This document shows positions 1-64,000 of a DNA stretch of 64,000 nucleotides, one piece after another. The stretch is from Pohlia nutans (Eukaryota; Streptophyta; Bryopsida; Bryales; Mniaceae). The first letter of the stretch is position 1. Every line of letters begins with the position of its first letter. Made by a program: the position numbers and the translations under genes. The notes under the pieces were generated by a model. The model searched no databases. It was given only the letters and a program-made list of their open reading frames with translations, and was not told the DNA's origin. Where the stretch lies: positions 18,284,001 through 18,348,000 of the forward strand of contig CM040090.1 of the NCBI GenBank assembly GCA_022496805.1, given 5' to 3'.

Positions 1-60
1 AGGAGAGGAGAAAATGAGGCAAAGGGTGCGCGGCCGCGCACCCTCTAGCGCACAGCAGAC

Positions 61-110
61 TAAAAATAGAGTTTATTTTATTTATTTATTTATTTATTTA
101 TTTTTGTGCC
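61..110. repeat. (TTTA)n microsatellite
   Basis: An uninterrupted run of TTTA units at about 76-104 follows a short GC-rich palindromic stretch at 28-50 (cgcggccgcg core). No coding signal is seen. Confidence 0.9.
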
Positions 111-183
111 GTTTAGGGTTCAGCCGCCGGCGGTTGAACCCTAAATTTTTATTTTTTTAAATTTCTATTTTCAGGGTTCATGA

Positions 184-302
184 GCCCCAAACAAAAAAAA
201 CAAAAAAAACAAAAAAAACAAAAAAAACAAAAAAAACAAAAAAAAACAAAAAAAACAAAAAAAAAAAAAAAAAAAACAAAAAAAAAAAAAAAAAAAAAAA
301 TT
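184..302. repeat. A-rich (CAAAAAA)n tract
   Basis: Repeated CAAAAAA units grade into pure A runs. The lysine- or phenylalanine-rich open frames that cross this tract in both directions are low-complexity artefacts and are not called as genes. Confidence 0.95.
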
Positions 303-1637
303 CTTTTTTTTTATACATTTTTTGTCTTTGGTGCGGGCGAAGGATTTGCGGCTGCCACAAGAGGAATGAAAAAAAATAGAAGAAAAAGAAGAAGACAAGA
401 AGGAAAATAAATTGAAGACAAGAAAGAAATAAGATAAATGAAACAAGATAAAGAAAAGATAAAAGAAAAAAGAAAATAAAAGATAAAGATAAAAGATAAA
501 GATAAGAATAAAAATTAAATTAAATAATTGTTTGTTTACAATGAAAGTAATTGTAGAACGACAAAAATGGTTGTTTTTTAAAGAAATTTTTACGACAATA
601 TTTTTAATGCTTCCGGGGACCAAGTGCATGATTATATGGCCAAGTGCGTAAATAGCGAATTGCGTGTTCTTATTTTTAATATTTTTTGCTAGGGAGACTT
701 GTAGCTCTTCACTTTCGCAATCTACATAGCGTTAGTTAATCAAGCAAATCTAATTTCAAATTCTAGAAATGAAGCTTGTAATTTTAGTAAAGATCAAAAA
801 GTAAATGCTTCTAAATTCATTAAGTGAGTATCTAAACTTTTTTTTTGAAGTTTGATCGTATAGAGGATTATTAAACATCATGATTTTCATTTTCTCTTTT
901 GGACCAAAGTTCATCAAAATTGTAGAAGTAACATTTTATAACAAATCCTTTACGTCCATTGTCATTTAGAGGTTAATATATTAAAAACAATATTGCAAGT
1001 GGAAGAGGTGCAAACCGTTGCAGAACACGTTTGGTTTTATTGTGACTTTTTTTTGTTTAATATCTCAATTAAATGGTAAAGACAAATATTCTTGTTTCTT
1101 TTGGAAGTAGAAAATGAAATTACAAAAGATAGCAAAATCTATAATTTTTATTTTTAACAAAATTTGTTTTTTTCCACCTTGTCCAATTGGCTATAAATTC
1201 TTTGACTATTTGGAATGAATATTTTGAATTACAGAGAGTTATTTTAATAATTTTTTTTGTCTCTACCATCCCAAATAATATCATGTCACTTGTTTTCAAA
1301 TCAAAATTTAAAGCTATTGGAGTAGTGTAGCATTTTTTTTGAGCTACTTGATCTTGCAAAAGGTGGCTTTGGGTAACATGACTTTTTCTACCGATGTCCA
1401 ATGGGAAAAAAAAATACTATATTCTCACGAAGCTCTAACTTGAAATTCTTCCTATTCACTAAAACAACTCAGAATATTAAACTCAAAATTGACATCGTAT
1501 GAACCTACCCGGTTTCGTAAATGACCTAGCTATCTCACGTAATCCTTTAGGGGCTAATAGCCATAGTCAATGTAGTCTTTAGCACCACGTTCTCGCATTG
1601 CATGTCAGACCGCCCTCACGTCCTTGCTTGGGCCCTA
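303..1637. other. AT-rich intergenic DNA, no gene seen
   Basis: The first part is purine-rich (GAAGAAAAAGAAG-like, to about 520) and the rest is AT-rich. Only short, stop-bounded frames without recognisable domains occur. No RNA gene or mobile-element end was recognised. Confidence 0.6.
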
Positions 1638-2750
1638 GGGGTCTTTACACTAGTGACCAAGGGCCGTGGCCAAGGGAAATTCTGCACTATGATTGGAGGA
1701 TAAGAGCTAGCCGGTCCAAGTACACTTTACACTACCCATAAAAGGAGGAAGTGACCAAGACTAAAAATGGATGAGAAAATGACATGGAATCCTACATGTC
1801 TAGAAATGGATAAGGTTTCGTGGTCACCCAGATAATGCGGCGAGACCACCAAAAGAGGTTCTCTCGCCGCAATATCCGGGTGACCAAGAGCTGAAAAAGC
1901 CAATAACCAATGGAATTTTTTTTTTAATTTTTTTTTAAACATTTTTTGCCTACGTTTTTTTGCTCAACTGTATTTACTGTTGCAGGGCGGCTACTTGTCT
2001 TTCCAAGATGATCCATGTGTTCATCCCTATGGTAGTAGAGAGAAACCACCAAGAAAATGTCAAAAAAATGCTCCAAGGCCACCAAATTAGCTCCTGAAAA
2101 AAGTGGACAGCACATGTGGTGGCTCTATTTAGCATAAAGAGAAGTGGGAGGAGATTGTGGACACCAAGAAAGTAGGAGGAGATGGTGGTGGAAGGTGTTG
2201 GAACTCTTTGCTCGGACGAGAGCGGGGCTCAAACCCCCTCGTGCGCGAGATCTCCAGCACCTAGCACCGACAAGGTGGAAAAAGGGAACTTTGAAGCCCC
2301 CGCGGCCGCTCATGCATTTTGGGGGGAGGGGGGCATGGGGCTGGCGGGTAAGGCCAAGGCCTTTCAAAGGCCACCATTGGCCACAACATTGCCCCAACAC
2401 GGCCACAACTCGGCCTCAACAGGCGAATTGGCGTATTGTTTTTTTTGCTCAAAATCTCCTACCGAAGCTTCAAAAAATTTGAGTGAAAACAAGAGAAGAG
2501 AGGAAAGGGAGAAGAAGAGAGAGAAGAAGACCAACAAGAGGAGTGCAAAAGAAAAATAAGTTATCAAATCTACTCTTTTCAAAAATACATTAAAAATTTC
2601 AGCCCACCTTCCCTTTGGTCCAAGTTCACTTTACACTATTGTTGGTGAACAATGGATGGAAAAATTGGCTCTTGGTCATGGCTCTTGACCAAGGGCCGTG
2701 ACCAAGAGAATTATCCATCCCGGCTCTTGGTCACTAGTGTAAAGATCCCC
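1638..2750. mobile_element. non-autonomous terminal-inverted-repeat element
   Basis: The left end reads GGGGTCTTTACACTAGTGAC and the right end is its inverse apart from one inserted A, so 20 nt beginning TCTTTACAC match exactly. CTTGGTC/GACCAAG motifs recur just inside both ends, as in the subterminal repeats of cut-and-paste elements. The interior holds a hairpin (1821-1885) and an unusually GC-rich block (about 2180-2440) unlike the AT-rich surroundings. No transposase frame is visible. I could not define a clean target duplication, so the superfamily (CACTA-like because of the CACTAGTG core, or hAT-like) is undecided. Confidence 0.55.
1821..1885. repeat. inverted repeat (hairpin)
   Basis: The left arm begins TGGTCACCCAGATAATGCGG and the right arm ends GGGTGACCA. 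Arms of about 25 bp pair with two mismatches around a purine-rich loop. It lies inside the TIR element at 1638-2750. Confidence 0.8.
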
Positions 2751-2994
2751 TCAGGCTCTCATTGCGCGGCCTGCGTTTCAGAAGGTTGTGGAGTTGAATT
2801 CCGAGTGGTTGAAGCAAAAAGCTAACCTTGATATGTAGGCCTTCATACCGACACATAATTGCAGTTTCAATTCTTTCTCATTTATAGTCTAGGTAGGGTG
2901 CTAGTGTGGATTCTCCTTGAATATGCAATTAGCAATCATTTGATTACGTGCTTTGAGTTAACCAGCTTGTCTTGACATAATTTGATATGGCACT

Positions 2995-3324
2995 TTAACC
3001 CCTAAACGTATCGATGCTTTGAACACTAGTAGATTCTAGCCTCAAAAGTAGATATTAGCATGGCTCAGATGTACATGAGGTGTACATGAGAGGACCATTG
3101 CAAGTATAAAATCTACCCAACAAATTTGACATACTTGCAGTTGAAAGCCTCTCCAATATTATCAACAACTCCTCATTACAAGAGAACTATTGTAATTGGT
3201 AGAGACTTTAATAGTCTTACAAAGGTGACTTCGATGAAAGTCATCCAAAATTGTATGAGAAAGTTGCAAGGCTTTCAATATGTTCGTGATTCAGTTTCTG
3301 GACGCTGGGACGTTTTGGGGTTAA
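2995..3324. mobile_element. TTAA-flanked MITE (piggyBac-like)
   Basis: It is bounded by TTAA at 2995-2998 and 3321-3324. The inward termini are CCCCTAAACGT (left) and the inverse of ACGTTTTGGGG (right), one mismatch over 11 bp. There is no coding capacity. TTAA duplication plus termini starting CCC is the signature of the piggyBac superfamily; assignment of this short element is inference. Confidence 0.55.
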
Positions 3325-3552
3325 CCCCTAAACGTATGAAAATGCCTTTGCGGCAAGTAGAATAGGACATGTATTTCTTGTATTAGGAATGGATCCACAC
3401 CTTTAATGGGTTTGAGTTTAACACAAAAGTTTAAATTTAGATCAATGCGGTTCTAGTGAGCTACTAAGATCCTAATTTAGAACTTCTTATTGGTAGCGAA
3501 TGCCAATTATACAAAAACGTATCTACTATCCCATGGGGCGTTTAAGAGTTAG
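3321..3552. mobile_element. TTAA-flanked MITE sharing its left TTAA with the preceding one
   Basis: The left end TTAACCCCTAAACG starts at the same TTAA that closes the element at 2995-3324. The right end GCGTTTAAGAGTTAG (3538-3552) is a degenerate inverse. The length of 232 bp is close to that of the element at 5695-5925. Nothing is encoded. Confidence 0.45.
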
Positions 3553-3593
3553 AGCTTGCTCCTTGATTCTCATGAGGATGTTCAGGCTAAATT

Positions 3594-3745
3594 TTGAACA
3601 AAAAGAAGACCACATAGGACCTACTCAAAACCACTAAACTAGAACATCCTCCAATTTGGGCTTCTTCTTGGTTCTTTAGGGTGTCCTTTTTGAACAGTTT
3701 TAAGTAGGTTTTATTTGGACTCTTTTCGTTTGATTTTTTTTTGTT
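3594..3745. repeat. dispersed inverted repeat
   Basis: The sequence starting GAACAAAAAGAAGACCACAT (3594 on) is the imperfect inverse of 3695-3740. A further copy in inverted orientation lies at about 60836-60900, where it runs on into the same CACATGCAATG...TTCTTCACT context as 3755-3775. This is a dispersed repeat family of unknown type. Confidence 0.5.
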
Positions 3746-3783
3746 TTTACCTAGCACATGCAATGATCTTCACTACTGTAGTT

Positions 3784-3964
3784 CTGGTGATTTAAATTTA
3801 ACCCTACCTGAATGATCGATTTCTGACAATATGATCAATTGAATTTTTCACTGGTGATTTAAATTTAACCCTACCTCAATGATCGATTTCTGACAATATG
3901 ATCAATTGAATTTTTCACTGGTGATTTAAATTTAACCCTACCTCAATGATCGATTTCTGACAAT
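3784..3964. repeat. 67-bp tandem repeat, about 2.7 copies
   Basis: CTGGTGATTTAAATTTAACC starts at 3784, 3851 and 3918, a period of exactly 67 bp with one substitution between units. The third unit is interrupted by the insertion at 3965-4253 and resumes at about 4254 (AATATGATCAATTGAA). Confidence 0.95.
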
Positions 3965-4253
3965 AGAATTATTTGTAAAGTCCCTCAAAACCTGAGTTTT
4001 TGACCTGTAATTTGGAAAGGAAAGGATCGACATGATCTCACTGTAGACCCAGAATAGAACACTGGATAGATTGAAATTTTTATTCATGAAAATTTGGAGA
4101 AGAATTGGGTAGCGGGGTGGGACCGCACGTGAGGAGGAGTGGTGTCAGATTGATGACGACCAGACTGATTATTTTTGGGAGATTTGGGAGGTTTGGTTTT
4201 CATTTCCATGAAAAAAGGAGGACAAAAGACCGGATGCCTTTACAAATAACTCT
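3965..4253. mobile_element. MITE inserted in the 67-bp tandem repeat
   Basis: The tandem repeat supplies the empty-site sequence, so the ends are well fixed. Removing 3965-4253 and one AAT rebuilds the repeat unit. The termini are AGAATTATTTGTAAAG and the inverse of CTTTACAAATAACTCT, a 16-bp inverted repeat with one mismatch. The apparent target duplication is AAT (3 bp). It has no coding capacity; a 3-bp duplication would fit PIF/Harbinger-type elements. Confidence 0.75.
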
Positions 4254-4366
4254 AATATGATCAATTGAATTTTTCACTGTGAATCCTTGGTCCTGTAAGG
4301 GTTGAACTAATGGACTGCATTTGTCAGGGTACTTGTTCATGCATCGTCTTTGGTTGTTCCTTGCAG

Positions 4367-5390
4367 GATGCTATGGACCGTCTAACCCTTTAGCGCCCAT
4401 GATGGTTCTGCAGAAACCAAATTTTTTTGAATGATGTTTATTTGAAACTCTATTTATTGAAATTAAAAATATTATTAATAGTATGCAACCGTATGAATCT
4501 AAGCATAGCTTAATGAAACAAGTGTCTGTTAAATCTTGGTAAGATCGGACCGTTGGATTGGAAGATTACAGTATGTTTTTGAACCGTATAATGCACATTC
4601 AAAAATGAGATTTTGGGGGGTGTGTGACTTTAAGATTAAATAGAATTTGATTAAATTTTCAAAAATAAAAGTGAAGATGTTCAACAATGGCCTGTGTCAA
4701 CACCTCTTCATTGCAATCTTTCATATCAAGAACGGACTCATACATAATTATTGTGAATTTTATAAGTAAGAGTGACTTATCCATGTACGGTTTAGGACAA
4801 AATTTATACATTCAAACAAGAAAGGAGTTGGTACATTGATGAAGATCAGACTACATACACTAATGAAACATGAATAAGAGAACACAATCCAAAAAAAATA
4901 CAAGATAACAAACTTGCAAACACAAGAAATACCACATAGTACGTGTGTTGTATTCGTACGTATTTGTTATATTTTGAGGTGTTTGCAGTATTTTCGTGTT
5001 TTGTACATAAGTATTTGGATAGCTAAGAAAGTCAGATTTCAAATTTTCTTTTTGCATCATCTGCAAAATCAAAAGTTATACATCCAAACTTTATACATCG
5101 GACGCGGATGGTTCACAGATTTTCCAACATTTCATTTTCTAATGATCTAGTGACCACTTAGTGGTTACCTGGGCATTAAAGGGTTAATGAAAGGCCGCAC
5201 TGTGCTGGTCATAGCACACCGGCTGTCCACAGTGCAGAGTGCAGACACAGTGGCCGTCATAGCAGACGGCAAAGAAGCGGAGCAAGGCTCCCATTCGGAG
5301 CTTTTGAGAAGCAACGGCCTGTATGCAGCCTTGGTGCGGCGCCAGCTGCAAGGAGCTGGAAACCCATCTCCTGGAACCTCCTCATTATGA
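4367..5390 (+). pseudogene. last exon of an ABCB-type ABC transporter, split by a TTAA MITE
   Basis: A splice acceptor (TTGCAG, AG at 4365-4366) opens an exon reading DAMDRL. The frame resumes at 5188 after an 806-bp insertion as [16 protein letters not shown] and ends at a stop at 5388-5390. This is the C-terminal end of the nucleotide-binding domain of ABCB/TAP-type exporters. The H-loop (switch) histidine lies in VIAHRLSTV, and the product ends [12 protein letters not shown] plus a short tail. Such proteins use ATP to export substrates across membranes. With the insertion in place, translation meets a stop within four codons of the junction (R-L-T-L-stop), so the H-loop is lost unless the insert is spliced out. 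Walker A, Walker B and the membrane domains are not in the window and presumably lie to the left. The family call is secure; the exact paralogue is not. Confidence 0.85.
4382..5187. mobile_element. TTAA MITE family 1, copy 1 (inside ABC exon)
   Basis: It is flanked by CTAA (4382-4385, a decayed TTAA) and TTAA (5184-5187). The termini are CCCTTTAGCGCCCA and the inverse of TGGGCATTAAAGGG. The interior shares long stretches with copies at 7274-8084 and 8151-8585, for example TTTTGGGGGGTGTGTGACTT and TAGTGACCA close to the right end. There is no transposase. The TTAA target and CCC-starting termini match piggyBac-type elements. Confidence 0.75.
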
Positions 5391-5694
5391 ATGAATCTCA
5401 TGTAATCTCAAGGTAGAAGGTTGAAAACCACTATAAATGACAGTAGACATGCAATCCTATTTCCATTCAAAAATCATGAGAAAATTCCTCCCCATATTCA
5501 TATGCAATTCTACCAGATTATAAGGTAAACCACCCTATTTGTGCTACGTGGTTTTTTTTTTCCTGTGTTGCAGAAGCATCTTAGGGCGTGGGGCTGGCTA
5601 TGGCGGTCGGTGCGCATCAAAGCGCTGCAACTATGTAAAAGTGAGAACTGGAGAATCGTTCCAGGGCAGAGAGACAATGACTTGTTAACCCTTA
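5391..5694 (+). other. 3' flank of the ABC exon
   Basis: This stretch is a probable 3' untranslated region and downstream DNA. A T-run followed by TGTTGCAG at 5549-5572 resembles a splice acceptor, but the open frame after it (to about 5694) has no recognisable domain and runs into the next MITE. Confidence 0.35.
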
Positions 5695-5925
5695 AACGAC
5701 AATGCCAGCCCCACGGGCTTGGTTTTATTTTGGGAGAATCTTGCTCATATCTTCTACTTCATTGCATCAAATGGTGTTTTTTAAATGCCAAACGGAGCAT
5801 CTTAGAGAGATCTATAATTCTTTAGAATAGAGCCAAAGTAAATTAAAAATAGATTCATGCTTATAATGAATTTGAAAGAGATTTTGGGTGTGGTATCAGG
5901 ATAGTACATGTCGTTTAAGGGTTAA
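5695..5925. mobile_element. TTAA-flanked MITE, 231 bp
   Basis: TTAACCCTTAAACGACA at 5695 is matched by the exact inverse TGTCGTTTAAGGGTTAA at 5909-5925, a 17-bp perfect inverted repeat including TTAA. It has no coding capacity and is the cleanest example of the TTAA/CCC class here. Confidence 0.8.
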
Positions 5926-6426
5926 AGCCAATTTGGGTTTCTCAATTTTCTCATTAGTAGAAATACTTTATCAAATGGCCTGCTGCAAATGGGTTGGCCC
6001 TATAGCTTATTAGCCAGGCGGTGAGTGGTGGACCACCCCTCATTTGCACCAGATTCCTACTTATTAGAGTTAACCGAAAAGTCAGCTCAAAGAGGAAAGT
6101 TTTAGCAAATTCCTCTTGAACTCCTCTTGAACTCATATTGAAATATAAATAGACCGAAAACTAGTTCAAGGTGAGTTGGGAGACAATCTAAAGCAAGCCA
6201 CTCTCATTATTCTCCACACCTTGCAATGACTTCCACACCTCCTACCAAAGCTCCAAGTCCATGGCCCACAAGGGGACAAGTTATGACACGACACTATTCA
6301 ACCCAAACATAGCCCAAGGGAGCTCAAAAGAGCGCTTGAAAGAAGGTTGAAAAGGCATGTTCCAAGGCCTTCTTTTTTGTTAACTCTATTACTGTTTGAA
6401 ATCTGAAGCTCTGACTCCCGAGCTTT
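5926..6426. other. no gene seen
   Basis: Spacer between TTAA elements with only short unrecognised frames. Confidence 0.5.
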
Positions 6427-6537
6427 ATGGCTTCCACGAAATTAGGGTTTGCAATTCATCATACGTACAAAACTTCGCATTCAAACATTGACATGGTTGG
6501 GAGAAAACACAGTCCGAAAGAGGCTGAGTGTTTACTA
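6427..6537. repeat. direct repeat, first copy
   Basis: About 105 bp from GCTTCCACGAAATTAGG to the AAACACAGTC...AAAG stretch recur in the same orientation, diverged, at about 7165-7265. Both copies sit just beside TTAA elements, so they may mark an older duplicated segment. Confidence 0.65.
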
Positions 6538-7114
6538 TTAACCCCTAAATGCCTAAAGCCCTCTCCAAATTCGGCAGTTTTGCATAGATGCATTATTAAA
6601 TGCAATCAAGAAGGATATTTTTAACTTGATATATGAATAAAAGTTGTACGCTATGAATTTTAGATTCTATCCATACGGTTAGATCTATGATTGCTATTAT
6701 CAATAATTTTGTATAAAATTTGAAACGTGAAATTCAAAATTATTTTGTAATTCAATTACGAATAAGATATTGACAATCTACTGATGAAACTCATTGTGAT
6801 TTATTTAAATGTAATACTTTAAATGTAGTGATTTTTGGAGATTTTTTGGTTGTGCAATTTTAAGAGTTGACTTCTTTTAGAGCACTTTTACACTAAAATC
6901 TTCAAAATTTTGGGTGAATCACTATAACATGAAATGAGGCATAAAAAATTCACAAATCATCCCCTTTCTAATCGGATCACATATGCATGAAGCTAACTTC
7001 CCATAGAATCTATAGTAAAAATTCCACACTGCAAAAAATGCATGACGGATGAGAAATTATGGATGAAATCTGTACATCGTCCAAAAAATGAATGCTTAGG
7101 TAGTTAGGGGTTAC
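6538..7114. mobile_element. degenerate TTAA-type element
   Basis: The left end TTAACCCCTAAATGCCTAAAG (6538) is approximately the inverse of the sequence ending GGTAGTTAGGGGTTAC (7114). The 577-bp length is close to that of the 572-bp element at 35349-35920. The termini have diverged and the right TTAA reads TTAC. The interior is AT-rich and non-coding. Confidence 0.4.
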
Positions 7115-7164
7115 AGCATAGTATGCTATGTTTTTAAACCAAAAAAATACACCAAAATAGGTGC

Positions 7165-7265
7165 ATCTTCGTGGAAATTAGGATTTGCAATTCAAAAGAG
7201 GAGACAAACTTTGCATTCAGACATCAACATGGTTGTGAGAAAACACAGTCTAAAGCATAGTATGC
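7165..7265. repeat. direct repeat, second copy
   Basis: Diverged second copy of the segment at 6427-6537 (shared GCAATTCA, CTTTGCATTC-like and GAGAAAACACAGTC words). Confidence 0.6.
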
Positions 7266-7273
7266 TTTATTCT

Positions 7274-8084
7274 TTAACCCTTTAGTACCCAGGGTACTGT
7301 AGCTCAGAGCCCTGGATTTCAGTAGATTTTTCCACTGTGGTTGAGACTACCAGAAATAGAATGTGTTAAATTAGAAAGTAACCGTACAATTCTATTCTCA
7401 ACTCGAGAGCACACATTTTATTAAAATTTGAGAATCATCTGATGGTGGGATCGGAAGATTATAGTATGTATTTGAACTGTATAATGCACGCTCAAACACG
7501 AGATTTTGGGGGGTGTGTGACTTCAAAGTTAAATAGAATTTGAGGTAAATTTTCAAAAATGAAAGTAAAGAAGTTCACCTATGCCCTATGTCAACACCTC
7601 TCCGTTGCAATCTTTCATATCAAAAATAGACTCACACATAATTATTGTGAGATTTATAAGTGAAAGTGACTTATCCATGTACTATTTAGGACAAAATTTT
7701 ATACGTTGAAAATTGACATGAGTGGGTACATTGGTCAAGATCGGATTACACACACTAATGGAAGATGAAGAAGAGAACACAATCCAAAAAAATAAAACAA
7801 GATAACAAACTTCTAAACACAAGAAATACTACATAATACATATGTTGTATTTGTAAGTATTTACTGTATTTTCAAGTATTTGGAGTATTTTTGCGTTCTG
7901 TTGATAGGTATTTTGATAGTTGCACAATTCCAAATTGAAAATTTCTTTTTCTGGAAGATGCGTAATGTATGTGCGCAAATTTGAACTTCAAAACTGAAGT
8001 TCCAATTCTTCACGGATTCTCTGCTATTTGCATTTCGGACGTTGTAGTGACCATAATGTGGTTTGCTGGGCACTAAATGGTTAA
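7274..8084. mobile_element. TTAA MITE family 1, copy 2
   Basis: TTAA occurs at 7274-7277 and 8081-8084, with termini CCCTTTAGTACCCAG and the inverse of CTGGGCACTAAATGG. The 811-bp length matches copy 1 (806 bp), and the internal order is the same (GGGGGGTGTGTGACTT, then the TCAACACCTCT..GCAATCTTTCAT segment, then GTAGTGACCATAAT). Non-coding. Confidence 0.85.
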
Positions 8085-8150
8085 CAAATGAATAGCCAAA
8101 AGAATGGTCCAAAACAGGTGCAGCTTCACGGAAGCTAAATCAGTCAGAGT

Positions 8151-8585
8151 TTAACCCTTTAGTGCCCAGGGTACTGTAGCAAACAACACTGGATTTCAGT
8201 GGTGTTTTTCACTGTGATTGAGACTACTAAAAATAGAATGGATTAAATTAGGAAGTAGCTGTACAATTCTATTCTCAACTGGAGAGCTCATATTTTATTA
8301 AAATTTGAGAATCATCCAATGGTGGGATTGGAAGATTATAGTTGGTTGACATAGGGCATAGCTGAACTTCTCTCTTTTCATTTTTGAAAATTTGACCCAA
8401 ATTCTATTTAACTTTGAAGTCACACACCCCCCAAATTGAAAATTTCTTTTTCTGGAAGGTGTGTAATATGTATGAGCAAATCTGAACTTCAAAACCGAAG
8501 TTCCAATTCTTCACGGATTCTTTGCTATTTGCATTTCGGATGTTGTAGTGACCATAATCTGGTCAGCTGGGCACTAAAGGGTTAA
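8151..8585. mobile_element. TTAA MITE family 1, copy 3 (internally deleted)
   Basis: TTAA occurs at 8151-8154 and 8582-8585, with termini CCCTTTAGTGCCCAG and the inverse of CTGGGCACTAAAGGG, perfect over 15 bp. It keeps both ends of the family but is 435 bp long. Part of the middle (CATAGGGCATAG..CACACACCCCCC) is in the opposite orientation to copies 1 and 2, which shows internal rearrangement. Confidence 0.85.
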
Positions 8586-9308
8586 GCTAATTCTGAGTTA
8601 GGGAGTAAGATCTACAGGTCGGTACATATTTCAATGGGGCTAGTGGATACTAAATTTTTCTATTCAAGTTCATTGAGGTCGCTGCCTACAGAGCATGGTG
8701 CCTAAGTACAGCTTTTCTACTATTGCATCTCAACTCCACTCTCCCTTCAATGTAGATAATTGAATAATAATTATATTATAATTATATAATTAAACAAAAA
8801 TTTAGTCTTCTTTTTAAAATTTTGAATTGCATGTGGACACAAAAATACCTAGAAATACCATAATCTTTTATACCATATTTTTCCTTATTGTGACTTCTAC
8901 TTTTTACCAAAAATTCGGATCCTTGGCAACTATTGGGTATCATATATGATTTTTTTTAAACAAGGGCTTAAAAGTTGGCAAATTGACATTATTTTATAAG
9001 CTGCACATTTTCAAGGTACCAAATTTGACCCAAAAATGCTTTATGTCCAAGCGGTGGTACATGCAAAATTTCATGATCAGCAAAGCGTCGTAGTGAGTGT
9101 GATGAATAATTTAGTGTCAAGTTTGAAAGTGGGGTTGCAAGACTTATTGGAGGCCACTGTACAAACCTAGCACGCTTTTGCTTCTCGTCTCGTTGTTTTG
9201 TAGTTAGCAACTTAACACCACTATTGCATATATTAGTCAGAAAACCACCAAATAGTGAGCATGTAAAACGAGGCCATGAAATAAAATTGTGTAAAAGAAA
9301 AGCCCCTG
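8586..9308. other. AT-rich spacer, no gene
   Basis: No recognisable gene. The minus-strand open frame at 8989-9342 (117 aa, hydrophobic start) has no domain I recognise and overlaps a MITE end, so it is not called. Confidence 0.5.
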
Positions 9309-9535
9309 CTACACTAAATAGGTAGATTAGTGTTAGATACACTAATTTACATGAACATGTTGTAAGTTTTTACTGTTGACCAATTTTTTTACCCTCTATA
9401 TTAGTCAAGATGGGGATCTTTCAATAATATTGGAATCAATGTCTTTGATAATTTTTTTTGTTGAGAGTAAAAAGTCTATAATATTTTCAAATCTTATAAT
9501 TATCTAAGTAACACTAATCTACCTATTTAGTGTAG
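9309..9535. mobile_element. MITE with 27-bp perfect inverted repeats, TA-flanked
   Basis: 9309-9335 (starting CTACACTAAATAGGTAGATT) is the exact inverse of 9509-9535. TA dinucleotides just inside both ends (9310-9311, 9533-9534) would be the duplication of a Tc1/mariner (Stowaway-type) element with termini CACTAAATAGG. The interior is AT-rich, with no coding frame. Confidence 0.7.
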
Positions 9536-11350
9536 TGACTGGGCATATCAATGTAGATTAAATTCTCACACCACGAAGAATTAGCGGGTAGGCTCGTGAT
9601 TTATAAGTTACATTCCACACATGGCAAACCAAACACCTGAGCAACATTCATAAGAGTATAAAATCTGGATTTTTGGCACAAGAGTATAAGTTTATAAAGT
9701 TTCCAAAGTACTTTGTAGTGTTTTTTGGTTCTGAGGGCGTGGATGTGGTGGTGATTTCATTTTAAGAGGACATGGAGCCATGTGTCCGCGTCAAGAGAGT
9801 TGCAAAGGGGGCACGTTATGAATGAGAATCGATCACGGCCAAAGAATAATTGTTTTATGGCATTTCCCATATATTGGCCAATACGAAATTTTAATAGGCA
9901 TGTTTTTTTTAGAAATCGGTGGTTGTAAATTTCTAGACATAAAGGGAGATCTATATTCCATACACCATTTCAGTAATATTCCAATTGTTGTTTCATCCTC
10001 AAGTAAACGTGGAAGTCAAAAGCGAAGATTGTATTTGCAGGCACATTTATAATACTTCCGTGTAATTTATATTGACCATAATTGTATATTTTATGCATCT
10101 GTGCAAATACAAAACGTGGAGATATTGATCTTTCTTCCAATCTTGTAAGTTTGTTCACAAATGATGCGATAATAGAATTTCAACAGATGTTATTTGGAAC
10201 ACAATAATGTAGGAATTGAACCTTTTTAAATTATATTCAAACAAAAATTACCTACATATGTTTTATTTTCTATTGTTAATTGTAAATTAGAATGCAAGAA
10301 ACCATTAATCCTTTTTACAATCTTTTCACTAATTAAAGTAAATATTGAAAGAAAAATTAATCTTTCACAACAAATACACAAATAAATAGGAGTATCATTC
10401 AATTTTTTCTTGATATTTGGCAAGATTTCCTATAGGAAATTTCTCTTTTTATTCAATGGTTTTTAAAAACATTTTTAGAACACAATTGATTTATAGTGGA
10501 ATTTTTATTGAGTTTGGATGAAATAAGTTTCATTCTTTTAAGCACTTGTATGAGAGTATTTTGAATATTTGAATTTTTTTCAATAATTTTTTTTTGTTTT
10601 AGTAATAAATGTACTATGCTTGTGATCATTTAGTATAAAAGTTATTGTTTCATCCATTTCTTTCCATTTAGTATACGGGCGTTTTTATTCAAAATACATA
10701 AGCCATTGTTGCTTTTAATTTCATTACAAGTGATGTTACTCTATCTTTAAAGATGGAAAGAGAAACATTTTTAATTTTGCCGTATTTTATTCTTTTAATA
10801 TTTGAAATACTTCGTCAATGGTTAAGTTTAATTCTTTCATTTCTAACAAGAATTTTGTAGCAACTTCATTATTCAATGAGCATTTTGACATTAATGCTTT
10901 TAGAATATTGTTAAGCTCGGAAGTCCAAAACTTTTTTTTTCTTTTCGATAATAATTTTATTTGTACTTTTCATTTTCTCATGTTTAAAAATTATACTTTC
11001 GCAGAGAAATTATCGTCTACAATTTTTTCTATTCACATTAACTTCTTATGTAGATTCATATCAATTCTATCAATTATTTTTGATTGAATATCCAATTCTA
11101 TAGATTTTTTTATTAGAGTTTGATTTCCACGTTGATGGTGATTCTTGGGTTTTTTTGTTGTTTCAATGTGGTTTCTAAATCTAAAAAGTTTGACCCATAT
11201 GCATCTGATTTTAAATTTATTAATTCAACGTCATTATTTATAATTGGTAAAATTATTGCTAAATTTTTTATTTTTTATTTCTATTGGATCAAAATGACTT
11301 AAATCATATGCTAAATGCAAGGGTTCTGATTGAAACTCACACCCTTGTAT
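9536..11350 (-). pseudogene. decayed LINE-like retrotransposon
   Basis: Its 3' part (about 9720-9990) aligns by eye with the LINE ORF at 20256-20570. The two share the words around AATTGTTTTATGGCATTTCCC / AGTTGTTTTCTAGCATTACCC and the GTGT.CGC segments, in the same minus orientation. On the minus strand further upstream, pieces such as KKFWTSELNNILKALMSK (about 10.9 kb) and an open stretch at about 11.2 kb look like the region between endonuclease and reverse transcriptase of LINEs, with many stops. No intact domain remains. The assignment rests mainly on homology to the second copy. Confidence 0.4.
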
Positions 11351-11943
11351 GTTCACAATTATTCCACTTCCATTTGACCGTATGTGAGACGCCAATTCGG
11401 CACTTGGTGTCCATAATGGTTTATTTATTTATTTAATTTAATTTATATGTGTTTGTTATTCTAAAACAAAAAATTAGTAGAGATAGTAGAATTTAGAATG
11501 GAATAACTAAATATATATTTTTAAATATATTTTAAGTTAATTGGTAATAATATCATGATATACGTGATTTTCTATGTAAAAACTGTTATTCCTCTCAACA
11601 ATGGTCAAATTTGCAGAAGATCCAAAATATATTATATTAAGAGGGATGCCTCTAATACCACGATATAATAGAAGTTGGGATATAGAAGGAAGTAGAAACT
11701 AAGTACTACTTTAGTCAAACTGTGAGTGTGTCAGTAAATTATATGAAAATTATAGTATTAAGAATTTCAAAATTAAAATGCACTCTTAAAGTATTTTACT
11801 CTTAAAAAGACTTTAAAAAAAATTATAAATTTTTTCAGTAATTCGTCAATATATATTTTAGATCCTATACAAAGTGACCAGGATTTAGAAAATTGTAAAA
11901 CAATAATTGAAGGACTCTAAAATTATTACAAAAATTAAGAAAG
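11351..11943. other. AT-rich DNA, no gene
   Basis: No coding frame or repeat of note. It forms the left flank of element D and ends in the GAAAG target duplication (11939-11943). Confidence 0.6.
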
Positions 11944-12274
11944 TGTTACGGACACGGAAATACACACAATAAATCTAAACAAGAAGTTCAGAGAGAACAT
12001 GCAAGAACTAGATTGATCAGATGAGTACACAAACAACACCAAGAGAGGTGAGCTAGAGCTCTAAGAAATGCGTTGTCGAGACTGAAGAACCCTTCAGCCT
12101 CGACTCCTATATATACTACTGGATAGGAAGCTTCTCGAGCAGCTTCTTAGAATCTATTAGAATATACTAAGAATATTCTAAGAATCTTACAGAACATTCT
12201 AAAAGAATCTTTAAAGAATATTCTATAGAATCTTCAAGGAATCTTCTAGAAGTTTCTAATGTATGTCCGTGACA
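11944..12274 (-). repeat. element D 3' LTR
   Basis: 331 bp, matching 17809-18139 except at two sites (AACATTCT versus AACCTTCT; ATTCTAT versus ATTCGAT). It carries the same TATA box (around 12108-12115) and GAAnnTTC array as the 5' LTR. Confidence 0.97.
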
Positions 12275-12290
12275 TCACCTCTCCTTCTAG
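12275..12290 (-). other. element D polypurine tract
   Basis: On the minus strand AGAAGGAGAGGTGA directly precedes the 3' LTR, the expected place for the plus-strand primer. Confidence 0.75.
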
Positions 12291-12324
12291 CTTCGAGGTC
12301 TCCGAGAAGCAATGTTGTCGCCGG

Positions 12325-12678
12325 TCAATACCATCGTAAAAAAATGAAGATTTGTCGCATGACGTCTGCAATGAACTCCAATTGTTGTTCACGAGGTAGG
12401 TGGTTCATTGGTCCTTGAAGCCAACGGTAGTGGCCTACGCCTTCCACTTCTGACCAAGCATGAACTTCCGTGTCTTCATTGTGAAATTGTCCTGCAAACA
12501 CGCCTTCTGGTAGACCATTGAAAGCAGGCTCTACCTCGAATACAATCACCAGCGATCGGTTGCTTGGTATTCTTCGTCGTCGTCGTGGTACAGGCGGTTC
12601 TTCATCTCGGGGTCGCCTTCGTGGGTTCGTTGGTTGAGATGACACGACTGGTATACTATCTATCTCTTGACTATCCAT
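12325..12678 (-). CDS. extra ORF of element D, unknown function
   Basis: An intact 117-aa frame with its own ATG lies between the integrase and the 3' LTR, where chromoviruses normally encode nothing. The N-terminal third is Ser/Pro-rich and then strongly basic (PRRRPRDEEPPVPRRRRRIP), like a nuclear-localisation or RNA-binding segment. The rest is mixed, with several aromatic residues (HAWSEVEGVGHYRWLQG). No known domain was recognised. It is the only D frame without a lesion, which may be chance given its length. Confidence 0.45.
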   Translation of the reverse strand: MDSQEIDSIPVVSSQPTNPRRRPRDEEPPVPRRRRRIPSNRSLVIVFEVEPAFNGLPEGVFAGQFHNEDTEVHAWSEVEGVGHYRWLQGPMNHLPREQQLEFIADVMRQIFIFLRWY

Positions 12679-12815
12679 GACTGCAGACCAAACTATGACT
12701 ACTTGAATAAAACTCTATTCTATCTTAGAGAAAATAACAACATCAACTATGAGTTTTAGGTAGTGTCCTCCCCTCCTTTTATACTCTTGTCTAAAGAAAC
12801 TTGAGAAAAAAGCTA

Positions 12816-14111
12816 TCATCGAGATGGCTTCGGTTTATCAGGATATCGTTGATGAAATTCCTGTACTTTTTGCGGCGCATTTGTAAGATTTTCGGCTGGC
12901 TCCCACGTTCGCTCATTAATATCGTAGCCGTACCAATGAACAAGATACTCCAACTTGCCCCACCTTCGTCGTGAATCTAGCACCTTTTCGACCTCGTATT
13001 CCTCGTGGTTCTTAATTTCAATGCTAGGTGGCGGACTTTGCACTCTTCCAGGGAAAAATGATTCTCGATAAGGCTCCAATAAAGAGACATGAAAGACTGG
13101 ATGTACCTTCATAACGGCTGGTAACTCCAAACGGTAAGCCACGGGATTGATTTGCTTCTGGACGACAAATGGTCCTAATCTGCGGTAGTCCAGCTTATCA
13201 CACGGTCGTTTAGTCTTGATATTCCGTCGGAGAAGCCATACTTTATCTCCAATCTTGAAAGTAGGTGCCTCATTCCAGAATTTATCTGCGGTCCTCTTGT
13301 AAGATTCTTGGGCGGTCCGTAATTGAAGTTTCAACGTAGCTTGAAGTTCCGACAGCTGCTTCGCAAAGCCTTCTGCTGCCGGGTTGTTATTTGCTACTGG
13401 ATTTAACAAATCAAGCTTTGGATGGTATCCATAATTGGCAAAAAACGGTGTTTGTTGAGTCGACGCATGAAGGGTGTTGTTGTAAGCAAACTCGGCAAAC
13501 GGTAGATACTTGGTCCAATTGTCTTGCTGATAGTTGATGATGCAACGTAGATACTGCTCCAAGACTTGATTCACCCGTTCTGTCTGACCGTCGGTTTGAG
13601 GATGAAAAGCCGAAGAAAGCTTGATATCCACCTTCAATATCTCAAAAAGAGATCTCCAGAACTTGGAAACAAACTGAGTTCCTCGATCCGATACAATATC
13701 ATCTGGCAAACCATGATAACGATATACATTATCAAGAAAGAATCTTGCTGTGTCCTCACTTGACGATGTCTTCTTGCAAGGAATAAAGTGCGCCATCTTT
13801 GTGAGCCGATCCACCACAACAAAGATGCTGTCGAACGAGTTTGAAGGCGGCAGGTCCGTAATGAAGTCCATGGAAACTGAAGACCATGGTCGATGCGGAA
13901 TAGGCAATGGCTGTAGAAGTCCATAGGGGCGATGCCTAGGGTTCTTGGACCTTGAACAAATATCACAAGAGAGGACAAACTCCTTCACATCCTTCCACAT
14001 TTGGGGCCACCAAAAGTCTCGCGAAATAAGCTCCAATGTCTTGTTGTATCCAAAATGACCTGCTGCTGGAAAGTCGTGGCGAGATTGGAGAACTTGAAGT
14101 CGTGTTGGTCC
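12816..14111 (-). CDS. element D integrase with C-terminal chromodomain
   Basis: Ty3/gypsy integrase: zinc-binding HHCC end (..LSCDIC at the start; its histidines lie just upstream of the stop at 14112), catalytic core with MDFITDLP, SDRGTQF and HPQTDGQTERVNQ, and the GPF/Y region (RRLGPFVVQ). A chromodomain follows (YEVEKVLD..LEYLVHWYGY..TWEPAENL). The three aromatic positions of the methyl-lysine cage (Y, W, Y) are kept, so it could read methylated histone H3 and steer insertion to heterochromatin. The first ATG is at 14036, but the domain begins earlier. In the native element this is continuous with RT/RNase H and is now split off by a TAG at 14112-14114. Confidence 0.92.
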   Translation of the reverse strand, partial: GPTRLQVLQSRHDFPAAGHFGYNKTLELISRDFWWPQMWKDVKEFVLSCDICSRSKNPRHRPYGLLQPLPIPHRPWSSVSMDFITDLPPSNSFDSIFVVVDRLTKMAHFIPCKKTSSSEDTARFFLDNVYRYHGLPDDIVSDRGTQFVSKFWRSLFEILKVDIKLSSAFHPQTDGQTERVNQVLEQYLRCIINYQQDNWTKYLPFAEFAYNNTLHASTQQTPFFANYGYHPKLDLLNPVANNNPAAEGFAKQLSELQATLKLQLRTAQESYKRTADKFWNEAPTFKIGDKVWLLRRNIKTKRPCDKLDYRRLGPFVVQKQINPVAYRLELPAVMKVHPVFHVSLLEPYRESFFPGRVQSPPPSIEIKNHEEYEVEKVLDSRRRWGKLEYLVHWYGYDINERTWEPAENLTNAPQKVQEFHQRYPDKPKPSR

Positions 14112-15047
14112 CTATGGAATATACAGTCGCTCTTCAAAATACAAAAGATCTCCCTTTACCTTGAACTTGTCATTATCGGCACACTTCTTGATCTCAAGAG
14201 CTACAAAATCTTCAATTGTCGCAGTACGTACCTGGTTGAGGAAGTCCGCATCAATTGGTACGACAGCAGTGCAAATTCTAAAATGCTCCGATTTCAACAA
14301 TGTAGCGCATTGTTGATCAAACGCTGCTTCTCCAGCTTTAGGCGCCATATACAATCTCCTCGATAATGCATCGAATAGTCCTTGTTGCTTTCCAGGCCGA
14401 TAGGTGATAACAAAGTCAAATCGCGACAACGACATATTCCACCGAGCTTGACGTCGATTCAGGACTCGAGCCGACATGAAGTACTCTAAATTTTTGTGAT
14501 CCGTATATACGGTCACCGGATGCGCAGCGCCTTCGAGAAAGTGTCGCCACTCTTGGAAAGAATCCACTATAGCAAGGAGTTCCTTATCGTGGATTTCGTA
14601 GTTGATTTCAGCGGCAGAGAACTTCCGAGAATAAAACGCAACTGGATGGAGCTTACTGTCTTCGCCCATCTGTGAAAAAACGGCTCCCAAAGCAAAATCC
14701 GAAGCATCAGTTTCCAAATAGAAGGCCTTTGCAAAGTCAGGGTGTACCAAGATTGGAGCCGTAGTAAACGTCGTCTTAAGATCTTGGAATGCCTTTTTTG
14801 CTTGAGGTCCCCATTCGAGCTTGTCCTTACAAGTCAATCGAGTGAGTGGAGCAGCGACTCGAGAATAATTCTTGATGAAGATCCGATAGAAGTTAGCAAA
14901 GCCAAGAAAACATTGTACGTCTCTAACTGTCTTCGGAACCTCCCAGGATACAATTGCTTCCACCTTCTTGGGGTCCATCTTCAAGCCATCCGTAGTTGCA
15001 ACGAACCCTAGAAATTCCATCTCCGTTTGGTGGAATAGACATTTTCC
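14112..15047 (-). pseudogene. element D RNase H and 5' part of integrase zinc finger
   Basis: The frame opens with [16 protein letters not shown] (RT thumb) and continues through RNase H (LETDASDFALGAVFSQ, HDKELLAIV, TDHKNLEYF) to a TAG at 14112-14114. Relative to the RT frame it is displaced by one base. The break lies in an A run near 15044 on the minus strand, where the expected KLEKCLF-type segment changes frame. Confidence 0.88.
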
Positions 15048-16372
15048 AACTTCGCGTAGAGTCCTCGTTCTCGTAGTTTCTCAAGAACCAAACGAACATG
15101 CTTCTTGTGTTCTTCTTCGTTCTTCGAAAATATCAGAATGTCATCGAGATAGATGACAACAAAGTCGTCAAGGTGCTCCCGAAAAATGTCATTCATCATA
15201 TGTTGGAAAACAGCCGGAGCATTGGTAAGGCCAAAATGCATGACGTTATATTCAAAATGGCCATACCTTGTACGGAAAGCTGTCTTCCACTCGTCTCCTT
15301 CCTTGATTCGTACGAGGTTGTAAGCTCCCCTAAGATCAATTTTCGTAAAGATCTCTGCACGTCCGAGCTGCTCCAAGAGACCAGAAATCAAAGGTAACGG
15401 ATAACGGTTTTTCTTAGTTATCTTATTGAGGCCTCGATAGTCCACGCACATTCGTAGAGAGCCATCCTTCTTTTTCACGAACAAAATCGGTGCCCCAGCT
15501 GACGACTTTGAGTGACGAATAAAATTCTTGGCTAGATTTTCATCAATATACTTCCGCAATTCTGCCAACTCTATTTGCGATAAGTTGTAGATTGGGCCAA
15601 AAGGTGGTTGCATTCCTTCATGAAGATCTATAGCACAGTCGTAGGGTCGATGTTTTGGTAGCATGTCAGCATTTTTCTTTTCAAAGACATCTTTGAATCC
15701 TTCATACTGCTTTGGAATAACGAAAGTTGGAGTCGCATTTTTACGAGTCGGAGTAGCAAAGATGACAAAAGGTGTATTTTGCTTGGCTTCCTTCATAAAA
15801 GCCCTTGCACCTATAAACAAAGGTTTGTTTCTAGACATTGTCTTGGCAGATTCCACCTTCAAGGAGTTTGTTGGAAATGTTACTTTTCGCAACTTCCAAT
15901 CTATTAATGGATTATATCTATCAAGCCAAGATAGTCTCAAAATGACAGGACATGAAGGGGTCTTGATAACATTAAACACAATGTTGCTCTCATGGTTTTC
16001 AAGACGTATCTTCAACGGTTTAGTTTCATGGATAACATTGCCCGAAGACAATGGTCGTCCGTCTATGACCTCTACATGGACAGGCTTTGGTTTCTTCACA
16101 AGAGGAATATTGTGAAGCTTGGTAAACTCTTCATCTATGAAGCAAGCAGATGCACCCGAGTCTAATAAAGCATTAACTTGAAGTTTTTGAATACCAAAAT
16201 GTAAAGGTACCATAAAACAATCTGAAGGTTGAGCTGAGAGGAAGGAACCTGGATTATTTTTGGATGTTGAGATGTCCAGCCGCACAGTCCCTATTGTGGC
16301 TGGGCGTCCTCGTTTTCCTGTATGCTTGTACTCCTCAGTCTTGTTGTTTGAGTCTTCTGTTTCTTCGAACAA
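15008..16372 (-). CDS. element D protease and reverse transcriptase
   Basis: The protease motif [11 protein letters not shown] is near residue 65, followed by a linker and then the Ty3/gypsy reverse transcriptase: [36 protein letters not shown], the YLDD catalytic box in [18 protein letters not shown]. The frame ends shortly after YLDD because of a frameshift. Its start overlaps the end of gag by 82 nt in the -1 frame, consistent with gag-pol expression by -1 ribosomal frameshifting in the ancestral element (inference). Confidence 0.92.
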
Positions 16373-17340
16373 TTTGTAGCTTTATGGCCTGCCTCTCCAC
16401 AATATAAGCACAAGTTTTGTTCAAACCGTCGCTTCTTTTCTTCAGCTGTGAGGGGCTTGAAACGTACCGCATCAATTTGCATAGGTTCAGGACCTGTGGA
16501 GTGATTTTCTGGACCTTTTGAAAATACAGCAAATGCTCCCTCATTTCTCCAACCTGATCGTCTTTCTTATCGTAATTCAAAAAGGCGGTTGTCACAAATA
16601 ATTGCCTGACATATAAGTTCTTCTAAAGTATCCACTTTAGGCATAGTGATCAACAAATTTTTAACATCATCTCTCAGTCCATATCGAAATCGTGTCATAA
16701 ACGCCTTATCGTTCCAATCAAGATCACATGTAAGTTGTTGGAATTCTGCAGCATAGATTGCAGCAGAACGTGATCCTTGTCGCAAATTTTGTATCTTTAT
16801 TTCAGCTACTCCTTCTCGATCGCTATCTCCAAATGCAGCAGTAAATCTTTCCATGAAAGCCTCTAGGTTATAGAGTATTGGAGAATCCTTCTCCAATAGC
16901 GGAGCAAACCAAGAGCGAGCATTTCCTGATAAAAGAGTACCTATGAAAGCAACTTGAGTAAATCCATCTGGATAACGAGAAGGATATAGGCGTAGATAAA
17001 GCCGTACTTGTTGCACAAAACCTCGGAAATTGGTTCTTGTTCCATCAAACTTGTCTGGCATACTTGCTTTTGGTTCTTTTGTACTAGGCCTTGAATTGTC
17101 TATTAGGGTCGTGGGTGATACATGTCTTGCTTCTCTTAATCGAACAAGCTCTTGTTGTAGGCCGTGAATTTCTCGTCTAGCTTCTTCAGTCATTGGATCA
17201 ATTTGAGGCTCTTTACTTGGATTGCGAAGAAATGCGATCTCCTCCCGCACACTATTCATAAGAGCTTGAAGATCTGCAAGAGTTGCCACTCTATTTTCTA
17301 TTTGTGGCGATGCACTATCCATGGCCTGATTTATTTCCAT
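16291..17340 (-). pseudogene. element D gag (capsid and zinc knuckle)
   Basis: ATG at 17340. A predicted helical N-terminus (about residues 15-75) leads into the capsid domain (MPDKFDGTRTNFRGFVQQVR .. LRQGSRSAAIYAAEFQQL .. LDWNDKAFMTRFRYGL), the form typical of Tcn1/sushi-type elements. One in-frame TAA (16567-16569) interrupts the frame, which then continues to the CCHC zinc knuckle [14 protein letters not shown] and stops at 16291. Gag packages the RNA in cytoplasmic particles; the TAA separates capsid from the nucleic-acid-binding knuckle. Confidence 0.88.
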
Positions 17341-17793
17341 ATTAAGGAGATAAATCGATTGAAATTTAGAAAAGAAAAAGTTGTTAAATCTTTGGAGAAG
17401 ATGGTAACACTATCAATTACTAAAACTAATTTGGAGAAAAGAGAAAATAAAACACTAAAAAATCTCAGCTTTAGAGGAGGGTAATCCACGCTCTATCAAG
17501 AAGGCAAGATTCTGAAATCGATGTTAATAGTCCTTTCTATTAGCTTTGCTAAAAAGAAGGAATTAATACCAATCCAAGGGAGACTAATCTGCAACCCTTA
17601 GAACGCTTAAGTATCTTTAAAGGAAGGAGTAGTCCACTCTCTGCCTTTGAAAAACTAAGCTCTGATATTGAAATTGAGAAAATATCAGTTTAGAGGAAAG
17701 TAATCCGCAACCTCTAAAGCGCTAGAATACCTTCAAGAAGAGGGGTGATCCGCTCTCAAGCAAGAAGGATCCAGCTCTGATATTAAGATGAAA
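17341..17793 (-). other. element D 5' leader with diverged repeats
   Basis: Untranslated leader. Short diverged repeats of the type GTAATCC(A/G)C..CTCT and AAG(CT)CTCTGATATT recur at about 17478, 17580, 17640, 17700 and 17745. No coding frame. Confidence 0.5.
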
Positions 17794-17806
17794 TCAGTCT
17801 CGACAA
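17794..17806 (-). other. element D primer-binding site, self-complementary type
   Basis: On the minus strand the LTR end is followed by GT and then TTGTCGAGACTGA. No tRNA 3' end (TGG start) is present. The same 13 nt, inverted, occur inside the LTR at 17938-17950, about 30 nt after the start of the TATA box, where the transcript should begin. This is the arrangement of self-priming elements such as Tf1 and sushi-ichi, in which the RNA 5' end folds back on the primer site. Confidence 0.65.
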
Positions 17807-17808
17807 AC

Positions 17809-18139
17809 TGTTACGGACACGGAAATACACACAATAAATCTAAACAAGAAGTTCAGAGAGAACATGCAAGAACTAGATTGATCAGATGAGTACACAAACA
17901 ACACCAAGAGAGGTGAGCTAGAGCTCTAAGAAATGCGTTGTCGAGACTGAAGAACCCTTCAGCCTCGACTCCTATATATACTACTGGATAGGAAGCTTCT
18001 CGAGCAGCTTCTTAGAATCTATTAGAATATACTAAGAATATTCTAAGAATCTTACAGAACCTTCTAAAAGAATCTTTAAAGAATATTCGATAGAATCTTC
18101 AAGGAATCTTCTAGAAGTTTCTAATGTATGTCCGTGACA
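17809..18139 (-). repeat. element D 5' LTR
   Basis: 331 bp with TG...CA ends. On the minus strand it holds the heat-shock-type array (18036-18121), the TATA box (17973-17980), the predicted start region (about 17950) and then R/U5. Confidence 0.97.
17973..18121 (-). promoter_or_regulatory. element D promoter: TATA box with heat-shock-element array
   Basis: A TATATATAGG box reads on the minus strand at 17972-17980. Upstream of it are six GAAnnTTC blocks at 18036, 18057, 18081, 18093, 18104 and 18114 (first bases on the plus strand). The distal part, GAAACTTCTAGAAGATTC on the minus strand (18104-18121), is a perfect four-unit nGAAnnTTCn heat-shock element. Heat-shock-factor sites of this kind drive the heat-activated ONSEN copia element of Arabidopsis. 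Heat induction of D is inference. Confidence 0.7.
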
Positions 18140-19454
18140 GAAAGATGTTTAGAGCACCTTATACGATGTGATAAAATTTGTAGATTAATGGAGTTAGTTA
18201 GTTCTCTAATCTAAAAGGAAGGAGAACTTACCGTCATTCGACCAAACGGTCAAATTTACGGGCATTCCTAAGACTATCTAGGAGCTCAAATCGAGTGTTT
18301 CTAAATGCTATTTCACTTATTTGAACCTCAAGAATTCCAATAATAAAGCCAAGTAAGTCAAAAATATTTTTTATCAAAAGATGTAAATTTGGCTTATAAC
18401 CCTATCAAGGTAAAATGGAAGTTCCACCATTTTGATCAAAGAATTTTGGCCTTCTAAAACCATTAATGAAGTTAAATTTTGAATTAGAGCTATATTTAGT
18501 ATGTTATTAAGGTCCAACATTAAATAAGGATAAAAACGAACATACCATTGACTCCCTTCGGCATTTGGCCATCAGCCAGTCATATTATTGGAGGGGTTGA
18601 TGGAAGGAGCTAAATAATCTCAATTTTATTATCTAAATACATTCACAAATAAATTAGTCTCTAGAATTAGTAAAACAAAAGTTAGTCAAAATAGTTGTAG
18701 AATAAAACAATTTTTATTAGTATAGAATAGAAGATAAAACGAAAAGATTTATTAAAACGGCATAGGGCCTCACATAATGGATGGTACTAATTGTCTCTAC
18801 AATTATATATATATATATATATACATATATATTATTAAAATTAGTTGTAGAATAAACTGACTGTAACTGACAATTTTCTGACTGTAACTATCTTGTAAAG
18901 ATATCTGTTTCACTAAATAGGTTAAATCTTGTTATTGGTTTTACTAGTTTTATTTTTGAACAACTTATTAATTCAGATGAAATAGAGAAAAAAATCTTTA
19001 AAAAAATAATAGAAAGTAAATTTTTTAATGTTTTAAACTATAACAACTTATTTGGGGTCCCACTAAAAGCAATGAAACTAGACAAGACACTCAAAGCAAA
19101 ATGATACTAGTTTATATATATACTACCAAGACACTCAGAGGAGAATGAGACTAGTTCTTATATATATATACTACGAAGACACTTCCCACAGCCGATTATG
19201 ATATAATGACCTATAAAAGTTTGCAGTTTGAAATTTGGATTTTGAATCTTCAAAGGTCTTAATGTTCTATGTGGATTAAGGACAAATCTTTTGTTTTGCT
19301 AGATGATTTGTTAATACTGCACAACATCTAATTAAGTACTCTTACAAATGTCTTATAACAAAGATCTTGAAGATTTAAAATTGATTTCACTAGAACTAGG
19401 TAGATATAAACTTTGGTCTTCTTTTTAAGGCCGGCTTGAAGAATGAGTCAGTTC
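18140..19454. other. AT-rich DNA, no gene
   Basis: Contains a (TA)n run at about 18806-18830 and a short tandem repeat at 19083-19184. Otherwise nothing recognisable. Confidence 0.6.
19083..19184. repeat. short tandem duplication with TA-rich core
   Basis: Two units of about 50 bp, each with AAGACACTC, ATGA.ACTAGTT and a TATATATATACTAC run. Confidence 0.8.
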
Positions 19455-19672
19455 GTCTTGACAATGAGCATGTGTTCCTAGGTTGGTTGGTGAGGGACAT
19501 TGAATTGCAATTATATGGTCCAGGTTCGATTCCCGTTGAGTCCGTTTGAGCAGTTATGTGATATACATGACTTGGTGCTGCTAGTAAGTTATCATAAGGA
19601 AAGAAGTTTGCACCAACCAACTGGCTCCGTACCATCTTTTTGAGACATGTGTTTACTTAAAGCTAATAAAAA
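19455..19672 (+). mobile_element. probable tRNA-derived SINE
   Basis: An A-box-like stretch (TAGGTTGGTTGGTGAGG, about 19478) is followed 50 bp later by a perfect RNA polymerase III B box, GGTTCGATTCC (19524-19534), and the unit ends in an A-rich tail (AATAAAAAAAATACAAAAAG). This order and spacing are those of plant tRNA-derived SINEs. No complete tRNA fold is present and I did not find a clear target duplication. Confidence 0.5.
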
Positions 19673-20749
19673 AAATACAAAAAGAAATAAGTAGCTGTCT
19701 TAACCACTGCACCCTTTTTTTTGTTAGTTTTGTTTTATTTAGTAATCTATTGGTAAAGGTTGGTTATTTCCTATTTTTCTTTTATGTAGAATAATTGATC
19801 CGACATGTTGTATAGCAATGGTATTTATTTCTTTAAAGGTGTGCTTCATAAAGGTTTCTGGTAGCTTAAATTTTGTTTCAAGGAGTTTCATTGAGGGAGC
19901 ATGCATTGTATCTCTAGCTCCTGCTGTGATGACTATAATTGGGTCTACTTTCCAACTTAGATTAATGATGCAATTAATAAGTGGTTGGTACTTTTGGTAT
20001 TTATTTTCAAATGTTTCGTGTGGAAATCTGTTGTTACATTATGTATTTTCAATAAATTGAATTGTGAGGTTGCCTATTGGATTTGATGGTGGGTCATTTT
20101 TGTACGGGAGTCCTTTTACGCAGAGAATGTCTCGTTTGAATCTACCATTGCAGTGGCATCTTTGTTGTTCACATGAGCATGGTAGAAGCCATGGGGGTAC
20201 ACTGTTTTCTTGGGGGTTGTTGTTAAATGTTCCCGCATTCATGAGGGTGTAGCATCTAGATTTTCGTGATGAATGGGTTAGTTTTCTTAATTTCGACATT
20301 TCTTTTTTTATGTCTTTTGACTCTAATGGCGTGTGTGTGATGATGGTTGCATTTTAGAAGTACATGTAGCGATGTGTTCGCATCTGCAGAGTTACAGATA
20401 GAGCATGTGATTAAAGGGAATCTTTCTCTACCAAAAAATAGTTGTTTTCTAGCATTACCCATGTATTGACCGCTACGGAATTTTAAGAGATTTATTTTTT
20501 GTGAATCTGTGATTATATGATTGGACCAAAATGCATTGAATAATAGTTCATTGTCTATATTTGGGTTCATAGTTCATTTTAATAAATCATAGAAGATGAT
20601 TTTTTTTTCATCTCTAACCATAGGATATTGCTTTACACTATCAAAAGAATGCATGGTAAAATTTTCATAGTATTTGACTCTATTGATTGCAAGATTATAA
20701 CATTTACTAAAGTGAAAAGATGAAATGACTACCTTTTTAAAAATGTTTT
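19673..20749 (-). pseudogene. LINE 3' region, interrupted by element E
   Basis: On the minus strand an open reading passes from 33.56 kb across the element E insertion site (after removing E and one GTTTT) into 20749-20256, with one TGA near 20575. It includes INLLKFRSGQYMGNARKQLF and the CCHC-type motif CSICNSADANTSLHVLLKCNHHHTH, the zinc finger typical of the C-terminal end of LINE reverse-transcriptase ORFs. A frame-shifted continuation (20299-20042) has WLLPCSC..RCHCNGRFKRDILCV, which could be a restriction-like endonuclease remnant (weak). No RT catalytic box was found. The region further left is non-coding. Confidence 0.6.
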
Positions 20750-21293
20750 TGTTAACCGAATATTAGTTCATATTCCCTTAGGCTAAGAGTAGGCTAGTCT
20801 ATACCCGGCAGGAATAGACCCAGCAGGAGACACGTGGCAGTACATGCTGGTACAGACTGGTCGACCCGACTTTTCCGGTTGACCAGTCTGACACACTGTC
20901 AGACTAGTCTCCTATATGTACCTTCACTCTCTTCGAGAGAGTTGTTGCTATACCATTTGTACATCTTTTTGGCAGCCTCATTTAAACTTCGTTCTTGTCT
21001 TACGCCTCTTCTTGTGCGCACTAGTATGTTAGACTACTGCTGTTAGACTACTGCTATTTCCTGCTCTTGAATTATTTCTTGTGGTTGTATCTTGGTTAGT
21101 TGCAGTAGTCTGTGGGTTTGCAGGAGTCGACTTACTAGCATACTGGTGTTTTTCCTTAGTCGACAGTCTATTCTCCTTAGTAGAAACCTCTTACTACTCC
21201 CCTCAATCTCTAGAAACTAGTCTAGAGTGGAATAGTCTTGGGCGGAGTAGCTTCATTCGTTTAAGGTCGGTTCCTAAAATAACCCCCTTAACA
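20750..21293 (+). repeat. element E 5' LTR
   Basis: 544 bp, TGTTAACCGAATATTAG start and CCCCCTTAACA end; paired with 32874-33417. Confidence 0.96.
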
Positions 21294-21758
21294 TTTGGCG
21301 ACCATGCAAAGTTCAGCTCAGACGCTAGTCTTTCTGTTGGGCTAGTCAGATCCAGATCTAGATCTAGATCCAGATCCAAATCCTGGTCGATCCAGATCTA
21401 GATCCTAGTCGATCCTATTACCTATCGCTAAGGCGCTATACGTCCCTAGGAAATAGCAGCCATCTGCTTCCTACACGAAAATCATATGTCTTGAGAAAAA
21501 TCCAGAGCCCGAGTAGCCGAAAAGCGCCTCGGAGATCATTCTGTGTAACAATTGACCAGGGTAGTAAACAGTCGATAAATGCTACTGACCAAGAATCTGT
21601 AGGAGCAGTCTGTGAACAAGGCTTACGGTGCCACAGAGCAACCGACTAGGCCAACACAAAAGACTAGCCCAACGGATCTCAGAGCCCGACCTACCTAGCA
21701 GAAGTCGGATCTAAATCCCAGATCCAGATCTAGATCCGATAACTGCCGCGTCGCTAGT
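21294..21758 (+). other. element E primer-site region and leader
   Basis: Just after the LTR the sequence reads TTTGGCGACCATGC. TGGCGACC is compatible with the 3' end of a tRNA (CCA complement), but I cannot name the tRNA. Two patches of GATC(C/T)A hexamers follow (21349-21413 and 21716-21738). No coding frame. Confidence 0.6.
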
Positions 21759-23292
21759 ATGGAACGACCGCGTACACGAGCTACCGGTTCTCCCTTAGCA
21801 GTCGAAGTAACTGCCGACCAGCTCTCTAACCCACGTTTTCATAGAGAATGGCGAAATTTACAGTCGGAGATCGTTCCACCGACAGTAGTCCATGAGACTA
21901 CCACGGGAATAGATCCCCGACCAACATACGAGATTCGGCGGCAAGTCGCAGCATCGACTTCTACCGACCCGTCTTTACAACACTACATGGAGTTCACACA
22001 GAGAAGGATGAATACCCCGGAAGGTACCATTTTTCACGAAACCTCGGTACCAATGGGACGCGGCATCCCAAATATGCCAACCCGACCCCTGGCGATTCTA
22101 CCGACCATGTACACCACGAATCATCAGACCCGCCCGACGGTGGCGTTTCGGACAAGGTCGAACCCGACTTCTCCACGAAGGCTCCTGGACAACCCGCTCG
22201 ACTTACCGGAACGACCTTCCAGTGCGCATCAACGACTAGTAAGGTACGCTACCGAACCTCCCATCATTTCATATCAACGACAGTTAGAAATAGACCAACT
22301 TCGTCTTAATAGGGATGAATTGGACTCCCAACTGGCCGATCTTTTATCCAGTCAGAACCCGACATCTGAGCAACTACACTCGGAATCTCAACCAGGTCGA
22401 CCGGACCAGTCGCCTACATTTCGCCAGGAACCCAGTTCTCCTGGTCAAATGAATAGTCGACCCGGATCACCAGGTACCGATAACCCATACCCGACCGGCA
22501 TAGACGGCTTTGATAATGACCTAGTCGATAGGATCAGACAGATCTATCACTCTAACCAACCAGTCGACCAGGTTGTTACTCGACCCAGTCTCCCGAATAT
22601 CCGCACTCATATTCATGAGCCGAATATTCTATACATAGATCAGCCGAGGGTAACCCACACTACAACCCCCAGAGTGTCGACCCCTCAGACTAGTCTACCC
22701 CCTGCTTACCAAACTCAACCAGCAATAGGCATTTCTATGATGCAACCTATCAATCAACCATCGTTTTCACAGACGCATAATAGGCCCATGCCACAAAACC
22801 CATACAACCGACCGGTAGCCTCCCAGCCACCAGTCCTACCGACTGTGACCCAGTACCAACCCACCGTACCTATGTGTACATCTTGTGGCGACTATGGTCA
22901 TCTTCTCGACCAATGTGCACTATACAACCCTCGGTCGATAGGCTATTCGGTACCTGCAGCTCAGACGCAGCAGCAGCCTCCCTACCCAGCAGCTACACTC
23001 CCGACTCGGATGACTGCTCGGAAACCGGTAGCGATGCCTACCTACAAGGAAGGTAAGTGTGCCATTACGCATGTCCATCGATTTCTCAATGCCCTTACGT
23101 TGAATGGCGAAACCGACTCGATATTTCTATAGCGTTATTCGGAAATTCCCTAGTCGATGCTGCTAACTATAATTGGTTCTCGACTCAATGAACGTCATAC
23201 CCACACCAAAACTTACATGAAATCCTCGATGCCTTCAAACACCGCTACCGGGATATCGACAATGATGACCAGGCTTACCTACGTTTCCGCAA
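21759..23292 (+). pseudogene. element E gag N-terminal part and capsid
   Basis: ATG at 21759. A 457-aa Pro/Thr/Gln-rich frame contains a CCHC zinc knuckle (CTSCGDYGHLLDQC, about residue 373) ahead of the capsid domain, an unusual order. The capsid starts near HRFLNALTLNGETDS. The frame is then lost near 23125 and continues in another frame (IALFGNSLVDAANYNWFS) with a TGA at 23189-23191 before joining the pol frame at 23294. It encodes the structural protein of the particle and is now broken in two places. Confidence 0.8.
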
Positions 23293-23293
23293 T

Positions 23294-26200
23294 ATGAAAC
23301 AGGATGCCAAAGAGTCGGTTGACGATTACTACAAACGGATGATGAAACTAGCCAGCCAGTTTGAGGTCCTTCCGGCTGATAATTTCCTACTAAGCAATTT
23401 CCGAGCTGGTTTGTTGAAGTATCTGCAGGTAGCCACAGTCGGACTACCAAGATCGACACTAGCCCAGGCCAAGAAATCGGCTAAGATTGCAGAAAGCGGA
23501 CTACCTAAGGAACCCGACTCGACTACTACCGAGCGGCCCGAGACTACAAAACGAGCATTTTGCAACCGATGCAAGAAGCCAGGCCATTTCAAACGCGATT
23601 GCTGGCTCAATCCGGAGAGCGAGATCGGAAAAAGGCGCGCGGCGGCTAATAGGACAGCGCCAGTAGCAGCAGCAACACCAGTGTGGACTACCGCCGAATC
23701 AAGGAGTCGACCACCGCGAGATAACACACCACGACGGATATTCCCTTGCTCTCTGTGCAAAACATTGGACCACCCGACACACTTGTGTCCCCTACTGAAG
23801 GATCTGAAGGTCGTCCAATTCCTTAATCAGCAGATCGAGACCAAGCCCAACACGTCGTCAGTAGTCATTGAAGAACTACCGAACACTACGGTTGGTGTCC
23901 TAACAGTCGCAGCGATTACCAGAAGCCAGTCGACTACCGACCAGCCGACTCCTGACCAAACCACAGAGAAGACCGACTGGACTGCCCAAGAACTACTACG
24001 TGATCAAATGATGCAGGAAGTTCGTCAACTCCAAGCCGAATTGGAAACAACCACTTCCACTAAAGACCCAAAGTCGACTGGGGACTCATCCTCACTCGAC
24101 TGGGACGCGGAGGCATTACCGCAACAAACGATCACCCTTCAAGACAACCGAGACCAACCGACTCCGGCCACAGTCGACCAAGGCAGCATCGCATTCGGCG
24201 CCGTCCAGCAGCAGATCCTCGATCAACTCCAAGACTGCAAATTGCAGGTTTCCATCCGTGACTTACTACAGTTATCACCGACCCTCACCAAACTGGTTCG
24301 GGATCGACTGACTCATTCAGACCCAGAGTCGACTACAGAGTTACCCTACTCGACTACAGAGGAGGTGACGATCGCCGCTACAGCAGTCCTCGACAAACAC
24401 ATGCCAGTCATCACCGTATCAGTCGGTAAAAACATGGTCGACAACGTTCTAATCGATGGCGGCTCCAGCGTCAATGTGATCACCGAAGATGAACGCCGAC
24501 GGTTGGGACTAGCCAAACCGTCACCCGCACCATTCAACCTCAAGATGGCTAATGGCACCATAGCACGACCCAAAGGATTGATCAGGGATGTCAAAATTCA
24601 CATTCATGGCATCCCCTACATAGTCACGCTTATAGTCATCGACTGCTCGACAGTCCAGTCAGACTACCGGTTATTACTCGGTCGACCCTGGCTTCGACAT
24701 GCCAAAGTCATACACGACTGGGGCAACAATGAAGTGCAGATCATGGGCAATGGCACAGTCAAGACCGTCAAGATAAATCGACAGTTAGGATACGAGGCGG
24801 TTACACCACATGCTCTAGTCTGTTACAACTTCGCGGAAGGAATCACCGATGAAGAGGAGGAAATCTTGATGGCCTCCGACCCGACCCTCCACACAATGGG
24901 CACAATCGACTGGAACCTCCTAGCTACCGAGTCGACAGTCGACCAGTCTGGAACGGAACCGACTACGACGGCCAGTACCCCTGGGCACCAAGGTATTCAA
25001 CATAGACCAGGAACAATGTTGGTAGACGAGACACCAATACAAGACAAGCTGCGATTCATGGACATTGCCCATTGGAATCACAATGAGGAGGATCGACTCG
25101 ACCATGTCAACGTCGGTACCTCTACCGACCCCAAGCTGTTGAAGCTGAACACGAATTTGAGCCCTAGTCTCAGAGCTAGCGCAGAATCCCTGTTTAAGGA
25201 ATACATCGACATTTTCGCCTTCTCTTACGAAGATCTGCGAGGTATACCGGAACACATAGCGACTCATCGGATCGAGCTCGACCCGACCATCTCGCCTAGT
25301 CACCAAGCAAGATACCGGATGAACCCGAATTATGCACAAGTAGTTAAGGACGACCTGGAACGACTTCTGAAAGCAGGATTCATCGCACCAGTCGACCAGG
25401 CGACATGGCTATCCCCAATAGTCGTGGTCCCCAAAAAGAATGGGAAACTACGGATATGCGTAGATTTCCGTCGACTTAATGCAGCAACCAAGAAAGACCC
25501 GTACCCCCTGCCGTTCACGGACGAGGTACTCGACGCAGTAATCGGCTATGAAGCCTACTCCTTTATCGACTGCTTCTCAGGCTATCACCAGGTATGGATC
25601 GACCCGACCGACCGTCCCAAAACAGCGTTCATCACCGAGTGGGGCGCGTATGTATGGGTCGTGATGCCGTTCGGATTGAAGAACGCCCCGCCTACCTACC
25701 AGAGCATCGTCAACCAGATCTTCAAAGAATACCTGGGCGACTTCATGAAGCTATTCCTAGACGATTTCAGTGTCTACAACGACATCAACTCCCACCTACC
25801 GAAGCTCAGACTAGTCTTCGACCGATGTCGACAGTACGGGGTAAGCCTCAATCCAGAAAAGTGTATATTCTATGTTCCTTCTGGTGTAATTTTGGGCTAC
25901 ATTGTGGGACGGGAAGGCAAGTTTCCGGATCCAAAGAAAATTCAGGCCCTAGTCGACATGCCATCGCCGAAGGACGTTAAAGCCATTCAGACGTTCAACG
26001 GCCTAGCCCAGTTCAAACGATGCTTCATCAAAAATTATGCTGCCATCATGGAACCCATCACCAAACTGACCAGGAAAGGCGAACCGTTCGACTGGACGCC
26101 GGCGTGCGCAACCGCATATCAGACCATCAAAGATCGATACCAGACTGCACCAATCCTGATCGGAGTCGACTGGTCACTCGACTTCCACATACACACAGAC

Positions 26201-26640
26201 GCATCCGACATAGCAGTCGGGGCTATGCTCGTACAGAACCCGACCGGCAACATCGACCAGCCAATAGCCTACGCTTCCCGACTACTCAACAAAGCGGAGA
26301 AGAACTATACAACAACAGAGAAGGAAGCCCTCGCAATGGTGTACGCCATCAACAAATTCCGCCATTACCTCCTAGGTAATAGGTTCGTCTTCTATGTCGA
26401 CCACCTGGCGCTCCAGTACTTGATCAACAAACCTCAGGTATTGGGTCGACTGGCACGCTGGCTACTACTGTTTCTTGAATTCGACTTCACTGTGGTTTAT
26501 AAACCAGGCAAAACACATGGAGTAGCCGACGCACTATCAAGAAATGAAGGGGCCGAGCCAGCAACAGGCATACCCGACCAGACAGTCAACGCACAACTCG
26601 ATCTTTTCCACCAAACCCGACTGGCTACACCCGATAGTCG
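23294..26640 (+). CDS. element E gag C-terminus, protease, RT and RNase H
   Basis: Open frame to 26851, of which about 26620 on is out of frame with the integrase. Residues 1-60 finish the capsid (ESVDDYYKRMMKLASQF). Zinc knuckles lie at about 90 (CNRCKKPGHFKRDC) and 152 (CSLCKTLDHPTHLC). The protease is near 388 (VLIDGGSSVNVI, with DGG in place of the usual DSG or DTG). The RT runs from about 690 (RICVDFRRLNAATKK, IDCFSGYHQVWI) to the FLDDF box near 820, and RNase H has TDASDIAVGAMLVQ near 968 and VDHLALQYL. This is the copying machinery of the element. Frameshifts at both ends separate it from gag and integrase. Confidence 0.9.
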
Positions 26641-28080
26641 ACTACTTGACTACCGGGACTTTTCCAACCCACATGACGAAGGAGGCTCGCAAGCGAATTG
26701 CTCACAAAGCCATTCCGTACCAGGTACTCGACGGACAACTGTATCGACTCGGCAAGGACCACCAGCTCCGAGTAGTCCTGACCGGCAGTCAGCCGACAAC
26801 AATCCTCCAAGAATTACACAAAGGCAACGCGGGAGGACATTTTTCTCATGACATCACTATCCGGAAAATACTAGACGCAGGCTACTGGTGGCCGACTCTA
26901 CACCAAGACGCTGTCCAGTACTGCCAGTCGTGTCATGAATGCCAGAAGACTGGCGGACTACCCAAGACAGTCTCCTCGAAGCTCGTCACCCAACTACCCG
27001 CGGAACCGTTTATGAAATGGGGACTCGACATCATAGGTCCTGTCAAGAAGACCCGACATACAGCCTGTCGATACATTTTGGTGGCTACCGACTATGCCAC
27101 CAAATGGGTCGAGGCTAGAGCTCTCCGAGGAAACACCGCCAGGGAGACCGCACAGTTCCTGTACGAGGCAATTCTTACCCGGTTTGGATGTCCACTCCAC
27201 CTAGTAAGCGACCAAGGTACCCATTTTATCAATAGCACGGTCCACACTCTCACCGAGCATTTTTTACTCCGACACACGACTTCAACAACATACTATCCGC
27301 AAGGCAACGGCCAAGCCGAGTCGACCAACAAGGTCATAGTCCGAATGCTCCAAAAGCTAGTCAACGAGAATCGAACTGACTGGGACTTACAGCTCCACAC
27401 GGTCCTATTTGCTTACCGAACGGCATACAAAGTTGGCACAGGCCACACACCTTTCCAATTGGTGTATGGTCTGACGCCATTGATGCCAACCGAATACATC
27501 ATCCCGACCCAACGGTCGACATCGACTACCGACTTCACTCCCACGCGAGTACTAGCAGCCCGAGCCGCCGATCTCGAGAAGTTAGACGAGACCCGACTGA
27601 CAGCAGCCACCCACCACGGCGCACAGCAGTGGAACCGAGCACAGTGGACCCACACCCAAGGACAGTCGACTCCATACAATGTAGGCGACTACGTCCTATG
27701 GCACCCGAAACGGACAAATGTCCATACCGGTAAACTTCGTAGCAAATGGTTCGGCCCATATCGTGTCCAGTATACCCTCCCCAACAACATTGTCCTCCTA
27801 GTCAGCATTCAACACTTTGACCCCGACCCGGTAGTAGTCAACGTCAACAAACTCAAACCCTACCGAGTCCTAGGCGATCAACCTCCAACCGACTTGGCTA
27901 GCCCACTCACTAGCAAATCAGAGATTAGGTCAACAATAGAACAGAACGAAGATGAGTCCAACCGACAGCAACAGAACCGACCCGACCTAGTTACCGTGGG
28001 TCGACTCGACTGGTCGACCCGACTGGTCAACCCGACCGGTCAAACCCTAGAAGAGCCGCCATATTTATGGGCGCCGCCCT
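26544..28080 (+). CDS. element E integrase
   Basis: In the frame open from 26544 the genuine sequence starts near 26630 (DWLHPIVDYLTTG). Zinc finger: HKGNAGGHF ... CQSCHECQ. Catalytic core: LDIIGPVKK, SDQGTHF and YYPQGNGQAESTNK provide the D, D and E positions. The C-terminal part has the KWFGPYRV box and VNVNKLKPYR. It joins element cDNA to the chromosome. No chromodomain follows; instead the frame continues without a stop into a further domain (next entry). Confidence 0.9.
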
Positions 28081-29231
28081 CACCTATCTTCTCAGTTTTG
28101 AATGCAAGGCCCATAGGGCAGGTATTTAGCACCATGGCCGCACCCCTTCTTCCTCCTCTTGCCTCCTCGCCAATAGCTTCCTCTCCAGCTGACCCACAGG
28201 CCGCGCGCCTTCTATCTCCCATTTCTCACTCTCCTCCCTCCTTCCCTTCTCCTCCGGCCGACCGCCACTCCGCGGCCATCGCGTTATGCATTCTTAGCAA
28301 GCGATTTAGACTCTCACGAGTAGAACGGCGACGAGTAGTCAAGCGACCCCGTAGCCCGACTGTGCGAGAGATAATCGAGAGTAGATTGAGTAGGAAACGA
28401 CCGCGCCCATCGCCACTGCAGCCGACTGTGTGCGAGCCGACTTCGGGACTACGCCGGCCCTTTTCTTGTCTCCTTGTGCGCAGATTTGCAGCCGACCGAT
28501 CGATGGCGAAAGGCAAGTCGACTGATCGCGGCCCTCGACGACTTTGGTCCTCCGCACCACCGAGTTACGAAATTCCGATCCCCACTAGGGAGGGACTCTA
28601 CAAAACCCTCGCCTTCCAGTCGATGCGGCCGATGCGGGAATGGCGCGAGTACGCCGCTGAAAACACGACCGAGGCCGACTTCATCAAGGCGATCGGCGTT
28701 TCAGACTTTGTAGCACTCGACTGGGACAACCCTCAACGCGCGCCACGCATGGAGCTGATTGAGGAGTTCGTCAACGCTGCGGTCGACCTCCCCAACAAGT
28801 CGATCACCGCGCAAGTCCGCACACATACAGTCACAGTCGACCCGACTGTGATTCACGAGGTTCTCAAACTGCCATTTGGCATTACTATCCAGCCAATTGA
28901 CCTTGCAGAGTTCCCACCGGGTCGGTTAGAAGAATATTCTGCAGCCGGCAAGACTGCTGAGGGCTACAGCATCTGCCACTGCAAACCCGAACACCACAGG
29001 CGACTGACGGCATTCATTCAAGGCCTCGGGTTCAAACGCAAGACGACCTACATCAGCAAGGAAATGCTCGACGTAGTGTGCACAGTCGAGGCCCTGATCG
29101 ACCGCGCCATGCAATGGGACTGGGCGACATGGATGTTCAACTCGATCGCCATCGACATCAAGGCGATGCAGACCACGAAGACCACGATCTGCCCTTCAGC
29201 CGAGGTATTAGACTTCCTTCTTGAGTCTTAA
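28081..29231 (+). CDS. element E extra domain fused behind integrase (plant-transposon-protein-like)
   Basis: The integrase frame runs on through a Pro/Ser-rich, then Arg-rich linker (RRVVKRPRSP, SRKRPRPSP) to a Met at 28503, from which about 240 aa look globular (..ADFIKAIGVSDFVALDW, ITAQVRTHTVTVDPTVIHEV, LKLPFGI) and end at the TAA at 29229-29231. The pattern of a beta hairpin followed by 'I..v..LP.GI' resembles the uncharacterised domain of plant retroelement third ORFs ('putative plant transposon protein'). The resemblance is by eye only. It could be translated from its own Met or as an integrase fusion. Confidence 0.55.
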
Positions 29232-29378
29232 TTTCCTAGCACTGACGAAGAATATGCACACCAAACAGTCGCCCAGCAGAACACCAAAGACCGACGTCGA
29301 CAGTCGGAGAACTCGGAAAACAACTCCCGAGGACTTGACTACATCGTTTTCCAAGGCGGGCTTGGAGCCGACCGCACC

Positions 29379-29732
29379 TTGAAGGACCATGTTCGGCCGC
29401 CCCGACCAGTCGACCAGGGCCAAACCTCGACTGCTCGACCCCCTAGTCGACAAACCACACCCGACCCGGTAGCATCGACAGCCACTATCGGGAGCCAATC
29501 GACCACAGAACGAAGAGAGACGCGCTCCTCACTCGCGCGCAAGCGGGACCAGGAGCAACTAGAGAAACGTGCCAAACGAGGCAAACTCACACCCTTGAGT
29601 CAGTTTGTACCTAGACAGGTCGACCTGACTTCATCCGACAGTGAGGCCCAGCCGACTCCACCACCAACGCCAAAAGAGACTCCCATCCCGGACACACCTC
29701 CGCCTTCTCTATCCGACTTCGCTGTCGGGTAG
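29379..29732 (+). CDS. element E small Pro/Thr-rich ORF
   Basis: A 117-aa frame rich in Pro, Thr, Ser and Arg (RKRDQEQLEKRAKRGKLTP; PTPPPTPKETPIPDTPPP), probably a disordered C-terminal extension of the preceding domain separated by stops. Codon and CGAC bias match the rest of E. No domain was recognised. Confidence 0.4.
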   Translation: MKDHVRPPRPVDQGQTSTARPPSRQTTPDPVASTATIGSQSTTERRETRSSLARKRDQEQLEKRAKRGKLTPLSQFVPRQVDLTSSDSEAQPTPPPTPKETPIPDTPPPSLSDFAVG

Positions 29733-31440
29733 AGAGGAGTGCGCTCTGAGAATTCGCGGGGAATCTGGCTGCGACACGATGACCAGATAGCTTGGGAGAT
29801 CGGTCTTGTCTTCAATTCTTGTACTCTTCAAATCTTCAAATCTCTTCCCAGTCCTATCTTGCAATGGCTCTAAAGGGTTTAAGGGTAAGGGTGGGGTAAT
29901 AAGAAACCACGGGCCTCGGACGGGTAAAACGGGACGGCCAGACCACGAGCTGAAACCGTCCGAAAGATGGCTCCTAAATTTCAAACCCACGGTGACCAGC
30001 AAACGTGCCTCACCGGTGGGAACAACATAAACACGACCGTGTGGGTGATCAATCCCACTTCGCCGCAACAAAGTTTACAAAACAGAATTGAAAACAACTA
30101 GCCTCCAAAACCGGCTGGGAATAACAATAAAAAATAACGAGCCTCCAAAACCGGCTAGGAACAACAATAAAAGACAACGAGCCACAAGCCACAACACACA
30201 AATGTTCTCGTCTTCTTGTCTTGAAGTCTTCAAATCTTCTTCCTTTAAAGTCTCAAAGTGTTTAAAAACACAAAGAAACCTTCAAGGCAATCTTCTATTG
30301 TGGCTGCGAGCTTCTAATTGATGCTACAGATGGTTCAAGTCTCCAAAAGCTAAGTATAATAGCTTTTTGAAAAGCTAAAACAACAAACTAACACTCCTCA
30401 AAATTTCAATTGAATCTAAGTTACTGTCCAAAAGTTATAAGAGAGCAAAGTGGAAGCTTTATTTTTCTTTTGACAACCAACCTCCGCCTCTTTATATCTT
30501 CATAACTTTTGATCTAAAGCTCTTACATACAAGTGCAATAGCATTTTGAAAAGCTAATGCAAACTACTACAATATGTATAATTTTTATAGAAACCCTAAA
30601 CTCTGTCCATAAGTTATGGCTAATCAAAGTTTTGGTCTCTTTATTTTTAGAGAGTTTCAACCTCTCAACTTCAACACACAACAACTCCTTCAATAAAACT
30701 CTAAATAGATTGAGTGATAGCAATCTGGAGAGCTAATCTTATAGGCTATCAGTCCTGTAGATTTCAAAAGAAATTATCACAGTGACCAAAAGTTATGGTC
30801 CTCGAAGTCTTAGCTTCCTTCTTTCCAAAGGCAGTCAACCTCCAAGCCTTCACACCTTCATAACTTCCTCCTCGGAACTCCAAATCATAAAAGTAATAAC
30901 TTTTTGGAAAGCTATTACAATGATACATACACTCTCAAAATTGCAAAGCAAGTTGATACACGCAACAAAAGTTGTGGCTCGTCGAAACCTCTGCCCTCTC
31001 AATGGACGGCCAAGGGTTTCCACAAACTTCCAACCTTCACAACGTTTGCAATACAATTCCAAATTCAACTTATAAGATCAATTCGGAAAGGTCTCATTAC
31101 AAGGAACAATCTCTCAAAATTTCAATTTAAACGAAGTCTTGCTCAATGAGCTACATCAAGTCGAAATTCTGCCTCCAAAGCTCTCACTATTCACACACAC
31201 AAAAAAACTCCCGACAATCTTCAAAACCCCAAGACCTCACTAAATCTCATCCAATCAAAGGTGGCGGTGGGGCACATATGCCCATGCTCCCCTTTGAAGC
31301 TTCAAAGAAGGTACTTTTTCCCACCTTCCTATTCACACTTTTCAAACCACCTAATTCTTTGATGATTTAATTAAAACGAAAGACAAACTATATGTACTAT
31401 TTTCATTCCGCTACTCCATTCATTGAAAATACAAAGCTTA
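29733..31440 (+). other. non-coding block inside element E
   Basis: A 1.7-kb AT-richer block between two E coding regions. At 30088-30180 a roughly 45-bp unit (CCTCCAAAACCGGCT core) is tandemly repeated twice, and 30340-31200 is the 179-bp array. It could be an intron of the 3' ORF, an untranslated spacer, or an insertion; no clear target duplication or splice sites were identified. Confidence 0.5.
30340..31200. repeat. array of five diverged 179-bp monomers
   Basis: The GAAAGCTA-type anchor ends at 30377, 30556, 30735 and 30914, with a weaker copy at 31092; steps are 179, 179, 179 and 178 bp. A second anchor (TGTCC..AAGTTAT type) at 30425, 30604, 30783 and 30962 gives the same 179-bp step. 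Monomers are strongly diverged in sequence yet nearly constant in length. Confidence 0.85.
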
Positions 31441-32742
31441 GAGCATAAATGTACACGATGGAAGCATTTCCATCACGACATCGCGCCGCTCAACCTCAAA
31501 GCGGCATATGGAGCGGCACCAACCGGCAAATTTCGCCAGCCACCACCCGTCTCCCCCACGACTCGACCTCTGCCATCACCTGGGGTCAATCGACCCGCAC
31601 CCGACTCACCAACATCACGAGCCACGACACTAGCAATGCATTGGCGCCAGCGCTTGGAGGACGTCCAAGGAGCAGTAGGTTGACTCGAGGATGTCGGCTC
31701 CCGAGTGAACCTCCTCTTGTTCGAGGCGGTTCAAGCAAAAACCTACCTTCAAACCGAGCTCGACCGCCACCGATTGGAGAGTAGTCGACTGACCAAGGAC
31801 TCCACAACATACCAGTAACAGGTCGACAACCTCACCAACGAACTGGCAAGACTCCGTACTACTCTCACTACCGTCACGGAGGAGAAGAGTCAGACCGACA
31901 ACAAATTGACCCAGCTAGAAGCCGACCTCCACAGCAGTCGACAGCAGGAGCAGAAACACCAGAGCGAGCTCGTAGTAGCACAAAACGAACTGGAAGCGGC
32001 ACGAGCCGAGGTAGCAGCAACCCAGCTCAGTCTTCAGCAAGCTCGGAGGGAGATAGCCGACTCCAATAACCGACTCGACCTACTACTCCAGGACAACGAG
32101 GAAAAGTCCCGCCAATTCGCAAGTCGGGAGCTGCAGTTACACAAACTTCGAGTGCGCAAGTACCGACTCCGACTCAAGGCAAGAAATCGTATCAAGGTTC
32201 TCAAGCACACCCTCAGCACCGACTGCCACCAGCTCAACATGTACCGCAGGCAACTCGACCAACTTCAGCTCGACCACCCGGACTTGGAGATTCCAGCAGT
32301 CGACGAAGACGAAGAGAAGGATACGAGCCACCTCGAACCCGACCATTCGCTCTGGAAGAACCAGTTGACTGACGAAGACGAGGTCTTGACTACCGACGTC
32401 AAGTTAAGTGAGGACGACGACGAAGACGACAGCGAGTCGACCAATGAAGACGAAGACCGCGATCAGCAGCAACAAGACCAGCAGCCACCGCCAGTCAACC
32501 TTCAAGACACGGTGCAACAGCAGCCAGCCACTCCACACCCTCCTTCTCCACAGCAGCAACAGGATCAGCAGACCCTAGCACCCGACCAGATGATGACAGC
32601 ACCTACACCATCGGTCGACAACACCTCAGTCGACTTACCAGTAATCTCTTCACCACACTCTCTGGGGTTCGACTTCGGAGGAATGCCCCCTGATATTCGC
32701 TCGCCAGGCATGACCCAGGACTCTAGCGACGTCCACGACTGA
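31423..32742 (+). pseudogene. element E 3' coiled-coil ORF
   Basis: One frame from 31423 to the TGA at 32740-32742 with two internal stops (TGA 31681-31683; TAA near 31816). The first 85 aa are Pro-rich; from about 31650 to 32280 heptad-rich coiled coil follows (RLEDVQGAVG, QVDNLTNELARLRTTL, QLEADLHSSRQQEQKHQ, REIADSNNRLDLLLQ), then an acidic stretch (LSEDDDEDDSESTNEDED) and a Gln/Pro-rich tail. It sits where envelope-like ORFs occur in Athila elements, but no signal peptide or membrane segment is seen, so an envelope role is not supported. Confidence 0.6.
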
Positions 32743-32873
32743 TGACTCGACCTCAGCTGGGTCGATTACTTGACCGCGGGTAATTTTGTCATTCCTCGTG
32801 AACAAATTTTCCTAGTCACCGACCGGGGTAGTCTACAGTCCACAGGAGTGTACTTAGCTCAGAGGGAGGGTAA
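32743..32873 (+). other. element E 3' untranslated end with purine tract
   Basis: Ends CAGAGGGAGGGTAA immediately before the 3' LTR, the expected polypurine tract. Confidence 0.7.
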
Positions 32874-33417
32874 TGTTAACCGAATATTAGTTGATATTCC
32901 CTTAGGCTAAGAGTAGGCTAGTGTATACCCGGCAGGAATAGACCCAGCAGGAGACACGTGGCAGTACAGGCTGGTACAGACTGGTCGACCCGACTTTTCC
33001 GGTCGACCAGTCTGACACACTGTCAGACTAGTCTCCTATATGTACCTTCACTCTCTTCGAGAGAGTTGTTGCTATACCATTTGTACATCTTTTTGGCAGC
33101 CTCATTTATACTTCGTTCTTGTCCTACGCCTCTTCTTGTGTGCACTAGTATGTTAGACTACTGCTGTTAGACTACTGCTGTTTCCTGCTCTTGAATTATT
33201 TCTTGTGGTTGTATCTTGGTTAGTTGCAGTAGTCTGTGGGTTTGCAGGAGTCGACTTACTAGTATACTGGTGCTTTTCCTTAGTCGACAGTCTATTCTCC
33301 TTAGTAGAAACCTCTTACTACTCCCCTCAATCTCTAGAAACTAGTTTAGAGTGGAATAGTCTTGGGTGGAGTAGCTTCATTCGTTTAAGGTCGGTTCCTA
33401 AAAAAACCCCCTTAACA
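32874..33417 (+). repeat. element E 3' LTR
   Basis: 544 bp, about 13 substitutions relative to 20750-21293 and no indel, by my reading. Confidence 0.96.
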
Positions 33418-33560
33418 GTTTTGGTCGTAATCGGAGACAGAGGAGAAATTGTTAATTTGCTCAAAAACATTATTTAATTGCTTTTCGTAATTTTCAAATT
33501 GGTAGTCGCTATCAAGAGAAAAAAAATTCAAGAAGAAAATGAATAGAAAGAGGAAAAAAT
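33418..33560 (-). pseudogene. LINE ORF segment right of element E
   Basis: The minus-strand reading LDSDYQFENYEKQLNNVFEQ followed by INNFSSVSDYDQ runs in frame into the LINE ORF left of E once E and one GTTTT are removed. This shows that E landed in the LINE. Confidence 0.6.
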
Positions 33561-35348
33561 GATGCTAAAAAACAAGAGAAACGCATGGTCTTTTTGGAGT
33601 TCAGCGTGCAAGAAGCCTTGTGGAGCGATGTTTGATAGTTTTTTGGTCAAATGTTGATTTACACCTAGTTCCTAATTTCAAATGAAAACGGTCCCAAAGA
33701 AAGTGTGGGAATTATCCGTTTCTTTCTAGTCCAATTTGCTCAAGATTCTTCAAAATTGTGAAACTTGCGTTTCCCTAAAATTCTAATATACAATGCAAAA
33801 AAAGCTTTTGAATAAAATCTATTATTATATAAGCTTGAGAAGCATGCCACCTACACTTTGTTGTTCATCATTATTATCTATTGTTTTCCTAAAAATCTGA
33901 GAGTATTTAAAGACTTTGTTGAAATTACAAGTTGTTACAAGAGATAAGCTTTGAAAAATATCATAAAATTTATTATGATTTAAATAATTGTGAAACAATT
34001 AGTGTAATTTGGTTGAACAATAAAATATAAATTGGGTACTATCAAAATAATAATATTAATATATATTTAAAATGTAGAAAAATGATGAGGTTAGATCAAG
34101 TAAATGTAGTGTGTGAGTTAAATATCAATGAAATAAAAGTTGAGCTAAAAATAATAATTCTAGTATATTACGATAGAAAATTAATGGGCTCAACTACTCT
34201 AGGACTATGGCGTACATTGCCATATAGTTTATCTACTACATGACCATGCCGCCGCTCAAAATATTACGGACTAGCTACAACTTGTCGTCTTCACCAAAGC
34301 CTGCGGCTTGATGGTGCCGTGAGACCTTTACTCATTCCCACTCGGTTTCAGTGTCTTCCCCGCCGCACCTTTCAGTTCTCATTCTTACGTGCAGAACGTT
34401 TCTCATTCTCAATGAGCATTTGCAGCAATTGGGGGTTTTGATTTTCGCGAAGGACGTGAGCTCTTTCTAAGACAAGAATTGCACACAAGTATTTGCGATG
34501 TCGGCTTCTTTTGGAGTTTAGTTTGAATTCTTTGGTTGCACTAGAAACGTTTGCTTCATTGGCGGTGGAAGAATTTTTTTTTAAGGTGGAAGCGCTTCCA
34601 CGTGTTCCAGTTTAGGCGAGCGATCAAAAGGCACTTCAAAAGAGGGAGCTTCATGAGAAAGTGGAGATCGTGAACAAATTCGCATAGGGGTCATTCAAGC
34701 ACGCCATGAGGAGTTCAAAATCTTTAACCTGTCTGCGACATCTCACCAAGACTTGCTTTCTTGTTTCTATTTGCTTGGAGAGTGGGCTGAAGGTTGAAAT
34801 ATTGTTTAAAGGTTGCTGGTTGTGATAAGACTGCTACGACTGCAGGGATGCATTTTGTGAGCCTTGGTTTTGATGCATGTATTGAGGAAGTGGGTTTTGT
34901 TGGTTCATCATAATCTGATGTTGCTATTGGTGTATTTGAAGATAATGCTGTTGGGATGGTTGCATAGGCTGCGCTGCTCGAACCTACAAATGCCAATCAT
35001 ATCCGTCAAAGCTACACCTAAATAGAAAAACTCTGGTAAAAACACGTAAAGACCCTTTCACTGTGGTAGCCTCTTCACATATGCTGTGATAAAAAATCTG
35101 AGACTAAAGAAATTATGTCAGTATGATATCTGATATCTTTTCTTACTACTGCATCTCAACCTTCTAAGAACAAAACATTTATAGTTTTAAATTGATCATA
35201 TTGTATATTTTGAGTTTAGGATTTTTTCATATCATTAGATTGAGTGAAAAACACTTCTTGTTTTGGTTAAATAATTTTTTTGAGAAAACAAAAATCTTTA
35301 TATGAACTCTTGAAAACCGCTAAAATAAGTGAAGCCTATATTAAAGGG
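33561..35348. other. AT-rich DNA, no gene recognised
   Basis: Mostly AT-rich. A minus-strand open frame at 34724-34996 (90 aa, Ser/Thr/Ala-rich) has no recognisable domain and is not called. The left part may be eroded LINE. Confidence 0.5.
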
Positions 35349-35920
35349 TTAACCCCTAAAGGACCACGAGGCCACCACTTGGCTTCCGGAACTAGAAAGT
35401 AAGGAATTTCGAGTTGATGGACCTTGAATTGTAAAGTGAGCAACAAAGAGACCGTAGTTCTTTTTGAAAGCTGAATCCGTGAGTACCTCTTGATCGAACT
35501 TTCATGAAGTGTGCAATTATTGGTGTTGCACGGTATGTATTTTGGTGACACTTCAGACCCTCATATCTTCTTCCTCGCACCTCCAAATCACTTGAAATTT
35601 TTTCCACATTTTTAAAATGATGATTTCTACTCACAGTAAAAGTTTCAGATTTTTTGGAGCACTTTTGATCAATCCAATTTCAGCATGTGTACAAAATACC
35701 CTGAACAAGTTCCATCAATCTTCTCAACGGTGGCATTTTCTCAAAAATTGTGCGATTTTGTTGATCTTTTTTTCATACAAAAGCTATGTAAGTCTTCTTT
35801 GATTTCAACGGTGCCGATTGTCAAAATTATCCCACACCGACAAGGAATTGAACTTGTTATAAGAGCTAGTCAAGAAAACAAAAGCTAAGCTAAAAACCCC
35901 CTCGGTCCTTTAGGGGTTAA
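35349..35920. mobile_element. TTAA-flanked MITE, 572 bp
   Basis: TTAACCCCTAAAGGACC at 35349 is the exact inverse of GGTCCTTTAGGGGTTAA ending at 35920, a 17-bp perfect inverted repeat including TTAA. The left flank ATTAAAGGG|TTAA also looks like the right end of another such element. Non-coding, AT-rich interior. Confidence 0.82.
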
Positions 35921-36536
35921 TATAGTGGTATTTTTCTAGCACTAGTATTATATCGGGGTTTTCTTTGTGATCTTTCACGTACGGATTTTACTTCGATGTG
36001 GTAAGAAGGGCGAGGCAAAAGAGGAGGTTCCACGATACGCCAATGGATTTATTTTTTCCTTATTTGGGTTGACTAGTAGATATGATGTCTTCATGTATAC
36101 AAAATTGGGCACATTTTTCTCATAGTGATTCCATGGTTGATTTGATATATGTTACACATATTACTATGGGCTTCACTTAATTGAAATGTCTTTTCATCCT
36201 TCTCTCGACATTTTGGCAGTACACCGTGGGTTGGAAAAGAACATAACTTTGCTGTTGTAAAGAGGATTCTTGAAGAGCATGCAGTTTCTTGATGAGAAAA
36301 TTAGAGCTGCGAGATCTGGTCGCGTTTGTAAAACCCACCCACTTTGACTTCACAGTTTGTGAAGCTCTTTTTATATTTCACGTTTTATCTTTATTATGAC
36401 ATGCTGTCCATTTTTCATGATCTGCATTGCCTCCTTGATTTAAAAACATTTTAATGAAAACTATAAACGATTAGGATCTTTCAACAAAGTAGGGAATGGA
36501 TTGATCATTATATAGTCTACATGAATTTCCTCCCGT
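35921..36536. other. no gene seen
   Basis: AT-rich, with only short stop-bounded frames. Confidence 0.5.
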
Positions 36537-37790
36537 GTGTTTTGTGCTTTGGCCTTTCTTTCTACAGAGCGAGGCAAAGCAGCTCCTTTGGACGACTTCG
36601 TTTCTGCATTACTAGTTGTTGGTCAAAAAGTAGGTTTTCGAATCTATTTGAAAAGTCAAATGTTTTTGCAAACTTTGCAGGTTCTTAGATTTTTTTGTGT
36701 CATTACAAGTGTTGTTGAAACTATTGAGGTTTCTCTTATTTTATGAGTCAAGAATATTTAAACAAACTACAAGTATTAACTGCATCGAGGTATTTTGTCT
36801 TCTCATTTGAAGAGAGAATGTAGCATTGTTTTTTAAATTGCAAATTATCAAGTTAAATACTCACCTCACTTCATTTTTAACAACGTACTAATATTTTGGT
36901 TGGTTGTCACATGTTTGTTTTGTAGAATTGGTGGTCGAATACAAAATGACAAGTTCTCAAATGGTTGATGAAGAGTTAAGCGCACAATGTGGGGATTATC
37001 ACCCTCCTTCTTTACAAAGGTCACTAAGGGTTGCTCCATCAGTGCACCCGGGTTCTGTTCCAAGTGCTTTTGTTCAAAACCCTTCTATTCCAAGTACTTC
37101 TGTTCCAAGTACTTCTGGTTAAAATACTCCAAATCCTTCTATTGTGCCAAATGCTGATGGGCGACCTCCACATCCCTATGCTACGGCAACTGAGCATCAA
37201 ATGAATACATTAATGCAGATTATAAGAAATTTGGAAGCACAAATTAATGATCTAAGAGAAAAAATCGTTTATTACAAGCTTTAGTAAACAATAAAGTGAA
37301 TGAAAACCCTATACCAGACGTAGCCATATGGGAGTTTATCAAACCTTACATGAAGAAAATCTCCAAGAAATTAATGCTGGGAGTAGATGTTTCCAAAAAC
37401 AAGATGTTTTTTCATGAAGAACACATGAAAGAAGAAATATTGGCGGTTTTTAATGTTGGGGAAGGGGACATTTTTAAGCGGTCCGCATTTGAGAGGGCTT
37501 GAGAAGCAACGAAAGTAAAAGTCACAATTATTAATAGGCAGGGTAGATTTGCCTCTAACTTATGCACAGTTAGAGTTGTGGAAATTATTGGGTGTGCCAA
37601 AACCTCGGAATGAAAACCAAACATAAATAGAAACATGGAAAACCACCCTGAAACCATTGTTTAGATACGATAATTGGCGGAAGAAAGATAGTAATCCATT
37701 TGGATCAAATGCTTTTTTAGGCGCAATCTCATACATTAAGAGTGGAAAGAACTACTCCACAAAGGTCCCTGTGAACGTAGAAAGTTAGCA
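36537..37790 (+). pseudogene. decayed coding region, unrecognised
   Basis: Three frame segments follow one another: 36537-36746; 36904-37284 (one internal TAA at 37120; Pro/Ser-rich, then a short coiled coil MNTLMQIIRNLEAQINDLRE); and 37296-37502 (IWEFIKPYMKKISKKLMLGV .. EEILAVFNVGEGDIFKRSAF), continuing after a stop to about 37610. The composition is protein-like, but I recognise no family. It could be part of a mobile element or a multi-exon gene; intron borders were not established. Confidence 0.35.
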
Positions 37791-37799
37791 AGATATTTG

Positions 37800-39553
37800 A
37801 GTTTTCATTTTTTGTGTGTAAATAGGGTTCTTAATACTCTTAGTTTTAGTTTTAGTGTGAACTTCTTTAGAGCTTTTAATGTCAAAGTAGTTTTAAACGG
37901 TTAGGAAGTTAAGTTGGTTAGACCGGTTTTGGAAGTTACTTTGAGCTTGTAGCTTAGTATTAAAAGAGTTATGTTTTCTCTTTCTCTTTCTCGTTGTTTT
38001 TGAGCTTGGAGCAGTAGCAGATGTGAAATCTGGCTCCAATTGTTGTGTGTGAATTTTCTTTGTTAAATTCTGTGCAAAGACTATAATTCTGTAATAAGAG
38101 GCTTGAAGCAATTATTTCCATACAGTTTTTGTGTTTAAGTCCCAGTGATTGGGCAAGTGGTTATGTTTCCTGCGAAAGGAATTGTTTAGTTGGTCAATGC
38201 TTAAAGCCATTCTGTCAACTCAGTGCTTAAAGCAATTTGTCTAAGTGTGCTTAATAGTAATTGGAGTCTGCTTAAAGCAATAGTTTGTGATTGCATGGGC
38301 TTAAAGCTGTCCAGTATTTAATTGTTTAAGAGAGTTGCAGTGGCTTTGAGGCAGTGTTTATGAATGGATGTATGCTTAAAGCATTTGTTTAAGTCATTGG
38401 GATTTGTGTATGTGTGTACTCATGTTGATTTTGTGTAAGAAGTGATTAAGGTTTTGAAGCAATTAACTCAGTGTATGTAATTGCTTAAAGCGACTGTTTA
38501 GTATGATCAGGGCATACACCTTAGTAACAGTTGATGTGTATGGATGAGTGTCAGCAACAGCAATTGTTGTAGCTTTGAAGCAGCTTTTGTAAACGTGTGT
38601 TTTGCTTAAAGCAATTGTTTGAGTTGTTAGAACTTGAGTGTGTGCAGTTATAAGTTGAACCTGTGGGATGAATTAATTAAGCTTTGAAGTAATTAGTGAT
38701 ACTGTAACTGCTTAAAGCAATAGATGGTGATCAGAGTGTGAGCCTTTGAGCAATAATTGATTTGTATGAGTGAGGGAGAGCAATAGTAATTGCAGTGATT
38801 TTATGAACTTCAAAGTTGAGGCAGTTGAGAAAGAGATAATTATTTATAACCTGTTGAAGTAAGGAAGCTTAAAGCTAATAGTGGTCTGTTAGTGCTATAA
38901 GCAATACTCTGTGTTGATGTACTTTTGACATAAGTAAATTGGTCAAGGTTAAAGCAATTGAGTTTTTGTGTATATGGAAAGCAATGTGTGCAGGTGATTA
39001 AGAGTATTGAAACCAGTAACCTGGTGTTGTTAAGCCTTGAGCAAATCAGTACAAAGGATGCTATAAGCAAAACGATATATAAACTGCCTTGAGCAAGATA
39101 GTAACTAGTTCAATGCTATAAGCAATACTTGGACACTTGAGTGATGAATGAGTGATGCTACAAGCAAACTTTGTGAGGTTATGCCTTGAGCAAATGCAAC
39201 AGGAAATTGTTACTTTCGTGCCTTGAGCTATATGTTTTGTAATCCCTTCAGGCTAAAAGCTGCCTTTGTTTATAAGCCAACACACTAGGATAAGACAGGG
39301 ACTGCATATTTGTATTGTTGCATCCATAAGTCATGGACAAAAACTAGAGATAGGATAAAGAGTGTTTCCTATACCTATATCCAATGGGTTAATTTACCTT
39401 TATTTCCTGCAATAATCAAACTACAATAGAAAATTACCTTATAAGTGACCTTAATTACATTACAATAGACTATCTGACCTTCCTTAAACCAAAAGAACCT
39501 CCACTATACATCTCCTTGGGTGGTTTGTCTACCGAGTTTTTTTCCGACTAACA
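37800..39553 (+). repeat. putative element C 5' LTR region
   Basis: The right edge is fixed by the primer site; the LTR would end ..CCGACTAACA at 39553. The left edge cannot be fixed without the missing 3' LTR. Most of it is the GCTTAAAGC array. Confidence 0.5.
38190..39260. repeat. interspersed GCTTAAAGC / GCCTTGAGC / GCTATAAGC near-palindromes
   Basis: More than twenty short words of the form GC-T-T/A-A-A-GC followed by AA occur, among them TGCTTAAAGCAATT (38223), TTGCTTAAAGCAATTG (38602), GCTATAAGCAATAC (38893, 39112) and GCCTTGAGCAAAT (39033, 39184). GCTTAAAGC dominates the left, GCCTTGAGC and GCTATAAGC the right. Spacing is irregular (about 20-90 bp). Confidence 0.85.
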
Positions 39554-39556
39554 TTT

Positions 39557-39574
39557 TGGCGCCGCTGCCGGGGA
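39557..39574 (+). other. element C primer-binding site (tRNA-Asp type)
   Basis: TGGCGCCGCTGCCGGGGA differs at one position from the tRNA-Asp-complementary site of plant Athila-type elements (TGGCGCCGTTGCCGGGGA). Confidence 0.85.
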
Positions 39575-39935
39575 AAGTCTGGGCTAATTGGTGATTAAGA
39601 ATATAGGGTAGTAAAAATCGATAAGTAGTTTTATTATTCAAAGGGAATACCATATAAAAATATAAGCAAATTTAAAGAATAAAATATGTGAATTCCGTAG
39701 AAGAGTTTAGTTGAAACCTTCAAAGGAAGGATATGTATTCTTTATTTAAAACTTATTTTTGAAATTTAAATTGGGAAGAAGTTAATCTAATTGGAATTAG
39801 GTTTATGATTTGTTATTTTGATTTTAAGTAGAGAAAAGAACTTCACACTGGATGAAGCCGTTAAAAAATGGTATCTTGTCCCACAGTTAGCGATGATATC
39901 ATAGAAGAAATTTTGGAAAATATATTTCAAAATAG

Positions 39936-40373
39936 AATTGGGGACATAGAACAACTTATAGAACTCCATATAACTCAAGTAGAGTACCCCATAGAAAAAT
40001 AGGGAAAGCGAAACAATTTTCCCACGAGCCATTTCGAGGGATCAATTGTTCTCATCAACCCGTAAATCAAAGAGATTCTCTACCCAGTAGGATTAATAAC
40101 ACTAATACGGGCAATCATTGTAATTTTTGTGGGGAAGTTGGTCATTATAAAAAGACTTGTCTTAAGAAACAAATTTTTGACAGTCAGAAAAGACCAAACG
40201 TACCAACATCAATAACTTTTGAGCCAGAGTTTTTAAAAATAGCAAAGCTTCTGAGATCATTACAAATTAATTCCATTTCTGTACCAGAATTGCTTCAACT
40301 TAGAACTATTATAGATACCCTTATTTATTTTAATCCATCGAACAAAAATATACATTATAAATTAAGTAATTAA
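39936..40373 (+). pseudogene. element C upstream ORF with a CCHC zinc knuckle
   Basis: Open frame of 145 codons without a clear ATG (stop just upstream at 39933). A basic segment (VPHRKIGKAKQFSHE) is followed by CNFCGEVGHYKKTC, a canonical CX2CX4HX4C knuckle, and an Ile/Leu-rich tail (FLKIAKLLRSLQINSISVPE). It lies between the primer site and gag, where Ogre/Tat elements carry an ORF of unknown function. It may be a remnant of a second gag. Confidence 0.55.
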
Positions 40374-40379
40374 ATAGAG

Positions 40380-40404
40380 TACATTTAAATTTAATTTAAT
40401 TTAA

Positions 40405-40447
<43 letters not shown>
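40380..40447. repeat. (TTTAA)n and (AT)n microsatellite
   Basis: TTTAA pentamers at about 40388-40410, then an alternating AT run to 40446. Confidence 0.95.
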
Positions 40448-40449
<2 letters not shown>

Positions 40450-40472
40450 AAGTTAGATACGAACTTTTTGCC

Positions 40473-41246
40473 TTGTTAAGGTCAAGAATGACAAATGCAA
40501 CTAAATTGAAAATTGTAAACTCTTTGATTACTTTTTGGCCTTTTCGACCACAAATTAAAACCTTTGATAGTTTGATAGAACCGTGGTTATTAGCCTTGCA
40601 AACTGGTCAGTGGACACCTTTTTGTGAACAAAACCGAAATATACTTGTAATTATTTGTGGTAGATTAAACTATCTTAAAAATTATAAGAAATATTGGGTA
40701 GTGGAGAGGTATTGCGAATGATGCAAAATGAAATATTTATTTCCATGAGAAATACCGGAAATTTTAGAAGATTATTTCTCGGGCCCTTGCCTATTTATGG
40801 CATTTTATAGATTATATAAAAACGCCTATTTTGGACAAAGTTTTCAATTAAGCGGAACTTTTATCCAAGATAAAATTCTTAAAGAAAGAATAGAGAACTT
40901 ACCTTTAGATATTAAAAGAATTATATTTAGTAAAATCTGGGAAAGGATTGAACCTGATCGAGCTTTTGTAGTTAAAAAAGGAGAATTACTTTTAGATTTT
41001 TCTTTACATTATCTCCTTGTCCAATATAGCAAACTCAAATCACAAACCAAGTGTAAAGTACCACAAGGTTATGCTTGTTGGACAGGGTATAAAGTTTCGA
41101 AACCCATTTATAAATTTGTGTATGGACCAATGAATCCCTCCATAACACCTTTTATCCCAGATTTTATGTGTCGAGAAAAGATAAGCCCGTTAGCTCCATC
41201 TTTTAGTTTGGTATGCCCAAACACTTTTGCTTATATCAAATTCTAA
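40473..41246 (+). pseudogene. element C second upstream ORF, unknown
   Basis: 40473-40721 (82 aa, FWPFRPQIKTFDSLIEPWLL) is followed, after a stop and a frame change, by 40797-41246 (149 aa, NLPLDIKRIIFSKIWERIEP .. GYKVSKPIYKFVYGPMNPSI). It is protein-like and Leu/Ile/Tyr-rich, but no domain was recognised. It lies upstream of gag as in Ogre-type elements; whether it belongs to C or to an older insertion is not certain. Confidence 0.45.
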
Positions 41247-41549
41247 GGATTTAAGCATATTGCTAATTCCGATAATAATTTATAGAATTTGAAATTAAGT
41301 GAACAAGATCAAAGCAATTTAAACAGACCTATATTCCATAGTGGTTGTTTTTTCACTCACAAAACTAGTATAAGGGTTCTGGCTACCATTCAGTTGGGTA
41401 TCATAAGAAGTAAAGAAACTGGTTGGTCTAATCTTAAAAGGACATTGACAGTTTCTCGGACTTCTTGTGACCCTTCTCTTCCCTTTTAATAGATTGTAAA
41501 CTGATAAAAACTTTACTAAACATAATTATTTTCCTTATGGCCACCTTAA
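41247..41549 (+). other. spacer before element C gag
   Basis: Short frame 41289-41489 without a recognisable domain; otherwise untranslated. Confidence 0.4.
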
Positions 41550-44500
41550 ATGTCTCAACAACATTCTCAAGATTCATCTAAAGAATCAATTCAAAAACTA
41601 CAAAGAGACGAGAGGGCTAGGTTTAGGGAAACTCGGAGAAATGTCGCTACATACATAAATCCATTTTATTCTCCTCGAGTACCTCCCACTAGTCCCTCTG
41701 AATCTACTAATTTAGATTCGTCCTTGGGCCAATTTCAAAGATTGATTACTTCCCAGTTAAGTTTAGAGGGAACACCCAATGAACTCACTGAACCTAGATC
41801 TCACGTAGGAACAAGTTCTGGTTCAGGGGAAACTCCTCAAGTAAATGAACCCATAGCCTCTGAACAACGGACCCCGGAACGTTCTGAGGTTACCTCTGTT
41901 TATCAGACAATCTCTTCTCCTTTGTCAAATCCAAGTCCTCAGAAAACTCCTACCCCTATAGAGTATCTCTTTTCACAACCACAAATTTTAGATTTTGGGA
42001 CAATAGCCAATACTTCTAATACAGATCATTTAAACGAAACTTGGAGCATACAAGATCGTTTAGATCAACTTTTACATCCTAGGGAAGATGAATTAGAAGG
42101 GTTAGCTCCCGGATCTCCAATTTTAGAAGAGGAAGAAAATTCACGTGTACATTTAGAATTTTCTACTGGTCATTTTCTACCACCATATTCTGAGGAAGAT
42201 ATATTAAGTAAAATTTCTTCATCTACTGATTCTTCAGCAAGAGATCAATCTTCAAACTCTCAAGGACCAGATTTTAGATTAATACTTCATATTCACATGG
42301 CGCAACCGAGACCCTTAAATTTAGTTCAGTTACCCCAATTTCTGGGTCATCCTGGTACTGATCCAAATCAACATATTGCTAGGTTTGAAATAGTGTGTGC
42401 AGCAAATTTAATACCTTAAGCTAGTTTTCTGCACACCTTCTCAGCAACTCTAATTGGAACAGCTCATGAGTGGTTTCGAACCCATGGACCATTTGCCACT
42501 TGGAATGCATTAAGAGATGCCTTCTTAGCTCGTTTTCGTCCTCTAGCCTTTAAGGAAAGTCTACAGGAACGATTGCGAACTATTAGAATGGCCCTTGGTG
42601 AAAGTGTAGATTCCTACTATGGAAGAATGGAGTATTTGTTACAACGGTGGAATAATCATCAAATGCCTGATGATTATCTCACCGGGATTTTTATAGGAGG
42701 ATTATATCCCCCGGAGTTTCGAATAGCTATTAAGGAAAAGAGTCCAGCAGACCTAGCTACAGCCCTAAGATATGCTAAAAGTTATGAGGAGGCTAGGATA
42801 AGTGATGATAGACAATTAACTATGGTAGATCCAACCATTTACCCATCATCATCGTATCCTCCAAATCCTATGTATATTTCTAATCCGGGTCCTCCGATAC
42901 CTTATCCTTCACAAATACAACCTCAAAATTATTTGAACCCGGCCCCATTACAAATGGCTTCTGTAGTACCACCTACTTCAAATTTCCAGTTTACTAAGAA
43001 ATCTGAAGTAGAACCTCACAAAGTAGATCATTTTCAAGATGAAATAAGCAAACTTACCAATGCCATGCATGAATTGCGAGTTCAAGTGACTAACGCTCTT
43101 TCAAAACGTCAAAAACCCACTAATACTCGAACAAATGTATGGTGTACCAACTGTAATGGACAAGGGCATTTGCCTAATGAATGTCCATCACCTTTTGGTA
43201 GTTATGAGAAACCATTATGCACCTTTTGTGGAGGAAATCCTACTACCAACAAGTGCTGGAATCTAAATGCTGTAAAAAAGGATTTGAATGTAGTTAAACA
43301 AGTTTTACAAATAGATGCTAACAAACCTTGGGTAAATAAAGGGAATCCGAATAAAAGACCTTTTACGCGTCCTAATGTTGGTCCCCCATACAAACCTAAT
43401 GATAATCGACCACGGTGGAATGACACTTACAATGCCTCACCGGTATGGAAAGGTCCACCTAGTAATCCAAATACTCATAATTATGGACCCCCTCAACGTG
43501 GCAAAATGGTAGTTTGTTATCGATGTGGTGAATTAGGCCATTATGCAAGTGAATGCCCTAAACCCCGCAAACCAGTTGATTATAGCCCTTTTTGTAGTAA
43601 ATGTAGACAACAAGGACATCTAACTCAAGATTGTGAGGAAGTACCGCGTACATTTCCTCCTTCTGAGAGAGATTATCCTAAAAAGGTTCAATTTCGTGAA
43701 GAAAACACTTCTCGAAATGTTAATTATATTACGGGAAGTATGGAACCTCAATCTGCAAATTTAAATGATGTTTTTGTCACGACAAGGGCAACAAAAACAA
43801 AAATAAATAAAGAATTGGAAGAAACTCAACCTTCCTCAAATGGCCCACAAACTTCTGATAAAATTTTATCAAATAATAGTCAAGAAATGCCGATAAAATT
43901 AATTCCACAACCTCCTATTGAGGTTGCACAAGAACCACCAAAAGATTCAACTGAATCTCATCAAAAATTTGGGTTACCACCCCAAAAGATTATTTTTCCT
44001 CAAAATGCTTTACCAAGCATTACTCATACTATACCACTTGACACCTTTAATTCTATTCCAACTGGAAATAGACAAAATAATAAATTAAAGGATCAACGAA
44101 TGAATAGTACAAGTATAAGGAAAAATCGAGCTAATCGATCGATGCGTTTAGCCATGGGTATGGAACCTTATGATATCTTAAATAATTTAGATAAAATTCA
44201 ACCTCAAATTACTTTACGCCAACTTTTAGCAATTGCACCTAAGTGTAGAGGAGAATTGAGTTCTTCTCTTATACGAAAACGCGCAAGGACTGTTGACGTA
44301 AATGATATTTCTTTAGATCCCGGCGCACCTACCATAGAGGTGATGATCGATGGATCTCTAATTTATGGAGTCCAAATTGATAGTGGTTCTAGTGTAAACC
44401 TTATGAATCATGATACTATGGAGGAATTAGGTTTAACTAATATGACCCCTACTCCCATTATACTAAGAATGGCAGACCAGAGTAGAGTAAAACCTCTTGG

Positions 44501-44840
44501 GTTACTGTCCCAAATACCAACTATTGTGGGCGGGATAGAATATAAAGTAGACTATATTATTTTTAAAATTACAGAATCAATATCCTCATACCCTATTCTC
44601 TTAGGACGACCTTGGCTATATCTGGCTAAAGCTAAGGTTGATTGGGGAAAAGGTACCCTTACTATTGGGAAAGGTAAGAATAAAATTGTTCTACCAATGT
44701 ACCCCCCAATTTATCATGGGGAAACTCAAGAAGAAGATTCTGATGTCACATCTCAAGATTCTTATGGATCAGACTATGAGAGTGATAGGGATGAGATTAT
44801 TAAACATGTAACTAAAGATAGTCCTTCCTCTTTTAAATGA
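41550..44840 (+). pseudogene. element C gag and protease
   Basis: ATG at 41550; a single frame to the TGA at 44838-44840 with one TAA at 42417-42419. About 250 aa of Ser/Pro/Glu-rich N-terminus lead into the capsid (PLNLVQLPQFLGHPGTDPNQ .. TAHEWFRTHG, SLQERLRTIRMALGESVDSY). A knuckle region follows with CTNCNGQGHLPNEC, a variant lacking His (CTFCGGNPTTNKC), CYRCGELGHYASEC and CSKCRQQGHLTQDC. The retropepsin has VQIDSGSSVNLM and ILLGRPWLYLAKAKVDW. After the TGA the same frame would continue across the copia insertion site into 55976-56221. Confidence 0.85.
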
Positions 44841-44846
44841 GTAGGA

Positions 44847-45104
44847 TATTGAAGGTAGAGAAGATTGCACAAGGCACACACACAAACACAAGGAATGCGT
44901 AGAAAGAGATAATCTTTACTCAAAGGCCTTCCACCTTAAGTAGTGTACACTAGGAGGTCACCATGGACAAACCATATGGGATAACTCATCACAAGGACAC
45001 TCTAGAGATCAGCCCATGCCTAACCCCTCCTCCCACACACCATTATTTAGCACCCGTACGTCTTTGGCTTCTAGCAATACTACGTTGCATCAATTACCTC
45101 AATA
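44847..45104 (-). repeat. element A 3' LTR
   Basis: 258 bp, identical by eye to 55718-55975. The first 25 bp inside its right edge overlap the end of the polyprotein frame. Confidence 0.96.
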
Positions 45105-45702
45105 CTCCCACTTTGCGTAGAGCCAAAGCCTCTAAGTCCAAATGCTATTACTAATCGTTGGTGTCGGTCTCTACAAAGACCCTTTGTGAGCACATCCGCC
45201 ACCATGTGCTCCGTTGGGCAATACTCCAAATGTATAACTCCCAATTCCAACTTCTCCCGAATGAAGTGGTATTGCACATCAATGTGCTTCGTGCGTGAAT
45301 GATGTGTAGGGTTCTTTGCAAGTGAAATGCACCCTTGGTTGTCACACATAATCGTTGTAGCCTCACCTTGTGTGCAACCCACATCCACCATTAGTTGCCT
45401 CAACCAAATGGCCTCCTTCGTGGCATGGCTCGTAGCCATGTACTCGGCCTCCACCGTTGATGTCGCCGTGGTTTGTTGCCGCTTGCTATTCCACGACACC
45501 GCTCCCGATCCGACCTTGAACATGTAGCCCGTTGTCGATCTTCGATCGCTCGTGTCTCCCGCGTAGTCCGCGTCACAATAGCCGCTCAACACAATGTCTT
45601 TGCCTCCAAGACACAACTTCACATCGCTTGTGCCCCTCAAATAACGCATGATCCTCTTGACCGTCATCCAATGCATCGAGCCCGGTCTCGCCATGTGTTG
45701 AC
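45080..45702 (-). CDS. element A RNase H end of polyprotein, severed by B
   Basis: Starts HMARPGSMHW at the insertion point and contains the copia RNase H motifs SGYCDADYAGDTSDRRST, TVEAEYMA, CDNQGCISLAKNPTHHSRTK and EHMVADVLTKGL, ending inside the LTR at 45080. It is the direct continuation of the 51370-54897 segment and has no start of its own. Confidence 0.93.
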
Positions 45703-46020
45703 TGTTGAAGTAGGATGATTGCGTGGGCTGAAGTTGCTCATAGCCATGCGCATTAGCTAGAGTAGATGATGCGAATGAGCTAGACTTGCAACTAGAGAAG
45801 TGGTACTAGTTAGAAGTAAAGAGAATTGGGTCTCCCAAGTGATATGGGCTGATCCTAGTGTACTAGGAGTGGAGTATGGGCTGATGTCCCATATGGATTG
45901 CCAAGGGGACTCCCTTGGGTGTGCTACTTAAGAGGGGCAGCCCATGAGTAAAGATCATCTCTTTCCTATGCATTCCAAGTGTTTGTGTGAGGCTTTGGCA
46001 TTCTAATCTAACCTTCAATA
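45703..46020 (+). repeat. element B 5' LTR
   Basis: 318 bp, identical by eye to 51052-51369. Confidence 0.97.
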
Positions 46021-46034
46021 GGTTATGGGCCCAC
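46021..46034 (+). other. element B primer-binding site, initiator-tRNA anticodon-arm type
   Basis: GGTTATGGGCCCAC starts at the first base after the LTR. Its complement GTGGGCCCATAACC is the anticodon stem-loop of plant initiator tRNA-Met, not a tRNA 3' end. Drosophila copia uses the same internal site through a cleaved tRNA half. Confidence 0.8.
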
Positions 46035-46993
46035 TCATGTGTTTTGCGTGAGTCAAAGATTAGATTGCTCATTGTGTGGAGGTCGTGCGTTGGAGCGCTG
46101 ATTTTGGAGTATTGGAGCGCTGATTTGGAACTTTGGAGGGCTGAATTCGAGCTTTGGTGGGCTGATTTCGACATTGGGAGGTATTACAATCTTCCTACCT
46201 TTGATCTACGTGTTGGAGGGCTGAATTCGCACTTTGGAGCTATCATTTGTTGATTTGGAGCTTTTGGAGCACTTTGGAGCACTTTTGGAGTTTATACACG
46301 TCTACAAGGGCTGAATTGAAGCTTTGGAGCTTATTGGTGCTTGTTGGAGTATATTGGAGCTTATTGGAGCTTATTGGAGCTTATTGTAGCTCATTGGAGC
46401 TTATTGGCTCAATTTGTGCTCAATTTGTACACTTGTGTTGTTGCAAGGCACTTTTATGCTTTGAGGCTCTTGGGGTGAGTCTACAATCTGATTTTGGTAT
46501 TGCAATTCTTGCACAAGGGTTTGGAATGTGAGTTATGCCCTTGGAGTGCTCAAAATTAGAGTTTGGGTTAGTGAATGCACAACGGGGCTGATTTGATGAA
46601 TTTCAATGCAATTAGGACTTGAAGGGGCTGAATTTGCATTGATTTAGAGTCCTTGGAAGGCACAAGGGTGTGCATAGGGTGCATTACGTGTTGTGAAGCA
46701 CAAGGGTGCTGATTTGAGTGGATTTGAGCCAACGAGTGCGCAATTCTCCTAGTTAGGGTGTTGTGGTATGATCTTGTGCAAATTCACTAAGAACCATCAC
46801 GATTGAGTGTTGTGAGGTTGATGTGTAGCACAAAGGTGCTGATTTAGTGTTTGGAATTAGTTTGGAGGCATTAGAAGCACATACGTGTGCAATTTGCTTC
46901 ACAAATCACAAAATTGTCAAAAAATCATAAAAACAATTTTTCTTAGCTTTCTAGGGGCTGAATTTTGTGAGCGTACGTCCTTCAATCAAGGAT
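46035..46993 (+). other. element B 5' leader with GGAGCTTATT repeats
   Basis: A long untranslated leader, with TTGGAGC-type words throughout and a tight run of TTGGAGCTTA units at about 46320-46410. The corresponding leader of A (54898-55703) is similarly rich in the complementary GCTCCAA word. No coding frame is supported. Confidence 0.7.
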
Positions 46994-49900
46994 ATGGCTA
47001 CATTTGAGGGTGAAGGTGCTAAGGTTGTAGACAAGTTCGATGGCGTCAACTTCCACTTGTGGAAATTCAAGATGGAAATGGTCATGGCCGAAAAAGAATT
47101 GTGGGAGATAGTTGAGGGTAGTGAGGAACCGCCTTCGTCCGACGCCGAGGCTAGGGTACGAACTGCGTACACTCGGCGAGAGAAAAAGGCCTTTGCGATT
47201 TTGGCTCTTAATCTTTCTGATTCCCAGCTTTCTCATATTCGGTCGTGCAAGACTCCCGCCGAGGCATGGGCCAAGCTTTGCAATATTCATGAGGCAAAGA
47301 GCTTGGTCAATATCTTGTTTTTGAGGCGCAAGTTTTTCACCATCAAGATGGAAGAAAACGACGACATGTTGGCGCACATCAACAAAGTCAAGGCTCTTGC
47401 GGATCAGCTCAACGGCGCAGACGTCAACATTACCGACGGTGATATCGTTATGACGCTCCTCGAGAGTTTGCCGCCGTCGTACGAGTATCTTATCGTTGCT
47501 ATGGAGAGTAGGCCCATTAGCGAGCTCACTCTTGATTATGTGACATCACGGTTGTTGCATGAACTCTCGCGGCGCAAAGAGAACGAGACTCGTGGCGATA
47601 GCGCGGCGCTTATGGCGAAGCAATCCAAGAGCGGTGCCAGTGGGAGCTCTACAGACAAGGTATGCTACTATTGCGGTAAGAAGGGCCACTTGGCAAAATT
47701 TTGCTACAAACGCAAGAGAGAGGAAAGTGCCAACAATACAAAGGTCAACGATGCAGGTGATGAGTACGCATTTATGACTAGCGTCTCTTCTTGGTGTGAT
47801 GACGGGGACGAGTATGCAATGATGGCAAGTGACGTGTCATGCAATGGTAGTGTGATCGATTGGATTGTTGATTCGGGAGCCTCGAGTCACATGGCGCCCA
47901 TTAGGACTTGTTTCCAATCATATCACGTCATATCTCCAAAGAATGTCATTTTGGGTGATGATACGGTTCTTCAAGCCGTGGGTAAAGGATCCATCGTCGT
48001 AGACACCGAGGTGAAGGGTCGTGTGAAGACAATTACCATCCATGATGTCCTCCACGTTCCCAAGTTGAAGGCAAATCTTTTATCGGTGCGACATTTGGTG
48101 ATGAAGCATTTGCGAGTGGAATTTAGCGACCAAGGGTGTTTTGTATTGTCTCCAAGTCGTGAGGAGGTGGCCATTATACACGAAGTCAACGGCTTGTATC
48201 AAATCAAGTTTTCCAAGATGCACGCGGCGGAATCCGCAACGTTGGTGCAATCGAGTTCAAACGAAGACAAGTTGGCGTTGTGGCATCGTCGTCTCGGGCA
48301 TTTGAATGTCAAGAGTGTGAAAGCACTGCGTGGAATGGTAAGTGGCATGGATCTTGCACAATCACACGTCGCACCTAGTTCATTCACATGTGAGGGTTGT
48401 ATTGAAGGCAAGCAACAACGCTCACCGTTTCCAGTTGATGGGGCAACTCGTGCAACCAAGGTTCTTGAGATTGTGCATTCCGACGTGTGTGGTCCGATGA
48501 AGACCACGTCTATGGGGGGTTGCAAGTATTTTGTTACGTTCATTGATGATTTTTCGAGGAAGATATGGTTGTATCCGATCAAAGCAAAGAGCGAGTGTTT
48601 TGAGAAGTTCAAAGAGTTCAAGGCGTTGGTTGAGAAGCAATCCGAGCACAAGATCAAGGTGTTTCGATCGGATAATGGCGGCGAGTTCATGTCCAACCAA
48701 TTTGGAGAGTTATTGAAGAAAGAAGGCATTGCTAGACAAACCACAACGCCATATACACCACAACAAAACGGAGTTGCAGAGCGTGCAAATCGAACAATTG
48801 TGGAAATGGCAAGGAGTATGTTGCATGCACGAAATTTGGGTTTGGACCTTTGGGCGGAAGCGGTGGTGACTGCGGTGTACACACGCAACCGATGCCCGAC
48901 GAGTGCGGTTCAAAACATGACACCAGAGCAAGCGTGGAGTGGGAGGCCACCCCGCGTGGAGCACATGCGCACATTTGGATGCATCGCATTTGCAAAGGTA
49001 CCCGATTCTCAAAGAACCAAACTTGAGGCCAAGGCAACAAAATGTGTGTTTCTTGGATATTGTGAAGGTACCAAGGCGTACAGGCTCATGTCGCTCGAGA
49101 CCAAGAAGATCATTCGAGCTCGTGATGTGACATTTTGCGAGAATTCCAAGGTTGAAGACAATTTGGACGATGGTCCAAGTGGGAGAAGTGGCGATAAACC
49201 AGCGATTGTGGACCAATCTTCCAAATCTCCCGTTATTGATATTGTTGATGAAGACGAAGATGACGACGATGGTGGTGATGAGGAACATATTGAGGAGCGA
49301 CCTTTGAAGACGAAGAATGGCGAGAAAAAGGCACAAGCAACGGCGGTTGAAGACAATGCATCCTCGAGCGATCGTCGTTATCCAGAGAGAAATCGTAGAC
49401 CACTTGGCGAGTGGTGGAAGAATCATATTCTCCCTCAAGGTGAGGAGGAGCATGCAAACGTTGCACTTTTAGATGCTCCATTGACGATTCGTGAAGCGTT
49501 GAGTTGTGATGATGCAAACAAGTGGGAGCAAGCCATGCAAGAGGAGTACAAATCGTTGATGGACAATGGCACTTGGGAATTGACTCCCCTCCCCAAGAAT
49601 CGCAACGCTATCGGTTGTAAGTGGGTATTTCGTGCAAAGAGAGATGCAACGGGTGATGTGGTTCGTTATAAGGCAAGATTGGTGGCAAAGGGCTTTTCAC
49701 AAATCGAAGGTGTTGATTTTCATGAGACCTTTGCACCGGTGGCGAAATTCACCACTATTCGATGCATTTTGGCCATCGGGGCTGCCATGGATTTGGAAAT
49801 GCATCAAATGGATGTGAAGACGGCGTTCTTGAACGGCGAGTTGGACGAGGACATCTACATGGTACAACCCGAAGGATTTGTGCAACGAGGTAATGAGAAC

Positions 49901-51067
49901 CTTGTTTGCAAGTTGAACAAGTCATTGTATGGGTTGAAGCAATCTCCACGCGCATGGTATCAAAAGATTGACACGTTTCTTGTTCATATCGGGTTCACAA
50001 GGAGCATCGCTGATCACAGCTTGTATTTCATGCAAAAGGGGCAACATGTGGTCATCGTGATCATATATGTGGATGATTAGATCATCCTTGCAAGTGGTAT
50101 GAGCTCTTTGAAGGCATTGAAGGCAATGCTTGAGAACGAGTACGAGATGAGTGATCTGGGTGAGTTGCACTTTTGTTTAGGAGTTGAGTTTGTGCGAGAT
50201 AGAGCAACACGCACCATAACAATGAATCAAAGCAAGTATGTTATGGATGTTCTCAAACGCTTTGGCATGGAGGATTGCAAACCGGTTGGCACTCCATTGG
50301 ATGTGAATTCCAAACTCGTGAAACTCACCGATGAGGAGTATGCATTAGAGGCTCAATCTATGGTGGATGTGCCATACAAGCAAGCTGTAGGGTCATTGAT
50401 GTATGCTATGATTGCAACAAGGCCGGACCTTGCGTATCCAATCAGCGTTGTGAGTCAACACATGGCAAGACCGGGTTCAAGTCATTGGGTTGCGGTCAAG
50501 AGGGTCATGCGGTACTTGAAAGGCACAAGTGATGTGAGGTTGTGTCTTGGAGGTGACAACATTGTGTTGAGTGGGTATTGTGATGCGGATTATGCGGGTG
50601 ATACCAATGATCGTAGATCCACCACGGGGTACATGTTCAAAGTTGGATCGGGGGCCGTTTCATGGAATAGCAAGCGCCAACAAACCACGGCCACGTCAAC
50701 GGTTGAGGCGGAGTACATGGCGACGAGCCACGGTACGAAGGAGGCCATTTGGTTGAGGCAACTAATGGCGGATGTGAGATGCACTCAAGAGGAGGCTACA
50801 ACAATCATGTGTGACAACCAAGGGAGTATGTCATTGGCGAAGAATCCAACGCATCACTCACGTACAAAGCACATTGATGTGCAATATCACTTCATTCGAG
50901 AGAAGTTAGAGATGAAGGTGATAGAGTTGAAGTATTGTCCAACGGAGCACATGGTGGCGGACGTGCTGACAAAGGCTCTTGCGAGAGATCGACATCAAAG
51001 ACTAGTGGTGGCATTTGGGCTCGAAGGCTTTGGCTATTCGCAAAGTGGGAGTGTTGAAGTAGGATGA
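46994..51067 (+). pseudogene. element B gag-pol polyprotein, one nonsense codon
   Basis: ATG at 46994 (MATFEGEG). Capsid (UBN2-like gag, LHELSRRKE end), zinc knuckle CYYCGKKGHLAKFC (47664 on), protease VDSGASSHM (47868 on), integrase (HRRLGHLNVKSV..CEGCIEGKQ; catalytic HSDVCGP, FRSDNGGEF, PYTPQQNGVAERANR), RT (FHETFAPVAKFTTIRCILA, QMDVKTAFLNGELDEDIYMV, IIYVDD) and RNase H (SGYCDADYAGDTNDRRST, TVEAEYMA, EHMVADVLTKAL). A TAG at 50078-50080 sits directly after the YVDD catalytic box; the frame is otherwise open to the stop at 51067. The last codons reach 16 bp into the 3' LTR. Confidence 0.94.
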
Positions 51068-51369
51068 TTGCGTGGGCTGAAGTTGCTCATAGCCATGCGC
51101 ATTAGCTAGAGTAGATGATGCGAATGAGCTAGACTTGCAACTAGAGAAGTGGTACTAGTTAGAAGTAAAGAGAATTGGGTCTCCCAAGTGATATGGGCTG
51201 ATCCTAGTGTACTAGGAGTGGAGTATGGGCTGATGTCCCATATGGATTGCCAAGGGGACTCCCTTGGGTGTGCTACTTAAGAGGGGCAGCCCATGAGTAA
51301 AGATCATCTCTTTCCTATGCATTCCAAGTGTTTGTGTGAGGCTTTGGCATTCTAATCTAACCTTCAATA
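51052..51369 (+). repeat. element B 3' LTR
   Basis: 318 bp, preceded by the purine tract CAAAGTGGGAG (about 51041-51051). Confidence 0.97.
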
Positions 51370-54300
51370 TTGACTCACCACGCTAATTGGATACGCAAGG
51401 TCGGGCCGTGTCGCAATCATCGCATACATCAATGACCCCACCGCTTGCTTGTATGGCACCTCCGCCATCGATTTAGCCTCCATCGCATACTCCTCCTCCG
51501 AAAGCTTGACGAGCTTGGAGTTTGCATCCAATGGTGTTGCCACGGGCTTACAATCCTCCATCCCGAATCTCTTGAGCACGTCCATCACATACTTGCCTTG
51601 ACTCATGGTGATAGTGCGTGTAGCCCTGTCTCGCACAAACTCAACACCAAGACAAAAGTGCAATTCTCCAAGATCACTCATCTCGTACTCTCTCTCAAGC
51701 ATGCCTTTTAATGCATTCATTAAACTCATGAGGCTTGCAAGAATGATCAAATCATCAACATATATGATCACAATCACCACATGTTGCCCCTCTTGCATGA
51801 AGTAGAGACTATGATCCGCAATGCTCCTAGTAAACCCGTGTGCAACCAAGAACGTGTCAATCTTTTGGTACCACGCTCTTGGAGATTGTTTCAACCCATA
51901 CAATGATTTTTGCAACTTACAAACAAGGTGCTCATTACCTTGTTGCACAAACCCCTCAGGTTGCACCATGTAGATATCCTCCTCCAAATCGCCATTCAAA
52001 AATGCGGTCTTCACATCCATTTGATGCATCTCCAAGTCCAAGGCCGCTCCAATGGCAAGAATGCATCGAATGGTGGTGAACTTGGCCACGGGAGCAAATG
52101 TCTCGTGAAAGTCCACCCCATGCACTTGCGCGAACCCCTTGGCTACTAATCTTGCCTTGTGACGCACAACAATACCCGAAACATCCCTCTTTGTCCGAAA
52201 CACCCATTTGCAACCAATGGGGTTGCGATCCTTTGGAATGGGAGTTAATTGCCACGTACCGTTAGCAATTAGAGAGTCGTACTCCTCTTGCATGGCGCGC
52301 TCCCACTTGACCGCATCCTCACCTTGCATGGCTTCTCGAATGGTCAATGGACCATCCGATAATGCCACATTCGCATGCTCGTCCTCCACTTGAGGGAAGA
52401 TGTGGTTCTTCCACCATTCTCCAGGTGGCTTGCGCGATCTCTCGGGGTACCGCCGCTCGCTTGAAGAAACTTGCTCCTCTTGCGTGCCCTTTGCGCCATT
52501 CTTGGCCTTTGAGCTCGATGGCGCTTCAACAACCTCCGTGTCGCCAGCTTCGTCATCACCGTCATCATCACCTACATCAACAACACTAGGAGACTTGGAG
52601 GGTGTGTCCACCAAAACGTCTCCACTACTCCCACTTGGACCAACCTCCAAAGGAGCCTCCATCGTAGACTCCTCACAAAATGTCACATCACGTGACCGAA
52701 TGATCTTCCTCGTGTCCACCGACATGAGTCTATACGCCTTGGTACCTTCACAATACCCAAGAAACACACATTTCAAGGCCTTAGCCTCGAGTTTCGTCCT
52801 CCGTTCGTCGGGAACCTTCGCATATGCAATGCATCCGAAGATGCGCATGTGTGCAACACATGGTTGCCTCCCACTCCACGCTTGCTCCGGCGTCATGCCT
52901 TCAACCGCGCTTGTTGGACACCGATTGCGTGTGTATACCGCATTCACCACCGCTTCCGCCCAAAGGTCCAACTTCAAGTTTTGAGCGTGCAACATGCTCC
53001 TCGCCATCTCTACAATGGTGCGATTTGCGCGCTCCGCAACTCCATTTTGTTGAGGCGTGTACGGGGCCGAAGTTTGGCGTGCGATGCCTTCATTCTTCAA
53101 AAGCTCGTCAAATTTCTTGGACATGTACTCGCCGCCATTGTCCGACCGAAACACCTTGATCTTCAACTCGGATTGGTTCTCCACCAATGTCTTGAACTCC
53201 TTGAACTTCTCAAAGCACTCACTCTTGGCTTTGATAGGGTAGAGCCATATCTTCCTTGAAAAATCATCGATGAAGGTCACAAAGTACTTGCAACCTCCCA
53301 TCGATGTGGTCTTCATGGGGCCACACACATCCGAATGCACGATCTCCAAAACTTTTGTGGCCCGTGTCGCCCCTTCACCCGCAAATGGCAACCGTTGTTG
53401 CTTGCCTTCAATGCAACCTTCACACGTGAATGTAGAAGCATCCACTTTCAATTGATGAAGGTCCATACCGCTTACCATGCCGCGTAGTGTCTTCACACTC
53501 TTGATGTTCAAATGGCCAAGTCGACGATGCCACAACGCCAACTTGTCGTCCTTCAAGTTTGAATGCGCCAACGCCGCCGATTCCTTCGAATGCACCTTGG
53601 AGAACTTGATGTGGTACAAGCCCTCGTGTTCTTCAATGATGGCCACCTCATCTCGACTCGGTGACAACACATAACACCCCTTATCACTAAACTCAACCCT
53701 CAAGTGCTTTGCCACTAATTGCCTCACCGATAGTAAATTTGCCGTTAATTTGGGAACGTGGAGGACATCTTGGATAGTGATTGTCTTCACACGACCCCTC
53801 ACCTCGGTGTCTACAACAATTTGGCCCTTGCCAACGGCCTCAAGCACCGTATCATCTCCCAAAATCACTCTCCTTGGATTAATGAGAGCATACGAATGAA
53901 AACAAGTTTTATGTGGTGACATGTGGCTTGTAGCCCCCGAATCAACAATCCAATCACTCGTACTACCATTGCACGATACATTGCTTGCCATGTTTGCATA
54001 CTCATCACCAACCTCAATCCAATCACTCATGCTTGCATCACCCTCGATACCATCACTCATGCTTGCATCACCCTCGATGCCATCGCTCATGCTTGCCTCA
54101 TATCTAGCCGTAAATGCGTACTCATCATCGTCACGAGTTTTAGTGTTGTTTGCACTCTCCCCTTTCTCATCCCTCTTGCGTTTGAAGCAAAATTTGGCAA
54201 TGTGGCCCTTCTTACCACAATAGAAGCACACCTTGTCGCTTGAGCTCCCACCGCCTCCATTCTTGAATTGCTTCGCCACGAGTGCCGCTCCATCTTCTCG

Positions 54301-54897
54301 AGACTCGTTCTCCTTTCGCCGCGAAAGCTCGTGCAACAACCGTGAGGTCACATAGTCCAATGTGAGCTCCGTAATGGGTCTTGACTCCATCGCCACGATG
54401 AGGTACTCGTATGATGATGGAAGGCTCTCCAAAAGTGTCATCACGATGTCACCATCCGTAACCGACACGTCGCAACCGTTGAGTTGATCCGCGAGAGCTT
54501 TGACCTTGTTGATGTGCGCCAACATGTCATCTTCTTCGCCCATCTTGATGATGAAGAACTTGCGCCTCAAAAACAAAATGTTGGCCAATGTTTTCGCTTC
54601 GTGAATGTTGCAAAGCTTGGACCATGCTTCCGCGGGTGTCTTGCACGAACGAATGTGCGCAAGTTGCGAATCCGCGAGGTTGAGTGCCAAAATGGCAAAT
54701 GCCTTCTTCTCCCTCCTCGTGTACGCTTGCATGATCCTAGGATCCGTAGAAGAGAAAGGAGGTTCCTCACTACCCTCGACAATCTCCCACAACTCCTTCT
54801 CGGCCATCACCATCTCCATTTTGAATTTCCACAAGTGGAAATTCACCCCATCGAACTTGTCCACGACCTTGGGACCCTCACCCTCAAAAGATGCCAT
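51370..54897 (-). CDS. element A gag-pol polyprotein up to the B insertion
   Basis: ATG at 54895-54897 (MASFEGEG). Capsid, zinc knuckle CFYCGKKGHIAKFC, a short repeat of ASMSDGIEGD units (about 54010-54100), protease VDSGATSHM, integrase (HRRLGHLNIKSV .. CEGCIEGKQ; HSDVCGP, FRSDNGGEY, TPQQNGVAERANR), an acidic linker, and RT (FAPVAKFTTIRCILA, MDVKTAFLNGDLEED, YVDDLIIL). The frame ends at B with ISVVSQ; the RNase H part is at 45080-45702. About 1180 of roughly 1385 residues are here, and no other lesion was seen. Confidence 0.94.
54010..54100 (-). repeat. 30-bp minisatellite in element A gag
   Basis: About three in-frame copies of a 30-bp unit encoding ASMSDGIEGD; the equivalent place in B lacks them. 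Confidence 0.9.
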
Positions 54898-55703
54898 GAT
54901 CCTCACTTACGTATGCCTCCCCACACAAATGAAACCTCAAACTCAAACACACAACTTTGTTTTTGTGATTTTTTTGCTTTGATATTGCACCTTTGTGCAC
55001 CCAATGGGTTTAAAACAACCCCAAACACTAGATCAGCACTTTTGTGCTCCACACACGCCTCCCAACACTCAAATGTGAGAACCCTCACCCAAAAATGCAA
55101 AGAGGCTCACCAAAACCCCTCAAATCACTCAATGGAGCTCAAAACAACTCCAAATGCTTCAATACGACGCCTTAGTGTCCCCAAACACTCAATGCACGTC
55201 AATGACACCTTTGTGTCCTTCAAGAGCACTCACTCAATGCACATGAACTCACACAAGTCCCTCAAAACCCCAATCGCATTGAAATTGCTCAAAACCGCAC
55301 CTTTGTGCACAAACTAGCTCCAAATGAAAATTTGAGCACCCCAAGAGCATGAAACACATGCAACACCTCAAAGCAAGTGCCTAATCACTAGGATCAGATG
55401 GTAGACCCTCCACGAGAGTCTTCACACCTCACCAATCACTTGCATTTACTCAAATGCTCACAATTGAACCAAACGAAGTTCCACTCGCAACGAAGAGATA
55501 GAAGAAAGAAAAGAAGGAGATCAAGGGAAGAAATTGACCAAAGAGAGTGCTCCAACATGTAACTTCAGCCCATGCACACCTCCAAGAAACACCAACGCTT
55601 CAACAAGCTCCAAAACCTCCAACAATGCTCCAAAACCGCCCGTTGCGCACCGACCTCAAAATACTTGCACAAATGCAATCTAATACTCATGAAACACACA
55701 TGA
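54898..55703 (-). other. element A 5' leader
   Basis: Untranslated leader of about 0.8 kb, rich in CTCCAA / CAAACACTC words. The long plus-strand open frame over 54484-55317 is the antisense of gag plus this leader and is rejected as a gene. Confidence 0.7.
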
Positions 55704-55717
55704 GTGGGCCCATAACC
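55704..55717 (-). other. element A primer-binding site, initiator-tRNA anticodon-arm type
   Basis: On the minus strand GGTTATGGGCCCAC directly follows the 5' LTR, the same as in element B. Confidence 0.8.
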
Positions 55718-55975
55718 TATTGAAGGTAGAGAAGATTGCACAAGGCACACACACAAACACAAGGAATGCGTAGAAAGAGATAATCTTTACTCAAAGGCCT
55801 TCCACCTTAAGTAGTGTACACTAGGAGGTCACCATGGACAAACCATATGGGATAACTCATCACAAGGACACTCTAGAGATCAGCCCATGCCTAACCCCTC
55901 CTCCCACACACCATTATTTAGCACCCGTACGTCTTTGGCTTCTAGCAATACTACGTTGCATCAATTACCTCAATA
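55718..55975 (-). repeat. element A 5' LTR
   Basis: 258 bp, TATTGAGG...CCTTCAATA in the coding orientation. Confidence 0.96.
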
Positions 55976-56221
55976 TAGGACTTTGGGAGTATTTTACACC
56001 CCTTGTTGAGATTGATGACTCAGACGATGCTATTCTGGCTTGGGAAAACCCTAGAGTTTTTAATATAAGTATAGAACCTAGTATTGAGTCTGACTTAGAA
56101 CCTGGGACCGGTTCTGAGTCACAAGAATTAGAGGATAATCTAATGAATGACGACCCTACACCTCTATATAAAGAATCTCTTCATACTCCTTTAAAAGACA
56201 TGAATTTAGGTATGAAACGGA
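55976..56221 (+). pseudogene. element C continuation after the copia insertion
   Basis: In frame with the C gag-protease reading: GLWEYFTPLVEIDDSDDAIL .. KESLHTPLKDMNLGMKRT, an acidic linker before RT. Similarity to C coding style ends at about 56221, where a GC-rich GAGCGGG stretch begins. Confidence 0.6.
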
Positions 56222-56759
56222 CGAGGATAGTGTGCGCGCGGGGAGCGGGAAGCGGTGGGCAGTGAGCGGAGAAATGTGGGATTACGAGCAATAATTTCAG
56301 GTCAACCTTAGTCAACGACACTATAATTAGCTATTATTCGAATATTCGCCTATTTTTAGTAAATTTTTGGACCTATAACCGTGGAAGATTTGGTACCTAT
56401 TACCGTGGTTTAGGGTCAGGGTTTAGGGATAAAGGCACATTAAAGGCACACTTTGTCTCTATAACCGTGGTAATTAGGGTTTAATTCGGGGTTTAGGGTA
56501 GAAAGAGATTGTTATTTGAGCGTCTTATTAGGGGCCAATCCACTCGTTTGGGGATAATTATTTGAAATGCATAGCAAGTTTAGCGTTTAGACCAGTCTGG
56601 GTACAAGATAGGAAAAATACCAGAGTTTAGGGTTTAGGGTTTCGTAAATAATACAACATGATTTTCAAATCTGCTGTAGTGGCCCTTTTAGTCTCACTAC
56701 AATTTCATTGATTTGGAGAGTGAACATGTCAACAATGGAACCAACAACATTTTTGTATC
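56222..56759 (-). repeat. left flank of SWIM unit 1, with telomere-like repeats
   Basis: Begins with GAGCGGG/GTGAGCGG words, then shares with 58480-58650 the words TTAGTCAA, ATTCGAATATTC and CTATAA(C/T)CGTGG. TTTAGGG-type repeats occur at about 56408-56432, 56480-56500 and 56628-56645. GTAGTGGCCCTTTTAGTCTC at 56678 recurs at 58817. Confidence 0.7.
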
Positions 56760-58217
56760 CTAGGGTGTTAAATAAGTCAACAATCCGCTCTCAAGAACTA
56801 GCTTAACTTCGTTGAAGCTAAGAGTGGGTGCATGTATGAAGGCATCTACATCAGCATCAAACCCACAAACGACCATGAAGACAAAATAGAGATGTTTGCA
56901 GTGAGCCCATTGGTTGCGTCCTCTTTTTGCCTTGGTCACCATCTCCTTGAAATAAGGGCAGGAGCAGTCTGGGAACTGGGAAATTGTGAGAAGGTACTGC
57001 TGATTTGTCGGAGGCGTGCCCGAATCCAACGTGACGATGCAACCCAGGGCAGGGACTGGAACCATGTCCACCTTCCTTATGCAACCCTTGAATGCTGCAG
57101 CGCTAGCACAGTTGTTGGCTTGCTTGATGGATGGGCTCTTCTTGTTGCGGCGGACATTCTTGCCATGACGTCGCTTGGGAACTTCAGCTGGGAAAGCTGG
57201 AGTTACATATGTTGACAAGTCGACGGGGAGAGGGTGGTCTTGGAAGAGCCTTCGCGGCGATATGACCTCGCGCTGTGGAAGTCGAAAGCCAGCGTTTTCT
57301 AGGGCAAGTATCTCCTTGCGTGTTAGGTTAGTACCGTTCTTGACGGGCCAGATGTCGGGGACCTCAGGGCGGGACATAACCCACTTTCTGCGAGTTCCTT
57401 TGACACACCTCTCGATGTCGTCGTTGCAGAAGAAGAATTGCATGCGCTCCTTGCGATTCTTCTTGTAGTTGTCCATCATGCCCGTGTACGTAGGAGTAGC
57501 GGTAGATTTCCCGTCTTGTATGATTCGAGCGATGCACTTCTTCTTAGTCACAGCCTGCTGCGCAAAACAAGCCTTCGCACATGGGGCTTTTAGCCTAGCT
57601 ATGTGCCATTGACTCTCGTCGCAAGCCGTTTCTTGCACGGAAGTAACGTGGTGTAGAGCTGCTGCTGGGGTTGCATCTTGAACCTGCACTGGTTCATCAG
57701 ACTTCTCTAGTTCTTGGAGAGAGACTGATAGCTCTACAGGAGAAGCATTTAGGTTTAGGGCGTTGTTCCTTGCACACCTAGTCTGGACTCGAGGACGAGA
57801 GATGCTGATCTTGTCAGGTCTATGAGAGTCATACTCCGAACCGATGGGAACATTTGCTTTTCGCTTCAACGACAGGAAGACTTCTTCTCCTTTGAGTTGA
57901 GGCTTTCGAGTGCAAAACTCCTCCGCTCCAGGCATCTCCGCTAAAGCATCGTGTAGGGATTTTGAGTTCCCCGTGCGCTCTGTAGACTTCTGTGCAATCC
58001 GGAGTTTCAGTTCTTCTTTGGTAGGGCCAGTTCCGGCTCTATCCCCCTTGAGGTATTGATAGTACGCGACGCTCTGCATGAAGGATCGGACGAAGTCATC
58101 CACAGTAGCGACAAACAAGTCTGACCCTCGATCACCAGATTGCTGTTTCCATTTATTGTGGATACTTTCGGCTAAGTTGCAAGAGGGCATTTCGGCCAAC
58201 TCGTCCTTAGTGAGGTC
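56760..58217 (-). CDS. SWIM zinc-finger protein, transposase-like, unit 1
   Basis: Frame of about 485 aa beginning at a splice acceptor (AG at 58218-58219; DLTKDELAEMPSCNLAESIH). The middle is basic and low in recognisable structure (RKRMQFF-type segments, VPKRRHGKNVRRNKKSP). Near residue 412 the C-terminal part has CSCPYFKEM and then CKHLYFVF, a CxC...CxH SWIM finger as in plant MULE/FAR1-type transposases and relatives. No DDE core is visible, so this is probably the C-terminal half of a transposase-derived or plant-specific repeated gene. Family assignment beyond the SWIM motif is uncertain. Confidence 0.6.
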   Translation of the reverse strand, partial: DLTKDELAEMPSCNLAESIHNKWKQQSGDRGSDLFVATVDDFVRSFMQSVAYYQYLKGDRAGTGPTKEELKLRIAQKSTERTGNSKSLHDALAEMPGAEEFCTRKPQLKGEEVFLSLKRKANVPIGSEYDSHRPDKISISRPRVQTRCARNNALNLNASPVELSVSLQELEKSDEPVQVQDATPAAALHHVTSVQETACDESQWHIARLKAPCAKACFAQQAVTKKKCIARIIQDGKSTATPTYTGMMDNYKKNRKERMQFFFCNDDIERCVKGTRRKWVMSRPEVPDIWPVKNGTNLTRKEILALENAGFRLPQREVISPRRLFQDHPLPVDLSTYVTPAFPAEVPKRRHGKNVRRNKKSPSIKQANNCASAAAFKGCIRKVDMVPVPALGCIVTLDSGTPPTNQQYLLTISQFPDCSCPYFKEMVTKAKRGRNQWAHCKHLYFVFMVVCGFDADVDAFIHAPTLSFNEVKLVLESGLLTYLTP

Positions 58218-58318
58218 CTATTATATAAAAAGCAATGCACATTTAGAGTTAGGGTTGTAGAGAGGAGAACAAGCAATGGCATGGACTTAGGGTTGTAGTT
58301 TAGGGTTTTGGAGCTTAC

Positions 58319-58470
58319 AAGTTGCATGAAGCCTCCCCACTGGCGGTATCGAAAATGCTAGAAGGCTAGCCATAGGTTGAGACGCCTCAATCCATCTTCA
58401 GTAGTAGCTCCGGAGGAGTGCCACCAAGCTCGGATACCAAGATAGCGGGAATCTGCCGGACGAAGCTATC
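58319..58470 (-). pseudogene. upstream exon of SWIM unit 1
   Basis: The minus strand reads GIRAWWHSSGATTEDGLRRL, NLWLAF, TAG (58358-58360), HFRYRQWGGFMQL, then a splice donor (CTT|GTAAGC). A 101-nt GT...AG intron (58218-58318) joins it in frame to the main exon. The TAG makes the gene a likely pseudogene. Upstream it is cut by unit 2. Confidence 0.55.
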
Positions 58471-58475
58471 GCGTG

Positions 58476-59164
58476 AGCCTTGAGTGGTGAGCGGTGAGCG
58501 ATGAGCGGTAAAATCAGGACTTTGAGCACAAAAAGTAGGTCAAGCTTAGTCAAATTTTCTTAAATTAGTAAATATTCGAATATTCATCTAATTATAGTAA
58601 AATTATGTGACCTATTTCCGTGGAATTTAGTTGACCTATAATCGTGGAAATATGGTTGGGTGATATTTTATGAGTAATAAATAAATGCAAATGCCAATAC
58701 ATTTCCAGTATATTGAGAAAATCAAAGCGGATTATATACAATATTTAGTTAGCCCTCAACACTGTTTTGGATTGAAGTCGTTCCATAATGAACAGAAAAT
58801 CAGTGCAGAAAATTGTAGTGGCCCTTTTAGTCTCACTACTGCATTAATAAATCAAGAGGCGCTTACAGAGAATCCAAAATCAGAACTTGGTATCCTACGA
58901 GATAAGGTGGGTCAACAACCCACTCTCTAAAAACACGCTTCACTTCATTGAAACTAAAACTAGCAGCGTGCATGAATGTATCGGTCTCAGAATGTAAACC
59001 ACAAACGACAGTGAATAAATAATACATGTGCTTACAATTGGCCCACTGACCACGCTTTCGAAGTGCTTTGGTCGCCATTTCTTTGAAGTTGGGGTAGGTG
59101 CAAGCAGGTAGCTGAGAAATTGTCAAGTGGTATTGCTGGATTTTGGGAGGTGTGCCGGAATCAA
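58476..59164 (-). pseudogene. SWIM unit 2, truncated copy
   Basis: Same orientation as unit 1: GTGAGCGGTGAGCGATGAGC words, the ATTCGAATATTC/CGTGG stretch, GTAGTGGCCCTTTTAGTCTC and a frame at 59126-58863 corresponding to the last 85 residues (LPACTYPNFKEMATKALRKR .. CKHMYYLFTVVCGL). The first CxC of the finger reads CTY, so a zinc ligand is lost. Similarity to unit 1 stops abruptly at about 59164. Confidence 0.65.
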
Positions 59165-60360
59165 CATAATACGAATGACATATCTCTATAATAACTAATG
59201 AATTGAAAATATTTCAAATTTGACATATAATATGATAATTAGAAAGAGGATAGATTTGCAATGTGTTAAAACGTGAACTAAGTACCTCACTATCTATGCC
59301 TTTGAGGTTTGATTAAACGAATTACAATCAACAAGTTACTCTATATTCACAGCAATCTCTAGTCCAATGTTATCATAGCATAATAGAGCAGTGCAATGGA
59401 GCACCCTTTTGAAAACTAAATCGAAAAATAATTTTTTATTTAGATCCATTTTTTTAAGTAATGAAGGAATGACATTTGTATTCTATGAATTTTGGGACTA
59501 TTGTGTCATTTCCATGTAAACTTAGTTTCTAATTGTAACTAAACTGTGGTCCCATTGCAAAAGGGTATTAAGGAGCATTGCCGAGGGAGTTACTTAAGGA
59601 GCTTGAGCTCAGCTTTCTTCTGTATGTCATCCAGAAAGGTGAGTGTTCCGTTTGTAAATAGTAACTGCTGCTAAATGGATCCGCCCAACCAAGTAGAGTG
59701 ATCGTTAGTATCATTGCTACCGACATGCAACAAAGTATAGGGACTGTATCAGTGCTGACTTTAATTTTGCTGGGTAGGTGAACACCATTTAAGACATCTT
59801 GTGTCCAACCTTCCCTTAAAAATAATTCTCACGACGTTGATTGGATGTCATAGCATGTATTTTATTTTATTTTATTTTTCTCCTAGATTTTGGCTGCAAT
59901 TCTGTGGTCAACCTCAACTTTCTGGTCTCAATTTGGCACTGAAATGAAAAGAAGTGCCCTTGAAATTTGAAATTTTCATCTAGGGACAATGAAGTCACTC
60001 TGATTCTCCACCATACAAATTAATCTCTGCAAATTAAATCTGTGTTAGAATTCTCCTCTGCACTTTGATAGTCATGAAATGAACGAGCTTTGATAGAAAT
60101 CAATCGAACAAGGAAACGAGATGTTTCCAGATGTATTGTAACAAAACGGAAAACGAGATGTTTCCCAATGTGTCGGAGTATACAGAATTGACAGACACGA
60201 ACACTTATGTAGTCACTTCGATTGCCAATTCTCCACTCTTCTGTACAACGTAACACTGGTCCAATCAACTGATTTAAGCCTCAGCTTTCTTTTGAGAATT
60301 AATCATCAGTAACTACAGTTGCGAGTTAGAGCCAGTTACAAATGAAACTGCAGAGTGAGG
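59165..60360. other. no gene seen
   Basis: AT-rich intergenic or intronic DNA without recognisable coding frame or element ends. Confidence 0.5.
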
Positions 60361-62600
60361 CCTCTCGGTATCGAGGAGGTACTCTGGTGTACTCTGGTAT
60401 ACCCCAGCTTTTGTAAAATGTCTTATTATAGGTTAAGTTGACTATTACAAAATTCTCATGCTCAGGTAAATAATGTGGCACATTATTCTTGTGAGCCAGT
60501 GGCTCTGATTAAATTCCTTTTTCATAAGAATCTGAAATAGTGTAAGTAAGCTTCCACTTATTTTCTGGGATGATGAGAGTTGGTCCACTCATGAATCATT
60601 CACAACGAGAATCTAATCTTGTAAACAGTCCCCGGTCCCGCTTGACTTCGCATTCGATCGGTTGGTTTTTTGCAAGTAATAATCCCAAGGTCAGTGACGT
60701 ACTCGTTCCATGAGATCTGATTGGTACAAAATGATTGCAACAGGGTTTTATGATCTTTACAACGGCATAATAAGTGTGTGAGGACCCCGAGGAAGGACAT
60801 GTGGTTTGACAAGAAAGCCCAGTTGAGCCTTATGTTTTGAGTAGGTTCTATGTGGACTTTTTTTTGTTCAAATTTGATCAACACATGCAATGTTCTTCAC
60901 TGATTTTACTGATATTAGATTCTGGACCTGTCATGTTGAGAGAGCCCCTCGGTACCGAGAGGGACCACGTTACTTTTTTTTGAATAACATTATCGAACTT
61001 GATGTCAGGATCGAACAAGAAAATATACTTATCTTATGCACTTGTCTCGGCTAATGTACAAAGATAGCACTGGTACATCACATAATTTTCAAGACATAAA
61101 ACCCATGAATGAACCTGATTTTTCCTGATTCTTGAATTCTCGAGTATTTGCGCGGATTCAATATGGCACTGTAAGCAACATCGTGATTTGCCGTTCAATG
61201 ATACTGTTCACAATGCCTCAGAAACTTAGATCTAGTGAATAATAAAAATGTAGTGATACTTTCTAAAGTGAGTTGTTAGCAACCATGATTGATCTTTGTT
61301 GCTTAATAGCTCTAAAATAGTTAATAAGCTCCAAAAATTCCATTCATACTGAACGACGGTGATGGTCTGGAGAGTAAATTGCAGCTGTATGAAGCGCCTA
61401 ACAAGTGTTAGGAGAACGAGGTGAGCCTTCTGGAGTCAAATTTTCCATAAGGAGACGTGAAATTAGTATCTGGAAAAATAATGAAACGTACTAATACTCT
61501 AAAGGAAGGTGTCAGCAACCATGGTTTTATGGGCCAAAATTATACTCATGCGAAAGGATGATGATGCTCTAGAAAACTAATTGCAGCGGCATGAAAGCTC
61601 TGAAGGGTGGGAGAGGAACGATTCATAAAATAAAAATTGATAAGAGATCCAATTCCAGAGGAGTTGTTACCACTTCCAAATGGAACTAAAAAATGTAGCG
61701 CCTAGAATCGTTACTTTTTTTCGAAGTTTGTCGGCTTTCAGTTGGTCTCTCAGTACCGAGAGGATCGATGTCCAAAATTATGAAGTGGGCCTCAAGGGTT
61801 TAGGGCCTCACATCTGTTAGTACTCGCTGCCTCGTATTCCCTTTGTATTCACTTGGATTGAATGAACATCTACCTGCCTGCTTGATCTCGAGCATTATCG
61901 ACCTCGGGATTTGCATTATTGACCTCGAGACAAAATGAAAATTTTGTTAATTGCAAGTCAAATGAACCATTCAGTAACTAAAAATAAAATTTTCACAATA
62001 GATTATACCCAAAGAATGTAATACAATAGATTATACCCAAAGAATTGATGTTTTGATGCTTTGAGAATTTCAGAATTGATGGTTTTATGCTTCCAGAATT
62101 GTAAGACGAGAGCTGAAGCAGAGTTTTCAAATTCGATTGCTTATGCTGATGCTCGCAGTCTAGGGTTTGGAAATAAGGCCATTCGAGCCCCTCGGTACCG
62201 AGAGGGACCTCTCGGCATGTCCATCGAAGTTCATGATTGGACTGGATGGGGTCTCTGGGTACCAAAAGGGTACTGAGGACCCTTGTCGCCATCGTGTATT
62301 TGGCACTTGAAGCCCAAAACTATGCCACAAACAACTCTCTCGGTACCGAGAAGGACCTCATTCCCTTGATAGCGATTGTGTGTTGCCTCCTTCAGAGTTC
62401 TGGACAGCTTCTAAAGTATAAATTTTGGAGGCTTGTCTTTAGAGAACTTTGGAATCACACTGAAATTGGTCTCTCGGTACCGAAAAGGTCTAAGTGACCA
62501 ATTTCGCCATCAGATTACTACAAGAACAGGATCGTAGGGCTGTCTTGGAAGGTATTATAGGGCTGTTAGCTTCTTTTGCAATTTCTGACTACAATTTTTA

Positions 62601-62679
62601 GAATTTTGGGGCGTGTAATATACCGTTAGAAAGGTATTGAAAATACCTTTCCAATGGTATATTACACGCCCCAAAATTC
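62601..62679. repeat. hairpin 1 (38-bp arms)
   Basis: The left arm 62601-62638 pairs with 62642-62679 around a 3-nt loop, with two mismatches; arms start GAATTTTGGGGCGTGTAATA. Confidence 0.95.
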
Positions 62680-62867
62680 CAAAAATTGCAGTCGGAGGCT
62701 TGTCTTTAGAGAACTTTGGAATCACACTGAAATTGGTCTCTCGGTACCGAGAAGGTCTAAGTGACCAATTTCGCCATCAGATTACTACAAGAACAAGATC
62801 GTAGGGCTGTCTTGGAGGGTATTATAGGGCTGTTAGCTTCTTTTGCAATTTCTTACTACAATTTTTA

Positions 62868-62946
62868 GAATTTTGGGGCGTGTAATATACCGTTGGAAAG
62901 GTATTGAAAATACCTTTCCAATGGTATATTACACGCCCCAAAATTC
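62868..62946. repeat. hairpin 2 (38-bp arms)
   Basis: Copy of hairpin 1 in the second 267-bp unit: arms 62868-62905 and 62909-62946, one mismatch. Confidence 0.95.
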
Positions 62947-63287
62947 CCAAATTTGCAGTCGGAAATTGCAAAAAACAGTGGCTACGCGCGTAGTGGGCAA
63001 TGTTGCAAATTGTGCCCAATTCGACCTCTCGGTACCAAGAGGGTACTTGGAGCTCCATAGGCAGCATGCGGAAGCTTTTTGAATGTTGTTTTTGAATTGG
63101 AATTAATACTCCTTCAACTGCCATTTATTTCCCACTTAGTCGAGTTCTCGCCTTCTGAGAGCCTCACGGTACCGGCAGGCTCAATTCCCTCCCCCACGTT
63201 AGTTGCGATTTTGCTATCTCTCTACAACGGTTGTACTATGTCTTGGTAATATGTGTCAAAGACTAATGTGATGCATTAAACTACAGG

Positions 63288-63745
63288 ATTCTGATGAAGC
63301 CCTGCCACGCAATGGATGTCGAGACGATTCCCAGGGCAATGACGGATTGTCAATTGATGACACTGAGGTCCAATTTCAAAGGAAACATAAACTGAATTCA
63401 AATGCTGTAATCCAGAGTCTTCTCTTTTTGCCTGAAACAAAGAAGTATCAGCTTCTAATTCCTCTATGCAGGATGGTTGCTCTTCCTCTAGTCAGGTCGA
63501 TTCTTCAGTTGGACATAAAGAGGCTTGAGCAAGATTTTTGGTTTGGCTATAGGGGTGGTGATCGATGTTTCTATGTTTCCATTGCTTATGACCATGGCGC
63601 TTCTATAGATGTTTCCGAGGATCTTATGGGCACTTGGAATAAGCACTGGATTCAGAGAAACTCAGAATTGGAGGAGTTCTTGAGGCTTCATCCCGACCTC
63701 TCAATTATTTCATACAACATCAGAGCCCACTGTAACAAAGCCTGA
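63288..63745 (+). CDS. coding exon of unknown gene
   Basis: A likely acceptor (AAACTACAG, AG at 63286-63287) opens a frame DSDEALPRNGCRDDSQGNDG .. LLFLPETKKYQLLIPLCRMV .. LEQDFWFGYRGGDRCFYVSI .. NSELEEFLRLHPDLSIISYN, ending at TGA 63743-63745. It is globular and well balanced in composition; no known domain was recognised. Just before the stop a second frame takes over (next entry), so either a frameshift or an unseen intron joins them. It could be a host gene or a domesticated or transposon gene. Confidence 0.55.
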
Positions 63746-64000
63746 GAAAGGCAAGCGGGGTAAGAGAAAGGCTTCCGAATCACATGCTGCCGCTGGCTCT
63801 TCCAAGAAGTCCAAGCCAAAGCCTCGAGATGCAGCCCCACCCCCCGTCGCAGTTGCTCCAGTACAGGTACCTTCTGCAGAGATCGCCAATTCTAAGCAAT
63901 CAAACTTCCAACCCTTTGTGTCTTCATTGAATTTTTTGCCGTCCCAAGTTGTCACTCAGTGTTCCCTCGGTGCTCGCAACCACAGCATCCACTCCCAAGC
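63690..64000 (+). CDS. continuation frame, Lys/Pro-rich, runs off the window
   Basis: In the next frame the sequence is open from about 63690 to the window end: SEPTVTKPEKGKRGKRKASE, then SSKKSKPKPRDAAPPPVAVA and a Ser/Gln-rich stretch. The basic runs look like a nuclear-localisation signal. It overlaps the preceding frame by about 50 nt. Partial at the right edge. Confidence 0.45.
   Translation, partial: MPTSQLFHTTSEPTVTKPEKGKRGKRKASESHAAAGSSKKSKPKPRDAAPPPVAVAPVQVPSAEIANSKQSNFQPFVSSLNFLPSQVVTQCSLGARNHSIHSQ

Follow-up and report, generated by a model that had tools for sequence, protein, structure and literature searches.

How does an LTR retrotransposon start reverse transcription when the site next to its 5' LTR does not begin with TGG? 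The question is raised by element D, a 6.2-kb Ty3/gypsy LTR retrotransposon found on the minus strand of a 64-kb stretch of Pohlia nutans DNA, all of which is referred to as the window. The 5' LTR (17809..18139; all features of D are given for the minus strand) and the 3' LTR (11944..12274) are both 331 bp long (TGTCAC...GTAACA) and are flanked by the target site duplication CTTTC, at 18140..18144 on the 5' side and at 11939..11943 on the 3' side. Since the two LTRs differ at only 2 of 331 positions, the copy is young. The primer binding site (PBS) and the leader (17341..17808) precede a gag ORF (16567..17340; Retrotrans_gag, DUF4939), followed by pol pieces for protease and reverse transcriptase (15008..16372), for RNase H (14112..15020) and for integrase, SH3_Tf2-1 and a chromodomain with Y/W/Y aromatic residues (12816..14036). 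Stops and frame changes break the coding region into several ORFs. Another, short ORF (12325-12678, minus strand; start MDSQEID), roughly 117 codons in length, lies in the interval between integrase and 3' LTR, and a likely polypurine tract, AGAAGGAGAGG, can be read from the sequence at 12278..12288, ahead of the 3' LTR.

The original prediction held that D is self-primed, and placed a 13-nt site, TTGTCGAGACTGA, at 17794-17806, two bases past the 5' LTR, with its exact inverse inside the LTR at 17938-17950. Both were re-found at these positions, the site being separated from the LTR by the spacer GT. A second copy of the inverse is present in the 3' LTR (12073-12085), and there is no further occurrence in the window. 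In the 5' LTR the inverse starts 30 nt downstream of the first T of the TATA box TATATATA (17973..17980). When Markov-random LTRs were compared with the 20 nt that follow the 5' LTR, 1 of 20,000 gave an inverse match of 13 nt and 4 of 20,000 gave one of 12 nt, while the longest match of 560 internal 20-nt windows to the real D LTR was at most 9 nt. A chance origin of the match was rejected on the basis of these controls, together with the shuffled-PBS control given below. The position of the match also agrees with the expected start of transcription.

The genome (697,796,988 bases in 332 contigs) was searched with LTR, RT and gag queries, and the best-scored places of each search were considered. 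We examined 49 loci for the LTR-PBS junction, 24 found via the D LTR and 25 picked for other families. The junctions were located by a fixed LTR-end motif, so that a differing junction would be missed. Five loci (L004, L005, L006, L020 and L024) were left out because they have no such junction with a TATA box upstream; the other 44 enter the pairing counts. These 44 could be sub-divided into six sequence types, namely D (19 loci, several of which come from tandem arrays), fam2 (6), fam3 (2), fam4 (6), fam5 (8) and fam6 (3). The type representatives share 39-77% identity in R/U5, as compared to about 36% for shuffled sequence. The PBS core is TTGTCGAGACT in D and fam5, TTGACGAGAGT in fam2, TTGAAGAGAGT in fam3, TTGACGAGACT in fam4 and TTGCTAATAC in fam6. 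A further 30 RT-centred loci (L025-L054) stop short of R and allow the PBS alone to be read, which was possible in 27: 25 carry TTGTCGAGACTGATT, one is altered at position 12 and one at position 3. The pattern ACAGTTTGSCGAGNNTGA had no match across the genome.

In all six types the site behind the LTR complements the element's own LTR, 30-34 nt past the TATA box. When, for each locus, the 11-mer with the highest score was taken from a range of 27-35 nt downstream of a TATA box, the complementarity over 11 nt was complete in 36 of the 44 loci and amounted to 10 in five, 9 in two and 7 in one. Loss of complementarity among the copies, which the original prediction had named as evidence against itself, is seen to a limited extent: the eight incomplete loci (four of fam4, one of fam5 and all three of fam6) have 1 to 4 mismatches, but 36 of 44 are full. 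One of them, L061 (scored 10), pairs fully if the register shifts by one base, and its register was set by hand for the position profile. Because the best register is picked in the scoring, the same procedure was rerun with shuffled PBS 11-mers. A score of 11 was then reached in 0 of 9000 cases and a score of 10 in 2 of 9000; one of the 49 loci, in which the junction motif had no TATA box, scored 0 in this control. Other 11-mers from downstream of the LTR reached a maximum of 9 among 1764.

The position profile has a sharp border. PBS positions 1-11 are paired in 41-44 of the 44 loci, whereas position 12 is paired in 31, position 13 in 30, position 14 in 7 and position 15 in none; the base preceding position 1 is paired in 18. 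As the pairing falls beyond position 11, the conserved unit is 11 nt long. The originally predicted 13-nt unit thus stands as an exact match in D, but what is conserved across the families is 17796-17806 (the PBS core TTGTCGAGACT) with 17938-17948 (the putative self-primer AGTCTCGACAA). From the profile, 11 nt is the most likely length of the primer; in fam6 the pairing covers 10 nt. Transcription had been predicted to start at 17950, 30 nt past the initial T of the TATA box, but the A at 17948 is the likelier +1: it follows a C and lies at a distance of 32 nt from that T, as would befit a normal start site. The primer sequence recurs in the 3' R, within the 3' LTR, at 12073..12083.

The original prediction had also asked whether primer site and R show compensatory change across copies, and they do. 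Among 21 distinct rows of R plus PBS, 96.5% of the 231 cells pair, a value that was reached in 0 of 500 shuffles. Both sides have changed in 5 of the 11 pairs (10 of 500 shuffles get there) and in 23 cells (0 of 500). The covariation score is 0.311, as compared to 0.088 +/- 0.018 for the shuffles, none of the 500 being as high, and a slide of the register by one base brings the pairing down to 44.2% or 32.5%. The clearest covarying case is the multi-position change between fam6 and the remaining types: the fam6 site has little in common with the D site, yet it complements the LTR of fam6 itself. Since the copies share ancestry, the covarying changes represent few events (six types) and not 44, and the shuffles are lenient. 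The complementarity, its placement with respect to the TATA box and the end of the LTR, the covariation over six types and the 11-nt border are all directly computed.

Could the site nevertheless bind a tRNA or a tRNA fragment, the match in the LTR being coincidental? Most of the plant LTR elements surveyed in PMC6317226 do use tRNAs. In the window itself, the site of the other gypsy element starts with TGG. Two copia-type LTR ends, near 46020 (+) and 55718 (-), are followed by GGTTATGGGCCCAC, which resembles a half tRNA-iMet primer site. The absence of a TGG-starting site after the 5' LTR, noted originally for D, extends to all six types (44 loci) and to the 27 of 30 further loci that were readable, and PBS and R change together. 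On these two grounds tRNA priming of D was rejected, and we regard it as highly improbable. In a comparison with 19 tRNA genes, carrying Lys, Ile, Asp and His labels only, D matched over 5 nt at best and none of the types over more than 6 nt, but in this small sample the two control sites themselves reached only 8 and 5 nt. Many tRNA matches with repeated identical scores were seen within 0.46 Mb at C7:8713400-9169097 (Lys, His and Asp in the three that were read), possibly a repeated organelle insertion.

A different explanation starts from the local hairpin in the LTR, which the original prediction had given as a caveat and which turned out to be real and strong. In D it spans 17940..17969 (arms 17957-17969 and 17940-17952), and its 3' arm contains most of the primer. 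Its energy is -22.7 kcal/mol, and 0 of 1000 shuffles are equally stable. Hairpins are found in fam2 (-20.1 kcal/mol), fam3 (-11.6 and -16.0), fam4 (-16.7 and -21.5) and fam5 (-22.7 to -22.8) as well; in D and fam2 to fam5, 0-6 of 1000 shuffles are as stable (8 of 1000 for fam3 in a separate run). We consider this U3/R hairpin a real second feature of five of the types. The LTR stretch might then have been kept for the hairpin, as a promoter palindrome or an RNA element, with the PBS being alike by descent or by chance. The hairpin is strong in 9 of the 10 representative loci on which the hairpin and pretzel tests were run, and its arms change with each other across the representatives. As the primer stretch also pairs with the U3 arm in five of the six types, part of its conservation could stem from that. 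However, outside fam6 the hairpin takes up 7-9 of the 11 bases of the primer, whereas all 11 pair with the PBS in 36 of 44 loci. Moreover, the corresponding region of fam6 reaches just -2.5 kcal/mol (275 of 1000 shuffles are as stable), and fam6 still keeps a 10-nt complement between PBS and R at an equal distance from the TATA box, so that the hairpin does not explain the complementarity away. As the sole cause of the match it was rejected, and there is very little probability left for this explanation.

We conclude that D very probably starts reverse transcription with its own RNA, as Tf1 does. This was the main claim of the original prediction, and it is supported by the exact match, by the complementarity at 44 loci and by the covariation over six types. 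By analogy with Tf1, the RNA would begin with the A of the CA, about 32 nt from the T that opens the TATA box; its leading 11 nt, AGUCUCGACAA, would fold back on TTGTCGAGACT, two bases past the 5' LTR; RNase H would cut behind nucleotide 11; and the released 11-nt fragment would prime minus-strand DNA. Under self-priming, every new element would receive its PBS as a copy of the primer, which would account for the covariation as well as for the sharpness of the border. In Tf1, from yeast, the primer consists of the first 11 bases of the RNA, the cut being made between 11 and 12 (PMC7175516); the pairing in the moss types ends at this very length.

A reading compatible with self-priming is that the family self-primes while the D copy is dead and its site idle in practice. 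The broken coding region of D speaks for this, but the copy is young by its LTRs, the primer and the PBS of D are intact, and we give this possibility appreciable weight, though clearly less than an even chance. More than 20 of the 93 scored places in the genome search have an open frame of 1188 aa, and we infer from these that the RNA of D could be copied in trans.

The hairpin raises the question how the PBS avoids pairing with the second primer copy. A full-length RNA would carry the primer sequence twice, once at the 5' end and once within the 3' LTR. Since the upstream U3 arm is present only beside the 3' copy, only this copy would be locked in the hairpin and the PBS would be free. We therefore propose, tentatively and as a rather unlikely option on present evidence, that the hairpin belongs to the priming mechanism, masking the 3' primer copy and leaving the PBS for the true 5' end. 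In fam6 the distance between primer and PBS is much shorter (about 80 nt), so this type may do without the hairpin. A hairpin of the D kind, with the primer as its 3' arm, was not found in the open-licence literature searched, in the portions consulted; PMC3601003 speaks in general terms of chromoviruses being primed by a 5' hairpin. If true, self-primed retrotransposons would have, in the masking of the 3' copy, a device of which that literature gave no description.

In folds that begin at the predicted start, the mean pairing probability of primer and PBS is 0.928 for D (223-nt piece), 0.886 for fam3 and 0.003 for fam2. For a 249-nt piece of D the primer is unpaired in the MFE structure and paired in the centroid, and the stability of the piece is matched by 35 of 200 shuffles (z -0.92). 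The pretzel of Tf1 has a second duplex, between the sequence after the PBS and U5 (PMC10085805). A duplex of this kind beats most shuffles in D (7 of 300 do as well), fam2 (14/300), fam4 (20 and 0/300) and fam5 (1, 5 and 4/300), but not in fam3 (75 and 136/300) or fam6 (74/300). The pre-PBS duplex is unsupported in D against 300 shuffles, 299 of which do as well; the corresponding numbers are 206-284 of 300 for fam5, 32 for fam2, 38-44 for fam3, 20 and 100 for fam4 and 153 for fam6.

Self-priming itself is a known mechanism, in use among the fungal and fish relatives of D, and it has already been predicted for the majority of the elements of the plant Tcn1 lineage (PMC6317226). The original prediction described plant chromoviruses as tRNA-Met primed, a generalization that omits this lineage, found in mosses and club-mosses; the prediction of self-priming for it was made in the same survey, in 2019. 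What is added here is the comparative covariation evidence, the 11-nt border and the U3/R hairpin; neither a covariation test nor an 11-nt border was found for plants in those parts of the open-licence literature that were searched. A survey-level prediction is thereby turned into a comparative case in one moss genome, with six types, and a young, abundant family becomes available to plant laboratories for testing self-priming.

The relatives of D and its chromodomain fit the plant Tcn1 lineage, that is, D would be a chromodomain Ty3/gypsy element of the Tf1/sushi, plant Tcn1 type. The chromodomain (PF00385, 5.3e-16) is C-terminal to the integrase core and SH3_Tf2-1, and alignment to CDYL/HP1 chromodomains reveals the Y/W/Y cage of the group I aromatic residues (group I as defined in PMC3350952 and PMC6317226). 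Among the best 120 of 7957 proteins, those nearest to the family pol are unnamed metagenome proteins, with up to 94% identity, and the named relatives are polyproteins of fungi (Berkeleyomyces, Cunninghamella, Powellomyces) and fish. The protein of Powellomyces, a chytrid, shares 58-60% identity over RT-integrase with long genome matches that are D-type and fam2-type by frame length. The other gypsy element of the window shares 37% with the D family, over a shorter stretch. In a tree of 22 proteins, a set with no member of the Tekay, Reina, CRM or Galadriel clades, D groups with metagenomic and fungal relatives and stands far from the other gypsy element of the window. A scan of viral contigs with the pol protein of the D family gave no match.

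Tf1 and Tf2 of Schizosaccharomyces pombe (and Tj1, Tosmo and Tcry1) have an 11-nt RNA start complementary to the PBS after the 5' LTR, as predicted for D (PMC7175516, PMC10085805, PMC4600332). The likeness of Tf1/Tf2 to D includes the chromodomain integrase and, plausibly, one extra duplex on the PBS side. Unlike Tf1, D has a moss as its host, the shuffle comparison favours that one extra duplex in D and not the full three-duplex pretzel, and its primer region also forms the U3/R hairpin, on which the Tf1 descriptions cited are silent in the sections consulted. The plant Tcn1 lineage (PpatensLTR, SM-Tcn1; REXdb chromovirus|Tcn1) shares with D the group I aromatic cage, the relationship to fungal and vertebrate elements and the lack of a tRNA PBS; the host of D is in line with the moss and club-moss hosts of this lineage. 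For SM-Tcn1, unlike D, the authors of PMC2864245 detected neither a tRNA PBS nor self-priming. Self-priming like that of Tf1 and sushi has been proposed for Tcn1 of Cryptococcus neoformans (PMC7175516), which, unlike D, is fungal and is likened to it here by description, not by sequence. Finally, self-priming has been predicted in plants for the TAR copia lineage (Houba, Osr-1; PMC6317226), which, unlike D, belongs to Ty1/copia and not to gypsy.

Five GCGGATTACCC-like motifs are spread over the leader of D (17341-17808), with starts near 17753, 17708, 17637, 17592 and 17489. Counted with at most 3 mismatches and no shuffle control, such motifs number five in D, four in fam2 and in fam5, two in fam4, one in fam3 and none in fam6. 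They sit in short stems in D and at the loci L055, L059, L060 and L066, and are perhaps packaging or Gag-binding signals. The D family also forms head-to-tail arrays, on C81, C110 and C312 and at C17:13364730-13400707 and C2:42356920-42429798, with steps of about 5,962-5,966 bp. These tandem LTR-retrotransposon arrays comprise 13 units on C2 and 7 on C81, and the array on C17 has a break.
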